From NCBI GenBank assembly GCA_027486835.1, contig JAIXOJ010000125.1, forward strand, positions 1 to 52,104: a stretch of 52,104 nucleotides of DNA, read 5' to 3'. Shown piece after piece: positions 1 through 52,104 of this stretch (position 1 is its first letter; each line of letters opens with the position of its first letter). The stretch comes from Chitinophagaceae bacterium (GTDB taxonomy: Bacteria > Bacteroidota > Bacteroidia > Chitinophagales > Chitinophagaceae). A model generated the notes under the pieces. The model saw only the letters and a program-made list of their open reading frames with translations, was not told the origin of the DNA and ran no database searches. Made by a program: the position numbers and the translations under genes.

Positions 1-574
1 ATTGCAAAGCTGTTGTTGGGTAGAATTTCAATAACAATTTTCAGCGGCCATAAAACTTTTATACCAGTTAGAAGGTGGTTGCCTTTTAAACAAAAGAAAC
101 AAATTCAAACAAACTTTCTAGCAATAAGCTCAGTGCTGCTTTAGATTGAAAAACTTTTATGCACCCAACTAGTCTTGCCATTGGGATGTTAATGCGACAA
201 TTCTTACAATTGGTTGTATTGGGTAAGCTTAATGGCCATTGGGCCAATATCCTAAAATGCTTATTTCCAAAATGAACAATTTAAGTAGCTTGGAAGAAAT
301 TATTGTAGTTTTTTGGTTCAAGATAGTCGCTTGGAGGGTTCTTACAGATAACTTTTTAAAAACGTTTTGAGATATTGATAGGCAATTCAAGATGGCTGAA
401 ATTGACTCTCTGAAAGCAAGTAAAAAATAGACGTACACATCAAACCAAGTATTTATTCATTTGATAACATTACCGGAAACGGTAACGCGATTTTATTGGA
501 AAATTGTGGACAATCGACCTATTTTGCCCTACGAATTGCTGCCTTCTTACTCTTTTTTGCTTCATGCTTGCTTT
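1..574. other. AT-rich region without a convincing gene
   Basis: No reading frame here has recognisable protein character; a 69-codon frame on the minus strand (229-438) has no family resemblance and no start context. The first 18 bases (attgcaaagctgttgttg) recur with one mismatch at 14583-14600. The 38 codons directly upstream of the ATG at 575 are open but do not look like a signal peptide, so they are treated as leader. Confidence 0.5.
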
Positions 575-3500
575 ATGAAAAATATTTTGACCGTACAAAA
601 GTTGGTGTCTAGTTTTATTGTGCTATTGTGCTTAATGTGTTCAGGCTTTCTTCATGCGCAAATCATTTCTACTGGTCAGATTTTGCAAATAGACTCTAGT
701 AATTGTTATATCATCGATAACTTTAGAAGTGTGCGATGGGGTAACCAAAGTTTGGCAAAAAGCTATGGAGGTACCACCAATTTTGGTTCCATGCTTAATA
801 CTTCGGCTGCTGACACCGTTTATGCTCAATACATTGGTGCACCTGCAACATTAAGTGGGGTTTCGTTGAAATATACCGTGTTGCAAGCCCGTTCTGCTAA
901 TTATAATGATACGCTCGGTATGCTCAATTTGAGAAATCTGTACCTCGCTGGCAATTCAAACCCTGATTATACTCCCTACAGCACGGCACATTTGCAGAGC
1001 TATCTCCAACTCCCCACCCTTCCGAGTGTTGGGAAAATGATTTTGTATGTAAATGCAGCATACACCAGTGCTTACAGCAAAAGTTTTGTGGTAGAAAGCA
1101 AGCAAAGTGATGGTAGTTGGGTAACAGTAGCCACGGTGCCTTATCCTTCCACTGACCAGTTTATTGAACTAGATACGTTGACTAATAATAATATTGTATC
1201 GCAAACGCCTGTCACTTACCGTATTCGCTCTAATAGTTACAATGTTTCTTCAGGCGTGGGGTATGGGCCTTTGATTGGTGCGTTATTGGTACAGAAATAT
1301 TTGCCAAACGATGTTCGCCCGCCATATAGACCCTATTACCCTGTAAGAAACATCAGCACTACACTAAGCGATGCAGACTGGGTGGTAAAAACATTTACGG
1401 AAACAAAATGGCTCAATTTAGTGCCTACTCAAGCTCCTAGAAGCATACAACTTAGTCCTGCTAGTACAGGATTCCCCGAAGTGCTTTTAACTGAATGGAA
1501 CTCTCTAAATCCAGATGAAGTTACAGATGCACTAGGCAATAAGTTTCCCAACGCCGCCTACCCCAACATCAAATACATGAATAACCAAGTGATGACGGGT
1601 AAAATTGTGAGCATCCCTTATTACCTCACTTTAAACAACGACACGTCATTAGTCCAAGCATTTATTGACTTTAAAAAGGCCGAGTTTATGGATAAATATT
1701 TACCCATTCTTGGTTCGGCCTACCAGCTTACGGGCAATGAAACCTATGCTCGCTATGTGGCGTTAGCATTAGACAAATGGGCAAATACCCTACCTGATTA
1801 TTTCCTGACCATAGCTTGGAATTATGAAACACCCATTGATAGAGATGTGTTACTGGCAAACAGGGCAACCATCACGGCGCAACGTGCTTCGGATCACAAT
1901 GGATTGGCGCATGAATTTTTTGATGGTACCGTTTTGGCTTACGATTACATTTTTAACAGCAAAGCATTGCAAGGTCTAGCAGCTGAAAAAGGATACGATA
2001 CCCGCAACCACATAACGCAAGATTTTTTCCTCAATACTACCCGTTGGTTACTCAATGTGCCTACCATGGATCAGCATTTATATACCAACTTATCTTTTCA
2101 TATTGTAAATATGTTGCGCTCTGCGGCAATTTGCGGAGATACTCCGCTTAGAGATTCTGTGCTGCAGTTTCTTGATACCTACTACGATGGCATCATCGTT
2201 CAAAACTTCAAAAGAGATGGAATGTTTCCCGAAGCATTTTCTTACCACGAGGGCTATGCTAAAGACAATTATGCCGATATTCTAGAACTATCGGACTATT
2301 TCACCAGATTATTTCCACCATCCAATACGCTGGAAAGTACAGTGGCCTCCAGTTCCACCAAACGGATTGAGTTTTTAAGAAGAGGAGCTACTGTACAAGA
2401 TTCTGTAGCTTTTCCCAATGGCGATTTAGCACCGTTTAATGATACATATGCGGGCAATTCGGTGGCGAGAAACAACACTGCTTCTTACCTAATGCCAGCA
2501 TACCAACATGGGATGTTGGGCTTTGGCAGCAATGACCAGCAGATACAGGTAAACCTAACTGCTACCGACAAGAACAACCACATTCACAATAATATGCTGG
2601 GTATGACTTTGTTTTCCAAAGGCAATGAACGCTTGGGTAATATCCGCTATTCCCGCATTCCGGGCAGGCAATTTACTAGCAGTACAGTTGCACAAAACTT
2701 GGTGGCCGTCGACCAATCGCTTACGCAATATTATAGCTTGGAAAGGCAGTATTTTGGTAATGATGGGCATGTGTTTACCAATGGTTTTTTTACCAGTTTT
2801 GAACCGGGCATAGATAGCGTAGCACTGATGGAAGCATACAGTAAAATGACAAGCCCTGGCAAAGTGAGCCGATACCAACGGATTCAAATGCTGAACAGTG
2901 TGGATACTGCATCGCCTTACCTGCTAGATATTTTCGTGGTAAAAGGGGGAACTACCCACGATTATATCCTCAATGGTTCTACACAAATTGACCAAGTGAC
3001 TAGTTCATCATTGCCCTTACAGCGAATTGCTAAACAATATCCATTGTTGCCAGCTACTGCCACTTATACCGACCCCGTAAATGTAGAGGATGCGAGAAAC
3101 TGGTACGGGGCTTTTAGAGACGTAGATGCTGCCACCTCAAACGGGAATTGGAATGTTACGTTCAAAGACAATGCGGGTACTGCTGCCGTAAAAATTTTTG
3201 GTTTAGATGATGGCACGGCTAAAATAAATGTGGGCATTTCGCCCAATTGCTATCGTAGGGAAGTGGCCAATAATTTATATGCTTATTGGCGGCCCTCGCT
3301 CGTAGAGCAGCGGGTGGGCACAAGTGCTAACACCAAAAGTGTTTTTGTGCACGTGATTGAATCTTATTACAATAGTTCGGGCATTGTCAGCATCACTCCC
3401 CTAGCCTTGGCCAATCCATCTGACGAATATGTGGCGCTTTCCATTCAGTTTGTAAATGGCAGAAAAGATGTGGTATTGGTGAACCTACACCATGAATTAG

Positions 3501-5215
3501 TGGACTCGGAATATGCTAACCAAACGATTACCACCGCAGACGGCATCTATTCCCTCGTAGGCAAAGCTGGGCTGTTTACCCAAAGAAATGGACTAGTAAA
3601 GGGGTATTTATTTCAAGGACATTCGCTTAATTACAATGCAAAATCTATTGTTATTCCAGACTCTATTTATGCAGGCACTATCACTGGTGCAGTACGCAAA
3701 GCAAACGGAGCGGCCTACGATGCCTTAATAACCAACACCGTTATTCCCGAAGGAACGGCACTAAAAGGCAAATGGATGTCGTTGCGTTATGGGTCTTACA
3801 ATGTTATTAATCCTCCAAAAGGATATAGCGACCCACAAAAGGGCATGAACGAATTATTTCAGATAGAAAGGGTGAAAAATGTAGGGGGTCTTACCCATAT
3901 CATCTTCAACACCGACCATTATCTGGACGTGGCAGCGAATACCACCACTGAAATACTCCGCCCCCAAAGAACCTTTAATGGTGCCACCACTTTTAGAATT
4001 ATGCAAAGTGTGGCTAAAGTGATGGAGGGTGGTAAGAATTACCAAACACTCACTTTTGACCCAATAAGCACTAAGAATATCGGTGATACCGATTTTACTC
4101 CAGTTGCAACGGCTAGTTCTGGCCTTACTGTAAGTTTTTCCAGTTCAAACAATTCTGTGGCCACCATCGTGTCTGGGAAAATTCATATAGTCGGCGTTGG
4201 CAATGTTACCATTACTGCCACGCAAGCTGGTGATGCCAATTATTATGCAGCAAACACAGTTCAGCAGTCATTTGTAGTAACGCCTTTCATAACGCCATCG
4301 TTAGAAGTGGCTACCGCTGCTGATTTACAAAACGCACTTACTTATGCGCAACCAGGGGATACCATCATAATCAAAGACGGTGTGTATAATGGGAAATTTG
4401 TAATTCCTACAAATGCCAGCGGCGATGTATGCAATCCAATAACATTAAGAGGGAGCAAAAATGTGATTCTGAACGGAGGAAATGTAAACTCGGGGTATGT
4501 GTTGTATGTGCAAGCAAGCTATTGGCGACTACAGAATTTTACCGTAACGAATGGGCTCAAAGGCATCATGTGCGATGGCGCCAACTACAATGTATTTGAT
4601 AGCCTGTCAATACACGATTTCGGCACGGAGGCCATCCATTTTAGAACTTTCTCTAGCCATAACTTACTAAAAAACAGTGCCATCTACAACACTGGTCTAG
4701 TAACTCCCGACTACGGCGAAGGCGTATATATCGGCAGTGCCGTGAGCAATTGGGGCACCTACACCAATTTCTTGCCTGACAAATGCGACTCTAATGTTGT
4801 TTCATTCAATACCATTGGGCCAAATGTGTCGGCAGAATGTGTGGACATAAAAGAAGGTACTACTGGGGGAATTATTTATGGCAATACGTTCAATGCGCGT
4901 GGCATTACCGGAGCAAATGATGCTGATAGTTGGATAGACGTAAAAGGCAATTACTATCTCATTGAGAAAAATATCGGGTTCAGTCCAGTGGGTAATACCA
5001 ATTTCTTAGATGGCTATCAAACCCATATTGCTTCCACAGGATGGGGCAATTTCAATGTGTTTAAAAACAACACAAGTGTAGTAAACAACAACGGCTATGG
5101 CTTTAACCTGCAATTGTCTAACAGCAAAGGCACAGCCACCAGCAATAAAGTATATAATACCAACAAAACCATTGGAGCTGTAAAGGGTGTGGCGAATGTG
5201 ACGTTGAGTAATTGA
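575..5215 (+). CDS. Secreted bimodular polysaccharide lyase: heparinase II/III-like plus beta-helix
   Basis: This 1,546-residue protein starts best at ATG 575, where a lysine, a hydrophobic run and an Ala-Gln cleavage site (HAQ, residues 27-29) form a Sec signal peptide; the frame is open for 38 codons upstream from a TTG, but that extension would bury the signal. Residues about 30-250 are a beta-rich module. Residues about 255-635 resemble the alpha-toroid of heparinase II/III and alginate lyases, with a DGMFPEAFSYHEGY stretch near 546 where such lyases place catalytic Tyr/His. A beta-sandwich with HIHNN near 669 fits the heparinase C-terminal part. Residues 1155-1237 form an Ig-like linker. 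Residues about 1242-1546 are a right-handed beta-helix like PL6 lyases, opening with LQNALTYAQPGDTIIIKDG. No T9SS tail is visible. Probable role: depolymerising an acidic polysaccharide outside the cell or in the periplasm. The substrate cannot be told. Confidence 0.8.
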   Translation: MKNILTVQKLVSSFIVLLCLMCSGFLHAQIISTGQILQIDSSNCYIIDNFRSVRWGNQSLAKSYGGTTNFGSMLNTSAADTVYAQYIGAPATLSGVSLKYTVLQARSANYNDTLGMLNLRNLYLAGNSNPDYTPYSTAHLQSYLQLPTLPSVGKMILYVNAAYTSAYSKSFVVESKQSDGSWVTVATVPYPSTDQFIELDTLTNNNIVSQTPVTYRIRSNSYNVSSGVGYGPLIGALLVQKYLPNDVRPPYRPYYPVRNISTTLSDADWVVKTFTETKWLNLVPTQAPRSIQLSPASTGFPEVLLTEWNSLNPDEVTDALGNKFPNAAYPNIKYMNNQVMTGKIVSIPYYLTLNNDTSLVQAFIDFKKAEFMDKYLPILGSAYQLTGNETYARYVALALDKWANTLPDYFLTIAWNYETPIDRDVLLANRATITAQRASDHNGLAHEFFDGTVLAYDYIFNSKALQGLAAEKGYDTRNHITQDFFLNTTRWLLNVPTMDQHLYTNLSFHIVNMLRSAAICGDTPLRDSVLQFLDTYYDGIIVQNFKRDGMFPEAFSYHEGYAKDNYADILELSDYFTRLFPPSNTLESTVASSSTKRIEFLRRGATVQDSVAFPNGDLAPFNDTYAGNSVARNNTASYLMPAYQHGMLGFGSNDQQIQVNLTATDKNNHIHNNMLGMTLFSKGNERLGNIRYSRIPGRQFTSSTVAQNLVAVDQSLTQYYSLERQYFGNDGHVFTNGFFTSFEPGIDSVALMEAYSKMTSPGKVSRYQRIQMLNSVDTASPYLLDIFVVKGGTTHDYILNGSTQIDQVTSSSLPLQRIAKQYPLLPATATYTDPVNVEDARNWYGAFRDVDAATSNGNWNVTFKDNAGTAAVKIFGLDDGTAKINVGISPNCYRREVANNLYAYWRPSLVEQRVGTSANTKSVFVHVIESYYNSSGIVSITPLALANPSDEYVALSIQFVNGRKDVVLVNLHHELVDSEYANQTITTADGIYSLVGKAGLFTQRNGLVKGYLFQGHSLNYNAKSIVIPDSIYAGTITGAVRKANGAAYDALITNTVIPEGTALKGKWMSLRYGSYNVINPPKGYSDPQKGMNELFQIERVKNVGGLTHIIFNTDHYLDVAANTTTEILRPQRTFNGATTFRIMQSVAKVMEGGKNYQTLTFDPISTKNIGDTDFTPVATASSGLTVSFSSSNNSVATIVSGKIHIVGVGNVTITATQAGDANYYAANTVQQSFVVTPFITPSLEVATAADLQNALTYAQPGDTIIIKDGVYNGKFVIPTNASGDVCNPITLRGSKNVILNGGNVNSGYVLYVQASYWRLQNFTVTNGLKGIMCDGANYNVFDSLSIHDFGTEAIHFRTFSSHNLLKNSAIYNTGLVTPDYGEGVYIGSAVSNWGTYTNFLPDKCDSNVVSFNTIGPNVSAECVDIKEGTTGGIIYGNTFNARGITGANDADSWIDVKGNYYLIEKNIGFSPVGNTNFLDGYQTHIASTGWGNFNVFKNNTSVVNNNGYGFNLQLSNSKGTATSNKVYNTNKTIGAVKGVANVTLSN

Positions 5216-5320
5216 TGGGAGGGGCATTAAAAGAAAAATCCTTTCCAGGATATGTATTAATACATGAAGTAAAGAGATATTTGTTCATCATTCCATGTTA
5301 TCTAATACCCTCCAATAGAA

Positions 5321-6157
5321 TTAAGTAGTTTTCTTGAAAATGATGACGCTAAAACTGGTTAGTTGGTCAGTTATAAAAACGGGTTCTGGATTGCCGTTTT
5401 TAGCTAAAGCCGCTTTGGCTCTTTTTACACCAACATTAAAGCTGTTGATAAATCCCAGATTTTTAGCTGCCTCTGCTAGTGTAGGATTTCTGTAATCATT
5501 TTTATTGGGGAAGTTTTCTGGTCTGGCATCTCCAAACAATCCTCCCGAGTTAACTATTTCAATCCGATTGGAGAATTCATACAGTTTTATAGGTGCATTA
5601 GATTGGTAATCCCGATGAATTACAGCATTATAAAGCAATTCTTGTATAGCAGATTGCGGGTAGGTATATTCATATTCTTCGCCTAATTTATGTTGCACTC
5701 TTTTTACCATTTGCGATTTAATAAACTCATGCATGATTTTAAATTGAGTAGTCAAATCGCCATCGAACCTGTATTCATACTCAAAATCGCTTATTTCATC
5801 CTCGCCAGAAAACCGAACGTATTGTACATATGCCCCCGGTATAAAGAACCTTGGATTCTTGCCAAAGAGTAGAATTCCTGCATTTGTAGGACAATTATCC
5901 TTTAAATCATAAAATTTTAAAGAAGCCAATTGTTCTATTGGGTCACGACCATTTGCGAGAAGTGTTTCTTCATCTATCGCTTTAGGCAGATAGGTGTTTT
6001 TAAATATATCGGTGCTTAAGTCGTTCAAGGTAGCACCGTAGCAAGGTTGCGTGTCAAATGTTCGGGCGAAAGTTGATCTTTTTGCGCTTAAAATTCTTTC
6101 CTCTGCCTCTAAAGTAGATAACATTTCCGTCAATTGAATTTCCCTGATCATGCGCAA
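5321..6157 (-). CDS. ATP-binding (RecG-like/AlbA_2 family) protein, N-terminally truncated
   Basis: The 278 residues match the C-terminal part of the AlbA_2 (Schlafen-like DNA-binding)/HATPase_c_4 proteins often annotated as RecG-related regulators. Visible marks are CPTNAGILLFGKNPRFFIPGA (residues about 89-109), the GHKL-type ATPase motif AIQELLYNAVIHRDY near 170-184, and NSGGLFG. Family members are normally about 400-480 residues and begin with an AlbA_2 domain of about 130 residues, which is absent; the 135 bp upstream, before the stop of the NtrC-like gene, does not encode it in any frame. Either this is a domain-loss remnant or it acts as a stand-alone ATPase. Such proteins occur in accessory and defence-linked loci. 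The start at 6157 is the first ATG; an ATG two codons downstream is equally possible. Confidence 0.7.
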   Translation of the reverse strand: MRMIREIQLTEMLSTLEAEERILSAKRSTFARTFDTQPCYGATLNDLSTDIFKNTYLPKAIDEETLLANGRDPIEQLASLKFYDLKDNCPTNAGILLFGKNPRFFIPGAYVQYVRFSGEDEISDFEYEYRFDGDLTTQFKIMHEFIKSQMVKRVQHKLGEEYEYTYPQSAIQELLYNAVIHRDYQSNAPIKLYEFSNRIEIVNSGGLFGDARPENFPNKNDYRNPTLAEAAKNLGFINSFNVGVKRAKAALAKNGNPEPVFITDQLTSFSVIIFKKTT

Positions 6158-6291
6158 ATTTATTATCTAAAACCTCGTTTTTAGCATTCTACTTTTAAGG
6201 GACAATTCTATTTTTCTAGTTGCAACTGACGCTTAAACGATGAAAATTCCAAAACCAAAACCCCAAACTTTCGCCATTAAAATACTACCAC

Positions 6292-7635
6292 CTACCCCTC
6301 TGTTCCCTCTAGTTTCCGATAAAGAGTGGTCAAGCCGATGTTAAGTAGTTTGGCCGCTTCGGTTTTGTTGCCTTTGCAATAGTCCAATACTTTTTGGATG
6401 TGTGTTTTTTCAACCGTAACTAATGAAAAGGCCGATAAAGGGTTAGAATTATCAACAGGAATCACTGATTGCATATCTATCGGTAGATGATTAAGGTGCA
6501 ACTGATTGCCATCAGCAAGAATTACTGCTCTTTCCATCACGTTTTTCAGCTCACGAATGTTTCCCTTCCAATGGTGTTTTTGCAATTGTTCTAAAAATTC
6601 AGGACTCATGCTGTCAACATGCCTATTGATTTTGAGGGCAAATATTTTCAAGAAATGCGCTGCCAGCAATGGAATGTCTTTTTTGCGTTCCCGCAGGCTG
6701 GGTAAACTAATAGTAAAAACATTTAGACGGTAAAACAAATCTTCCCTAAACTTTCCATCCCGCACTTCCTGCTGCAAGTCGCGGTTGGTAGCCGCAATTA
6801 TGCGCACATTCACCTTGGTTGCTTTGGTATCGCCCACTTTAATAAACTCACCCGTTTCTAACACCCGTAGTAGTTTGCTTTGTAAATCGATGTGCATTTC
6901 TCCAATTTCATCTAAAAACAAAGTACCAGTGTTGGCTTCTTCTATCAAGCCTTTTTTGTCTTTAATCGCTCCTGTGAAGGCACCAGCCTTGTGGCCAAAT
7001 ATTTCGCTTTCCAGCAAATCCTTGCCAAAAGCACTACAGTTGAGTGCCATAAAAGGCTTGCCTATGCGTTTGCTAGCATGGTGAATGGCTTGGGCAAACA
7101 CTTCTTTACCCGTACCTGTTTCGCCCAGCAGCAATACGGTGGCATCGGTTGGCGCTACTTTTTTTGATAAATTAATTGCATCCTGAATGGCTGGGGAGCT
7201 GCCCAAAATACTTTCAAAATTGTAACGCTTGCCCACCTGTTGCTCCAGTTGTTCAATACGTTTTTGCAGTTGCACTTTCTCTAATGCTTTGTTGAGCAAC
7301 GGAAGTATTTTGTCGTTATCATCACCCTTCATGATATAGTCAAAAGCACCGTTTTTCATAGCCTGTACACCATCGGCCACATTGCCATAGGCAGTAAGTA
7401 AGATGATTTCAACGCAGGGATATAGCGGCTTGATGGTAGAAACAAATTGAACCCCATTGCCATCGGGCAACTTTACATCGCAAAGAATTACGTCCACTTG
7501 TTTTTGCCCGAGCAGTTTCATACCTTCCTTAATGGTACCTGCTTCCACCACCTCGTAGCCCTCGGCTCGGATGATTCTGCACAATAGATTCCGTAGCTTT
7601 TCTTCATCGTCCACCACAAGTATTGTTTTCACCAT
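6292..7635 (-). CDS. Sigma-54-dependent response regulator, NtrC/ZraR type
   Basis: A complete 447-residue NtrC-family regulator. The receiver domain (1-120) carries the DD pair at 9-10 and the phospho-acceptor Asp53 in LCDVKLPDGNG. The AAA+ domain (about 145-375) has Walker A GETGTGKE, the sigma-54 contact loop GAFTGA and Walker B GTLFLDEIGE, so it should activate RpoN promoters. A Fis-type helix-turn-helix lies at the C-terminus (KVLDYCKGNKTEAAKLLNIG). ATG 7635 was chosen: the frame also opens at a TTG seven codons earlier, but receiver domains begin close to the KTILVVDDE strand. It has no kinase neighbour; the NtrY-like kinase at 29162-32929 is a plausible partner (inference). It probably governs envelope or stress genes; the regulon is unknown. 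Confidence 0.93.
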   Translation of the reverse strand: MVKTILVVDDEEKLRNLLCRIIRAEGYEVVEAGTIKEGMKLLGQKQVDVILCDVKLPDGNGVQFVSTIKPLYPCVEIILLTAYGNVADGVQAMKNGAFDYIMKGDDNDKILPLLNKALEKVQLQKRIEQLEQQVGKRYNFESILGSSPAIQDAINLSKKVAPTDATVLLLGETGTGKEVFAQAIHHASKRIGKPFMALNCSAFGKDLLESEIFGHKAGAFTGAIKDKKGLIEEANTGTLFLDEIGEMHIDLQSKLLRVLETGEFIKVGDTKATKVNVRIIAATNRDLQQEVRDGKFREDLFYRLNVFTISLPSLRERKKDIPLLAAHFLKIFALKINRHVDSMSPEFLEQLQKHHWKGNIRELKNVMERAVILADGNQLHLNHLPIDMQSVIPVDNSNPLSAFSLVTVEKTHIQKVLDYCKGNKTEAAKLLNIGLTTLYRKLEGTEG

Positions 7636-7708
7636 AGTCGCTATATTATGGTTCAAAACTAACCTTATTGGGCGTTTGCGCTCTTGTTTTAGACATCTAT
7701 ATTGGAAG

Positions 7709-7978
7709 ATGGATAATTACAATTACTGTAATAACAAGCACATTTGTTATCTAATCACTTTGCAAAAGGCAAATATTAGTGAGCAACTAACAAATATGCT
7801 TAGCAATGAAGAGTTATCTGCTGAAGCAGCTATAGCAAAATTTGCAACAGTTGAAAATGAGGAAGGAAGAATTGTGGAGAGGGATATAGAATACTACAAT
7901 CTTGATGTTATCATTTCCGTAGGCTATCGGGTAAAATCTCAACGCGGCATTCAATTTCGCCAATGGGTAACCCAATAG
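7709..7978 (+). pseudogene. RhuM-family gene remnant (internal fragment)
   Basis: An 89-codon frame whose last 70 or so residues resemble the conserved part of Virulence_RhuM proteins: a short HTH-like stretch, EEGRIVERDIEYYNLDVIIS, then VGYRVKSQRGIQFRQWVTQ. Intact RhuM proteins are over 300 residues; here the strongest block stops at a TAG right after FRQWVTQ, and no continuation is visible in other frames. The beginning is also eroded: the residues before LQKANISEQL do not look like the family's N-terminus. The stub sits in the gap between the divergent ntrC-like gene and apaG. RhuM genes are typical of genomic islands, so I read this as the relic of a lost island. Confidence 0.7.
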
Positions 7979-8000
7979 TCGAAACGATAATTTTTCTTTG

Positions 8001-8035
8001 TTTTTGATGTTGTTTGCCTCGGGCAATTATCTTTA
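8001..8035 (+). promoter_or_regulatory. Candidate apaG promoter
   Basis: TTTTTG at 8001-8006, a 21-bp spacer, then TATCTTTA at 8028-8035, one base off the Bacteroidota -7 consensus TAnnTTTG. The expected start of transcription, near 8042, would leave a leader of about 11 nt before ATG 8053. Pattern match only. Confidence 0.4.
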
Positions 8036-8052
8036 GCCAAATCTTGAAAACA

Positions 8053-8439
8053 ATGGTGTCAAAAATTTCATCTGGCGTAACTATTAGTGTAGAAGTATTT
8101 TATCAACCAAGCTATAGCAATCCGATTAACCACGAGTATATGTTTGCTTATCGCATTACTATTGAAAACAGTAACCATTTTACCATCAAACTATTAAATA
8201 GGCATTGGTACATCTTCGACAGCAGCAGCGAATACAAAGAAGTAGAAGGCGAAGGGGTGGTAGGCCAGCAACCCATTATTAAGCCAGGCGAACGTTTTCA
8301 ATATTCTAGTGGCTGCAACCTGCGCACAGAAATCGGGAAAATGCAGGGCACCTACACAATGGAAAACCTCCAAAACAAAACCCAGTTTAAGGTGCAGATA
8401 CCTGCGTTTGAAATGATTGTGCCAGATAAATTAAATTAA
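8053..8439 (+). CDS. apaG: ApaG (Co2+/Mg2+ efflux-associated protein)
   Basis: The 128-residue protein has the ApaG fold signature along its whole length: SGVTISVEVFYQPSYSNP, the strand YMFAYRITIENSNHFTIKLLNRHW, then GEGVVGQQPIIKPGERFQYSSGC and a closing QIPAFEM. The frame runs upstream to 8014, but ATG 8053 gives the usual family length (about 125-130) and follows a candidate promoter. ApaG is a single fibronectin-III-like beta domain; its biochemical role is not settled, and it has been linked to divalent cation resistance and Ap4A metabolism in enterobacteria. It stands alone here and converges on the CHU_C gene. Confidence 0.92.
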   Translation: MVSKISSGVTISVEVFYQPSYSNPINHEYMFAYRITIENSNHFTIKLLNRHWYIFDSSSEYKEVEGEGVVGQQPIIKPGERFQYSSGCNLRTEIGKMQGTYTMENLQNKTQFKVQIPAFEMIVPDKLN

Positions 8440-8548
8440 CCTTTCACAGATAAGTCCCTCATCGTAATACGCTACGAATGCACGAATGAAGTTCGCAAAA
8501 CACAAAACATCGCTTTATTCAGGCATTCGTGGCAACCATTGAACAAGC

Positions 8549-11215
8549 TTATCTCAACACCACCACAGTACCTTTTTTAAAAATAACATTGCCCAAATAG
8601 TCCACTCCCTGCGCCATAAATACATAGGTGCCAGGGTCGGCCATAAATCCATTAAATAGCCCATTCCATCCCACACCTTGTTGCGAAGTGCTAAAAACCT
8701 GTTGCCCATATCGGTTAAACACTTTAAAGAAATCAAACTGAGCAATACCCACCGTTATGGGGGTAAGCACATCGTTTAACCCATCGTTATTAGGCGAAAA
8801 AGCTGATGGTATAAATATGTCGGGCAAAGTGGTGTAAATTTTCACCGTCATGGTATCATAACCCGTGCAACCTTGGGCGGTGCTAGCCTTTACCGCATAA
8901 GTAACGGTAGCTGGCGATGGAGCTGTGGCGGTAAATATGGGGGCAGCAGTGTCTGTTCGGTTCAGGTAACGGTAATTGGTAGTGGGTTTCCATTGATATA
9001 CTATTGGAAAATTAAACCCCGTGTTTTTCAATGAAGCATTCAGTTGCAACGGTTGTTTAATTACCGCAACGGTATCATTTCCTGCATTTATATATATAGG
9101 AGGCACCACTTTCACCACCGTACTGGCACTTACTGGTTTCGGGCAGTAGAATGTATCTTTTACCGTAATGCGGTAGGTAGTAGTGGTATCTGGCTTGGCT
9201 GTGGGGGTTAAGGTTTTACTATTTGCCAAAGAACTTTCGGGCGACCAGCTAAACAAATGTGCCGTTTTCACGGCTACCAACTTGGCAAGGCCACCATAGC
9301 AAATTGTGGTATCTAGCTTGGGGTAAGTAATAGACACTTTTGGATATGGGGAAGCATAAACCGTAACATCTGCCGAGGCCGGGCAATGGCCTAGGTTCGC
9401 TTGCAAATGGTATTTCGTAATGGTATTACTTGGCGATGCCCTAGGGTATTTTACATTGTATTGATCTAAAGTTTTCCCCCCAAGCGGTTCGCTCCATCGA
9501 TAACTGAGCGCATAGCTAATAGGGGAAAGGGTTATGGAGTCGGTTTTGCATACGTGCATCGTGTCGGGGTTAAAGCGTACCGTAATATATTGGAGTACAT
9601 TTACCTTAATGGTTGCAGAACCTACGCACCCATTTTCGCGGACGGTAATTGTATAGTTAGTCGTATCCTTAGGAAAAACTATTGGCGTAAGCGTAGTGGG
9701 TTGCAACATTCGGATGGTGGGTTTCCAGTCAAAGTCGGTGCTATTGGTATTTGCAATTAGTGGCAGGGAGTCTATGCTACAGATAAGTGTATCGGTAAAT
9801 GGTAGATATATATAGGGCTTGTCATTTACTACCACTTGTTGCGAAACTGTATCCACGCAACCCACCGTACTACTTACTTTTAGCAAAACCGTATAAGTTT
9901 TAGGGGCGGCATAAAGATGTTGTGGTGCGTTAATGCTAGAGGTATTACTAGCCGAACTTGGTTCTCCAAAGTTCCAAGACCAACTATTCACCGTACCATA
10001 AGCAGCAATCGTAGAATCGGTATATGATAGAGGGGAATAAATGCAACCACCTTTCACCGTAAACCTAGGTGTAAAACCTGGATATACTTTGGCTATGGCC
10101 ACTGCTTTATCGGTGCAACCTCCGTTGTTAGACACATCCAGCGTAATGGTATAAGTGCCGGCTTGGGAAAATGTATGCGTGCCCACAGGATTCGAGCTAA
10201 TGTTAGTACCGCTAGCAGGATCCCCAAAAGTCCAGGTATAGCCGGTAATATTGGGCGAACTAGAAAGGTTTTGGAAACTCAAGGTTAAGCTGTCGCAATT
10301 GATGTATTCTTTTTCTAAATCTGCGCCTAACAAACTACAGTTATACACCGCAATCTGCAATTCCTTTTTCACTTCACTAATCACAACCCCGTTGCGCCAT
10401 TCTTTCACGTACACTGCCACCACATAATCACCTGTAGTAGCCGGTGCAATTCCAGAAATTAATCCTGTTGCAGGGTCAATAGTAACGCCGCTACCCAATG
10501 GACTGGCACCAGAGAAACCAGCCGAGTAAGACAAAGAGGCATAAGGCTTGGTAGTACCGTTTGCATTGTCCAATCCATCACCGAAAGCATAGGAAAGCGA
10601 ATCATGGTCTATTGAGTCGATAGCCGAAAATTGATAGTTAAACCTACCGTTGTAGCATATAATCGCTGTGTCTTTAAATATAAATTCTGGGCTTGTGTTT
10701 ACATGATAATCAACCCCTCCGATAGTGCCAGGAATTTGAGCAGTTATTAAAATACCCATATTCGATGAGTTGTAGATGTTTACGATACCTGCAATGCGTT
10801 TACCATTTTCCGTTACGGCAAGGTCATAGCCATTGGCGTTGTTGGCAAGCGTAACCATAGTAGTGTAAGTATAAATGTCATAGCAAATGGTGGGCGGATT
10901 GCTCATGCACGGGTTGTTTGAAGTTTTGGTAACCGAATTGGTACTGTTATATTGGATGTTACCAATTGAAGTTATCAAGTTGCCCTTAATCGCATCGTAT
11001 ATATACAAATCAACCGATTGTCTTGGCCCCATTGCCCCACAGGCAAAGAATAGGGTAACAGTTACTTTATAGTTAGAACTAGTAGCAGATGCTGCTCCAG
11101 CATATTCATACCTAATGTATCCCCCTTTTATGTGTTTAGCCATTGCAGGCAAAGCTGTAGCAAGGGTAAGCAGCAGCAAGCAAAGCCATTTTTTAATTTG
11201 TACAGTACACATCAT
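8549..11215 (-). CDS. Large PKD-repeat surface protein with CHU_C (gliding-type) T9SS domain
   Basis: An 888-residue secreted protein. ATG 11215 (MMCTVQIKKW...) places a signal peptide ending in AMA at the N-terminus; the frame extends 23 codons further upstream without signal character. The mature protein opens with HIKGGYIRYEY, the block typical of big CHU_C proteins. Two PKD-like domains follow (YTWTFGDPASG and SWNFGEPSSAS), then several Ig-like modules with paired cysteines. The last 90 residues are a gliding-motility-associated C-terminal domain: PDIFIPSAFSPNNDGLNDVL, VFNRYGQQVF, W.G, DPGTYVF, GTVVVLR. This is the type-B signal for T9SS export. Probable role: cell-surface adhesion or a secreted structural protein. 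It is transcribed alone. Confidence 0.9.
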   Translation of the reverse strand: MMCTVQIKKWLCLLLLTLATALPAMAKHIKGGYIRYEYAGAASATSSNYKVTVTLFFACGAMGPRQSVDLYIYDAIKGNLITSIGNIQYNSTNSVTKTSNNPCMSNPPTICYDIYTYTTMVTLANNANGYDLAVTENGKRIAGIVNIYNSSNMGILITAQIPGTIGGVDYHVNTSPEFIFKDTAIICYNGRFNYQFSAIDSIDHDSLSYAFGDGLDNANGTTKPYASLSYSAGFSGASPLGSGVTIDPATGLISGIAPATTGDYVVAVYVKEWRNGVVISEVKKELQIAVYNCSLLGADLEKEYINCDSLTLSFQNLSSSPNITGYTWTFGDPASGTNISSNPVGTHTFSQAGTYTITLDVSNNGGCTDKAVAIAKVYPGFTPRFTVKGGCIYSPLSYTDSTIAAYGTVNSWSWNFGEPSSASNTSSINAPQHLYAAPKTYTVLLKVSSTVGCVDTVSQQVVVNDKPYIYLPFTDTLICSIDSLPLIANTNSTDFDWKPTIRMLQPTTLTPIVFPKDTTNYTITVRENGCVGSATIKVNVLQYITVRFNPDTMHVCKTDSITLSPISYALSYRWSEPLGGKTLDQYNVKYPRASPSNTITKYHLQANLGHCPASADVTVYASPYPKVSITYPKLDTTICYGGLAKLVAVKTAHLFSWSPESSLANSKTLTPTAKPDTTTTYRITVKDTFYCPKPVSASTVVKVVPPIYINAGNDTVAVIKQPLQLNASLKNTGFNFPIVYQWKPTTNYRYLNRTDTAAPIFTATAPSPATVTYAVKASTAQGCTGYDTMTVKIYTTLPDIFIPSAFSPNNDGLNDVLTPITVGIAQFDFFKVFNRYGQQVFSTSQQGVGWNGLFNGFMADPGTYVFMAQGVDYLGNVIFKKGTVVVLR

Positions 11216-11523
11216 GTTAGTTTCTGACGATATTGAGTATAAAACACTTTGCACCGCTGTATTCAGTAGTGGCAATGTCAGCACTATAAAGCATACTTTA
11301 AGGTTTTGTTTTGTTTATGCAGTATTCTAATAGTGGGTAATAAATACAGATGATGATGTATTTCCCAAGAAAACAGGTTATTTCAAAATGTCAGTAATTA
11401 GGTGATGCTAAGATTCTAAAAAGGGTACACAAATATTGACTTTCCAATCTATTCTAGAGCATACTACAAAAGCTCACATTTGGCATATTTGTCAGATTAA
11501 AACCCGTAAAATAGTAGTACTAA
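11216..11523. other. Intergenic region between CHU_C gene and toxin gene
   Basis: It lies between two minus-strand genes and must hold the promoter of the CHU_C gene. No hairpin terminator with a T-run and no clear TAnnTTTG box were found, and no coding potential is visible. Confidence 0.4.
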
Positions 11524-11943
11524 TTATTCAGGTTGATGATAATCCCAATAATTTTTAGGAGTTACAATTTTGGTTTGTTTGTAGGTCGAGAAATTAAAGT
11601 CAGAGGTGTTACCTGTTATTATAAAATCTGCTTCACATTCATCAGCTAGTTCTAAAATCATATTGTCGTCTTCGTCAGAAATTAGGTCAAGTTTTATAGT
11701 TGGAACAAACTTTACCGCTTTAGTTTCAATGTCCACTATCAAGGCTTCCGCTCTACTAAAAAAATCTTGGTATTTACTAAATTTTGGTCGTGTTAAAACT
11801 TCATAATATTCTACCATTAATTGGTTAGATACACAAAGTTGAAATTTACTTTCTATAAAAAGGTCGTAAATTATAAGATAAGGGTAACTTTTTTGAATTA
11901 GAGCCGAAACAATCACGTTCGTGTCAATTACGATTTTTTGCAT
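11524..11943 (-). CDS. PIN-domain toxin (VapC-like, COG1569 family)
   Basis: A 139-residue PIN-domain protein of the putative toxin class, predicted to be an Mg-dependent RNase. The acidic active-site residues are in place: Asp7 in IVIDTNVIVSAL, the Glu in NQLMVEYYEVLTRP, and the Asp cluster SDEDDNMILELA with ADFIITGNTSDF near the end. It overlaps the upstream antitoxin gene by 20 bp, which suggests translational coupling. This pair is a classic type II toxin-antitoxin arrangement on the minus strand. Confidence 0.87.
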   Translation of the reverse strand: MQKIVIDTNVIVSALIQKSYPYLIIYDLFIESKFQLCVSNQLMVEYYEVLTRPKFSKYQDFFSRAEALIVDIETKAVKFVPTIKLDLISDEDDNMILELADECEADFIITGNTSDFNFSTYKQTKIVTPKNYWDYHQPE

Positions 11944-12154
11944 TGCTTCTTACGGCTTTTACTTCGTTCGTTATTTCTTCCATAGTCATTTTCGAAAGTC
12001 CGTATTTCTCAGCAAGCTCTAAGCATTTATTCAAGTTTTGACGAGTCAATTCTTTACTAACTAGATCAATAAAGTCAGCAAAATTCAACTTGTCGTTCTT
12101 TATGCCAAATTTGGCATATTCTATCTCCGATATAGAAACATTAAGTGTTCTCAT
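11924..12154 (-). CDS. Antitoxin of the PIN toxin
   Basis: A 76-residue protein beginning MRTLNVSISEIEYAKFGI and ending in a helical, charged segment (MTMEEITNEVKAVRSN), as in the antitoxins paired with COG1569 PIN toxins in Bacteroidota. An ATG 15 codons upstream (12199) is possible, but a TAAATTTG box on the minus strand at 12177-12170 would start transcription near 12163, just upstream of 12154, and inside the longer version. It should neutralise the toxin and, as is common, repress the operon through upstream palindromes. Confidence 0.8.
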   Translation of the reverse strand: MRTLNVSISEIEYAKFGIKNDKLNFADFIDLVSKELTRQNLNKCLELAEKYGLSKMTMEEITNEVKAVRSNAKNRN

Positions 12155-12169
12155 TTTATGAAATTTGCC

Positions 12170-12177
12170 CAAATTTA
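12170..12177 (-). promoter_or_regulatory. Candidate -7 box of the toxin-antitoxin operon
   Basis: Read on the minus strand this is TAAATTTG, a full match to the Bacteroidota TAnnTTTG element, about 16 bp upstream of the antitoxin ATG. No good -33 TTTG was found at 19-21 bp, so the match is partial. Confidence 0.4.
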
Positions 12178-12194
12178 TACATAAAGTTTTGGTT

Positions 12195-12230
12195 TTCATT
12201 TAGCCTACGGCAAATGAATCTCGCGAGATT
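12195..12230. promoter_or_regulatory. Nested inverted repeats upstream of the antitoxin, possible operator
   Basis: TTCATTT (12195-12201) and AAATGAA (12212-12218) are inverted arms 10 bp apart, and a perfect 14-bp palindrome, AATCTCGCGAGATT, follows at 12217-12230, sharing two bases. They lie 41-76 bp upstream of the antitoxin start and just behind its candidate -7 box, where an autoregulatory toxin-antitoxin operator would sit. Confidence 0.4.
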
Positions 12231-12414
12231 ATCATCCCCGCTTCATAGTAGGGGAGGACTTATTTACCCCACCTATTCCTCGCACTTCTCCATCATTATT
12301 TTCGAATTTTTACTGCACAATGTTCCCCCATTATAAATCGGATAAAATGTTTTGAGCAATCTAAAACAATACACCCCCCTGATTTGAACGAACTTTTTGT
12401 AGTAGGTCAGCAGA

Positions 12415-12422
12415 TACTTTTG
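12415..12422 (+). promoter_or_regulatory. Candidate -7 box of the LruC lipoprotein gene
   Basis: TACTTTTG matches TAnnTTTG exactly and lies 20 bp before ATG 12443, giving a leader of about 13 nt. The nearest upstream TTTG motifs have atypical spacing (15 and 28 bp), so the -33 element is uncertain. Confidence 0.4.
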
Positions 12423-12442
12423 TAAAAAATTAGTAAGAGTAT

Positions 12443-14566
12443 ATGAAGAAAGTATTTTATTGTTTAGCAGCAGCAATGTTTCTTGTTAGTTGCTCGAAAA
12501 AGAATGATGCTAACAATATCTCAGGATTAGAAAACGGTCGTATTGCACCCACTGGGTTTGATTACAAAACCACCTCCCCAGTATCATTTGACATCAATCT
12601 CAGAACCAATACCGAAGCGGCTATCTCGGGCATTCCAGTAGAAATATTTGCCTACAGAAGCGGCAGTTTGATTGGGCAAGTTGGTACCGTAGTTACCGAC
12701 AATGTAGGTAATGCCAAAACCACCATTTCTGTACCTGCATACCTTGACAGCTTTGTTATTACCCCAAAAATTGTGGGTGTTTTGAGTAATGTAATTGTTT
12801 ATAAATCTGCTGGAAACATGGTCAAATGCACCCTTGGAGGCAAGGCAGGATACAGTGGAAATGTAGCAGGAACTTTTGCTACAGCTAACAGAATGGGTAC
12901 TGTAACAAATGGTTCAGGCATCACCAGAGGTGCGGTTTCGGTTTTTGATATCAATGGCGTAAGCACAAATACGGCTTTTACTTATTTGGGTACAGCAGAT
13001 AAACTAGGTCGCCCCAATTATTTAGAAGCAACGGGCGATATTATTTCAGCAGACTTTTTAAAAGCGGTTAACTATTCCCTTCCAGAGAGCAGAAACCTTT
13101 CTACCTCTCCCAACGGATTGGCTATGCTCAACAGCAATGCCACTACTGGTATTGAATTGAAAGTAAAAACCGAAGTATTTGTAACCTTTGTTTCCTCAAT
13201 TACAGCCAACAAAAACAGCCTAGGATTTTATAAGTATGCTACTAATAATCCTCCCACATCATTAGCGGATATTAAAGAGATCACCTTCGTTTTCCCCAAT
13301 TCTAAGCTTGCTGGTTCGGGAAATGCGGGCGGTGGCAATTTAAAATCGGGCGATAAAGTAAAAATCGGCACCATTGGAGCAGATACCACCATCGGTTTTG
13401 TGCTTTATGCCAACGGATGGGATTCCAAAGCTGCGGGTGTAAACGTAAACACTGCCTCAACAGCCTTCTTTACCGATTCTTATCTTAATCCTGAACCAGA
13501 TTCAAAACTAAAAAAGCACAGCGTACTCCTCGATTATTTCGATGCCACTCAAAACAAAGATTTTTTCGTGGTAGGGTTTGATGATTCAAGGCGCGATGCT
13601 GCATGGTGCGACCACGATTTTAATGATTGTCTCTATTATGTTTCTACCACTGAGGTTAAATCGGTTAACGTAACCAATGTAACACCCACAGCAGTACCAA
13701 AAGATTCTGATAAAGATGGTGTGGACGATGTGCTAGACGCTTACCCACTTGATGCGTCTAAGGCTTACGACACTTATTATCCTACTCTTTCTGGATGGGG
13801 AACTTTAGCCTTTGAAGACAATTGGCCTGCACAAGGAGACTATGACCTTAACGACTTAGTAGTAAAATATCGCTATAAACTCACTTCTAATTCCAAAAAC
13901 CATTTAGTAGAAATGGCAGCCACTTTTGTACCCGTTGCTTCAGGTGCTACCTATAATAATGGCTTTGGCGTAGAATTACCGTTTAGTTCCGCTGTTGTAA
14001 GTTCAGTAACAGGGCAAAAATTGAGCGGTTCCTACATTAAGCTAAACACTAACAATACCGAAGCAAACCAAACCAAAGCTGTAATAATTCCTTTTGATGG
14101 CGTTAAATCGGTGTTGAACAACCCTAGTGGAAACATTTTTGTAAATACCGATAACAACTTACCCAAAGTCTCGGGCGACACCATTTCCATAAAAGTGGTG
14201 TTAGGTACGCCTCAAAGCAATATTGATTATGGTAGTTTCAATCCTTTCTTAATCAGCAACCAACGCAGAGGAAGCGAAGTACACTTACCCAACTTTAAGC
14301 CCACCTCTTTAGCCGATGCCGCTCTTATTGGCACCAACGCTGATGCCTCCAATGCAACAAGCGGCATCTATTATGTAACCACCAAAAACTATCCTTTTGC
14401 ACTAAATTTTGCAGAAGATTTTAATTACCCAGTAGAACAAGCCCCTATCAATGATGCCTATCTCCGCTTTTTCGATTGGGCCGCCTCAGGAGGAAAGCTT
14501 TATACCGATTGGTATAGCAATACAGTTTCTGGTTATCAGAATGCAGCTAAAATTTACAATAAGTAA
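12443..14566 (+). CDS. LruC domain-containing surface lipoprotein
   Basis: A 707-residue lipoprotein. The signal MKKVFYCLAAAMFLVSCSKK has a clear lipobox with Cys17. Residues near 372-395 (FFVVGFDDSRRDAAWCDHDFNDCLYYV) resemble a DUF4114-type strand pair. An Asp-rich calcium-loop-like segment, DSDKDGVDDVLDAYPLD, starts near 421. The C-terminal third is the LruC domain, beginning WGTLAFEDNWPAQGDYDLND near 450. LruC proteins were named from Leptospira and are common in Bacteroidota as exported, probably surface-exposed proteins of unknown binding activity. It is a single gene closed by a strong terminator at 14682. Confidence 0.88.
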   Translation: MKKVFYCLAAAMFLVSCSKKNDANNISGLENGRIAPTGFDYKTTSPVSFDINLRTNTEAAISGIPVEIFAYRSGSLIGQVGTVVTDNVGNAKTTISVPAYLDSFVITPKIVGVLSNVIVYKSAGNMVKCTLGGKAGYSGNVAGTFATANRMGTVTNGSGITRGAVSVFDINGVSTNTAFTYLGTADKLGRPNYLEATGDIISADFLKAVNYSLPESRNLSTSPNGLAMLNSNATTGIELKVKTEVFVTFVSSITANKNSLGFYKYATNNPPTSLADIKEITFVFPNSKLAGSGNAGGGNLKSGDKVKIGTIGADTTIGFVLYANGWDSKAAGVNVNTASTAFFTDSYLNPEPDSKLKKHSVLLDYFDATQNKDFFVVGFDDSRRDAAWCDHDFNDCLYYVSTTEVKSVNVTNVTPTAVPKDSDKDGVDDVLDAYPLDASKAYDTYYPTLSGWGTLAFEDNWPAQGDYDLNDLVVKYRYKLTSNSKNHLVEMAATFVPVASGATYNNGFGVELPFSSAVVSSVTGQKLSGSYIKLNTNNTEANQTKAVIIPFDGVKSVLNNPSGNIFVNTDNNLPKVSGDTISIKVVLGTPQSNIDYGSFNPFLISNQRRGSEVHLPNFKPTSLADAALIGTNADASNATSGIYYVTTKNYPFALNFAEDFNYPVEQAPINDAYLRFFDWAASGGKLYTDWYSNTVSGYQNAAKIYNK

Positions 14567-14681
14567 TAACGATTTTGTAACTATTGCAAAGCTGTTGATG
14601 AATGATGAAACGTAATAACTTAATTGGATAGTTCAATGCTTGCCAATTTATAAAACCAATTTATAATTAACCCGATACCAG

Positions 14682-14710
14682 TCCCGCCATAATTGGCGGG
14701 ATTTTTTTTT
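14682..14710 (+). terminator. Rho-independent terminator after the LruC gene
   Basis: An 8-bp perfect stem (TCCCGCCA/TGGCGGGA) with a four-base loop, followed by nine T residues. Confidence 0.85.
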
Positions 14711-14747
14711 CACACCCTATTCACTTAATTAATCTGTAGCACCTCCC

Positions 14748-15119
14748 TTATTTTCCCGCCTTTAATATCGCTTTCATTAATTCATTTTCCCTTTTCAGTA
14801 TTTCGTTTTCCTGTTCAAGCGCCTTTTTTTCCGCCTCCAATTGTTTTTCCACATCCGTTTTGCGCACATTGTCCGGCATAGCATTGAGCAAGGGTTCAAA
14901 AAGGTTAACCTGTAGGTGCAGGCTAAGGCAGTATAATAGCGGAACATCAATTTGCCCATTTTTAATTTTTCTACCAATAAAATTATCAGACTTACCTATT
15001 AGCGAATTCAGTTTAAATAGTGAAATTCTTCGTACAGAAGCATAATGCTTAATAGCAGCACCGAAATTTAGTTGTTCCATTAGAGTAACGGCATCTTTCC
15101 ATTGATAAAATCCAGCCAT
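14748..15119 (-). CDS. Putative DNA-binding protein with HTH-like N-terminus and coiled-coil tail
   Basis: 123 residues, not assigned to a named family. Residues about 30-75 (RRISLFKLNSLIGKSDNFIG, then IDVPLLYCLSLHLQVNLFEPL) read like an XRE-type helix-turn-helix with a class of small regulators common in Bacteroidota. From residue 85 onward the chain is a charged heptad helix (KQLEAEKKALEQENEILKRE), which would dimerise it like a zipper. It may be a small transcriptional regulator. The 21-bp repeat array lies 137 bp upstream of its start, so the array falls in or near its promoter region. Confidence 0.6.
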   Translation of the reverse strand: MAGFYQWKDAVTLMEQLNFGAAIKHYASVRRISLFKLNSLIGKSDNFIGRKIKNGQIDVPLLYCLSLHLQVNLFEPLLNAMPDNVRKTDVEKQLEAEKKALEQENEILKRENELMKAILKAGK

Positions 15120-15276
15120 TTGAATGTGTATTTAGTTTTTTTATTAAAAAAATTTAGTTGCAAAAAGTTTTGTTAGTGTTAGATACTTTTTCTTTTTTAT
15201 TAAATCACTATAAGTCGCTCAATAGTTACAAATAGTTATCACTACAGTCATTAAACTTACTAAAAAGGTTAAATAA

Positions 15277-15465
15277 TCTACCCAAACAGCCCAATAGCCT
15301 ACCCAAACAGCCTAATAGCCTACCTAAACAGCCTTATAACCTACCTAAACAGCCTTATAACCTACCTAAACAGACTTATAACCTACCTAAACAGACTTAT
15401 AACCTACTCAAATAGCCCAACAGCCTACCATAACAGCTCTATAATATACTTAAACAGCCCGATAG
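15277..15465. repeat. Tandem array of about nine 21-bp units
   Basis: Units of exactly 21 bp with consensus CCTACCTAAACAGCCTTATAA start at 15277, 15298, 15319, 15340, 15361, 15382, 15403, 15424 and 15445. Units 3-6 are nearly identical; the flanking ones are diverged, and weak copies may lie at 15256 and 15466. The central copies could in one plus-strand frame encode the heptapeptide LPKQPYN repeated, but that frame hits TAG in unit 7 and has no good start, and all three minus-strand frames carry a stop in each unit. It is most likely non-coding. Confidence 0.9.
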
Positions 15466-15587
15466 TCTAATGGAATATAGCAATTAATCATTTTAACCCA
15501 CTTTTTAATAATCAGTACATCTAGTATTGAAGCAGTAGTTTACTTACAATTAGTTGTAAAACCATGCACGAAGCAGCAAGACAAAGC

Positions 15588-15612
15588 AAAAAAAAACCAC
15601 TGCAAGCAGTGG
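15588..15612 (-). terminator. Rho-independent terminator for the 316-residue gene
   Basis: The stem CCACTG/CAGTGG with loop CAAG lies at 15597-15612; read on the minus strand it is followed by nine T residues (A-run at 15588-15596). It lies 108 bp past the stop of the gene at 15721-16671. Confidence 0.8.
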
Positions 15613-15720
15613 CCTATTCTTAAAAGGTAAAAAATGAACAACAAGAAAGGATGGGCTTATGAGCTTATTTTAGAGTGTATATATATGTATCAATGAAATA
15701 AATTTGATTGAAATGAATCA

Positions 15721-16671
15721 TCAAAATTTAATAACCCATGCTCCCGTTGTGGTAGAGCTATTGTTTTTAGCATAAATAGCATCTCCTTCGTTGGCAAGTG
15801 CGCTAAGTTGGGTAGATAATTTGCTTTTTGATGCCAACGTAACACTTTTACCAACTGGATTACCTGATAAATACAGTTGAAAATCAATGGCAACTGTACC
15901 AACATTTTCTAATTCAATTTCCAAATCGGCGTTATAGGCGATAGCAGTAATAAGTAAGATTTCACTTTTTGCAATAGAACCATTAAGCGTGGTTTTCCCA
16001 CCACTGCTTTTGCCCCCACCATAATCGTCAATGGTATCGTACGCTTCAAAAATGGTGAAAAGGTTAATATTTGTTTGGCGGAACGGGCGCATTTTGCGGC
16101 GCAGCTTTTCAATAAGATCATCAATGGCATCCAATTCTTTTTCTACCATTTTGCCTGCGGCTACAGACTCTGCCGATGCATCTTGAGGTGCATCTAGCAC
16201 CGCTTCGTAATCTTTAAGAGCGACGGCCAAATTTTTTTCGCCTTCGTCGGGATAGTTGTACTTGGCCTTCAATTCGGCCAACACGCCAGTAGCCAATATT
16301 TTCTTCTGCACCGAAAGCCCAAACGTATATAAACGGCTGCCTCTGAATGTACTGATGGTGGAGATGGGAAAGTCAATAGTTGCTGCCGATACTTCGTCGT
16401 TCTTGTCATCGGCAAACGCCACATAAGCACCAACTGCCAAATCGAGTTGCTTTATTAATTCCTCTTTTTTCTCTTGTTTATCGTCGGTAGTTCCTGAATT
16501 GTCTTGAACCGCAATGATGTCTTGGTTGTAGGCTGCTGTTAAGTGTTGCTTAATTTCTGGAATAATCTCGCCATTAATAGCAGGAACCTTGACCAAATCG
16601 GGCGCATATTTTTCTCCAAAAGTGATCAGTTTCTCTGCATGGTTTGCTCTATTGGTCTCAACGCTATCCAT
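15721..16671 (-). CDS. Uncharacterised helical protein with beta C-terminal domain
   Basis: 316 residues, no signal peptide or membrane segment. I do not recognise the family with confidence. The first 220 residues are mostly helical and charged, including KKEELIKQLDLAVGAYVAFA and the basic block IEKLRRKMRPFRQTNINLF; a Gly/Ser/Lys linker (DDYGGGKSSGGKT) then leads to a beta-rich end (LEIELENVGTVAIDFQLYLS) like a small Ig or carboxypeptidase-regulatory fold. Its general design, a helical cytoplasmic protein next to a repeat array, recalls the DUF6261 gene at 34780-35556, but I cannot show homology. It is monocistronic with its own terminator. Confidence 0.7.
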   Translation of the reverse strand: MDSVETNRANHAEKLITFGEKYAPDLVKVPAINGEIIPEIKQHLTAAYNQDIIAVQDNSGTTDDKQEKKEELIKQLDLAVGAYVAFADDKNDEVSAATIDFPISTISTFRGSRLYTFGLSVQKKILATGVLAELKAKYNYPDEGEKNLAVALKDYEAVLDAPQDASAESVAAGKMVEKELDAIDDLIEKLRRKMRPFRQTNINLFTIFEAYDTIDDYGGGKSSGGKTTLNGSIAKSEILLITAIAYNADLEIELENVGTVAIDFQLYLSGNPVGKSVTLASKSKLSTQLSALANEGDAIYAKNNSSTTTGAWVIKF

Positions 16672-17114
16672 AAAAAATCAATTTGAGTTATTGGTAAATG
16701 AGAAGATTTTAAACTGCTGCAAAAATAATTGGGGAAAATGAATACCAACCAAATAAATTTTCAAAATCTTGGTATTTTTCTTAAAAAATGCTCAGATTTA
16801 TTGTTTTTGGGGGACAAATGGGGCAAGAAGAAGGCTATTTTAGGGAATGCTAGGTAATAAAATGGCAATTCGGTCAGTAAAAGGTGATATTTTTTAAAAA
16901 CAATATTCCATTGGTAACAATTTGGTAATATTGAAAATCAGGTTTCAACGGAAAGGGCGAATAGCTTTGCCGCCGCTTGGAAATACTTGTAGTGAAATAG
17001 TTACAACAAACTAATCAGCAAAAAAGTAAGCCTAGGCAGAACCCCAAAAAAGTACAAATAGCCTAGGACATTTATCTTATTAAGGTTCAAATTTTTTACT
17101 AATAATTTAAGTTT
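16672..17114. promoter_or_regulatory. Long divergent regulatory region before the giant T9SS gene
   Basis: 443 bp between divergent genes. It contains an inverted repeat, CAATATT (16901-16907) with AATATTG (16927-16933), enclosing two TTGGTAA copies, and two copies of GCCTAGG (17030 and 17061), each preceded by AAAAAAGTA. The second GCCTAGG ends 47 bp before ATG 17115. No exact TAnnTTTG box was found; TAATATTG at 16926-16933 differs by one base. No gene is visible. Confidence 0.4.
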
Positions 17115-20100
17115 ATGCAACAACAGTTACCGTTTTTCACCGCATCCCGAACGAACAAATCGCTTTGGGGAAAAGCATTATCAAACGCTAATTTTATGAG
17201 TAAATGTCTATGGCTGCCACTAGTGGTGGCTTTTGTGTTTTTAGTGGGGATGACTAGTGTTGAGGCACAGACAGCTACCCGATTTAACGATGGTTACCTA
17301 ACTGTCTTTAGATCTACATCTGGATCTACATTGGCAAGTACTGGTACTGCAATTGTTGCAGATGAATTTATTCCAACAACTTCTAGTCAAACAACTGCTA
17401 ATTATAGTGCGTCTTTCCCAACTAGTTCAGGAAACATTTTGGTTTCTTCTGGCACATCAACGGCGGGTGGTCAAATATCAAGATCTGAGAATGGTAGGTA
17501 TTTAATCTTCCCAGGGTACGTTGCCGCTGTTGGTGCTGCCAATTCAACTTTTAATACGAATGGGGCGTTACGTACGGTTAATGGTTCTGGAACAATAGGT
17601 GCGGGTATGGCTGCAAGTTCCACGCAGTGGCTGTCAGGAAATAACAACGTTAGGGGTGGAACAAGTGATGATGGTACCAACTTCTGGGTGTCAGGAAATG
17701 GGGTCGGAATTCAATATATATCCTCTACCACTACGGTAGTAACAGTTGCTACAACCACCACAAATAATAGAGCATCGTTTATATTCAACGGACAGTTATA
17801 CTTAACTACAGGGGCTGGAACACAAGGAATCTACAAGGTTGGTACAGGCAAGCCCATTACGACAGGACAAACTGGCACAAGATTGTTCGCTCCTGCTAAT
17901 ACAGATGTCTATGGATTTTCTATTAGTCCAGATGCGCAAACCATCTATTTTGTAGGTGCAGCTACTGGTACTGGTACTGCAGGTATTTATCGTGCTACTT
18001 ATAATGGAACAACATGGACAACAGGTACACAAATAGCGGCAATAACAGGTTATACTGGTTTAGCCGTTGACTGGACTGGTTACACCTTTAGCACTTCTGC
18101 TGCAAATGGTGCTAAAGTGTATGCTTCCAATCCCACCACAATTATATCTCTTTCCGATAATGGAACAAGCACTGCAACTACTACGACAATAGCTACTTGT
18201 TCTGGAAATAATGCTTTTCGTGGCTTATCCTTCTCTCCAATTAAACAAACTTTAGCATTGGGTACAAATACACCAGCTACTGCTAACATTACAAAAGGGA
18301 CATCTCAAAGTGTATTATTCCAATTCAAAATAACTGCAGACGAAGGAAACTCAACAGTAAAGAAAATAGTACTTTCCAATACGGGTACTGCGGACTTAAG
18401 TACAGACATTACCAACATTAAGCTAATAGTCGATGCTAATAATGATGGAATAGCAGATGCAGCAGAAATATCAGCAGGTACAACAAAAGCAGCGACAATT
18501 TCAGGTAGTACAATTACTTTCAGTGGGTTGAGTTTAGGTACTTATTTAGCAGAATCTTCAAGCTATAATTTTTTAGTTATTGGCAATGTTGCATCGGGTG
18601 CAACAACGGGAAATACATTTATTCCCAAAATTTCTAAAACCTACACCATCAATAGCCAAGATTACACCACAGATATTGTAAATGCAGGAGGTAGTTATGT
18701 TTTTTGCCCTACAGGTGGTGTTACTGGTAATACATTAACTATTGTGGCTGATGCTTCCATTCCTGCCATTACTGGAGCAGCCACTGCAACAGCTTTCACA
18801 ACCACTTACGGAACTCCTGCTACTGCACAAACATTTGCTGTTTCAGGAAGTAATTTAACCGCTAATCTAGTGGCTACAGCACCTACGGGTTTTGAAGTTG
18901 CAAGTGATGGAGCTACTTATGGTACTACCGCCACTTTCACCCAAACAGCAGGTAGTGCAAGCGGTACTTTAAGTGTTCGTCTTGCTGCCAATGCTGCTGT
19001 AACTGGTAATTATAATAGTAAAAACATAGTATTAAGTAGCGCGAGTGCTACGAGCGTTAACATCGTAACTGCTGCTTCTGGAAATAGTGTAGCAGCCAAA
19101 GGGCTAACCATCACAGGACTTACTGGCTCAGATAAAACCTACAATGGTTTAACTGCTGCAAGCGCAACTGGTACGGCTGTTTATACAGGCTTGGTAAATG
19201 GAGAGACTTTTTCTGTAACAGGAAGTCCATCTGCAAGTTTTGCAACTGCCGATGCTGGTAATGGCAAAACAATTACCGTAACAGGTTATACAGCGCCTTC
19301 CACCAACTATACCGTTACCCAACCGGTTTTGAGTGCAAACATTACTCCTGCGCCTTTAACCATTACAGGAATCAGCATTGCTAACAAAACCTTTGATGGA
19401 AATACCACAGCTACAATTGTAGGAACAGCCGATTATGATGGATTGGTAAATGGAGAAACCTTTGCGGTATCTGGAACCCCAGTTGCTACTTTTGCTGATG
19501 CAAGTGTAGGTAATGGTAAAACAGTTACAGTTTCTGGTTATACAGCTCCAAACAGTAATTATAGCATTACGCAACCAACAGGGTTAACGGCCAATATCAC
19601 CAATTTGCAAACGCAAACCATCACCTTTAATGCGCTTTCACCCGTTACGTATGGTGCTGCAAGTTTTGCTTTGAGTGCAACTTCCACTAACAATACCATT
19701 GCCATTACTTATGCGCTTTCTAATAATAATGGTGTAGCTAGCATTTCAGGAAATACCATCACCATTCTAAAAGCTGGAACGGTAACTATTACTGCTTCTC
19801 AAGCAGGTAATGCCAGCTATAGTGCAGCAGCGGATGTAGCAAGGGTATTAACCGTAAATCCCAAAACGATTACTATTTCTGGCGGTTTAACCGTAACCAG
19901 TAAGGTATATGATGGTACTACATCAGCATCAGTTACAGGTACTGCAACCCTAAGCGGTGTAGTAGCAGGTGATGTGGCAAACGTTGCTGTAACTAACGGG
20001 TCTGTTAGTTTCAATACGGCTTCTGTAGCAAATGGCAAGTCAACAACCAGCTCAGGATTTACCTTAGCTGGAAGTGCGGCTGCTAATTATACCCTCACTC

Positions 20101-23100
20101 AACCAACTTTAACAGGAAATATTACCGTAGCTACATTAACTATCACAGCAGATAATGTTAACAAGACTTATGGGCAAACCCTAACTGGGGCAAGTGGTTC
20201 AACTGCTTTTTCTGCAAGTGGGTTAGTAAACGGTGAAACAATCGGAACAGTTACCATCGGATATGGTGCTGCAGGATTGGTAACAGCAACGGTCGGTTCT
20301 TACTCAGGTCAAGCTACTCCTTCTGCTGCAACTGGCGGAACGTTTAGTGCTAGCAACTATAGCATCAATTATGTAGCAGGAATCATTAACGTTAATGTTG
20401 CAACACTTACCATCACTGCATCCAACATCACCAAAGCTGTGGGTACTACCCAAACTTTTGCTGGAACTGAATTCGCAACTTCTGGCTTAGTAAATACCGA
20501 TGCAGTTTCTAGTGTTACGCTTACAAGTTCTGGTGCAGTTAGTTCTGCCGCTCTAGGAACCTTTTCAATTGTGCCTTCTGCTGCAGTTGGTACAGGTTTG
20601 AGTAACTATACCATCAACTATGTAAACGGTACCTTAACCGTGGCAGTTTCAGCTTATCCTTTTGATGGAACAACATATACACAGAATTTCTCTAGTTTAT
20701 CAGGTACAACAACAGCTACCACTTCAACAATTGTTGCGAGTACAATGAATGGTTTACCAACATTAACCAATGGAAGCATCAACACAAATGGATGGTTTAT
20801 TTATGGTGCAGGTACAGCTCCTAAATGGGGTACTAACGATGGTTCATCTAATTCTGGGTCATTCTATCAAATGGTAGATGCATCTGGTGGTAGAGCCTTA
20901 GGTTCAGAAGCATCCGGTTCATCAAATGGATTCTTTGGGTTGGTATTGAAAAATACCTCTGGTGCAACCATCAATAATTTAATTGTCAATTATGATGCGG
21001 TTATAAATCGTAACCCGTCAACTACTGCAAATCCTTTTCCATTAACATATCGCGTTGGTAGCACTGCTGTAAATACGACAACGACATCTGCTCAAACTGA
21101 TGCTGGGACTTTCAGTGCAAGTGCTGGAACATGGACTTCTTCGGCATTCGGCTTTACCACTCCTTCATCTGGAACAGGTGCCCCTGGAACACAAGCAGCT
21201 ATTACCCCAATGTTTAAGATTGGTGGTGTAACACAAGGTGGTACATTAACAGGGTTGAATTGGGGAGCAAACCAATTTTTGTTTATCAGATGGCAGGATA
21301 CGGACGATGGTGGTTCAGATGCAATGGCTGGTGTGGATAATGTTTCTATTGCTATACCAACTGCTACTTTGTCTGGTACTACACAAGCATCTTCAACCCT
21401 TACACAAGGGTCAACAGACGAAGAATTATTAGGCTTTACCGTTACTCCTAACAATAGTACCAATTTCACTGCAGTTACTGTTTCAACAACTGGAACAGCA
21501 ACAGCTTCCGATTTGAGCAACCTCCGCATTTTTAGAGACAATAATGGTAACGGAGTAGTGGATGGTGCTGATGCAACTGTTTCTGGTACAGGTGTATCTT
21601 ATGTAGGCAATTCCACCATTACTTTCACGATTACTGGTGAAACTGGTTTCAGCACAGCTAGAAGTTATATTGTGGTAGGTGATGTTGCAGCCAATGCAAC
21701 AGCAGCAAGAACTACCACACTAAGTATTGCCAATGGCGCTTTCGTTACCACTGCTACTGTTAATTCAGGAACCGCTACCGGTAATGCAAGAACAATTGTT
21801 GGTTCAACCGGAACTTCCACTATAACCGCAGGTGCAGGAACTGAACCAGCAACCATTTCTTCTTTGTTAACTACAACTGGTGCTTCCGTACTCAATTTTG
21901 ATGTTACGATAACAGATGATGGTGCTACACCTGGTAATGATGCAACAGAAACGAAGATTACGCAATTAGTGTTCAGTCAAGGAACTGGGAATACCATCGC
22001 AGATTGGTCTTTGGCCATCGGCGGTGCAACCCTTACAGACGGAACAACCACGGTTAATGGAACAATCAATAGTGGAAATATTACTTTCTCAGGTATAGAC
22101 CCCGCTACATTAGGTCTTATTGCAGATAACACTGCTAAAACCTATACACTAAAAATTTGGTTAAAATCGGATTTAACTACCCTTAAGCCAACCATTGACG
22201 GCGGTCGTTTTGTGTTTAGATTGATTACTAATAATGTAACGTTGGATGCAGGAAGCAGTGCATTAGCCACCGCTCAAGATGTAAATTCAGGATCTACCAA
22301 AAATGCTGTGGATGTAGTAGGTACAGCATTAGCTTATTTGCAAGCCCCAACAGGTACGAATGTGTTTTCTAGCATTTCTCCAGCGGTAACAGTAGTTTCT
22401 AATGATGCTAACGGAAATAGGGATTTAAATTTTGCTTCCTCTGTAAGCGTGACTGGGTCTGGTTTACAATCAGCACCGGTTACAGCAACAGCCTCTGCCG
22501 GTATTGCAACCTTTAGTTCTCTGAAATTTACTACCTCTGGTTCTAAAACATTAACAGCTAGTAGCAGCGGAAAAACAAGTGTTGCTAGTGCTGCTTTTGC
22601 AATTGCTGCCGCCCCTTATCTAACTGAGGTAATTGTTCCTCAATACATGGTAAATGGTGCAACAGCAGGTAATAGGGTGCAGTATGTTAGCCGATTACAA
22701 TTAAATGGTTTGGGTGCAAATAAAACCTATCGCTACTATACAGCCGCTGCGAATAATACAACCGCAGGAACTGCAGCAGCTCCAGGTAATTATTTTGCCA
22801 TCAACAATACCAGTGGTGCAAATGGTTATATCGTTGGTTATAGTTCAGGAAAATCAATGAGTGGTACGCTTCTTACTGGGGATTTATTTTCAAGCTCAAG
22901 TTCTTATGCTCAATTTACAACAGACGCTAGCGGATCATACACCGGTTGGTTTACTTTAGTATCTACTGGTAATGCAGTATTTAATGCAGGAAGTAGTGTT
23001 TATTTATATATCCTTTTGAACGATGGTAACAATGGAACAACTGTTTCTTCAGCTTTGAATACCACCACTCCAATTACCATGCTCGATGCAGCCACAAACG

Positions 23101-25526
23101 CAAGGGCAATCAAGGGAACCTCTAGTGCAACTGCGGAAAATATGATTTTCTTGTATGACAATACTGCTGGTACTGGTCGTCCACTATACGGTACTTGGGC
23201 TGAAAATGATGGTATTACCACCACATTCACCAGTTTCTATACAACAGGTGTAGATGGAACTACAGGAGCATGGGGTGCTTATATACCTACTTCATTGCCA
23301 AACGGCTTAAGAAGAATAGAACAAAGAAGTGTTGCTACTGGCGCAATTACTGGCTACCCTGCAATTAGTTGTAATGGTGTATGGGAAACCAATACAACAG
23401 TTAATCCTACGGCTAGTGCCACCAGCCCATTATTAATTACAGCTGCTGAAGCTCCGTTAGATAATTCATTAAACATTTGGGTAGGTACTACCAATAATTG
23501 GAGTACTGCAACTAACTGGCAAAGCGGGGTAGTACCAACTAGCACTACAGATGCATATATAAATAGCTGTGCTTTGAATGCTCCACAACTTTCAGCCAAT
23601 AGTTCAGTAAGAAAAATTACGGTTAATTCCAATGCTACTTTGAAGTTGAGTACTTTCAATTTAACTGTAGCTGGTGCTTCAGCTAAAATTTCAGGTACCA
23701 TTTCAGGAACTGGTGCTACTGTTTTTGCTGGATCGGCTGCTCAAACTATCAATGGTAAAGGAACTGTCGGTAATCTTACTATTAATAACAGCAATGATGT
23801 TGCTTTAGGGGGTACAACAACTGACTCTCTCAATATTTCTGGCGTTTTGACATTGCAAAACGGAGCATTCACCACCAATGATAAACTTACATTGAAGTCC
23901 ACTAGTATTGGCCAAACGGCAACTATTGCTCCGATTGGTGTGTCTGGAAACACTGGTACAATTAGTGGAAAAGTAATTTCCGAACGTTTTATTCCTAAGG
24001 GTTATAGAGCCTATCGCGACATTGCCCCTGGTGTATTTAACGCAGGAACAATTTACAATAACTGGCAAGAAGGTGGTGCTGCATCTGTTGGTAATGGTAT
24101 ATATATAACTGGTGGTGCCCCTGAAACAAACGCAGCAAAGGCATTTACTGCAAATGCAAAAGGTTTTGATTATTCGGTTAATGGATTAAAATCTGGTTAT
24201 ACATTTAACAATACTACTGGCAGTTGGGATTCATTAGTTGCTACCAATACGCAGACCCTGAATCCTTTTCAAGGCTACAGGTTACTAGTTAGAGGTGATA
24301 GAAGCTTTAATATGTACACACAGCCCATTAGTTATTCACTCGGAAGCTTACTAATGGTAAATGCAACTAAGTTGAGGGCAAAAGGATTCATTATATCTGG
24401 GGATGTAACCTTTAGTAAAAACGGGGTAGATAATGCAGTGACAGGTGTTTATAACTCATCATTTTATGGCTTAAACACCATCACCGATACCAGCTTTAGC
24501 ATAATTACCAACCCTTACTTATGCCCAGTTAGTTGGGATGATGTATTAGCTAATTCAAGTAATATCAATGGTTCTTATTGGTTTTTAGATCCTACGAAAG
24601 GTTCAGCAGGAAGCTATGTATCCTACAATGGTGCATCACAAACTTCCAGCAATGGTGGTACTAAATATATTCAACCAGGTCAAGCAGTGTTTATCCAAAA
24701 TTTAAGCGGAGTAGCTATCAATCCAATTGTGATATTCAAAGAGACACATAAGGTAACAACGGATGCTGCTAAAGTGGGAGTTTTTGGAACTAAATCAACG
24801 GTAAATAAAATAGTATTTGGTCTACACAAAGAGACTAGTAGCAGCCTTAAAGAAATGGACGGAGCTACTTTAGTTTTTGGTAATAATTTTAAATCAAGTG
24901 TAGGGATAGAAGATGCAGTTAAATTGGCTAACTCTACGGACAACTTATCAATTGTTGAAGGCAATACTGCTCTTTCAATTGATGCAAGAAAACCAGCAAC
25001 CTCTGGTGACATTATACCATTGCAATTGCAACAACTTTCTACTGCTAAATACCAATTAACTGTTGACGCAAGTGCTTATCAATCTAATGGCTTAACCGCA
25101 TATTTGGAAGATAAATATCTACAGACAACCACAGAATTATCTACTGGCATTTCTAATTTCTCCTTTGATGTAAATGCTACTGTTGAAAGCTCTTATAAAA
25201 ATAGATTTAGTATAGTGTTTAAGGCTGCGAAATTGGCATCTGTTGCTCAAACCTTAATTAATGTAGGTTATGAACTATATCCAAATCCAGTTACTAGTAA
25301 TGATGTGAATGTAAAGGTGAGCAATACTGATGCTATCAAATACATCGTGGAAGTTTACAACACTTTGGGTCAGTTAGTGGTCACTAAAACAATACAACAT
25401 AATGGAGGAGTTGCTGTATATCCAGTTAAGCTAAATTCTGTAACAAATGGTATGTACAAAGTGGTAGTAAAGGCTGAAAATGCAAAAAATGTTGCGTTTC
25501 AGACGTCAATTTCAGTCCAAAAATAA
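17115..25526 (+). CDS. Giant T9SS-secreted repeat protein (YDG/MBG/Ig-like) with Por-type C-terminal signal
   Basis: 2,803 residues, Thr/Ser/Gly/Ala-rich and poor in Cys. A hydrophobic signal lies at 28-52 (MSKCLWLPLVVAF to VEAQ), so ATG 17196 is an alternative start. Modules seen: a propeller-like region (53-375), a segment with an Asp-rich loop DANNDGIADAAE near 440 and its copy RDNNGNGVVDGAD near 1474, YDG repeats (about 661-825 and 915-1010), an Ig-like unit (830-905), MBG_2-like repeats (1012-1175), a lectin/MAM-like domain (1180-1415), and a NWSTATNWQSG beta-solenoid start near 2131. The last 85 residues are a T9SS type-A sorting domain (YELYPNPVTSNDVNV to VSVQK-like end). It is probably a surface fibre or adhesin. 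The PID-CTERM-like gene follows after 87 bp with no terminator between, suggesting one transcript. Confidence 0.92.
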   Translation: MQQQLPFFTASRTNKSLWGKALSNANFMSKCLWLPLVVAFVFLVGMTSVEAQTATRFNDGYLTVFRSTSGSTLASTGTAIVADEFIPTTSSQTTANYSASFPTSSGNILVSSGTSTAGGQISRSENGRYLIFPGYVAAVGAANSTFNTNGALRTVNGSGTIGAGMAASSTQWLSGNNNVRGGTSDDGTNFWVSGNGVGIQYISSTTTVVTVATTTTNNRASFIFNGQLYLTTGAGTQGIYKVGTGKPITTGQTGTRLFAPANTDVYGFSISPDAQTIYFVGAATGTGTAGIYRATYNGTTWTTGTQIAAITGYTGLAVDWTGYTFSTSAANGAKVYASNPTTIISLSDNGTSTATTTTIATCSGNNAFRGLSFSPIKQTLALGTNTPATANITKGTSQSVLFQFKITADEGNSTVKKIVLSNTGTADLSTDITNIKLIVDANNDGIADAAEISAGTTKAATISGSTITFSGLSLGTYLAESSSYNFLVIGNVASGATTGNTFIPKISKTYTINSQDYTTDIVNAGGSYVFCPTGGVTGNTLTIVADASIPAITGAATATAFTTTYGTPATAQTFAVSGSNLTANLVATAPTGFEVASDGATYGTTATFTQTAGSASGTLSVRLAANAAVTGNYNSKNIVLSSASATSVNIVTAASGNSVAAKGLTITGLTGSDKTYNGLTAASATGTAVYTGLVNGETFSVTGSPSASFATADAGNGKTITVTGYTAPSTNYTVTQPVLSANITPAPLTITGISIANKTFDGNTTATIVGTADYDGLVNGETFAVSGTPVATFADASVGNGKTVTVSGYTAPNSNYSITQPTGLTANITNLQTQTITFNALSPVTYGAASFALSATSTNNTIAITYALSNNNGVASISGNTITILKAGTVTITASQAGNASYSAAADVARVLTVNPKTITISGGLTVTSKVYDGTTSASVTGTATLSGVVAGDVANVAVTNGSVSFNTASVANGKSTTSSGFTLAGSAAANYTLTQPTLTGNITVATLTITADNVNKTYGQTLTGASGSTAFSASGLVNGETIGTVTIGYGAAGLVTATVGSYSGQATPSAATGGTFSASNYSINYVAGIINVNVATLTITASNITKAVGTTQTFAGTEFATSGLVNTDAVSSVTLTSSGAVSSAALGTFSIVPSAAVGTGLSNYTINYVNGTLTVAVSAYPFDGTTYTQNFSSLSGTTTATTSTIVASTMNGLPTLTNGSINTNGWFIYGAGTAPKWGTNDGSSNSGSFYQMVDASGGRALGSEASGSSNGFFGLVLKNTSGATINNLIVNYDAVINRNPSTTANPFPLTYRVGSTAVNTTTTSAQTDAGTFSASAGTWTSSAFGFTTPSSGTGAPGTQAAITPMFKIGGVTQGGTLTGLNWGANQFLFIRWQDTDDGGSDAMAGVDNVSIAIPTATLSGTTQASSTLTQGSTDEELLGFTVTPNNSTNFTAVTVSTTGTATASDLSNLRIFRDNNGNGVVDGADATVSGTGVSYVGNSTITFTITGETGFSTARSYIVVGDVAANATAARTTTLSIANGAFVTTATVNSGTATGNARTIVGSTGTSTITAGAGTEPATISSLLTTTGASVLNFDVTITDDGATPGNDATETKITQLVFSQGTGNTIADWSLAIGGATLTDGTTTVNGTINSGNITFSGIDPATLGLIADNTAKTYTLKIWLKSDLTTLKPTIDGGRFVFRLITNNVTLDAGSSALATAQDVNSGSTKNAVDVVGTALAYLQAPTGTNVFSSISPAVTVVSNDANGNRDLNFASSVSVTGSGLQSAPVTATASAGIATFSSLKFTTSGSKTLTASSSGKTSVASAAFAIAAAPYLTEVIVPQYMVNGATAGNRVQYVSRLQLNGLGANKTYRYYTAAANNTTAGTAAAPGNYFAINNTSGANGYIVGYSSGKSMSGTLLTGDLFSSSSSYAQFTTDASGSYTGWFTLVSTGNAVFNAGSSVYLYILLNDGNNGTTVSSALNTTTPITMLDAATNARAIKGTSSATAENMIFLYDNTAGTGRPLYGTWAENDGITTTFTSFYTTGVDGTTGAWGAYIPTSLPNGLRRIEQRSVATGAITGYPAISCNGVWETNTTVNPTASATSPLLITAAEAPLDNSLNIWVGTTNNWSTATNWQSGVVPTSTTDAYINSCALNAPQLSANSSVRKITVNSNATLKLSTFNLTVAGASAKISGTISGTGATVFAGSAAQTINGKGTVGNLTINNSNDVALGGTTTDSLNISGVLTLQNGAFTTNDKLTLKSTSIGQTATIAPIGVSGNTGTISGKVISERFIPKGYRAYRDIAPGVFNAGTIYNNWQEGGAASVGNGIYITGGAPETNAAKAFTANAKGFDYSVNGLKSGYTFNNTTGSWDSLVATNTQTLNPFQGYRLLVRGDRSFNMYTQPISYSLGSLLMVNATKLRAKGFIISGDVTFSKNGVDNAVTGVYNSSFYGLNTITDTSFSIITNPYLCPVSWDDVLANSSNINGSYWFLDPTKGSAGSYVSYNGASQTSSNGGTKYIQPGQAVFIQNLSGVAINPIVIFKETHKVTTDAAKVGVFGTKSTVNKIVFGLHKETSSSLKEMDGATLVFGNNFKSSVGIEDAVKLANSTDNLSIVEGNTALSIDARKPATSGDIIPLQLQQLSTAKYQLTVDASAYQSNGLTAYLEDKYLQTTTELSTGISNFSFDVNATVESSYKNRFSIVFKAAKLASVAQTLINVGYELYPNPVTSNDVNVKVSNTDAIKYIVEVYNTLGQLVVTKTIQHNGGVAVYPVKLNSVTNGMYKVVVKAENAKNVAFQTSISVQK

Positions 25527-25613
25527 TTTTTTTCAAGTGCTGAGTGGTTTGTATTCATTCAGCACTTACTTTTACGCCTCAATTAATAATAATTAACCTC
25601 ATACACATTTTTT

Positions 25614-25874
25614 ATGACATCACTTACTAAAAAAATTATTGGGTTTTCATTCCTGTTTTTCTTCTCGCTTGTCTTAGCTGCTACCTTGCAAGCCCAAACC
25701 CCTGCAACATTCGATCCAGGCATCGGAGGTCCAATAGACGGTGGTGTTGGTAGTGGCGATGGTGGTGGCCCAATTATTCCATTTGATGGTGGCATGAGTT
25801 TAATGCTGCTTGCCTCTGGAGTTGGTTATGCCTCTGACAAACTTCGTAAAAATGGAATTTTAAAATCTAAATAG
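25614..25874 (+). CDS. Small PID-CTERM-like membrane-sorted protein
   Basis: 86 residues: an N-terminal signal peptide (ending LQAQ at about 25-28), a Gly/Pro/Asp-rich spacer, the motif IPFDGGMSLMLLASGVGYAS, and a short basic tail (KLRKNGILKSK). This layout, motif then hydrophobic helix then basic end, is that of the Bacteroidota small proteins I recall as PID-CTERM, which are proposed to be handled by an exosortase-like sorting system. No exosortase is in the window. It sits directly behind the giant T9SS protein and before a strong terminator, so co-expression with the giant protein is likely (inference). Confidence 0.75.
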   Translation: MTSLTKKIIGFSFLFFFSLVLAATLQAQTPATFDPGIGGPIDGGVGSGDGGGPIIPFDGGMSLMLLASGVGYASDKLRKNGILKSK

Positions 25875-26221
25875 ATTTTCAATTTTATTTTCAATGATTT
25901 AGCCCCTAGTTTTAATTAACTAGGGGCTATTTTGTTTATGGTTACCCGGCCAATTGAGAGTATCTTTTTGGAATTAATAATTAGCATACACCTAATACCA
26001 CAATTTCTGATTTCATATAAATAGTATTGATTTGTAGGCTGTTAATGCACTAAAGTTGTGTCCTTATTTAATCGTGTTTATTCTAAAATTATTTGGAACT
26101 GAACAATGGACAAAACGAATGACACTAATCCAGGCCTTGTTCTTGAAATTTTGAAATCATTCAGCAGCTAAAAAGTGTTTTATATTTTTAGCTACTACAC
26201 AACCTATTCTATATAGTTTAC
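25875..26221. other. Intergenic region between converging genes
   Basis: Apart from the terminator at 25901-25934 nothing certain is present. A 21-codon frame at 26106-26171 has protein-like composition but no other support. Confidence 0.4.
25901..25934 (+). terminator. Rho-independent terminator of the giant-protein/PID-CTERM unit
   Basis: An 11-bp perfect stem, AGCCCCTAGTT/AACTAGGGGCT (25901-25911 and 25918-25928), with a six-base loop, then ATTTTG. Confidence 0.8.
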
Positions 26222-27073
26222 TCAATTCCCAATAGTGTACTCGTATTCTACCCTTCCAAGTATTTGTTTTTTGCGGTTATAACAGGTTTCCGATTGTTTA
26301 AGTCCATTTTCATTGTAAGCGTACCACCAAGACAAGTAATCACCCCCACCGCTTACCGATTGAATCATTTTTTCCATCTTACCTTCAGCATTGTATTCAT
26401 ACACAAAATCTGGGAGTAATTTTTTTACCTGTTTGTTATACCTTACTACATCCGTTAATTGATTTCTTTCATTGTAGTAGTAATAATAAGTTTCTAAAAG
26501 GTTGCCTTTTTTTAGCCATTGTTCTTGTATAATATTACCCTTTTCATCTTTTTCAAACTTTACCAAAGTGGTGTCAGTACCTGCTTTGATTTTATGCATT
26601 TTGGTGGGAACATTTGACGCATCATAAAACCACAAATGGGTTTCGTTATTGTTGGTTTTGCTTACCGCAGTGTCATTTGAATTGGTGATGATGGATTGTA
26701 AACTACCAGTTGCACTATGTTGGTAAATATTGATGGTTTCCACACTTGTTTGTTCTTTAAAACTAGTGCTAATTGATTTTATTAAAAGGCCATTCTCATA
26801 TAGATTGGTCAATTCAAATGGGCTCGAATTGGGCATCGTGGTTTTAGTAGTAATTTTTTTTCCTGACTCTGTAATCAACTGTTCTATACTAAAGCCCTCG
26901 GTTATATCCCCAGAAGGACTATAGCTAATTCCTTTTACTTGTTTTACCTTATTATTTATCAGCAATGCATATTGTTCCTCGCTCTGTTTGGTAGCAACAA
27001 TATCTGTAAAATAGTACTGTGCAGACAAGATTGATTGACAACTTACAAGCATAATCAACAAGGAAAACTTCAT
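26222..27073 (-). CDS. Exported YD-repeat-like protein of unknown function
   Basis: 283 residues starting with a short hydrophobic leader. LVSC at 9-12 fits a lipobox, while LSAQ at 16-19 fits ordinary signal peptidase, so lipoprotein or soluble periplasmic form cannot be decided. The body consists of beta strands of the type found in RHS/YD repeats and the MORN-like lipoproteins: GNIIQEQWLKKGNLLETYYY, YNERNQLTDVVRYN, YNAEGKMEKMIQ, YNENGLKQSETCYN. No toxin or core domain is attached, so it is not a polymorphic toxin. It is divergent from the DUF3667 operon. Confidence 0.7.
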   Translation of the reverse strand: MKFSLLIMLVSCQSILSAQYYFTDIVATKQSEEQYALLINNKVKQVKGISYSPSGDITEGFSIEQLITESGKKITTKTTMPNSSPFELTNLYENGLLIKSISTSFKEQTSVETINIYQHSATGSLQSIITNSNDTAVSKTNNNETHLWFYDASNVPTKMHKIKAGTDTTLVKFEKDEKGNIIQEQWLKKGNLLETYYYYYNERNQLTDVVRYNKQVKKLLPDFVYEYNAEGKMEKMIQSVSGGGDYLSWWYAYNENGLKQSETCYNRKKQILGRVEYEYTIGN

Positions 27074-27191
27074 ATTAAGTGGTTAGGTTGGTTCAAAAAT
27101 AACGGCAAGCATTTCATTCCAAGCTTTATTTTAAGGCTGAATTAGTTTCGGATATTTAGATACCCTTATTTTAGCCGTAAATAATTTAGCA

Positions 27192-28373
27192 ATGTCGCAT
27201 TCTAAAGAACGTTTAGAAAAGAATTGTCTCAACTGCAATGCCAATGTAGCGGGCAGGTATTGTCAGGTATGTGGGCAGGAAAACATTGAACCGAAAGAGA
27301 GTTTTTGGCATTTGGTTACCCATTACTTCTATGATATTACCCATTTTGATGGTCAGTTTTTTTATACGCTCAAGTATTTGTTATGGAAACCAGGTTTTTT
27401 ATCCATTGAGTACATGAGGGGGAGAAGGAATTCCTATTTGAATCCCATCAAAATGTATGTGTTTACTTCTGCCATTTTCTTCCTTTTTTTCTTTTCTACT
27501 TTTAAGTTGAATGATGTAGATGTAGAGAATAAATCGGAAGGGAAAATAGAACAGTTAGAGCAAAGGGCGGACACTATTGATAGTTTGATAACCAATACAA
27601 ACGACAAGAACACAAAGCAAAAACTGCTGCTCCTTAAGAATGAAATTATCGCAGAGAAAGAATTACTAGAAGAACAAGATAGTAGTGACCATAAGGATGA
27701 AATCAGCGGTAAGGCCCTTCCAGAAGTAATTGCTAAAAACATGGAAGAAAGAAAGAGGCGGGAAGACAAACAAGCAAGGAGTAGAAAACTGAATGCGAGT
27801 GGAGCTTTTGATTTTAATTTACCCGACTCCATTAATTCATACGAAGCCTATTTGAAATGGCAAAATACCCTACCTGAAAATGAAAGAAATGGGTGGGCTG
27901 CTCGGAAAATTGTGGAAAGATCATTTTCTGTCAATAATAAATTCAAGCATTCTACCAATGAATTAATAGAAGTGTTTATCGAAAAACTATTACACTCTTT
28001 CCCACAAATGTTTTTCCTATCCCTGCCGCTGTTCGCGCTCATGCTTCGCTTGCTCTATTGGCGAAGAAAGGATTTGTACTACGTTAACCACTTAATTTTT
28101 TCTATTCACCAGTATATCGGTACGTACATTATTGTCTTTTTCATTCTATGTATTGAGTTGCTGAAAGATAGATTCCTAATACATTGGTTATCTTATGCTA
28201 AACTGCTGTTGATTTTGTTTGGATTGAGTTATTTGTATCGGGGGATGAAAACCTTTTACAACCAAAGTAACCGAAAAACAGTTGTCAAGTACGTTATACT
28301 TTCTTTTAGTTCTTCTATTTTTCTGGTATTCCTTATGGCAGTTTTTGCTATCCTCACACTCTTTAAAATTTAA
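27192..28373 (+). CDS. DUF3667 zinc-ribbon membrane protein
   Basis: 393 residues. The N-terminus has a four-Cys zinc ribbon (CLNCNANVAGRYCQVCGQEN) followed by the DUF3667 core: FWHLVTHYFYDITHFDGQFF, LLWKPGFLSIEYMRGRR, YLNPIKMYVFTSAIFFLFFF. A charged coiled-coil region (about 110-215) separates the first membrane helix from four C-terminal ones. The family is widespread in Bacteroidota; its function is unknown. It is the first gene of a tight operon, with mazG starting 6 bp after its stop. Confidence 0.88.
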   Translation: MSHSKERLEKNCLNCNANVAGRYCQVCGQENIEPKESFWHLVTHYFYDITHFDGQFFYTLKYLLWKPGFLSIEYMRGRRNSYLNPIKMYVFTSAIFFLFFFSTFKLNDVDVENKSEGKIEQLEQRADTIDSLITNTNDKNTKQKLLLLKNEIIAEKELLEEQDSSDHKDEISGKALPEVIAKNMEERKRREDKQARSRKLNASGAFDFNLPDSINSYEAYLKWQNTLPENERNGWAARKIVERSFSVNNKFKHSTNELIEVFIEKLLHSFPQMFFLSLPLFALMLRLLYWRRKDLYYVNHLIFSIHQYIGTYIIVFFILCIELLKDRFLIHWLSYAKLLLILFGLSYLYRGMKTFYNQSNRKTVVKYVILSFSSSIFLVFLMAVFAILTLFKI

Positions 28374-28379
28374 CCTTAT

Positions 28380-29165
28380 ATGCAACATACGTTAAGCGAT
28401 TCTTTTTTAGGATTAGTGAAAATTATGGATGAACTCAGGGAGCAATGCCCTTGGGACAAAAAGCAAACCATTCACACGCTTCGTACCTTGACCATTGAGG
28501 AAACCTACGAATTGGCTGATGCCATCACGGCAAATGATTGGAAGGGCATTAAAGAAGAATTGGGGGATTTATTGCTACACATTGTCTTTTATAGCAAGAT
28601 TGGTACGGAGCAGGGTCAGTTTACTTTGCAGGAAGTATTGGAAGGGGTGAGTGAGAAACTTATACACCGCCATCCCCATATTTATGGCGATGTAACCGTG
28701 GCCGATGAAGAAGAAGTAAAGCGCAATTGGGAACAGCTAAAGTTAAAAGAAGGAAAACCCAATAAATCTGTTTTAGGTGGAGTGCCTAAGTCTTTGCCTG
28801 CAATGGTAAAAGCCACCCGTATTCAGGAAAAAGCAAAGCAGGTTGGTTTTGAATGGGAGAACAAAGAAGATGTTTGGAAAAAAGTAGAAGAAGAGATTAA
28901 CGAACTAAAAGAAGCGATAGGAGAGGAGGATCAAGCACACATAGAAGAGGAATTTGGCGATGTATTGTTTAGCCTGATTAACTACGCACGGTTTCTAAAA
29001 GTCGATCCCGAAGGTGTGCTTGAAAGAACCAATCAGAAATTTATCAGCCGTTTTCAGCAAATGGAAGCCTTAGCACTGCAAAGGGATAAAAATATGGCCA
29101 ACATGACTTTAGAAGAAATGGATGGGCTGTGGAATGAAATAAAAAAACAAACCCGAAATAATTGA
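28380..29165 (+). CDS. mazG: Nucleoside triphosphate pyrophosphohydrolase MazG
   Basis: 261 residues, the normal length for the two-domain housekeeping MazG that hydrolyses (d)NTPs to monophosphates and pyrophosphate. Domain 1 has LREQCPWDKKQTIHTLR and the metal-binding EETYELADAI with GDLLLHIVFY. Domain 2 has EEINELKEAI and EEEFGDVLFSLINYARF. Its stop codon TGA overlaps the TTG start of the histidine kinase gene, so the two are probably translationally coupled. Confidence 0.95.
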   Translation: MQHTLSDSFLGLVKIMDELREQCPWDKKQTIHTLRTLTIEETYELADAITANDWKGIKEELGDLLLHIVFYSKIGTEQGQFTLQEVLEGVSEKLIHRHPHIYGDVTVADEEEVKRNWEQLKLKEGKPNKSVLGGVPKSLPAMVKATRIQEKAKQVGFEWENKEDVWKKVEEEINELKEAIGEEDQAHIEEEFGDVLFSLINYARFLKVDPEGVLERTNQKFISRFQQMEALALQRDKNMANMTLEEMDGLWNEIKKQTRNN

Positions 29166-32100
29166 TAGCCACCCTAAAAGCTTCGTTTTATAAACACGGC
29201 TTCTTGCTCATGATAGGGGCATGGCTGTTTACTATTTCCTTCATTTTTACCAATTATTGGAAACGCGACTCCTCTCCGGAGAAAGTGCGCAAAAAATTAG
29301 AAACAAGGTTTCACAATGCCGAGAATGAAATAGAACAATTAGCCAAGGATACGCCTACCCTTAAAAAGCTATTGGCAAACAAACCTCACCCGGGTAAGCT
29401 AACACTCCAAACAAAGCAATACGGCGTATTTCTGTATTCCCTCAACAAAGACAGCCTCCCATCCTTGCAATATTGGAACAGTAATGTTTTCACCATTTCC
29501 GCTGCCGATTTGCAACAGCCCGATGGGTACAATTTTGTGGTTAGGCAAAATGGCGAACAAGAAATTATTCGCAAATCCATTTCGCTAGGTGGGCAGGACA
29601 GTCTATTGTTGATGGCTGTTATTCCCTTGCATTGGGAGTATTTTATCAATAACAAATACCTACGTAAAGACTTTGACGGCTTTCCTTCACTAGACGAGCA
29701 ATATGAAATTAGCGAAGCTTCTGGAGCTTTACCCATTCTTAATTCCAGAGGGTTGTTGCTGTTTAAAATAAAACAAAAAACTGGACACATATATGCAGGT
29801 TACGATTGGCTAACCATTATTCTGCGAGGGTTTTCCATGCTATTGCTGGCCATTTTCGTAAATAGGTTTGCAACAGACATCCATAAGCAGTATGATCTGC
29901 CCACGGCCATGTTTTTCCTTATTAGCGTAATTGTATTCATTCGATTTATTACCTACCATTTCCCTTTTCCTTTCGATTTTACACGACTTTCTTTGTTTGA
30001 CCCCTCTGTGTATGCCTCCAATGCACTCCATCCATCGTTGGGACATTTAGCTATCAATGCTATCCTGCTATTTTGGGTGGCAGGTTTTTACAAGTTTAAC
30101 TCCCTTGCCTACCGCCCATCTCCTTTAATGGTCAAATACCCTTTGCTCCGCTTTGGCAATTTAGTAAGCTTGGTGGCAGTAGTGTTTAGCATTGTTAGCA
30201 TCACTTCATCCTTGGTTCTTGACTCTAAAATATCTTTCGATGTAACCAATTTTTTCAGCCTCAATCGCTTTAGTGTAGTGGGTTTTATGTGTTTGTCATT
30301 CTTAGTGCTGGCACTTTACCACATTTCCCATATTCTACTCCGACCCCTTTTCGCCATTTTCACACCGCTATCGCTACAATTGCTCGTGGCCGCAGTAACG
30401 GGGCTTTTGTATGTTTCTATATTCAATAGTGCGCATCCACTACTCAATATTTTCATCATCCTTTGGATATTAGGCTATCTCGTGATGCTCAATTATCGCA
30501 AAGCCGATATCCATCTATCCATTAGGCAGTCCTCCATTTTTATTTTCTGGGTTATTTATTTTGCGCTATCGGCCACTTTTCTCATCAGCCACGAAAACCT
30601 AACGGTGGACATTGCCGAAAGGAAAAAAATGGCCGAACGCTTGGTCATTCAAAATGATGCAAATGGCGAAAATGCCATCAACATTGCAGTCAGCAACATC
30701 AACCTTCGCCTACTCAAAAATAATTTTTACCAATTTTATACCGAGTACGCTAACAAGCATTCAAAAGATAGCATCCTCAACGAAAATTTCATCGGTTACC
30801 TCAACCATTTTGAAACATCCGTTTACACCTACGATTCGCTGTACCAAGGTCTTTTCAATGAAGACACCACCGTAGCCTATGCAGACCTTTTTACCGTAAT
30901 GACGGTGTATGGCAAACGGACTAACATACCCGATTTGTATAGCTATGCAGGTAGTGATGGAAAAGCCAATTATCTCTACTTTATCACCATTTGCATTGCC
31001 AACAAACCATCTGGCTATTTCTTTTTGCAGATAAAACCAAAAAAATACAAGAGCGAGGCGCTCTATCCGGTGCTCTTTAGTCAAGATGGAGACGAAGGCA
31101 ACCGACCCGAAGGCCAAAAAAAATATCCTTATGCTATTTACAACAATGGTAAGCTCTCCAATAAAATCAACGAATACGATTTCCCCATTCATATCAATAC
31201 CAACGAACTCAGCGCTTTTGCCTATTCTAACCATATCAATGGCAGCACTAGCGAGCTTTGGTACAATGTGGGCAATGGCAAAACCATCATTATTGCCAAG
31301 CCTGATAACCGATTGGTAGAAATGCTCACGCTTTTTGCTTACCTGTTCTTTACTTTTTTGGTTACCATCGGTATTTTTCATGTGGTAGGATCCATTTTGG
31401 ACACCCACAATTTGTTTACGCTTCTGCGCAAGCGCATTCGCCTAAACATGCGTACACAAATACATGCTACTGTTATTTTCATCAGCGTAGCGTCTTTTGT
31501 AATTATTGGATATACCTCCATACAGTTTTTTACAAATCGTTTCAACACTTCCAACCGCCAGCGACTTTTTACCACCATCGAAATGATTGCCAACGAACTG
31601 GCAGGTAATGTGGGGCATTTGCCCATTGCTGGTACCCTGCATAAAGACTCTACCATTGAAAAACTGGGCTACGAAAACGAACTAGAATGGAAAATTGCCA
31701 CCATATCTGAAATCCACAATGTGGACATTAATTACTACAGCCCCGATGGACGCCTATTGGCCACCACTCAGCCCCATATTTATAACAAGCAACTCCTCAA
31801 CAACCGCATTAACCCCTCGGCATTTTTCCACCTCAAGTACGACGAGCGAAACCAATTTGTGCAAACAGAAAAAATTGGTAAGCTGGGGTTTCTAAGTATT
31901 TATATGCCCATCGTTAACGAAAAGGGGCAGGTAGAAGCCCTCCTTAATATTCCATACCTCAATTCGCAAGTGGAACTAAACCAGGAAATTTCCAATTTCA
32001 TGGCCACGATTATCAACCTAAACGCTTTTATATTCCTCATTGCCGGCGCCATCGCCTTTCTCCTTACCCAACGGGTGGTGGCTTCCTTTAGCATTATTGC

Positions 32101-32929
32101 CGACAAAATGAAGGAAATAGGGTTTGGCAAGAAAAATGAAGCCATCGTTTGGAATAAAAACGATGAAATAAGCGATTTAGTAAAAGAGTACAACAAAATG
32201 GTGCAGAAGCTAGAGCAAAGTGCCGAAGCCTTAGCCCGTAGTGAGCGAGAGGGTGCTTGGCGCGAAATGGCCAGACAGGTGGCCCATGAAATAAAAAACC
32301 CGCTCACCCCGATGAAGTTGAGCATCCAATACCTCCAGCGCGCCATAGATAATGATCAACCCAATGCCAAACAGCTAGCCCAAAACGTAGCCAAAACACT
32401 GGTGGATCAGATAGATCAACTTGCTCGAATTGCGGGAGATTTCTCCCAATTTGCTAACATCAACAATGTGCAGTTAGAAGAATTAAACATTAGTCAAATA
32501 ATAGAGAATGTAACGGCTTTGTATAGCCAAGGTGGTTCTGCATCTATTTTTTATAGCCGCCAACCCGATGTATGGATTATGGGCGACAAAACCCAGCTAA
32601 ACCGCCTGTTTACCAACCTGATTAAAAACGCCATTGAAGCTACCCCCGACGACATAACCCCCACCATCACCCTCACCCAGTCGCAAACGAGCAGGGAAGT
32701 AACCATTGCCATCAAGGACAACGGAAAAGGCATTTCCCCAGACCAAGCACAGCACATTTTCCAGCCCAATTTCACCACCAAAACCTCTGGCACGGGCCTG
32801 GGGTTGGCCATTTGCAAAGGCATCGTAGAAAACCTACGAGGCTCTATCACCTTTTCCACTGGCCAAGGCAAGGGCACCACCTTCTTCATTATCCTTCCGA
32901 GAAAAAGTGTTTTTTTAACCCCGCCTTAG
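29162..32929 (+). CDS. NtrY-like multi-TM sensor histidine kinase
   Basis: 1,255 residues, unusually long for a sensor kinase. TM1 at about 17-33 is followed by an extracytoplasmic domain of about 180 residues, then a block of some eight helices (about 215-470), a second extracytoplasmic part (470-730), two helices, a third sensory loop and a final helix (about 945-965). HAMP, then HisKA with phospho-acceptor His1042 in QVAHEIKNPLTPMKLS, and HATPase with NRLFTNLIKNAIEA, IKDNGKGI and SGTGLGLAICKG complete an active kinase of the NtrY type. The TTG start overlaps the mazG stop; ATG 29210 is an alternative but would drop the basic residues before TM1. The partner regulator may be the NtrC-like protein at 6292-7635. 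Confidence 0.9.
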   Translation: MIATLKASFYKHGFLLMIGAWLFTISFIFTNYWKRDSSPEKVRKKLETRFHNAENEIEQLAKDTPTLKKLLANKPHPGKLTLQTKQYGVFLYSLNKDSLPSLQYWNSNVFTISAADLQQPDGYNFVVRQNGEQEIIRKSISLGGQDSLLLMAVIPLHWEYFINNKYLRKDFDGFPSLDEQYEISEASGALPILNSRGLLLFKIKQKTGHIYAGYDWLTIILRGFSMLLLAIFVNRFATDIHKQYDLPTAMFFLISVIVFIRFITYHFPFPFDFTRLSLFDPSVYASNALHPSLGHLAINAILLFWVAGFYKFNSLAYRPSPLMVKYPLLRFGNLVSLVAVVFSIVSITSSLVLDSKISFDVTNFFSLNRFSVVGFMCLSFLVLALYHISHILLRPLFAIFTPLSLQLLVAAVTGLLYVSIFNSAHPLLNIFIILWILGYLVMLNYRKADIHLSIRQSSIFIFWVIYFALSATFLISHENLTVDIAERKKMAERLVIQNDANGENAINIAVSNINLRLLKNNFYQFYTEYANKHSKDSILNENFIGYLNHFETSVYTYDSLYQGLFNEDTTVAYADLFTVMTVYGKRTNIPDLYSYAGSDGKANYLYFITICIANKPSGYFFLQIKPKKYKSEALYPVLFSQDGDEGNRPEGQKKYPYAIYNNGKLSNKINEYDFPIHINTNELSAFAYSNHINGSTSELWYNVGNGKTIIIAKPDNRLVEMLTLFAYLFFTFLVTIGIFHVVGSILDTHNLFTLLRKRIRLNMRTQIHATVIFISVASFVIIGYTSIQFFTNRFNTSNRQRLFTTIEMIANELAGNVGHLPIAGTLHKDSTIEKLGYENELEWKIATISEIHNVDINYYSPDGRLLATTQPHIYNKQLLNNRINPSAFFHLKYDERNQFVQTEKIGKLGFLSIYMPIVNEKGQVEALLNIPYLNSQVELNQEISNFMATIINLNAFIFLIAGAIAFLLTQRVVASFSIIADKMKEIGFGKKNEAIVWNKNDEISDLVKEYNKMVQKLEQSAEALARSEREGAWREMARQVAHEIKNPLTPMKLSIQYLQRAIDNDQPNAKQLAQNVAKTLVDQIDQLARIAGDFSQFANINNVQLEELNISQIIENVTALYSQGGSASIFYSRQPDVWIMGDKTQLNRLFTNLIKNAIEATPDDITPTITLTQSQTSREVTIAIKDNGKGISPDQAQHIFQPNFTTKTSGTGLGLAICKGIVENLRGSITFSTGQGKGTTFFIILPRKSVFLTPP

Positions 32930-33138
32930 ATACTTGATGCCCCTACAATGATTTTTTGATGGCAATGATGTGGGGGTGATAATGTCGTGAGGGTTGTCTG
33001 AACTGTGATTCTTTTTATGGAGTGATGATTGGCGGTAGGTGATGTGGTTGTGAAGTTCATTAGCTGCTGTGTAATAGGCTTAGACAAAACTCAAAAAGTT
33101 TCAAAACTTATCAAAATTCTTAGTGTTTATTTGTATTT

Positions 33139-34542
33139 ATGAAAAATGCAACGCTTATACTTATTTCATTTAGTATTTTACTCTTTTCGGCTAGCGCACA
33201 GACTAAGAAGGATACAATTTCATTTATTCAAGCAAAAAGAATGTCGGATGCAGACTTAGCAAAAAAACGTGAAGGAACTTTTATTACAGGTATTCCAGAT
33301 TTTTCTTCTGACCCAGTAACAGGTTTTGGCCTTGGGGTAAGAACAAATATTTATTGGAATGGTAAAAGGACAAACCCGTTTTTTGCTTTCACACCATATC
33401 GTGCAAAGCTTAAAGCTAATGCTGCTTATTACACTTCTAATGCAAGAGAATTAATTTTATCGCTTGATGTACCCTATTACAGAGGCACCCGTTGGCGTTT
33501 TAAAATTGACTTTAAAGCCCAACAAAACCCAGCCAATTTATATTTTGGTTCAGCAGAATCTACCCTTGGAGAACTTAGACTACCATCAACACCAAATGGC
33601 GGACAAACTTATTCCACCTATTCAGCCTTTGATAAAGCAAGAAAAACATTGAGACCAGGAGGCATTGGTGAGGCAAGTTCTGTAACCGATGCTTTATCAA
33701 ACAGGTTTAGAGAAACGGAATACATGCTAAACTTGAAAGCAGACTATGCGCTTGGTAAAAAAGGAAAATGGAGAATAATGGGAGGTTACGAAATTCAGCA
33801 TTTGAGTTATAAAACCTTTGAAGGAACAGAAGCTGATGCAACAGACCCAACAACAGGACAAGGAATTAAAGCACCAAACGGAACGTCATTATTGAGAAGA
33901 GATTTTGAACAAGGATTAATTTCAGGACTTGATGGAGGTTGGGTTTCTCTATTACAAACTGCACTTATTTTTGACACAAGAGACTTTGAGCCAGACCCAA
34001 CCCGTGGATACTATTTTGAATTAGCCAATGAATTTTCGAACCCAATCATAGGCTCACAATTTAAATTCAACAAACTTTTTTTACAAGGACGGTTCTATAA
34101 AAAGTTACCAATTGGAACAAGAACTGTTTTTGGTGGGCGACTTGGAGTAGGAAATATTTTTGGAGACAATGCCCCCTTTTTTGAGTTTCAAGACCAATGG
34201 AGTCCAGATGGAAGTATCAATTCTTTGGGTGGCAAACAAACACTGCGTGGGCACAGAGCAAACAGATTTTTAGCACGCTCGTTGGCATTTGCAAATTTTG
34301 AACTGCGAACAAGGCTTGCAGAAACGAAACTTGGTAAACAGCGATTCGCATTTGGTATTGCCCCTTTCTTTGACGCAGGAACTGTGAGAGATAAATGGCA
34401 AGACTTAAATTTAACGAGCATTAAAATTTCATACGGCGGTGGACTACGAATTGCTTGGAATCAATCAACCATTCTTTCATTTGACTATGGCATTTCAAAA
34501 GAAGACAAATTATTCTACTTCGGTATTGGACAAGCTTTTTGA
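33139..34542 (+). CDS. BamA/TamA-family outer-membrane barrel without POTRA domains
   Basis: 467 residues: signal peptide to SASA-Q near 21, a short DUF5982-like segment (REGTFITGIPDFSSDPVTGFGLG), then a 16-strand-type barrel. The Omp85 motif is visible as LRGHRANRF near residue 370, and the last residues (FYFGIGQAF) end in Phe as BAM substrates do. No POTRA repeats precede the barrel, so it is not the main assembly factor; related proteins are annotated as surface antigen (D15)-like. Codon use differs from the adjoining kinase gene: Thr ACA and Gly GGA are favoured where the kinase uses ACC and GGC. Confidence 0.85.
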   Translation: MKNATLILISFSILLFSASAQTKKDTISFIQAKRMSDADLAKKREGTFITGIPDFSSDPVTGFGLGVRTNIYWNGKRTNPFFAFTPYRAKLKANAAYYTSNARELILSLDVPYYRGTRWRFKIDFKAQQNPANLYFGSAESTLGELRLPSTPNGGQTYSTYSAFDKARKTLRPGGIGEASSVTDALSNRFRETEYMLNLKADYALGKKGKWRIMGGYEIQHLSYKTFEGTEADATDPTTGQGIKAPNGTSLLRRDFEQGLISGLDGGWVSLLQTALIFDTRDFEPDPTRGYYFELANEFSNPIIGSQFKFNKLFLQGRFYKKLPIGTRTVFGGRLGVGNIFGDNAPFFEFQDQWSPDGSINSLGGKQTLRGHRANRFLARSLAFANFELRTRLAETKLGKQRFAFGIAPFFDAGTVRDKWQDLNLTSIKISYGGGLRIAWNQSTILSFDYGISKEDKLFYFGIGQAF

Positions 34543-34720
34543 TTGAATGAAAGGAAGGATCACTGCAATCTAAGTAAACAGTTTTCACAAGTGTAGCTTG
34601 AAGGAATAAACTGGAAGTGGCTAATTCTTTTATTCGCGATTGTCATTTGTTGTAGGCTGAAAAAAATTGGTTGATTTTTTTTGTGGAGGATTTTGGTCAG
34701 ACATACAATGCCTAATAACA

Positions 34721-34754
34721 AAAAAGGTCGAGCTTTCAAAAGCTCGACCTTTTT
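34721..34754. terminator. Bidirectional terminator between the barrel gene and DUF6261 gene
   Basis: A 14-bp perfect stem, AAAAAGGTCGAGCT/AGCTCGACCTTTTT, with loop TTCAAA; the A/T ends give a T-run on both strands. It separates two converging genes. Confidence 0.85.
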
Positions 34755-34779
34755 GCGTTAGCAGAAACTAATATCGCAA

Positions 34780-35556
34780 TTATACGCCTGGATTGATGGG
34801 TGGGGTAGGTGTTCCATCTTCCTCACCATTTTCTTTTTTATCATCGGCTGTACTTTCTCTTTTAGCCAACAAATCAGCATAATATTTTCTTCCGTTATTA
34901 ATAGCCGTAAGGGCGGTTACATAAAAGGCATCACCATTGATGTTGCCAGTGGAAACTACATAATCTACAAGCTGCGTGTAAGTGTCAAAAATATTTTTGC
35001 GCAACTTTTTTGCGTTATACACTACAGTGCTTACTGTTTTATTGGAACGGGCGTCGAAAATGGTTTTAAACTTAGTGGCGGCAGTTTCTAAATTGGCTAC
35101 ATGTTTTTCAATGCCTAACAAGGTTACAAACGGTGCATATGCGTTGCTCCTGAGATCCTTTATTAAATTATCTATGCCCAATGTTTCCGATTCGTAATTG
35201 TCTTTTTCTAAGCCACTGTAGGTGTTCATTAAGATGTTGAGGCTGATGTAAGCCAATTTTTCGGCGGGATCGTCGGTGTATTCGAACACAGACACCGCCC
35301 TGCGAATGGTGATAATTTTTCTGTCCCTTACCAAATCCGAATCTGCAATGTATTGGGTTTCTGCCTTAGCCGTGATTTGCCCGAGTGCATCATCGTAGGT
35401 AGGCTGTTGTTGTAAGATGGCTTGATACAGCTTTTCGAAATTCGGGTCTGTTTTTGCATCAAGCCCAGTGCCTTTAAAATCGGACACAAAACGGTGGACA
35501 AATTGTCCGGATTCTGTGTAACGTAAATGAGATAGATTGATGGGATACTTTTTCAT
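34780..35556 (-). CDS. DUF6261-family helical protein
   Basis: 258 residues, mostly alpha-helical, with the look of the Bacteroidota DUF6261 family: an N-terminal INLSHLRYTESGQFVHRF, alternating helices (LAYISLNILMNTYSGLEKDN, LIKDLRSNAYAPFVTLLGIE) and a disordered acidic, Pro-ending tail (EENGEEDGTP-like). There is no signal peptide or membrane helix. Function is unknown. It has an intergenic region of 504 bp with tandem repeats upstream. The family assignment is from memory of its pattern. Confidence 0.7.
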   Translation of the reverse strand: MKKYPINLSHLRYTESGQFVHRFVSDFKGTGLDAKTDPNFEKLYQAILQQQPTYDDALGQITAKAETQYIADSDLVRDRKIITIRRAVSVFEYTDDPAEKLAYISLNILMNTYSGLEKDNYESETLGIDNLIKDLRSNAYAPFVTLLGIEKHVANLETAATKFKTIFDARSNKTVSTVVYNAKKLRKNIFDTYTQLVDYVVSTGNINGDAFYVTALTAINNGRKYYADLLAKRESTADDKKENGEEDGTPTPPINPGV

Positions 35557-35724
35557 GTCTCTCTAAAATATTATTACTGTTAATAGATTTTTGGGCAAAA
35601 TAAATAGGTTTGTTTTAAACTTTCAAAAAAAATTATTACACAGATTTTGGACATCAATTATTTGCTTCCATCATTGTACTTAAAGAAATTATTGCCCGAT
35701 TGTTAGCCGACAATTTTAGGAGGG

Positions 35725-35940
35725 CTTCGCAGTCTGCGAAATCCTCTGAAGTTGTCGGCGGCCTTTCGCAGACTGCGAAACCTTGTCTAAAGTTGTCGGT
35801 GGCCTTTCGCAAGCTGCGAAACCTTGTCTGAAGTTGTCGGCGGTCTTTCGCAAGCTGCGAAACCTCGCCTAAAGTTGTCGGCGACTTTTCGCAAGCTGCG
35901 AAACCTCGCCGACAGTTAGCGGCTGGCTGTCGCAAAAATT
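35725..35940. repeat. Array of 41-bp units, each carrying a palindrome
   Basis: Units start at 35725 (39 bp), 35764, 35805, 35846 and 35887 (41 bp each), with a partial copy from 35928. Every unit opens with the inverted repeat TTTCGCA-NNN-TGCGAAA; the three loop bases vary (GTC, GAC, AGC) while the arms stay fixed. The rest reads approximately ACCTTGTCTAAAGTTGTCGG. A 93-codon minus-strand frame crosses the array, but because 41 is not a multiple of three each unit is read in a different frame, so it is not a protein repeat. Confidence 0.9.
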
Positions 35941-35941
35941 T

Positions 35942-36060
35942 TCGGAGGAATGTAGATAGAGGCGGACATGTGGATTATAGTGCGGACAGGTGGATTAAGG
36001 GTTGGATATGTGGGTTAAGTGCGGACATGTAGATTAGAGGGAGGACACATAGATCCGACT
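35942..36060. repeat. Second array of about six 20-bp units
   Basis: Units close to GCGGACATGTGGATTAAGTG begin at 35942, 35962, 35982, 36002, 36021 and 36041, with one 19-bp member and up to several substitutions. It directly follows the 41-bp array and ends exactly at the stop codon of the DUF1543 gene. Confidence 0.8.
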
Positions 36061-36615
36061 CTACGATGGTAATTTGAAATATCCAATGTGCAAATCGTCT
36101 TCTGGGGCCTCGGGGGAGGAGGTAAGTTTTAGTTGGTACTTGCTTTTTATTGTTTTGGATAAAATGTCTTTTACCAGCACCACATCGTCTATATCCACCC
36201 CATATTTATCGTCTATATGCGATGCGGCACCTTTAAATCCATTGGTGGTGTAAAAGGTGGTTTTCTTGGCCTCGGCGGTGGCCGCGGCCATTGTGGGGCC
36301 TACAGCAAGCATTTTATGGTGCAGTTCGTCGAATATCAAGGGGCTGTATCCCCCCAAATTGATGAAAAACAAATGCACTTCATTGGTTAATGGCGTTGCT
36401 GCATCCACTACTTCAATGGCATAGTTACCCACTTTGGTCACTGCCCGCCATCCATCTAAATGGATATGTCCTTTGGCTTCGGGCCAAAATTCATGGATGG
36501 CAGGTATTAGTGCTTTTACCGAATCGGCTATGCCAAAAAACACATCATGCTGCTCTGTATGCCTACCTTTTACCCTGCAACCTAGTAATACCATCCATAA
36601 TTTTAAATTGTCCAT
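36061..36615 (-). CDS. DUF1543 domain-containing protein
   Basis: 184 residues with start at ATG 36615 (MDNLKLWMVLLGC), which matches the family's opening strand MKLxMVxLGGR; the frame extends 14 codons upstream. The conserved core CRVKGRHTEQHDVFFGIADS lies near 13-32, followed by a second copy-like segment including VHLFFINLGGYSP. The ending (HIGYFKLPS) fits DUF1543, a Bacteroidota/Proteobacteria family of unknown function. It has no signal peptide and is divergent from ompH. Confidence 0.85.
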   Translation of the reverse strand: MDNLKLWMVLLGCRVKGRHTEQHDVFFGIADSVKALIPAIHEFWPEAKGHIHLDGWRAVTKVGNYAIEVVDAATPLTNEVHLFFINLGGYSPLIFDELHHKMLAVGPTMAAATAEAKKTTFYTTNGFKGAASHIDDKYGVDIDDVVLVKDILSKTIKSKYQLKLTSSPEAPEDDLHIGYFKLPS

Positions 36616-36744
36616 AAACATTGACACCGTTAAATAATAGTGCTGTGCAATTAACATAGTTTTTTGCTAAAAATTTTTAATTATTGGCGTGTATTCGTCT
36701 GTTGTACTCGTTGCTTGTACTTTTATCCCCTTAAATTTTTAACC

Positions 36745-37329
36745 ATGAAATTTTTTACACAAGGATTAAATGTGGTGCTACTAGTAGCAGTAGCCGTTTT
36801 ATTTTATTTACACTTTAGTGGAAAGCAAGCTACGGGTACACCAGCGGTGCACTCAGTAGTGGGTGGCAAAGACGGTGGATTTAAAGTGGCTTACTTTGAA
36901 ATGGACTCCCTACAAAACAATTTTGAGTACTACAAAAAAGTAGCGAAGGATTTAGGAATCTCCGAACAAAAGAAAAAGAGTGAGCTAGCAGTAAAAAGGG
37001 ATAACTATTTAGCCAAAGTGAAAGAATACCAAGGCAAGGGCCAAAGCATGTCGCAAGCGGAAATGGCACGGGCCCAGCAAGACATTGCCCAGCGGGAAAA
37101 AGAATACCAACAAGAGGAACAAACAAAATCGCAGGAATTGCAGGACGAGAGCTTTAAGAAATTGCAGGATGTAAAAAAGAAGATAGAAGAGTTTTTGAAG
37201 GAATACAATAAAGACAAGGGCTTTGCTTACATATTAACCAGTGCCTCTGATCTTATTTATTATAAGGACTCCACTTTAAACATTACCAACGATCTTATTA
37301 AGGGTTTGAACGAGAAGTATAAGCCGTAG
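36745..37329 (+). CDS. OmpH (Skp)-family periplasmic chaperone-like protein
   Basis: 194 residues. ATG 36745 starts a basic residue and a long hydrophobic segment (FTQGLNVVLLVAVAVLFYLH), a signal anchor or uncleaved signal. The body opens with the family's strand KVAYFEMDSLQNNFEYYKK, then a long coiled coil (residues about 60-150, KEYQGKGQSMSQAEMARAQQ) and closes with FAYILTSASDLIYYKDS, the usual OmpH end. Such proteins escort outer-membrane proteins through the periplasm. The frame is open from 36664, but those residues have no family similarity. The stop codon merges into a 14-bp repeat array. Confidence 0.9.
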   Translation: MKFFTQGLNVVLLVAVAVLFYLHFSGKQATGTPAVHSVVGGKDGGFKVAYFEMDSLQNNFEYYKKVAKDLGISEQKKKSELAVKRDNYLAKVKEYQGKGQSMSQAEMARAQQDIAQREKEYQQEEQTKSQELQDESFKKLQDVKKKIEEFLKEYNKDKGFAYILTSASDLIYYKDSTLNITNDLIKGLNEKYKP

Positions 37330-37336
37330 GTAAGTG

Positions 37337-37392
37337 GTAAGTAGTAGGTGGTAAGTAGTAGGTGGTAAGTAATAGGTTATAAGTAGTAAGTA
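37337..37392. repeat. Array of four 14-bp units after ompH
   Basis: Units at 37337, 37351, 37365 and 37379 with consensus GTAAGTAGTAGGTG; the first two are identical and the last two diverge. The repeat begins within 10 bp of the ompH stop. Confidence 0.75.
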
Positions 37393-37565
37393 GGCGTGTT
37401 GAGCGCTGCTATTTGTACTCAAAATAACATTTGTGCATCAAGAATAAACTTTAAATAAGCTTCAAGCTTTCGGGATGTTTATCAGCTAATTATTTCTGTG
37501 TTCATCTTTAATGTACCATTATTAATAGGATATCCCTTTGCACTCGGTGCATACTGCAAACCCGC

Positions 37566-37606
37566 AAAGAAGCATTTCACTTAAAAGGAAATGCTTCTTT
37601 TGTTTT
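37566..37606 (+). terminator. Strong hairpin terminator in the ompH-hldA gap
   Basis: A 13-bp perfect stem, AAAGAAGCATTTC/GAAATGCTTCTTT (37566-37578 and 37588-37600), with a nine-base loop and TGTTTT after it. It lies 236 bp beyond ompH, far for a simple 3' end. Confidence 0.8.
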
Positions 37607-37954
37607 ATCACACTATGAGGGCTGTTTTGCTTTAGCTATTATTGATTGCAAAACCTTTTTCTATTTATCTCGGTTTCTATAAAGTTTTTCGCCTACTTCG
37701 CAAATCTTAAAATGGTTTCAAACCCAAGAAAGATGGGGGCATAAAAGTTTTTCGGTTTGAGTCTTCGTTTTAACTTCTATGGGGGTTTCAAAACTTGAAA
37801 AGTTTGCCATGGAGGCGAAACATCTTTTTTACCCAGCACTTATTCCTCATTGCCTACAGGGCTACTGGTACGATGAATGAAAAAAAGTGGGTAATTGGTT
37901 CTTAACAACTAGTTACTACTAATATTGCAATGGATTTTTTCAAGATGCTTTAAT

Positions 37955-38965
37955 ATGGACTTTAATCAATTATTTTCTGCTTTCACACAACTAAAAGTGG
38001 TGGTATTGGGCGATGTGATGCTAGACAGTTACCTGTTTGGTAAGGTAGAGCGCATTTCGCCCGAAGCTCCTGTGCCCGTAGTAGCGGTTCAACGAAAGGA
38101 AGAACGCATTGGCGGGGCTGGCAATGTGGCCCTTAATACTGCCGCTCTTGGTGCCAACACTTTTATCGTTTCTGTGGTAGGAAATGATGATGCGGGTAAG
38201 CAATTAACGGCCTTATACCACCAACACCATATCCAAACACCATACCTCCACGTATCCCCCAACAGAATTACCACTAACAAAACCCGCATTATCAGTAGCA
38301 ACCAGCAAATGATGCGGCTAGATGAAGAAACAACCAAAGACCTATTGGCCGAAGAAGAAGATACCTTGCTTGGTTTATTGGAACGCTGTATTAAAGAACA
38401 ACAACCTCAGCTACTCATTTTTGAAGATTACAACAAAGGGGTACTTACCGAAAGAGTAATTCAGCGCGCCATTGCACTTTGCCAAGCAGCTGACATTATC
38501 ACCACTGTGGATCCCAAGAAAAAGCAGTTTTTCAGTTTTAAGGGCGTGCATCTTTTTAAACCCAATCTAAAAGAGGTAAAAGAAGGATTGAATTTGCTGG
38601 AAACACCCTCCACCCCTCAGGAATTAAGGGAAGTTCATGCCCAATTGCAGCAGCATTTAGACCACCAGATTTCACTCATTACCCTGTCGGAGAAAGGCGT
38701 TTTTTACCAATTCGATAGCCAATCGGCCATCATTCCCACCCATATCAGAACCATAGCCGACGTAAGCGGTGCCGGCGACACCGTAATTGCAGTAGCCTCG
38801 ATGGTTTTTGCCGTTACGGCCAATATGCCCCTCGCAGCAGAAGTGGCTAATATTGCTGGTGGTTTGGTATGCGAAGAAGTGGGCACTGTTGCAATAAACA
38901 AAGACAAACTCCTAAAAGAATGCTTGGCATTGCTTCCGGTTGCTGAAATATTAAATGAAAGCTAG
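37955..38965 (+). CDS. hldA: D-glycero-beta-D-manno-heptose-7-phosphate kinase (HldA, PfkB family)
   Basis: 336 residues from ATG 37955. It is a ribokinase-family sugar kinase with the HldA/RfaE N-domain hallmarks: GDVMLDSYLFGKVERISPEAPVPVV-type opening (seen at about 18-42), GGAGNVALNTAALG, and the catalytic DVSGAGDTV with the general-base Asp. It phosphorylates heptose-7-phosphate at C1 for ADP-heptose, the lipopolysaccharide core precursor. The cytidylyl/adenylyltransferase half of the enterobacterial HldE is absent, so a separate HldC is expected elsewhere. Together with kdsD it implies a Kdo/heptose core. The frame extends ten codons upstream without family similarity. Confidence 0.92.
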   Translation: MDFNQLFSAFTQLKVVVLGDVMLDSYLFGKVERISPEAPVPVVAVQRKEERIGGAGNVALNTAALGANTFIVSVVGNDDAGKQLTALYHQHHIQTPYLHVSPNRITTNKTRIISSNQQMMRLDEETTKDLLAEEEDTLLGLLERCIKEQQPQLLIFEDYNKGVLTERVIQRAIALCQAADIITTVDPKKKQFFSFKGVHLFKPNLKEVKEGLNLLETPSTPQELREVHAQLQQHLDHQISLITLSEKGVFYQFDSQSAIIPTHIRTIADVSGAGDTVIAVASMVFAVTANMPLAAEVANIAGGLVCEEVGTVAINKDKLLKECLALLPVAEILNES

Positions 38966-39058
38966 CGCAATAATGACTGAATGTTTTATTATTGTCGATA
39001 GTGTTCTATCACATACTACCATACTACCTAATAATACTTACTTAATAAAATAACGTTA

Positions 39059-40585
39059 ATGAAGCAGCCTCAATTGTCGCCGAAGAAGTACATTGAAACT
39101 AAAGTAAGAAACCTGCCCCTGCACAAATGTTATGTCAATTACGATTGGGCCGAAGGCAAAATAGCTGATGTGTTTGTGATGAGAAAACATCCTAATGGCA
39201 ACTTAACCATAGGTGTTTATTTGGTCGATTTGCTTTGCTTGGGTATCAAAGACACCTTCTTTATGTTCAACTACACTGAAGAGGAAATGAAGGAAAAACT
39301 GTTCAAGAAAAGTCCATTTATGTTTAAAGAGATTGATTACACAACTGCCCACAATATTGTGTATGCAGGGCGTGATTATGCCTTAGATTTCGACATCCAT
39401 CCGCACAAAGACTTCGCCACCACAAAATTTATCTTGGAAGAAGACACCGATAAAATTCCGCTAATGGACATTGAAGTGGGGGATAAAAATGGTAATCCCA
39501 TTCTTTGGGTGCATGAGGCAAACCAGTACCTAGATGTATATGCGAAACTCATGAAAAACCCAGGCAAAGACAATTTCACGTATTTCATTGGGGCATCTTC
39601 CCCTGCAATGCTGAGCCATTTACTAGACCAAGAAGATGATGAAAATGAAGCGGAAAATCACGACGAAAATGATTACTCAGAATATGAAAATTTAGACGCT
39701 GATGGAAATGATGGAAAGGCCAATTCTTCAAGAATTGAAGATTACCCATTAGGCACCATCAACTATATCAATGCCAGTTTTATTTCCGGAGAAGATTTGA
39801 TTAACCATTACTTGATAAGTACCCGTACACTAAAGGAGCAAAACTTTCTAGGGTTAGAACTATCGATTAGGTTGTATTTAAATGTACCCGATTTAGGGGG
39901 CATACCCGATTTTTATGAATCAAATGATTTTGCCCTTGCCCTAGCTGCCCCAAATGCAGCATTTTGGTTACCTGAAAATTTGGTATCGGAAACTCAGGAG
40001 TTTTTTGAAAAATATACCTTATTAGCAAAAAGGCATAATTTATCAAGTAGCAATTTCGATAATGAAACGGAGGCAGTTGATTCGGGGGCATTATACATTG
40101 ATGAAATCATTGACTTACTCAAGGATTACACCGAAAACCCAATGATTCTATTTTCGATGTTTGGTGCTGCAATCTTCAATGAAGGATATAAATCGTTGGT
40201 GGATCTATTGGTTGCTCATCTAGAAAAGCAAGCGGATAGATTCCCATTTCTAGGCGTAGTTTTAGCCACAGCTAGCTTAATAAATAAGGATTTCCAATAC
40301 AACCAACAATTTGCTTATTTAGCGACATGTAACGGGTTGAAAGAAGCATACCCCAGTAAAGATGAAATTAATGAAATGGAAGTCAGTGCTTTTTTTGCAT
40401 TTAAGTTGTGGCAGGCCATACAAGTAATTGATTTATCTAAGGCAATTTACTATTACCAACTATCTGCAGCCATGGATTCTACAAACGTGTTTGTTTCACA
40501 AGCTGTATTTCCTTTGGCAACTCTATTGAAACAACACTTGGAAAAGAATGAACACCTTTTCAACAACATTTTAGAAAAGAAATAA
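39059..40585 (+). CDS. Uncharacterised acidic protein with a Bacteroidota-specific N-terminal domain
   Basis: 508 residues, soluble by appearance. Residues about 15-110 (NLPLHKCYVNYDWAEGKIAD, then NGNLTIGVYLVDLLCLGIKD) match a block I associate with unnamed Bacteroidota proteins, some with a SEC-C zinc motif; no SEC-C is seen here. Residues about 195-220 form a very acidic Asn/Asp/Glu linker (DDENEAENHDENDYSEYE). The C-terminal half (about 330-508) is helical and TPR-like (ILFSMFGAAIFNEGYKSLVD). Function is unknown. Monocistronic, closed by a shared terminator. Confidence 0.75.
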   Translation: MKQPQLSPKKYIETKVRNLPLHKCYVNYDWAEGKIADVFVMRKHPNGNLTIGVYLVDLLCLGIKDTFFMFNYTEEEMKEKLFKKSPFMFKEIDYTTAHNIVYAGRDYALDFDIHPHKDFATTKFILEEDTDKIPLMDIEVGDKNGNPILWVHEANQYLDVYAKLMKNPGKDNFTYFIGASSPAMLSHLLDQEDDENEAENHDENDYSEYENLDADGNDGKANSSRIEDYPLGTINYINASFISGEDLINHYLISTRTLKEQNFLGLELSIRLYLNVPDLGGIPDFYESNDFALALAAPNAAFWLPENLVSETQEFFEKYTLLAKRHNLSSSNFDNETEAVDSGALYIDEIIDLLKDYTENPMILFSMFGAAIFNEGYKSLVDLLVAHLEKQADRFPFLGVVLATASLINKDFQYNQQFAYLATCNGLKEAYPSKDEINEMEVSAFFAFKLWQAIQVIDLSKAIYYYQLSAAMDSTNVFVSQAVFPLATLLKQHLEKNEHLFNNILEKK

Positions 40586-40605
40586 GAAGAGACATTGATG
40601 ACCAT

Positions 40606-40643
40606 AAAAAGGGGACACTTATTTTACTAAGTGTCCCCTTTTT
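40606..40643. terminator. Bidirectional terminator
   Basis: A 16-bp perfect stem, AAAAAGGGGACACTTA/TAAGTGTCCCCTTTTT, with a six-base loop. The A and T ends serve both converging genes, the acidic protein and the Nudix regulator. Confidence 0.88.
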
Positions 40644-40697
40644 ATTGAGGTGGGTGATGACAAGATTTACTTGATCATACCCCAATCTAATAACTTT

Positions 40698-41441
40698 TTA
40701 AAAATCAATCCCCACCCATTTTCGTTTGCTTTTTTCGTACTTCTCAAAATTAAATTTATACAGCTTGCCTGGGCGGTGGGGTACATCATCTTCAATTTCA
40801 TTTACGTCAATAAGCAAATCCATGGAGGCAAACTTTTTTCTAAAATTTCGTCTGTCTAGCCGAACGTTTAGGATGGCTTCGTATAAGTTCTGTAATTCCC
40901 TAAGCGAGAATTTATCTGGCAATAAGTTAAGCCCCAAAGGATGCTCTTGAATGCGTTTTTGCAGCCATTTATGGCAGGTAGTAAGTATTTCGAAGTGATC
41001 AAATGCCATTTCAGTAAGGGATTGCACATTGTGCCAATGCAACTCATGGTCATGAATCTTTAATTGGTGATGCTGAATGTTAATCAGCGAACAATAAGCA
41101 ACCGTAATTACACGCCCCCCTGGATGCCTATCAGGCCGGCTAAATGAACGAACTTGATCCAGATAAACATCGTCCATACCCGTTCTTTCCTTTAAAATTC
41201 GGTTGGCCGCATCGTCAAGTTCTTCGTTGTCCTTAATGTTATCGCCCAACAAACTCCACAACCCCTCATAAATTTCCAAGTCACTACGAATCAACAACAC
41301 TTTTAGCTCATTTTCTTCAAATCCAAACAGCGCACAGTCCACCGTCAGCGGAACTTTTGGATACTCGCCCACCAATGCCGTTGCATCAGCAATCAACAGT
41401 TCTTGTTCATTTTTCAATTTAGATGAATCGTTTTTGTTCAT
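40698..41441 (-). CDS. Nudix-related transcriptional regulator (NrtR/AraR type)
   Basis: 247 residues: a Nudix fold (about 30-165) followed by a winged-helix domain (NLYEAILNVRLDRRNFRKKF) of the NrtR kind. The Nudix box reads GDNIKDNEELDDAANRILKE and then RTG; against the consensus REUxEExGU the catalytic Glu pattern is changed to RILKERTG, so hydrolysis is unlikely and the domain probably senses a ligand (ADP-ribose-like or sugar). In Bacteroidota such proteins include the arabinose regulator AraR; no sugar-use genes are nearby here, so the regulon is unclear. It is divergent from ligA, 258 bp apart. Confidence 0.85.
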   Translation of the reverse strand: MNKNDSSKLKNEQELLIADATALVGEYPKVPLTVDCALFGFEENELKVLLIRSDLEIYEGLWSLLGDNIKDNEELDDAANRILKERTGMDDVYLDQVRSFSRPDRHPGGRVITVAYCSLINIQHHQLKIHDHELHWHNVQSLTEMAFDHFEILTTCHKWLQKRIQEHPLGLNLLPDKFSLRELQNLYEAILNVRLDRRNFRKKFASMDLLIDVNEIEDDVPHRPGKLYKFNFEKYEKSKRKWVGIDF

Positions 41442-41699
41442 GTTTTATCAAGGGCAACCTAATTCTATAATAGAAGTCTATCTGAAAGCCATCTAAAATA
41501 GGCAGAAAATAGTATCGTGTATTATTTACACTAGAACATTTTGTTGAAATCAATTAATAAAATCATTGCTCCCCTCTTTTCCGCTGTGCTAGTGGATTTA
41601 TAAAATGGTTTATTTCGCCAACAACTAATTTTAGCGCCCTTTAAATTGGAAATGCCATTTCATACTCCCCAAAAAGGAACTAAACCCTAACCCCTAATT

Positions 41700-43853
41700 A
41701 TGAAGTATTCTGCTTTACAAATACAAGAACACATTACCAGAGGTAGTCAATTATTGTCTTTGTCCACCAACTCCAACCATGAATTTGCCGCGCCTGAAGT
41801 AGTAGAACTAAGAAATATTATTGAGCTTCACGAGTATCAGTATTACGTACTAAACCATCCCCTCATTAGCGATACGGAATACGACCAACTTTTTGCGCTC
41901 TTAAAATCAATAGAAGCAAAGCAACCAACTTGGGTAACCCCTAATTCGCCCACACAGCGGGTGGGCAGTAGTTTAAATAAATCGTTCAACACCGTCCAGC
42001 ATTTAGTACCAATGCTTAGTTTAGAAAACTGTTTTAGCAGTAACGATTTAATAGAATGGGAGAAAAAAGCCAAAAACATCGTGGATGCAGGTGAGGTACA
42101 ATACTGTATTGAACCAAAATTTGACGGTGCCAGTATTTCCCTCATTTATGAAAACGATTTGCTCGTGCGTGCCACCACTCGTGGGGATGGTGTTGAAGGT
42201 GAGGACATTACCAACAACATCAAACAGATACGCTCCATCCCCCTTTCCGCGCCCTTTAGTCAATACGGCATTCAACAAATAGAAATAAGAGGCGAAGTGG
42301 TAATGCCCTTCAAAGCGTTTAGAGCGTATAATGAGAAATTGGCGGCACAAGGTTTAGCCCCTCTTGCCAATCCCCGAAACGCCGCCAGCGGCAGTCTGCG
42401 GATGAAAGACCCCAACGAAGTAGCCAAGAGAAATTTAGATGCTTTTTTGTACCACGTAAGTTACTATAACCTGCTGCCAGGCATTAGCCAAGCAAGTTGG
42501 CAATTAGCCAATGACGAAGCCCACACCAATGGCAAACCCATACTAACCACCCATAGCGATTCGCTACAGTTTTTGTGGAACATAGGGTTTAAAACACCAA
42601 ATGAAATAAAGGTTTTAGTGTACGGCATTGCCGAAGTGTATGCGCAAACAATAGCTTTTGCCGAAAAACGTGATGATTTCCCTTATGAAATTGACGGCCT
42701 TGTGATTAAAGTAAACGATTTTGCCCTCCAAGACCAACTAGGCATGACCACCCACCATCCACGGTGGGCAACAGCTTTTAAGTTCAAGGCAAGACAGGCT
42801 ACAACCAAGTTGCGCGCTGTGGAATATCAAGTGGGGCGAACTGGTGCAGTAACCCCCGTTGCCAAGCTAGACCCTGTTCAAGTGGGCGGAGTAACGGTAA
42901 GCAGTATTTCCATTCACAACGAAGAGTACATCAAAGAAAAAGACCTCCAAATAGGCGACACGGTATTAATTGAACGAGCTGGAGATGTAATACCCCAAAT
43001 TGTTAGGAGCGTAATAGAGGCAAGAGATGGGCAAGAACAGCCCATTATCTTCACCCGTAACTGCCCTGAATGCGAAAGTGAATTGTTTAAAGAAGATGGA
43101 GAGGCCGTGTGGCGGTGCATCAATATTGAGTGCAAAGCGCAGGTGGTAGAAAAGATTATTCATTTTGTAAGCAAAGATGCCATGGACATAAAAAGCCTCG
43201 GCGAAGCCAACGTACGCAGGTTTTATGAAATGGGTTTGCTACAGGATATTCCAGGCATCTACCGCCTCAACTTCGATCAAATTGGTCAAATAGAAGGCTT
43301 TGGTCAAAAGAGTAAAGACAATCTTGCCGCTGCCATTGCCGCCAGCAAACAACAGCCCTTGCACCGTTTGATTTATGGTTTAGGTATCCGTTTTGTAGGC
43401 GAAACCACTGCCAAAGTGCTGGCTAATGAAGTGCAACACCTGTTAGAATATCAACACAAAACCATCGAATCGCTGCAACTGCTAGACGATGTAGGCCATA
43501 AAGTGGCCGCCAGCATCTTTCATTTTTTTAGCAATGAACAAAATATTGCCATGCTACAGCAATTAGAATCGTTAGGGTTGCAATTGGTAAACACCAAAAA
43601 GAATACTCTAGAAACAGGTGGATTGCAAGGTCAAACATTCTTATTCACGGGCACGCTCAACAAACTAAAGCGCAGCGAAGCAGAAGCAATGGCCGAGAAA
43701 GAAGGTGGAAAAATATTGGGCAGTGTGAGCAGTAAACTCAATTATTTGGTGGTGGGCGACGATGCTGGCAGCAAACTAGAAAAAGCCAAAAAAATCAACA
43801 CCATCAAAATAATTAATGAGGACGAATTCCTAGCCCTGCTTGCTGCCAATTAA
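41700..43853 (+). CDS. ligA: NAD-dependent DNA ligase LigA
   Basis: 717 residues, slightly longer than usual because of an N-terminal extension of about 30. The adenylation domain has the active-site Lys140 in EPKFDG, then TRGDGVEGEDITNN and RGEVVMP. The OB fold and a Cys4 zinc finger (CPECESE to CINIEC near 452-476) follow, then helix-hairpin-helix repeats and a BRCT domain (QGQTFLFTGTLNKLKR). It seals nicks in replication and repair using NAD+. It is monocistronic; a terminator lies 220 bp downstream. Confidence 0.97.
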   Translation: MKYSALQIQEHITRGSQLLSLSTNSNHEFAAPEVVELRNIIELHEYQYYVLNHPLISDTEYDQLFALLKSIEAKQPTWVTPNSPTQRVGSSLNKSFNTVQHLVPMLSLENCFSSNDLIEWEKKAKNIVDAGEVQYCIEPKFDGASISLIYENDLLVRATTRGDGVEGEDITNNIKQIRSIPLSAPFSQYGIQQIEIRGEVVMPFKAFRAYNEKLAAQGLAPLANPRNAASGSLRMKDPNEVAKRNLDAFLYHVSYYNLLPGISQASWQLANDEAHTNGKPILTTHSDSLQFLWNIGFKTPNEIKVLVYGIAEVYAQTIAFAEKRDDFPYEIDGLVIKVNDFALQDQLGMTTHHPRWATAFKFKARQATTKLRAVEYQVGRTGAVTPVAKLDPVQVGGVTVSSISIHNEEYIKEKDLQIGDTVLIERAGDVIPQIVRSVIEARDGQEQPIIFTRNCPECESELFKEDGEAVWRCINIECKAQVVEKIIHFVSKDAMDIKSLGEANVRRFYEMGLLQDIPGIYRLNFDQIGQIEGFGQKSKDNLAAAIAASKQQPLHRLIYGLGIRFVGETTAKVLANEVQHLLEYQHKTIESLQLLDDVGHKVAASIFHFFSNEQNIAMLQQLESLGLQLVNTKKNTLETGGLQGQTFLFTGTLNKLKRSEAEAMAEKEGGKILGSVSSKLNYLVVGDDAGSKLEKAKKINTIKIINEDEFLALLAAN

Positions 43854-44238
43854 TTGCTCGGTAAGACGGTATTCGCTCATTAAGTAGTTACAAATAAAGG
43901 AGTTCTCTACAAAGGGTTAATAATGATTAATGGATAGAGAAATTTCCATACGCATTTTATCATATAAGGTGGTTCAAATAATTGCTGTACCATAACCGAA
44001 AATTCTTCATTTTCTTTAGGACACTTATATTTGAGCCTCATAGGATTTTTTTTAGAGTTTTAATTAATTACATCTGGTCTTGCTATTCCTAGCGAGACCT
44101 TTTTTTTGAACTTAATCTTCCCTTTGTAAGCATAAGAAACTTGGCGAATTAAATACATGAGAATGAATTCCTGTAGCAGGATGATTTAATGTGAGTAGAA
44201 AAAGCCTATTCCCCAAACACTCTTTTTTGTACAACCAA
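43854..44238. other. Intergenic region between converging ligA and kdsD
   Basis: No coding potential. The only element seen is the hairpin with T-run at 44076-44107. Confidence 0.5.
44076..44107 (+). terminator. Rho-independent terminator downstream of ligA
   Basis: Stem GGTCTTGCT/AGCGAGACC, nine pairs including one G-U, loop ATTCCT, then eight T residues. Confidence 0.75.
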
Positions 44239-45204
44239 CTACCCAATCCCTTCCCTAATTAAGTCGTGCAAGTGCAACACACCGAGGTATTTGCCATTTT
44301 CTTCCACCACTAGATGGCTAATATCGTATTCAGCAAACACAGCAAGTGCATCAATGGCTTTTGTATTGGGCAAAATGGTTTTGGGGTTAGGGGTTAAAAT
44401 GCTTCTAGCTGTATAATTGGATAGATTTCCACCGCTCCGCTCCAGCATCCGCCTTAAATCCCCATCGGTAATAATCCCTTGAATTTCATCGGACACATTA
44501 ACCACCACGGTAACACCTAGGCGTTTTGCCGTTATTTCCATGATTACTTGTTGTATGCTATCATCGGGGTGAGAAATAGGTCGGGCATTGGTTACATACA
44601 AGTCGGATACTTTTAAATACAGTCTTTTGCCAAGATTTCCTCCTGGGTGATATTGCGCAAAAGCTTCTTTATCAAACCCCCGCAGCTCCATCAATGCAAC
44701 GGCAATGGCATCGCCCATAACCATTTGAGCAGTAGTGCTGCTAGTGGGGGCTAAATCATTAGGGCAAGCCTCTTGTGTTATAGTGGTATTAATGATGTAT
44801 TCGGCATGTTTGGCTAGGAAACTGGTGGTGTTTCCCACCATTGCCACTAGTATATTTTCCTGTCTTTTAATGAGTGGTACCAAAGTTTTAATTTCTTGAC
44901 TTTCCCCACTTTTGCTAATGAGAATTACCAAATCTTGGGGTTGTATCATGCCTAAATCGCCATGAATGGCATCGGCGGCGTGCATAAAAAGCGAGGGGGT
45001 GCCTGTAGAGTTAAGGGTTGCCACAATTTTTTGAGCCACGATGGCGCTTTTGCCTACGCCACTAATTACCACCCTTCCTTTCAGTTGTAAGATAGCCTTC
45101 ACTACTTGTTCAAAATGATGATCAACCAACACACCAAGACCTGCAATGGCCTTCGCCTCTATATCAATTGTTCGCTGGGCAATCTCTACTATGGATAAAT
45201 TCAT
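44239..45204 (-). CDS. kdsD: D-arabinose-5-phosphate isomerase (KpsF/GutQ/KdsD)
   Basis: 321 residues with start ATG 45204 (MNLSIVEIAQRTID); an in-frame start 7 codons upstream is less likely. The SIS domain (about 40-170) has SGVGKSAIVAQKIVATLNST, ISKSGESQE and APTSSTTAQMVMGDA; the AYHPGGNLGK-type motif is AQYHPGGNLGKRL. Two CBS domains follow (about 200-321), ending in HDLIREGIG. It converts ribulose-5-phosphate to arabinose-5-phosphate, the first step to Kdo of lipopolysaccharide. The cysteine-free SIS pocket and His residues look complete. Confidence 0.95.
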   Translation of the reverse strand: MNLSIVEIAQRTIDIEAKAIAGLGVLVDHHFEQVVKAILQLKGRVVISGVGKSAIVAQKIVATLNSTGTPSLFMHAADAIHGDLGMIQPQDLVILISKSGESQEIKTLVPLIKRQENILVAMVGNTTSFLAKHAEYIINTTITQEACPNDLAPTSSTTAQMVMGDAIAVALMELRGFDKEAFAQYHPGGNLGKRLYLKVSDLYVTNARPISHPDDSIQQVIMEITAKRLGVTVVVNVSDEIQGIITDGDLRRMLERSGGNLSNYTARSILTPNPKTILPNTKAIDALAVFAEYDISHLVVEENGKYLGVLHLHDLIREGIG

Positions 45205-45384
45205 ATACGGCAAATGTAGGTTCACATTGGCAAGTTGTGGTTAATCGGTGGCGTGGTGCAAGTTCTTTACCTGCATTATCACCCACAAATAAGAATGCTA
45301 TTTCTGCTGGAGACTTTGATAGGGATTAAAAAGCTGTGCTTAGTACAAATGGATTTAGTACAGCATCATTGAAATTATCAACGG

Positions 45385-46515
45385 CTATTTTATGGGTGCG
45401 GCTTTCAATGCTAAGTCAGCCACTAGCATAATATGGTCGCTAAGCCCTTCATCTACCATTTCAAATTGTTGTACGTTGAAATGTTTATCGGGCAATATAT
45501 AGTCAATCCTCAAAGTAGGGGCTAAGTCGAAATAGGTTTTTCCAATGCCAAAAGATGTTTCCAAAAAAGCGTCTTGCCTGTTTCCCCTGATAGTTTGGTA
45601 AGCATAACTATTGGGCACATCGTTGAAATCGCCAGTTATTATACTAGGATAAGGACTATCAGCACACCAGTCTTTTACCATCCTCGCTTGAACAGCCCGC
45701 CGTTTAAAGGCTGGTTTCATTTTATAAAAAATGCTTTTCGATGCGCCGATTGCGTCTTCATCTGTTTCGGCTATCTTTTCAATATTATCGTAATCGGCTT
45801 TTTTAAACTTAAAGGATTGTAAGTGGGTGGTAAAAACCCTAAAAGTGTCGGTGCCTTGGGTAATGTCAGCATAAATCATGCTTTCGCCTTTGGGGTAGGC
45901 CAATTTACCTGTATCAACAATAGGGAATTTTGAAAAAATAATGCTGCCAGAAGTATAGCCCCGAGCCTGAGAATAATCTCTAGAAAAATAATGGTATTTA
46001 TGTGTTTTAGAAAACAAGCCTAAGTTATCGGTTTCGGCATTTTGATTTCCAAAGGAATGGCTGAATTCTTGTAAACAAATAATATCTGGATTGAGCTTTA
46101 AGATGGAAGCAGCTAATTCTGTCCGAATAATTTTTTTGTGGAGGTTGTTGGCAGATATGCCATTAAAGCTGCGCACATTCCAATCGATAATCCGGATGGT
46201 ATGCTTATGCTTGAGATCCTTAAATGTAACTCCCCCATTAAATGCAAAAAAACGGGTGATTTGTTGGTGGCCAATTGCCAAGGAAATGATAGGAATAAGC
46301 ACCCATATAGGTTTGGCAAACAGCCAGATAATGGCAAAGAAAAAGAGTAACGTTATGAGGTATGGCACCGCAAGCCCAACAAAGCCCATCCACCAAAAAA
46401 AAGATGCACCAAGCCAAGGCATACAACAAGACAAAAGGAATACAAAAGCCACCAATATGGTAACTCCCTGCATTATTTTTTTTGCCAATAAAGAAGCGAT
46501 GTTGGTTTTAGCCAT
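45385..46515 (-). CDS. EEP-family metal-dependent hydrolase, membrane-anchored (copy 2)
   Basis: 376 residues. Three N-terminal hydrophobic helices (about 10-95) precede an endonuclease/exonuclease/phosphatase domain with a full active site: IDWNVRSF, CLQEFSHS, GDFNDVP and SDHIM. In Bacteroidota such genes commonly follow a rhomboid pair. The substrate, nucleic acid or phosphoester such as a lipid, cannot be read from sequence. It is the last gene of a four-gene operon, 23 bp behind its paralogue. Confidence 0.87.
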   Translation of the reverse strand: MAKTNIASLLAKKIMQGVTILVAFVFLLSCCMPWLGASFFWWMGFVGLAVPYLITLLFFFAIIWLFAKPIWVLIPIISLAIGHQQITRFFAFNGGVTFKDLKHKHTIRIIDWNVRSFNGISANNLHKKIIRTELAASILKLNPDIICLQEFSHSFGNQNAETDNLGLFSKTHKYHYFSRDYSQARGYTSGSIIFSKFPIVDTGKLAYPKGESMIYADITQGTDTFRVFTTHLQSFKFKKADYDNIEKIAETDEDAIGASKSIFYKMKPAFKRRAVQARMVKDWCADSPYPSIITGDFNDVPNSYAYQTIRGNRQDAFLETSFGIGKTYFDLAPTLRIDYILPDKHFNVQQFEMVDEGLSDHIMLVADLALKAAPIK

Positions 46516-46538
46516 GCCATGAATGTATCTAAAAATAT

Positions 46539-47687
46539 TTAGCGAAAGCCGATATCAGTAATTATTGGGCGATGATCAGACGCATTTAATGTACTGCGAT
46601 AATATTGAGAAGTAAATAAATTGGGGCTGTGCAGGACCACATCTATGCGCAAAGTGGGTGAAAACTCTGGGTAAGTTCCCCCCCAGCCGAAGCCGTGTTG
46701 AAGAAAAGGATCTGTTAAACTACTGCTGATGTGGTGATATACATAACTAGAGGGAACTGAATTTAAATCGGCACAGAAAACAAAAGGGATGGTACACTTA
46801 TTTAATTCCCGCTTTACCAATTGCGCTTGTGCCACATGCAACGAGTCGAAATAATTTATTTTGGAAAATTTGCTACCATGATACAACACGGCAGTGTCGT
46901 CGTCTTGAATAAAATAAAAATCTGGATTGGTGGTGTCTATTGCACTTTGGTTATGCAAGTGCATCGATCTTAAATGCGTATTGTAAAAGCGAAGGCTTTT
47001 GCCTTTCACGCTAATGGTGGCATACATCAAATGTTCGGGAAAGTGAGGCCAATTATAAGCGGTGCGGCCACTGTCTATGATTGGGAATTTAGATAAAATG
47101 ATGGTTCCGTAATTCGTTTGAAAACAACTATTGCGGTATTCAAAGTCTTTAGAAAAATATTGGTATCGGTATTGTAAGGTATCTACCAAGTATTTCATGC
47201 TAGATAAAAAGACCAAACAACTGTCCTTGTTTTCAAACTCTTTAAAATCTTGTAGGCAAAGTACATCGGCCTTGCTATTGCGGATATAGTTTAAAATAAT
47301 TCTTCTAGGTGCATAAGGGCCATCAGCCGAAATGCTATTATTGAGAAAATCATTTACATTCCAAGATAATAATCGAATGGTGTTGATGTTTTTTTCTATT
47401 TGGTATGCGTTCGGGTTGTTAAACGCAAAGCAGGATAGAATATTTTTATAGCCTAATAATAGGAAGAAAAGCAAATACCAAGCATATTTTTTAAACAGAA
47501 AAAAACTCAAAACAAATGCCATTAGCATTGCCACTACCAACCAAGGGAACACCAATGAAATAAATGTCATTGCCCGGAAGTGATGCGGGCTTATAAAAGG
47601 TGAGGCACAACCAATAAGGTAGGTAAGTATCAATATTACATACCCTATTTTCACTAGCTTTTTCCAAATAGTGAGCATGTTTTTCAT
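46539..47687 (-). CDS. EEP-family metal-dependent hydrolase, membrane-anchored (copy 1)
   Basis: 382 residues and clearly a paralogue of the downstream gene: about three N-terminal helices, then SWNVNDF, CLQDFKEF, ADLNSVPSS and SDHRPI. The metal-ligand Glu of the usual LQE motif is Asp here, and the GDxN motif is ADLN, so the metal site is altered though it may still bind. It starts 13 bp after the second rhomboid. Confidence 0.85.
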   Translation of the reverse strand: MKNMLTIWKKLVKIGYVILILTYLIGCASPFISPHHFRAMTFISLVFPWLVVAMLMAFVLSFFLFKKYAWYLLFFLLLGYKNILSCFAFNNPNAYQIEKNINTIRLLSWNVNDFLNNSISADGPYAPRRIILNYIRNSKADVLCLQDFKEFENKDSCLVFLSSMKYLVDTLQYRYQYFSKDFEYRNSCFQTNYGTIILSKFPIIDSGRTAYNWPHFPEHLMYATISVKGKSLRFYNTHLRSMHLHNQSAIDTTNPDFYFIQDDDTAVLYHGSKFSKINYFDSLHVAQAQLVKRELNKCTIPFVFCADLNSVPSSYVYHHISSSLTDPFLQHGFGWGGTYPEFSPTLRIDVVLHSPNLFTSQYYRSTLNASDHRPIITDIGFR

Positions 47688-47700
47688 TGTTTAAAAAGGG

Positions 47701-48621
47701 TTATAGCTCTTCTTTACTCGCTTTTTTTAGAAATGCTTTTTCCTCGTCAGTAAGCATGTGATAGCCTGTTTGATTGATTTTGTCTAATATTTCATCGAGC
47801 CGTTGCTGGGTGATGTTAGGAATTTTTTTAAATGGGGGTTGTGTGCTTTTATAGAAAAGACGTTGGTTTTTAGGAATCTTGTTATACTCCTTTTCTGGGT
47901 TAAATAAATTATCAACCCAACTCACCAGCTTAACCATCCAGGCTCCCAAATCATTTCCTTTTTGTACCTGTTTAATGAATAAAAAACCAGTAGCCCCTCC
48001 TGCAAGATGGGCAACTGCAACGCCACCACTTACACTAGCAATGGTTGCATAATCAATGGCCACAAAAATTAAGGTCAGTACCCAAAGTGGTATGCCCCCG
48101 TTAATCATGGGAAAAATTCGGTAGTCTGGGGCTAATGTGGTTGTGGCAACCGCAACGGCCATTACTGCAGAACCCGCACCAGACATTTGCATAAGGTTTA
48201 CATGCTGTGCTAGTACAGGGAAAACATTGTTGATAATCAAATAAAACAATGCGCCAAAAAAACCACCGTACAAGTAAACGGGTATCAATTTGTTATTGCC
48301 CGTTAAATCTTGAAGGATATATCCAAAACTCCAAAGCCATAACAAGCTGCTAATCAATTCCCAAACTCCCAAGTGGGTAAACATGTAACTTACCACTACC
48401 CATGGTCGGCTGGATAATTTTTCAAATGAGGCGGGCAAATCAAACCAGCCGAGTATTTGGTGCTGAAATAAATCGATGGGAAGGTCGGAAAAGAAGTAAA
48501 TAATCTTTATGAAGTTTAGCAAAATAAACACGGAAGCATTAATGATAATTAACCATGTAAGTGCGTTGTTTTCCTGACCTAGCAAAGGAATTCTATTATT
48601 GTTATAATCTCTGATACCCAC
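47701..48621 (-). CDS. Rhomboid-family protein with displaced active-site Ser
   Basis: 306 residues beginning with GTG 48621. About six membrane helices occupy residues 20-225; the C-terminal 80 residues are a charged cytosolic tail ending in DEEKAFLKKASKEEL, as in Bacteroidota second rhomboids. Expected motifs: the catalytic GASxx appears as GAGSA (48166-48180) while the His is kept in AHLAGGATGF. In the usual alignment the Ser is one position late, so proteolysis is doubtful. It follows rhomboid 1 by 45 bp. Confidence 0.85.
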   Translation of the reverse strand: MGIRDYNNNRIPLLGQENNALTWLIIINASVFILLNFIKIIYFFSDLPIDLFQHQILGWFDLPASFEKLSSRPWVVVSYMFTHLGVWELISSLLWLWSFGYILQDLTGNNKLIPVYLYGGFFGALFYLIINNVFPVLAQHVNLMQMSGAGSAVMAVAVATTTLAPDYRIFPMINGGIPLWVLTLIFVAIDYATIASVSGGVAVAHLAGGATGFLFIKQVQKGNDLGAWMVKLVSWVDNLFNPEKEYNKIPKNQRLFYKSTQPPFKKIPNITQQRLDEILDKINQTGYHMLTDEEKAFLKKASKEEL

Positions 48622-48666
48622 TTTAGTTACTGTTGTTTGATAAGTGAAAGATGTAGTTCAATGCAA

Positions 48667-49500
48667 TCAAAAAAACGATTTTCTGTTGGTTTTGTTCCAA
48701 GTAAAAACTATTAAGAGGCCAACGATGGCACCTCCCACATGCGCCCATCGGGCAATATTGTCTCCAGCAGAATTTTGAATGGCAAGAAAAAGCTCATAGC
48801 TAAAATAGGCTAATCCAGCCCATTTGGCTTTTACTGGGATAAAGAAATAAAGGTATAAATAGGTGTTAGGGAATAAATATACAAATGCAGCGAGCACGCC
48901 AAATACGGCGCCACTGGCACCAATCGTGGGTGTATTCAAGTGCATCCTATAATAATCTGATAGTAACTCAAGGAGCTTACCCGCTGAGGCGTGGTCTTCG
49001 GGGTTTGCCATCAAATAATTAACTCCCTCGGTACTTAATTTGATGTCGTGTGTTGTGGCAAAAGACAACATCGCAGCCACTTCACCAGGCTTGTTTGCAG
49101 CATGCATAGCTACAATGTTGAGGTATTCGTTAGTAAGTAAGCCAATTTCATAATTAAGAAACACCAAGTGCAGTAAGGCTGCTCCTAGGCCGCAGGAAAG
49201 ATAGAACATGGTAAATCTTGGTGCAGTCCACAAGTTTTCTAGCACCGAACCAAACATCCATAGTGCAAACATATTTCCGAAAATATGCCACCAATCTTGG
49301 TGCATGAATAAATGTGTAATTAACTGCCACGGTTTAAACAAAGGACTCTTCCATGCGTGAAGGGCAAATAAATCGTCTATTGGCAAATTAAATTGCCTGC
49401 CAACTGTAATCTGCGCTAAAAAGCACAATGAGTTGATAATGACGAGGTTTTTTATAATAACAGGCAATACTTCAAACCTGCTTGGTCTAAATTCGTTCAT
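48667..49500 (-). CDS. Rhomboid intramembrane serine protease
   Basis: 277 residues with a normal rhomboid core: HLFMHQDWWHIFGNMFALW, the catalytic serine in GASGAVFGVLAAF, and the catalytic His in RWAHVGGAIVGLL. An insertion of about 70 residues (130-200, including the helical segment EVAAMLSFATTHDIKLSTEG) lies between helices, larger than in GlpG. The first gene of the rhomboid-rhomboid-EEP-EEP operon. It cleaves transmembrane proteins inside the membrane; substrates are unknown. Confidence 0.92.
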   Translation of the reverse strand: MNEFRPSRFEVLPVIIKNLVIINSLCFLAQITVGRQFNLPIDDLFALHAWKSPLFKPWQLITHLFMHQDWWHIFGNMFALWMFGSVLENLWTAPRFTMFYLSCGLGAALLHLVFLNYEIGLLTNEYLNIVAMHAANKPGEVAAMLSFATTHDIKLSTEGVNYLMANPEDHASAGKLLELLSDYYRMHLNTPTIGASGAVFGVLAAFVYLFPNTYLYLYFFIPVKAKWAGLAYFSYELFLAIQNSAGDNIARWAHVGGAIVGLLIVFTWNKTNRKSFF

Positions 49501-49713
49501 AAATGTCTAATTCATTACGGACAGATGTTGCCGCTTTGGTTATTGATCAAATGCTTTGTGAGTGATAAAGTATTATTTGGTAGTTGTGAATGCATCCTAA
49601 AACCAACTATTGATTCCTTATTGTATTTTGTAAAAATCCCTATTCTCCGCCTAGGTCATTCTTTCTTCAATCAATGCTGCCTTCCTATTTGGAGATTTTT
49701 TTGAACCCCCTAA

Positions 49714-51150
49714 CTATTGTTTTCGCAACTTTAGTTGTACCACATTTTCAATGTGATGCGTATGAGGAAACATATCTACCGGCTGAATCTTGGTTACTTG
49801 GTATTTGGCATCTAGCAACGCAAGGTCTCTTGCTTGCGTGGCAGGATTGCAACTTACGTAAACAATTAAAGGTGCAGCCATTTCTAAGAGTTTATCTACC
49901 AATTTTTCGTTCATCCCGGCTCTGGGAGGGTCAGTAATAATTACATCGGGCTTTCCATGGGTTTCAAAAAAAGTGTCGTCGCAAATTTTAATTACATCCC
50001 CCGCAACAAAATAGGCATGGTCAATTCCATTAAGCAATGCATTTTCTTTTGCATCGGTAATGGCATCTTCAATCAACTCCACCCCAATAATCTTTTTTGC
50101 CTTCTCGCTACAAAATATCCCAATACTACCTGTGCCACAATATAAATCGTACAAGATTTGGGTACCATCAAGTTCAGCAAACTCACGAGTTATTTGGTAA
50201 AGCCTTTCGCCCTGTTTTGTATTGGTTTGAAAAAAAGATTTGGGACTTATTTTAAATTGAAAATGTTCCAATTTTTCTGTGATATAGCCTTTTCCAAAAA
50301 AAGAGATTGGCGATAAGTCGTAAATACTATCGTTAAATTTTTGGTTGATGGTATACAATAACGTTGTAATTGCAGGAAATTGGTTTAAAAGATAGTTCAG
50401 CAGTTCCTCCCGGTTTGCTTTGTCCTCATGGCCCAAAACGAGATTAATCATGATTTCGCCAGTGGTGGCAATCCGCACCATCATATTGCGCAACCATCCT
50501 TCATGTTTTTTTATATCGTAGAAACTAAGATTTTTTGCTAACGCAAAATCAACAATGGCCTTTCTTATTTGATTGGTTGGTTCTTCCTGAAGATGGCAAA
50601 TATCTAAGGCTACTACTTTGTCAAACTGCCCTTTTGCATGAAATCCAGCAGCCCCTTTGGCTAGTTCTTCTGCCATTAGCGCTTCATCACCACCCCTTAA
50701 AGCCCTGAATTCTTCTTTTGGAATAAATCGCCTAGTGGCAAAAGTGTATTCTAGTTTGTTTCGGTAGCCAATCGTTTCAACTGCCCCTACTATTGCTGAA
50801 ATTTCAGGTAACTCAATTTTTCCAATGCGGGTAAGATGATCGTTAACCTGCTGTTGCTTAAAAACCAATTGCTCTGGATAAGGCAACATTTGCCATTGAC
50901 AACCCCCGCAAATGCCAAAATGGGAACAAAAGGGTTCTAGCCTGTTTGGCGCATATTGTTTAAACGCCAAAGGATATGCCTCGGCCCAATCTTTTTTATT
51001 TTTAGACAACTGTATGTCCACCACATCACCTGGCACTGTGCCCTCTATAAATATTACTTTACCATCCACCTTTGCCAAACTCTTACCCTCTGCCGCAAAG
51101 TTTTCTACTAGTATATCTTCTAAAATAATCGGCTTTTTATACTTCTTCAC
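49714..51150 (-). CDS. rlmD: 23S rRNA (uracil-C5)-methyltransferase RlmD/RumA family
   Basis: 478 residues starting with GTG 51150 (in-frame TAA 18 bases upstream leaves no ATG). An N-terminal TRAM domain is followed by iron-sulphur ligands Cys75, Cys81 and Cys84 in CSHFGICGGC. The Rossmann methyltransferase has SFFQTNTKQGERLY, LYDLYCGTGSIGIFC, ITDPPRAGM and the catalytic VSCNPATQARDL. It makes 5-methyluridine in 23S rRNA, by the family at U1939, using SAM. The RlmC/TrmA subclass cannot be excluded. It is not tightly linked to the next gene (213 bp). Confidence 0.93.
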   Translation of the reverse strand: MKKYKKPIILEDILVENFAAEGKSLAKVDGKVIFIEGTVPGDVVDIQLSKNKKDWAEAYPLAFKQYAPNRLEPFCSHFGICGGCQWQMLPYPEQLVFKQQQVNDHLTRIGKIELPEISAIVGAVETIGYRNKLEYTFATRRFIPKEEFRALRGGDEALMAEELAKGAAGFHAKGQFDKVVALDICHLQEEPTNQIRKAIVDFALAKNLSFYDIKKHEGWLRNMMVRIATTGEIMINLVLGHEDKANREELLNYLLNQFPAITTLLYTINQKFNDSIYDLSPISFFGKGYITEKLEHFQFKISPKSFFQTNTKQGERLYQITREFAELDGTQILYDLYCGTGSIGIFCSEKAKKIIGVELIEDAITDAKENALLNGIDHAYFVAGDVIKICDDTFFETHGKPDVIITDPPRAGMNEKLVDKLLEMAAPLIVYVSCNPATQARDLALLDAKYQVTKIQPVDMFPHTHHIENVVQLKLRKQ

Positions 51151-51952
51151 GGAGTAAAATAAAGGTATTTAGCTTGTATAGGGTTACTGTACGGTTCAAG
51201 GCTTGCATAAATAAACAGTTCGTTATGTTTTTTGATTCCCATATTCGGGAGGTAATAATGCTAGCAGCCTCTTCTTTTTTTATTTAGACAAAGATGGCCA
51301 CTAGTAGAAACTAGCAGCCATTATCCTATAAAAACCAAAACCAAAAATTGATTCATCCTAAAGTTACTATTAGGATGAAAGTAGGTACAAATAAAAGAGA
51401 TATTGATAGTTTGCTACCTGATTTAAGATTTGTTTCCGCTAATATTCCGCTTAAACTAATTGACCCCTTAAAACAAGATAACCAATAATCTAATCAAATC
51501 CATAAAAACGAATTTGATATTTCAGATTTACCATCAAAACTTAGTTGATTAATCAGATTCCAACTAAGTATGGGGCAAATATAGGGTTGTGTGTAGAAGA
51601 TTTAGTGTTCAAATAAGGTTTTCTTTCGTTTTTTGAAAGGATTTGCACTTTTAACCACCAATAGAATATTAGCAAAGATGTAGTCAAACAAGTACCTAAT
51701 ATATTGCAATACGCTAGATAATTGATTTTTTTGCTAAAAAAGGTTGTCGCATTCTGCTTACTTCACTTTGGAAAAATGGATGTGTAGTTTTTATTGTTAA
51801 TTACGAAAACACTTCTGGAACCCCTTTATTGCCCAACAATTCAAAGCCTTTAATAAAAACACCGTAATTCAAATGAATTTGTAAAACAAAGAGCCGTAAA
51901 TAAAAACACCGTTTTTGAAGCAGAATAATTCTTTCAGCCTAGCACAAAACAG
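51151..51952. other. AT-rich intergenic region, no secure gene
   Basis: A hairpin with two G-U pairs on the minus strand lies at 51295-51320, and the inverted repeat TTCATCCTA/TAGGATGAA at 51352-51379. A 38-codon frame, 51375-51491, starts inside the latter and reads plausibly (MKVGTNKRDIDSLLPDLRFV) but has no support. The rest is low-complexity. Confidence 0.4.
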
Positions 51953-52104
51953 TAAACCATTTGTCGGCAGGCCGCCTGCCCGGCAAAATGCTTCCCGTCA
52001 TTTGACGGCAGGCCGTTTGCCCGGCAGAAAGCTTCCCGTCATTTGACGGCAGGCCGTTTGCCCGGCAGAAAGCTTCCCGTCATTTGACGGCAGGCCGTCT
52101 GCCC
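51953..52104. repeat. 41-bp palindromic repeat array running off the window end
   Basis: Copies start at 51953 (diverged), 51994, 52035 and 52076 (cut by the window edge), all 41 bp apart. The units at 51994, 52035 and 52076 contain CCGTCA-TT-TGACGG and the GC-rich GGCAGGCCG part; the first copy instead has a near-perfect hairpin TTGTCGGCAGGC/GCCTGCCCGGCAA at 51961-51986. GC content is far above its surroundings. Its true length is unknown. Confidence 0.9.

Follow-up and report, generated by a model that had tools for sequence, protein, structure and literature searches.

Genes for mini-proteins carrying a PID-CTERM-like signal stand directly behind genes of the type IX secretion system (T9SS) systematically and far beyond chance. 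Across our family and phylum samples, the same-strand gene directly upstream of a mini-protein matches the T9SS tail model TIGR04183 (E ≤ 0.001) in 129 of 146 cases, compared with type A T9SS tails in 10 of 126 downstream neighbours; six of the 126 in turn stand upstream of a further mini-protein as its partner. We favour, tentatively and at somewhat less than even confidence, the reading that cargo and mini-protein form a two-gene module in which an exosortase-made surface peptide is supplied beside its T9SS cargo. One such pair lies in the window, i.e. the whole 52,104-nucleotide stretch of Chitinophagaceae bacterium DNA analysed here, with the following features:

17115-25526, + strand: gene for a giant repeat protein of 2803 aa, a T9SS type A cargo by its matches to TIGR04183, PF18962, YDG (three) and MBG_2 (four)
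17115-17267, + strand: predicted cargo signal peptide, cut between SVEA and Q, read from the sequence
19095-20108, + strand: three YDG domains by domain matches (19095-19322, 19344-19580 and 19857-20108)
25275-25487, + strand: type A T9SS C-terminal sorting domain (CTD), by profile matches
25535-25567, + strand: stem-loop between cargo and mini-protein genes, 13 bp stem, 7 nt loop, weak U-tract (-18.2 kcal/mol, z -4.9)
25614-25874, + strand: gene for the PID-CTERM-like mini-protein of 86 aa, by NF046080 match and alignment with paralogues
25614-25694, + strand: predicted mini-protein signal peptide, cut between TLQA and QTPATF, read from the sequence
25695-25778, + strand: predicted mature Gly/Pro-rich peptide of 28 aa, resembling the mini-proteins of relatives
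25779-25853, + strand: PFDGG motif, short hydrophobic stretch and basic end (PID-CTERM signal), by profile and alignments
25900-25929, + strand: intrinsic terminator-like hairpin after the mini-protein gene, 12-bp stem

The layout of the original prediction, a giant T9SS-tailed gene followed after an 87 bp gap by an 86-aa gene, is borne out by the reading frames and profile matches. The cargo C-terminus exceeds the cut-offs of both TIGR04183 (31 bits, cut-off 23) and PF18962 (31.8 bits, cut-off 27), so that the large protein is, judged by its tail domain, a T9SS type A substrate; the Gln after its predicted signal peptide cut agrees with the Bacteroidetes Q-rule as set out in excerpts of PMC5837995. 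The separate C-terminal sorting-like signal ascribed to the small protein is likewise present in the form of the PID-CTERM plan, with an NF046080 score below the curated cut-off of 26 (19.9 bits, E 4.8e-4; 21.9 bits in the genome-wide search). This sub-threshold score is the one point in favour of a spurious small reading frame lying by chance behind a giant gene, an explanation which our results refute: the protein sequence is conserved among paralogues and relatives, and the upstream and downstream neighbours differ as described above. The window mini-protein aligns along its whole length with its own-genome paralogues (eight were aligned), and one of these, C76, passes the cut-off at 29.4 bits.

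The neighbour counts rest on 146 upstream references left after two duplicates were dropped, and on 126 of 134 downstream ones (four with stops at the region edge, three duplicates and one that was itself a mini-protein were removed); two PID matches at contig starts (G143 C3 and C9) were left out of the neighbour data. The Fisher p of about 4e-45 for upstream versus downstream T9SS tails overstates the case because paralogues and relatives are not independent. In a second set, drawn mostly from the window's genus and sharing five of its 61 members with the first, 55 of 61 same-strand upstream genes carry a T9SS tail. Draft genomes break near the giant genes, and in one batch of 88 mini-proteins 19 lacked any visible upstream gene. 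Within the family and phylum samples, 27 of 35 genera contain pairs. Of 172 mini-proteins, 35 have no detected upstream T9SS partner, which counts against the two-gene model, and pairs are co-inherited (Mantel r 0.74-0.82 across four sets that overlap, 0 of 5000 permutations in every case), which counts for it; these last three results, like the terminator, 112-pair stem-loop and 180-region motif counts below, come from a CTD model built from the same upstream set and are thus not independent of 129/146. The genus and genera counts together sustain the expectation that the neighbourhood is kept in relatives.

Three cargo properties were considered as determinants of the pairing and rejected. 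Whether such mini-proteins regularly follow YDG/MBG T9SS giants had been raised as a question; the tie to T9SS genes stands, but that to YDG repeats does not and is rejected as a determinant, since this genome encodes four YDG proteins and only one of them is followed by a mini-protein. Two other own-genome partners carry RCC1/LamG/NHL or Ig/PKD-like repeats. A special partner CTD subclass (HxGG) was also rejected: a model built from partner CTDs matches 128 own-genome sequences, and among the best 30 of these a small-ORF scan finds a mini-protein behind eight, or nine with C205:45607 (eight are PFDGGM-type and one, C122, is divergent). The same holds for a conserved region of about 450 aa preceding the CTD, which a pattern check of 30 cargos finds in mini-less cargos as well. 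That partner CTDs form no separate class counts against the two-gene model, as do the 15 pairs of this genome set beside at least 150 T9SS tails, most cargos being without a mini-protein, and the divergent tails of five own-genome partners (TIGR04183 19.7-24.3 bits, cut-off 23), which also resemble type C (23.8-29.3 bits, cut-off 40).

The claim that the two genes form one transcription unit with a single strong terminator is just partly right, because a strong stem-loop, that at 25535-25567, separates them. On the supporting side are the hairpin at 25900-25929 and the promoter motif counts. TAnnTTTG is the Bacteroidota -7 motif; four of the 180 regions separating cargo and mini-protein genes contain it, against 7.9 in shuffles, so that it shows no enrichment there, and the window's intergenic region has none. 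Terminator-like sites, compared over equal lengths, lie between the genes in 30 of 179 pairs and after the mini-protein in 44, too weak a contrast to serve as proof of co-transcription. Of 112 pairs, 78 have a stem-loop with z < -3 in the intergenic gap, 36 have one after the mini-protein and four have one inside the cargo end; as a pair-specific element the intergenic stem-loop is nevertheless weakened, since z < -3 is also reached behind mini-less cargos (27 of 59 versus 11 of 15 with mini-proteins; 26 of 58 once one double-counted gene is removed, one-sided p 0.045 versus 11 of 15; two of 40 control cargos lay too near a contig end and were dropped). Cargo and mini-protein are likely co-transcribed; we hold this at 'likely' because of the stem-loop between the genes, which counts against the two-gene model.

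The mini-proteins share a plan, read from the sequences themselves, of a signal peptide, a P[IVF]D-GG motif, a hydrophobic stretch and a basic C-terminal end, found in eight own paralogues and in 79 mini-proteins mostly from the genus (the latter alignment leaves out L246-L253, from other genera and including two genomes of the genus, and L336, which lacks the motif pattern). One false small reading frame (L076, 1586-1761) was removed before every mini-protein count, and three own-genome NF046080 matches judged spurious (L018-L020) were left out. Among 255 mini-proteins, 245 have a detectable hydrophobic run, and 226 of these have a boundary of [AGSC] before Q; the predicted mature products start with Gln, are Gly/Pro-rich and span 8-56 residues (median 16). 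The window's mature peptide is similar to relatives' mini-proteins of the form QSPADDPGIGGPGSPGNGPSGDGSPVV. No fusion of cargo and mini-protein was seen; the lone long PID protein, L144, of which 894 aa are in view, looks like a membrane protein and shows no T9SS tail by eye.

In three of eight genomes, two of them of one genus, the mature peptide is conserved among paralogues at 0.88-0.91, compared with 0.28-0.65 for the signal peptide, tail and partner CTD, and the motif with the hydrophobic stretch at 0.84-1.00. This counts for the two-gene model; the variable mature peptides (0.28-0.64) of the other five genomes, the window's included, count against it. These peptides also bear on two rival explanations. 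The mini-protein could act before cleavage as a membrane-tethered helper, e.g. a periplasmic docking or timing factor, which the exosortase would just remove. Its position next to the cargo gene and the co-inheritance of the two would fit; nevertheless, we regard this as rather improbable, given that the mature part has few residues for a folded domain and hardly differs from cargo to cargo in the three genomes. Alternatively, the mature peptide could be a secreted pheromone-like signal, with many copies for dosage, in line with the several copies of near-identical short peptides in some genomes and with up to 30 mini-protein matches per genome within the genus. The strong tie to T9SS cargo genes and the lack of any conspicuous receptor-like gene among the neighbours listed make this more improbable still.

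An XrtX-model match is present in 48 of 48 PID-CTERM genomes versus 42 of 248 others among 296 sampled genomes, which counts for the two-gene model, and of the 36 genomes whose XrtX match exceeds the cut-off, 35 contain PID. Among the 13 PID genomes of the family sample, 11 have an XrtX match; the two with mini-proteins but no match, G016 and G023, count against the model. An exosortase-like enzyme, sought on the strength of the original prediction, is present in the window's genome as three XrtX-model genes (NF046081 127.2, 101.5 and 58 bits, all under the cut-off of 170). The exosortase catalytic triad consists of Cys, Arg and His, and these residues are conserved without exception in the 16 exosortases aligned, among them the three of this genome. 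XrtX is the best NCBIfam model for the C19 enzyme, which, by its TIGR04178 match (48.8 bits, cut-off 23; run for C19 of the three genes) and intact residues, belongs to the exosortase/archaeosortase superfamily. An exosortase is the next gene downstream of the mini-protein in 11 of 126 cases, and in some relatives cargo, mini-protein and exosortase are consecutive at one locus, again counting for the two-gene model. YhhN-like membrane proteins, possibly involved in lipid chemistry, lie beside the C19 exosortase and downstream of two mini-proteins; for one of the three, Pfam gave PF07947 alone, at E 0.2. Comparative genomics thus demonstrates the pairing and the exosortase link at the level of gene content and order.

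In Flavobacteriaceae a similar mini-protein tracks exosortase XrtF, being found in 37 of 39 XrtF genomes and in 0 of 21 others. It lies mostly at the ribE-pdxA locus, where 0 of 6 same-strand upstream genes examined carry a T9SS tail, a result that counts against the two-gene model. Deletion of xrtF or its partner gene in Flavobacterium johnsoniae, according to the excerpted text of PMC10936215, harms colonisation, eliminates zorbs and strongly reduces biofilm; porU and porV deletions cause the same zorb and biofilm loss, a match that we count for the model, and the exosortase substrates are there left to future work. The XrtF system resembles ours in combining an exosortase family protein with an associated protein and differs in that its candidate substrate, the Flavobacteriaceae mini-protein, was not observed downstream of any T9SS gene. 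This non-T9SS locus fits a further rival, namely that mini-proteins are independent exosortase products, e.g. peptides on an exopolysaccharide or surface matrix, co-expressed with adhesins without physical contact with the cargo. So do the near-identical mature peptides that three genomes encode downstream of dissimilar cargos and the exopolysaccharide genes that accompany PEP-CTERM/exosortase systems in the excerpted text of PMC7468200. With the T9SS tail upstream in 129 of 146 cases standing against it, we consider this possible but doubtful.

In the favoured two-gene reading, the type A cargo would cross the outer membrane via its C-terminal domain, as its sorting domain suggests, and Sec and signal peptidase I would bring the mini-protein to the inner membrane with an N-terminal Gln exposed. 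An XrtX-type exosortase would then recognise the P[IF]D-GG motif, hydrophobic stretch and basic tail and cut there; from the co-occurrence, gene adjacency and intact catalytic residues we infer that cleavage may free or conjugate the short Gly/Pro-rich peptide, and we infer its role in display. Display of the neighbouring cargo on the surface may use up this peptide, which might belong either to the cargo's anchor or to a layer holding the cargo. Every cargo of this kind would then come with a supply of its own, by analogy with published type B cargos that have an SprF-like shuttle gene directly downstream. It is unlikely, in our estimate, that the PID peptide is itself the covalent anchor, or a bridge to the anchor, of type A cargos in XrtX bacteria; in such a two-sortase attachment, PorU would join the cargo to an XrtX-made peptide, and every such cargo would have its acceptor encoded next to it.

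The closest known counterparts are PID-CTERM (NF046080) and exosortase X (NF046081) of NCBIfam, with the same C-terminal signal and co-occurrence of PID and XrtX, although the window mini-protein and the own exosortases fall short of their cut-offs; the term PID-CTERM was not found in the literature searched. The large protein is like known T9SS type A cargos in exceeding both tail-model cut-offs. Type A substrates, according to the part of PMC12618676 consulted, all use one shuttle, PorV, with no mention there of cargo-specific partner genes; here there is a mini-protein gene per paired cargo. In the same source, type B cargos commonly have a dedicated partner gene (a PorP/SprF-like shuttle) directly downstream, but this pairs a type B CTD with a shuttle protein, unlike the type A CTD and exosortase-type mini-protein here. 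In the GlyGly-CTERM/rhombosortase system a C-terminal signal is also cut and the product joined to a carrier, as excerpts of PMC7468200 describe, but by a rhomboid enzyme acting on T2SS-secreted substrates rather than an exosortase with mini-proteins.

In many bacteria of the phylum, genes for large exported proteins of the cell surface are followed immediately by a tiny gene whose product is little more than a short Gly/Pro-rich peptide flanked by two sorting signals, and the exosortase system and the T9SS, thought to be separate, appear to be tied gene by gene. Our analysis names candidate exosortase substrates: the mini-proteins behind T9SS cargos for XrtX and the one ribE-pdxA mini-protein for XrtF. 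If the peptide does anchor the cargo, the display of type A T9SS proteins on the surface would involve a second enzyme.

The gene pair stands as the original prediction described it: in our 6.4 Mb draft genome of 219 contigs, of which the window is contig C18, a long ORF ending in a T9SS tail is followed by a short ORF with a sorting-like signal of its own.

17115-25526, + strand: T9SS cargo ORF, 2803 residues
25535-25567: stem-loop between cargo and mini
25614-25874, + strand: mini ORF, 86 residues, 87 bp past the cargo ORF
25900-25929: terminator-like site 3' of the mini

By profile models, the C-terminus of the large protein (the cargo) is a type A T9SS sorting domain (CTD) scoring over both curated cut-offs; YDG stretches occur three times in the protein and MBG_2 stretches four times. 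The small PID-CTERM-like protein (the mini) runs from a signal peptide through a 28-residue Gly/Pro-rich stretch and PFDGG to a short hydrophobic segment, and its C-terminus is basic. Its score against PID_CTERM (NF046080), 19.9 bits, is under the curated cut-off of 26, and it can be aligned along its length with paralogues from the same genome, of which the one on contig C76 is over that cut-off.

A search of the genome with the PID model gave 20 matches, 17 of which were judged real; the remaining ones (L018-L020) appear spurious and were excluded. With the addition of a divergent mini that follows a cargo on contig C122 the total is 18, and 15 of these lie directly downstream of a gene with a T9SS-type tail. 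The exceptions are a mini behind another mini (C205:78340), one with the T9SS gene downstream (C153) and one preceded by an OmpA-family gene (C213). In this last case (L028:2441-2632), where no T9SS cargo precedes the mini, the end of the OmpA-family gene has hits to OmpA-type models and to the PorE model of the T9SS whose listed scores are under the cut-offs. The minis fall into two main kinds, APIDGGISLLL and PFDGGMSLML, each with its own CTD type upstream. The CTD type paired with APIDGGISLLL (five cargos) is divergent, with TIGR04183 scores of 19.7-24.3 bits around the cut-off of 23 (three narrowly over, two under), and all five tails are also type C-like, below the type C cut-off. T9SS tails number at least 150 in this genome, so most of its cargos have no mini.

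The same arrangement recurs well beyond this genome. Surveys of 40 genomes of the family and 296 of the phylum yielded 172 distinct minis, whose upstream neighbour is on the same strand in 148 cases, on the opposite strand in 19 and not in view in five. Counted at E ≤ 0.001 and not at the curated cut-offs, TIGR04183 matches 129 and PF18962 matches 127 of the 146 distinct same-strand upstream genes, as against TIGR04183 matches in 10 of 126 downstream neighbours (6 of the 126 double as upstream partner of another mini). An in-house CTD model, derived from the same upstream gene set, assigns a T9SS partner to 137 of the 172 minis, in 27/35 genera and 9/11 families; relatives and paralogues are non-independent, and the genus count is therefore the safer figure. 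Within the window's genus, minis were found in all 12 other sampled genomes, with 1 to 30 hits per genome. The genus loci hold 88 distinct minis, including eight from L246-L253 (mostly other genera) and two from our genome; the upstream gene is on the same strand and in view for 61, opposite for eight and out of view for 19. Of those 61 same-strand genes, TIGR04183 hits 55.

Of the 255 minis examined, 245 have a detectable hydrophobic run, and in 226 of these there is an [AGSC]|Q signal-peptidase boundary, the kind of site expected from the Bacteroidetes Q-rule (PMC5837995). The distance from this Gln to the motif is 8-56 residues (median 16), and Pro and Gly make up ~39% of the 20 residues preceding the motif. 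Within three genomes, two of them congeneric, mature peptides share 0.88-0.91 identity and the motif with the hydrophobic stretch is equally constant (0.84-1.00), whereas identity drops to 0.28-0.51 in signal peptides, 0.29-0.53 in tails and 0.53-0.65 in partner CTDs. Mature-peptide identity is lower (0.28-0.64) in five other genomes, including ours, in part because some peptides were wrongly delimited in the computation. Distances between minis correlate with those between CTDs in four overlapping sets (Mantel r 0.74-0.82, each at 0/5000 permutations). This shows that the two have descended together; it is not evidence of contact between them. In a few minis (L129:2129-2620, L156:2572-3039, L160:2552-2968), the N-terminus is extended by some 80-100 residues that include Cys pairs and precede the hydrophobic stretch, which gives the look of an added soluble Cys-rich domain. 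At L144:2515-5199, a PID-CTERM-like signal ends a long protein with multiple membrane passes, of which 894 aa are in view; PID signals are therefore not exclusive to minis.

The search for an exosortase-like enzyme that had been suggested found three in our genome (C74, C19, C205), all below the cut-off of the exosortase X (XrtX) model; scanned against NCBIfam, the C19 enzyme fits XrtX best. Cys, Arg and His are invariant in 16/16 aligned exosortases. Among the 40 family genomes, PID proteins occur in 13, an XrtX-model exosortase in 13 and both in 11 (p ~2e-6); G016 and G023 have PID without XrtX, and G005 and, weakly, G028 the reverse. All 48 PID genomes of the 296 in the phylum are among the 90 with an exosortase (p ~1e-30), at a threshold where the XrtX model also matches related exosortases such as XrtF; PID is present in 35 of the 36 genomes whose XrtX exceeds the cut-off. 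The exosortase gene is the downstream neighbour in 11/126 cases: several relatives have it directly 3' of a mini, some in the order cargo, mini, exosortase. Downstream of many XrtX-like genes lies a small membrane-protein gene, overlapping or adjoining. Multi-pass membrane proteins of ~240-250 aa, alike by eye (L021:335-1072, L027:2105-2824, L008:1713-2468), are encoded beside the C19 exosortase in one case and downstream of two minis in the others; their best match was a faint one to YhhN (E 0.2, one of the three proteins).

Flavobacteriaceae have a mini of the same plan, with signal peptide, Pro-rich stretch, PIDGG, hydrophobic stretch and Lys end (L104:1498-1680, L153:2316-2636, L195:2413-2610, L196:2536-2784, L378-L407). 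By sequence pattern, its locus contains ribE in 28/30 and pdxA in 29/30 cases. Of 60 genera, 38 have it (37 if the doubtful G381 is left out), and all of these are among the 39 with XrtF. It occurs in none of the 21 genomes without XrtF, and is a candidate XrtF substrate. No T9SS tail was found in the six same-strand genes upstream of it (mini located in 11/30 loci). In F. johnsoniae, full biofilm and zorbs are described as requiring xrtF and its associated gene, likewise porU and porV, and only one of nine mutants, CJ2302 (sprA), as forming nonspreading colonies (PMC10936215).

The pair had been read as one transcription unit closed by a single strong terminator. The terminator-like site 3' of the window mini is there, but so is a stem-loop between the two genes that the prediction lacked. 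Across the surveyed pairs, the canonical Bacteroidota -7 motif, TAnnTTTG, is not enriched between cargo and mini (4/180 regions vs 7.9 in shuffles), and the gap is ≤25 bp in 28/180; conversely, 78 of 112 pairs have a strong stem-loop between the genes (3' of the mini in 36, inside the cargo end in four). Many of these intergenic stem-loops have no U-tract; terminator-like sites, scored in 179 pairs, lie between the genes in 30 and 3' of the mini in 44. Cargos without a mini also end in a stem-loop in 27/59 cases (26/58 minus one duplicate), vs 11/15 with one. The stem-loops 3' of cargos could be leaky terminators, mRNA stabilisers or something else, and cargo and mini are likely co-transcribed with read-through.

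No paper using the term 'PID-CTERM' was found in the open-access literature searched, nor was the pairing described in titles or abstract openings among the matches listed for open-access exosortase, XrtX, XrtF and T9SS literature; our claim to novelty is bounded by this literature and does not extend to the NCBIfam model descriptions. A chemistry shared between VimA and exosortase systems is speculated on in PMC7468200. The closest published parallel is the type B cargo with a downstream SprF-like shuttle, for which stoichiometric supply is argued (PMC12618676). From cleavage onward, the steps of the mechanism we propose are ones that we infer: by analogy, some type A cargos would bring along a supply of XrtX-processed peptide for their own surface display.
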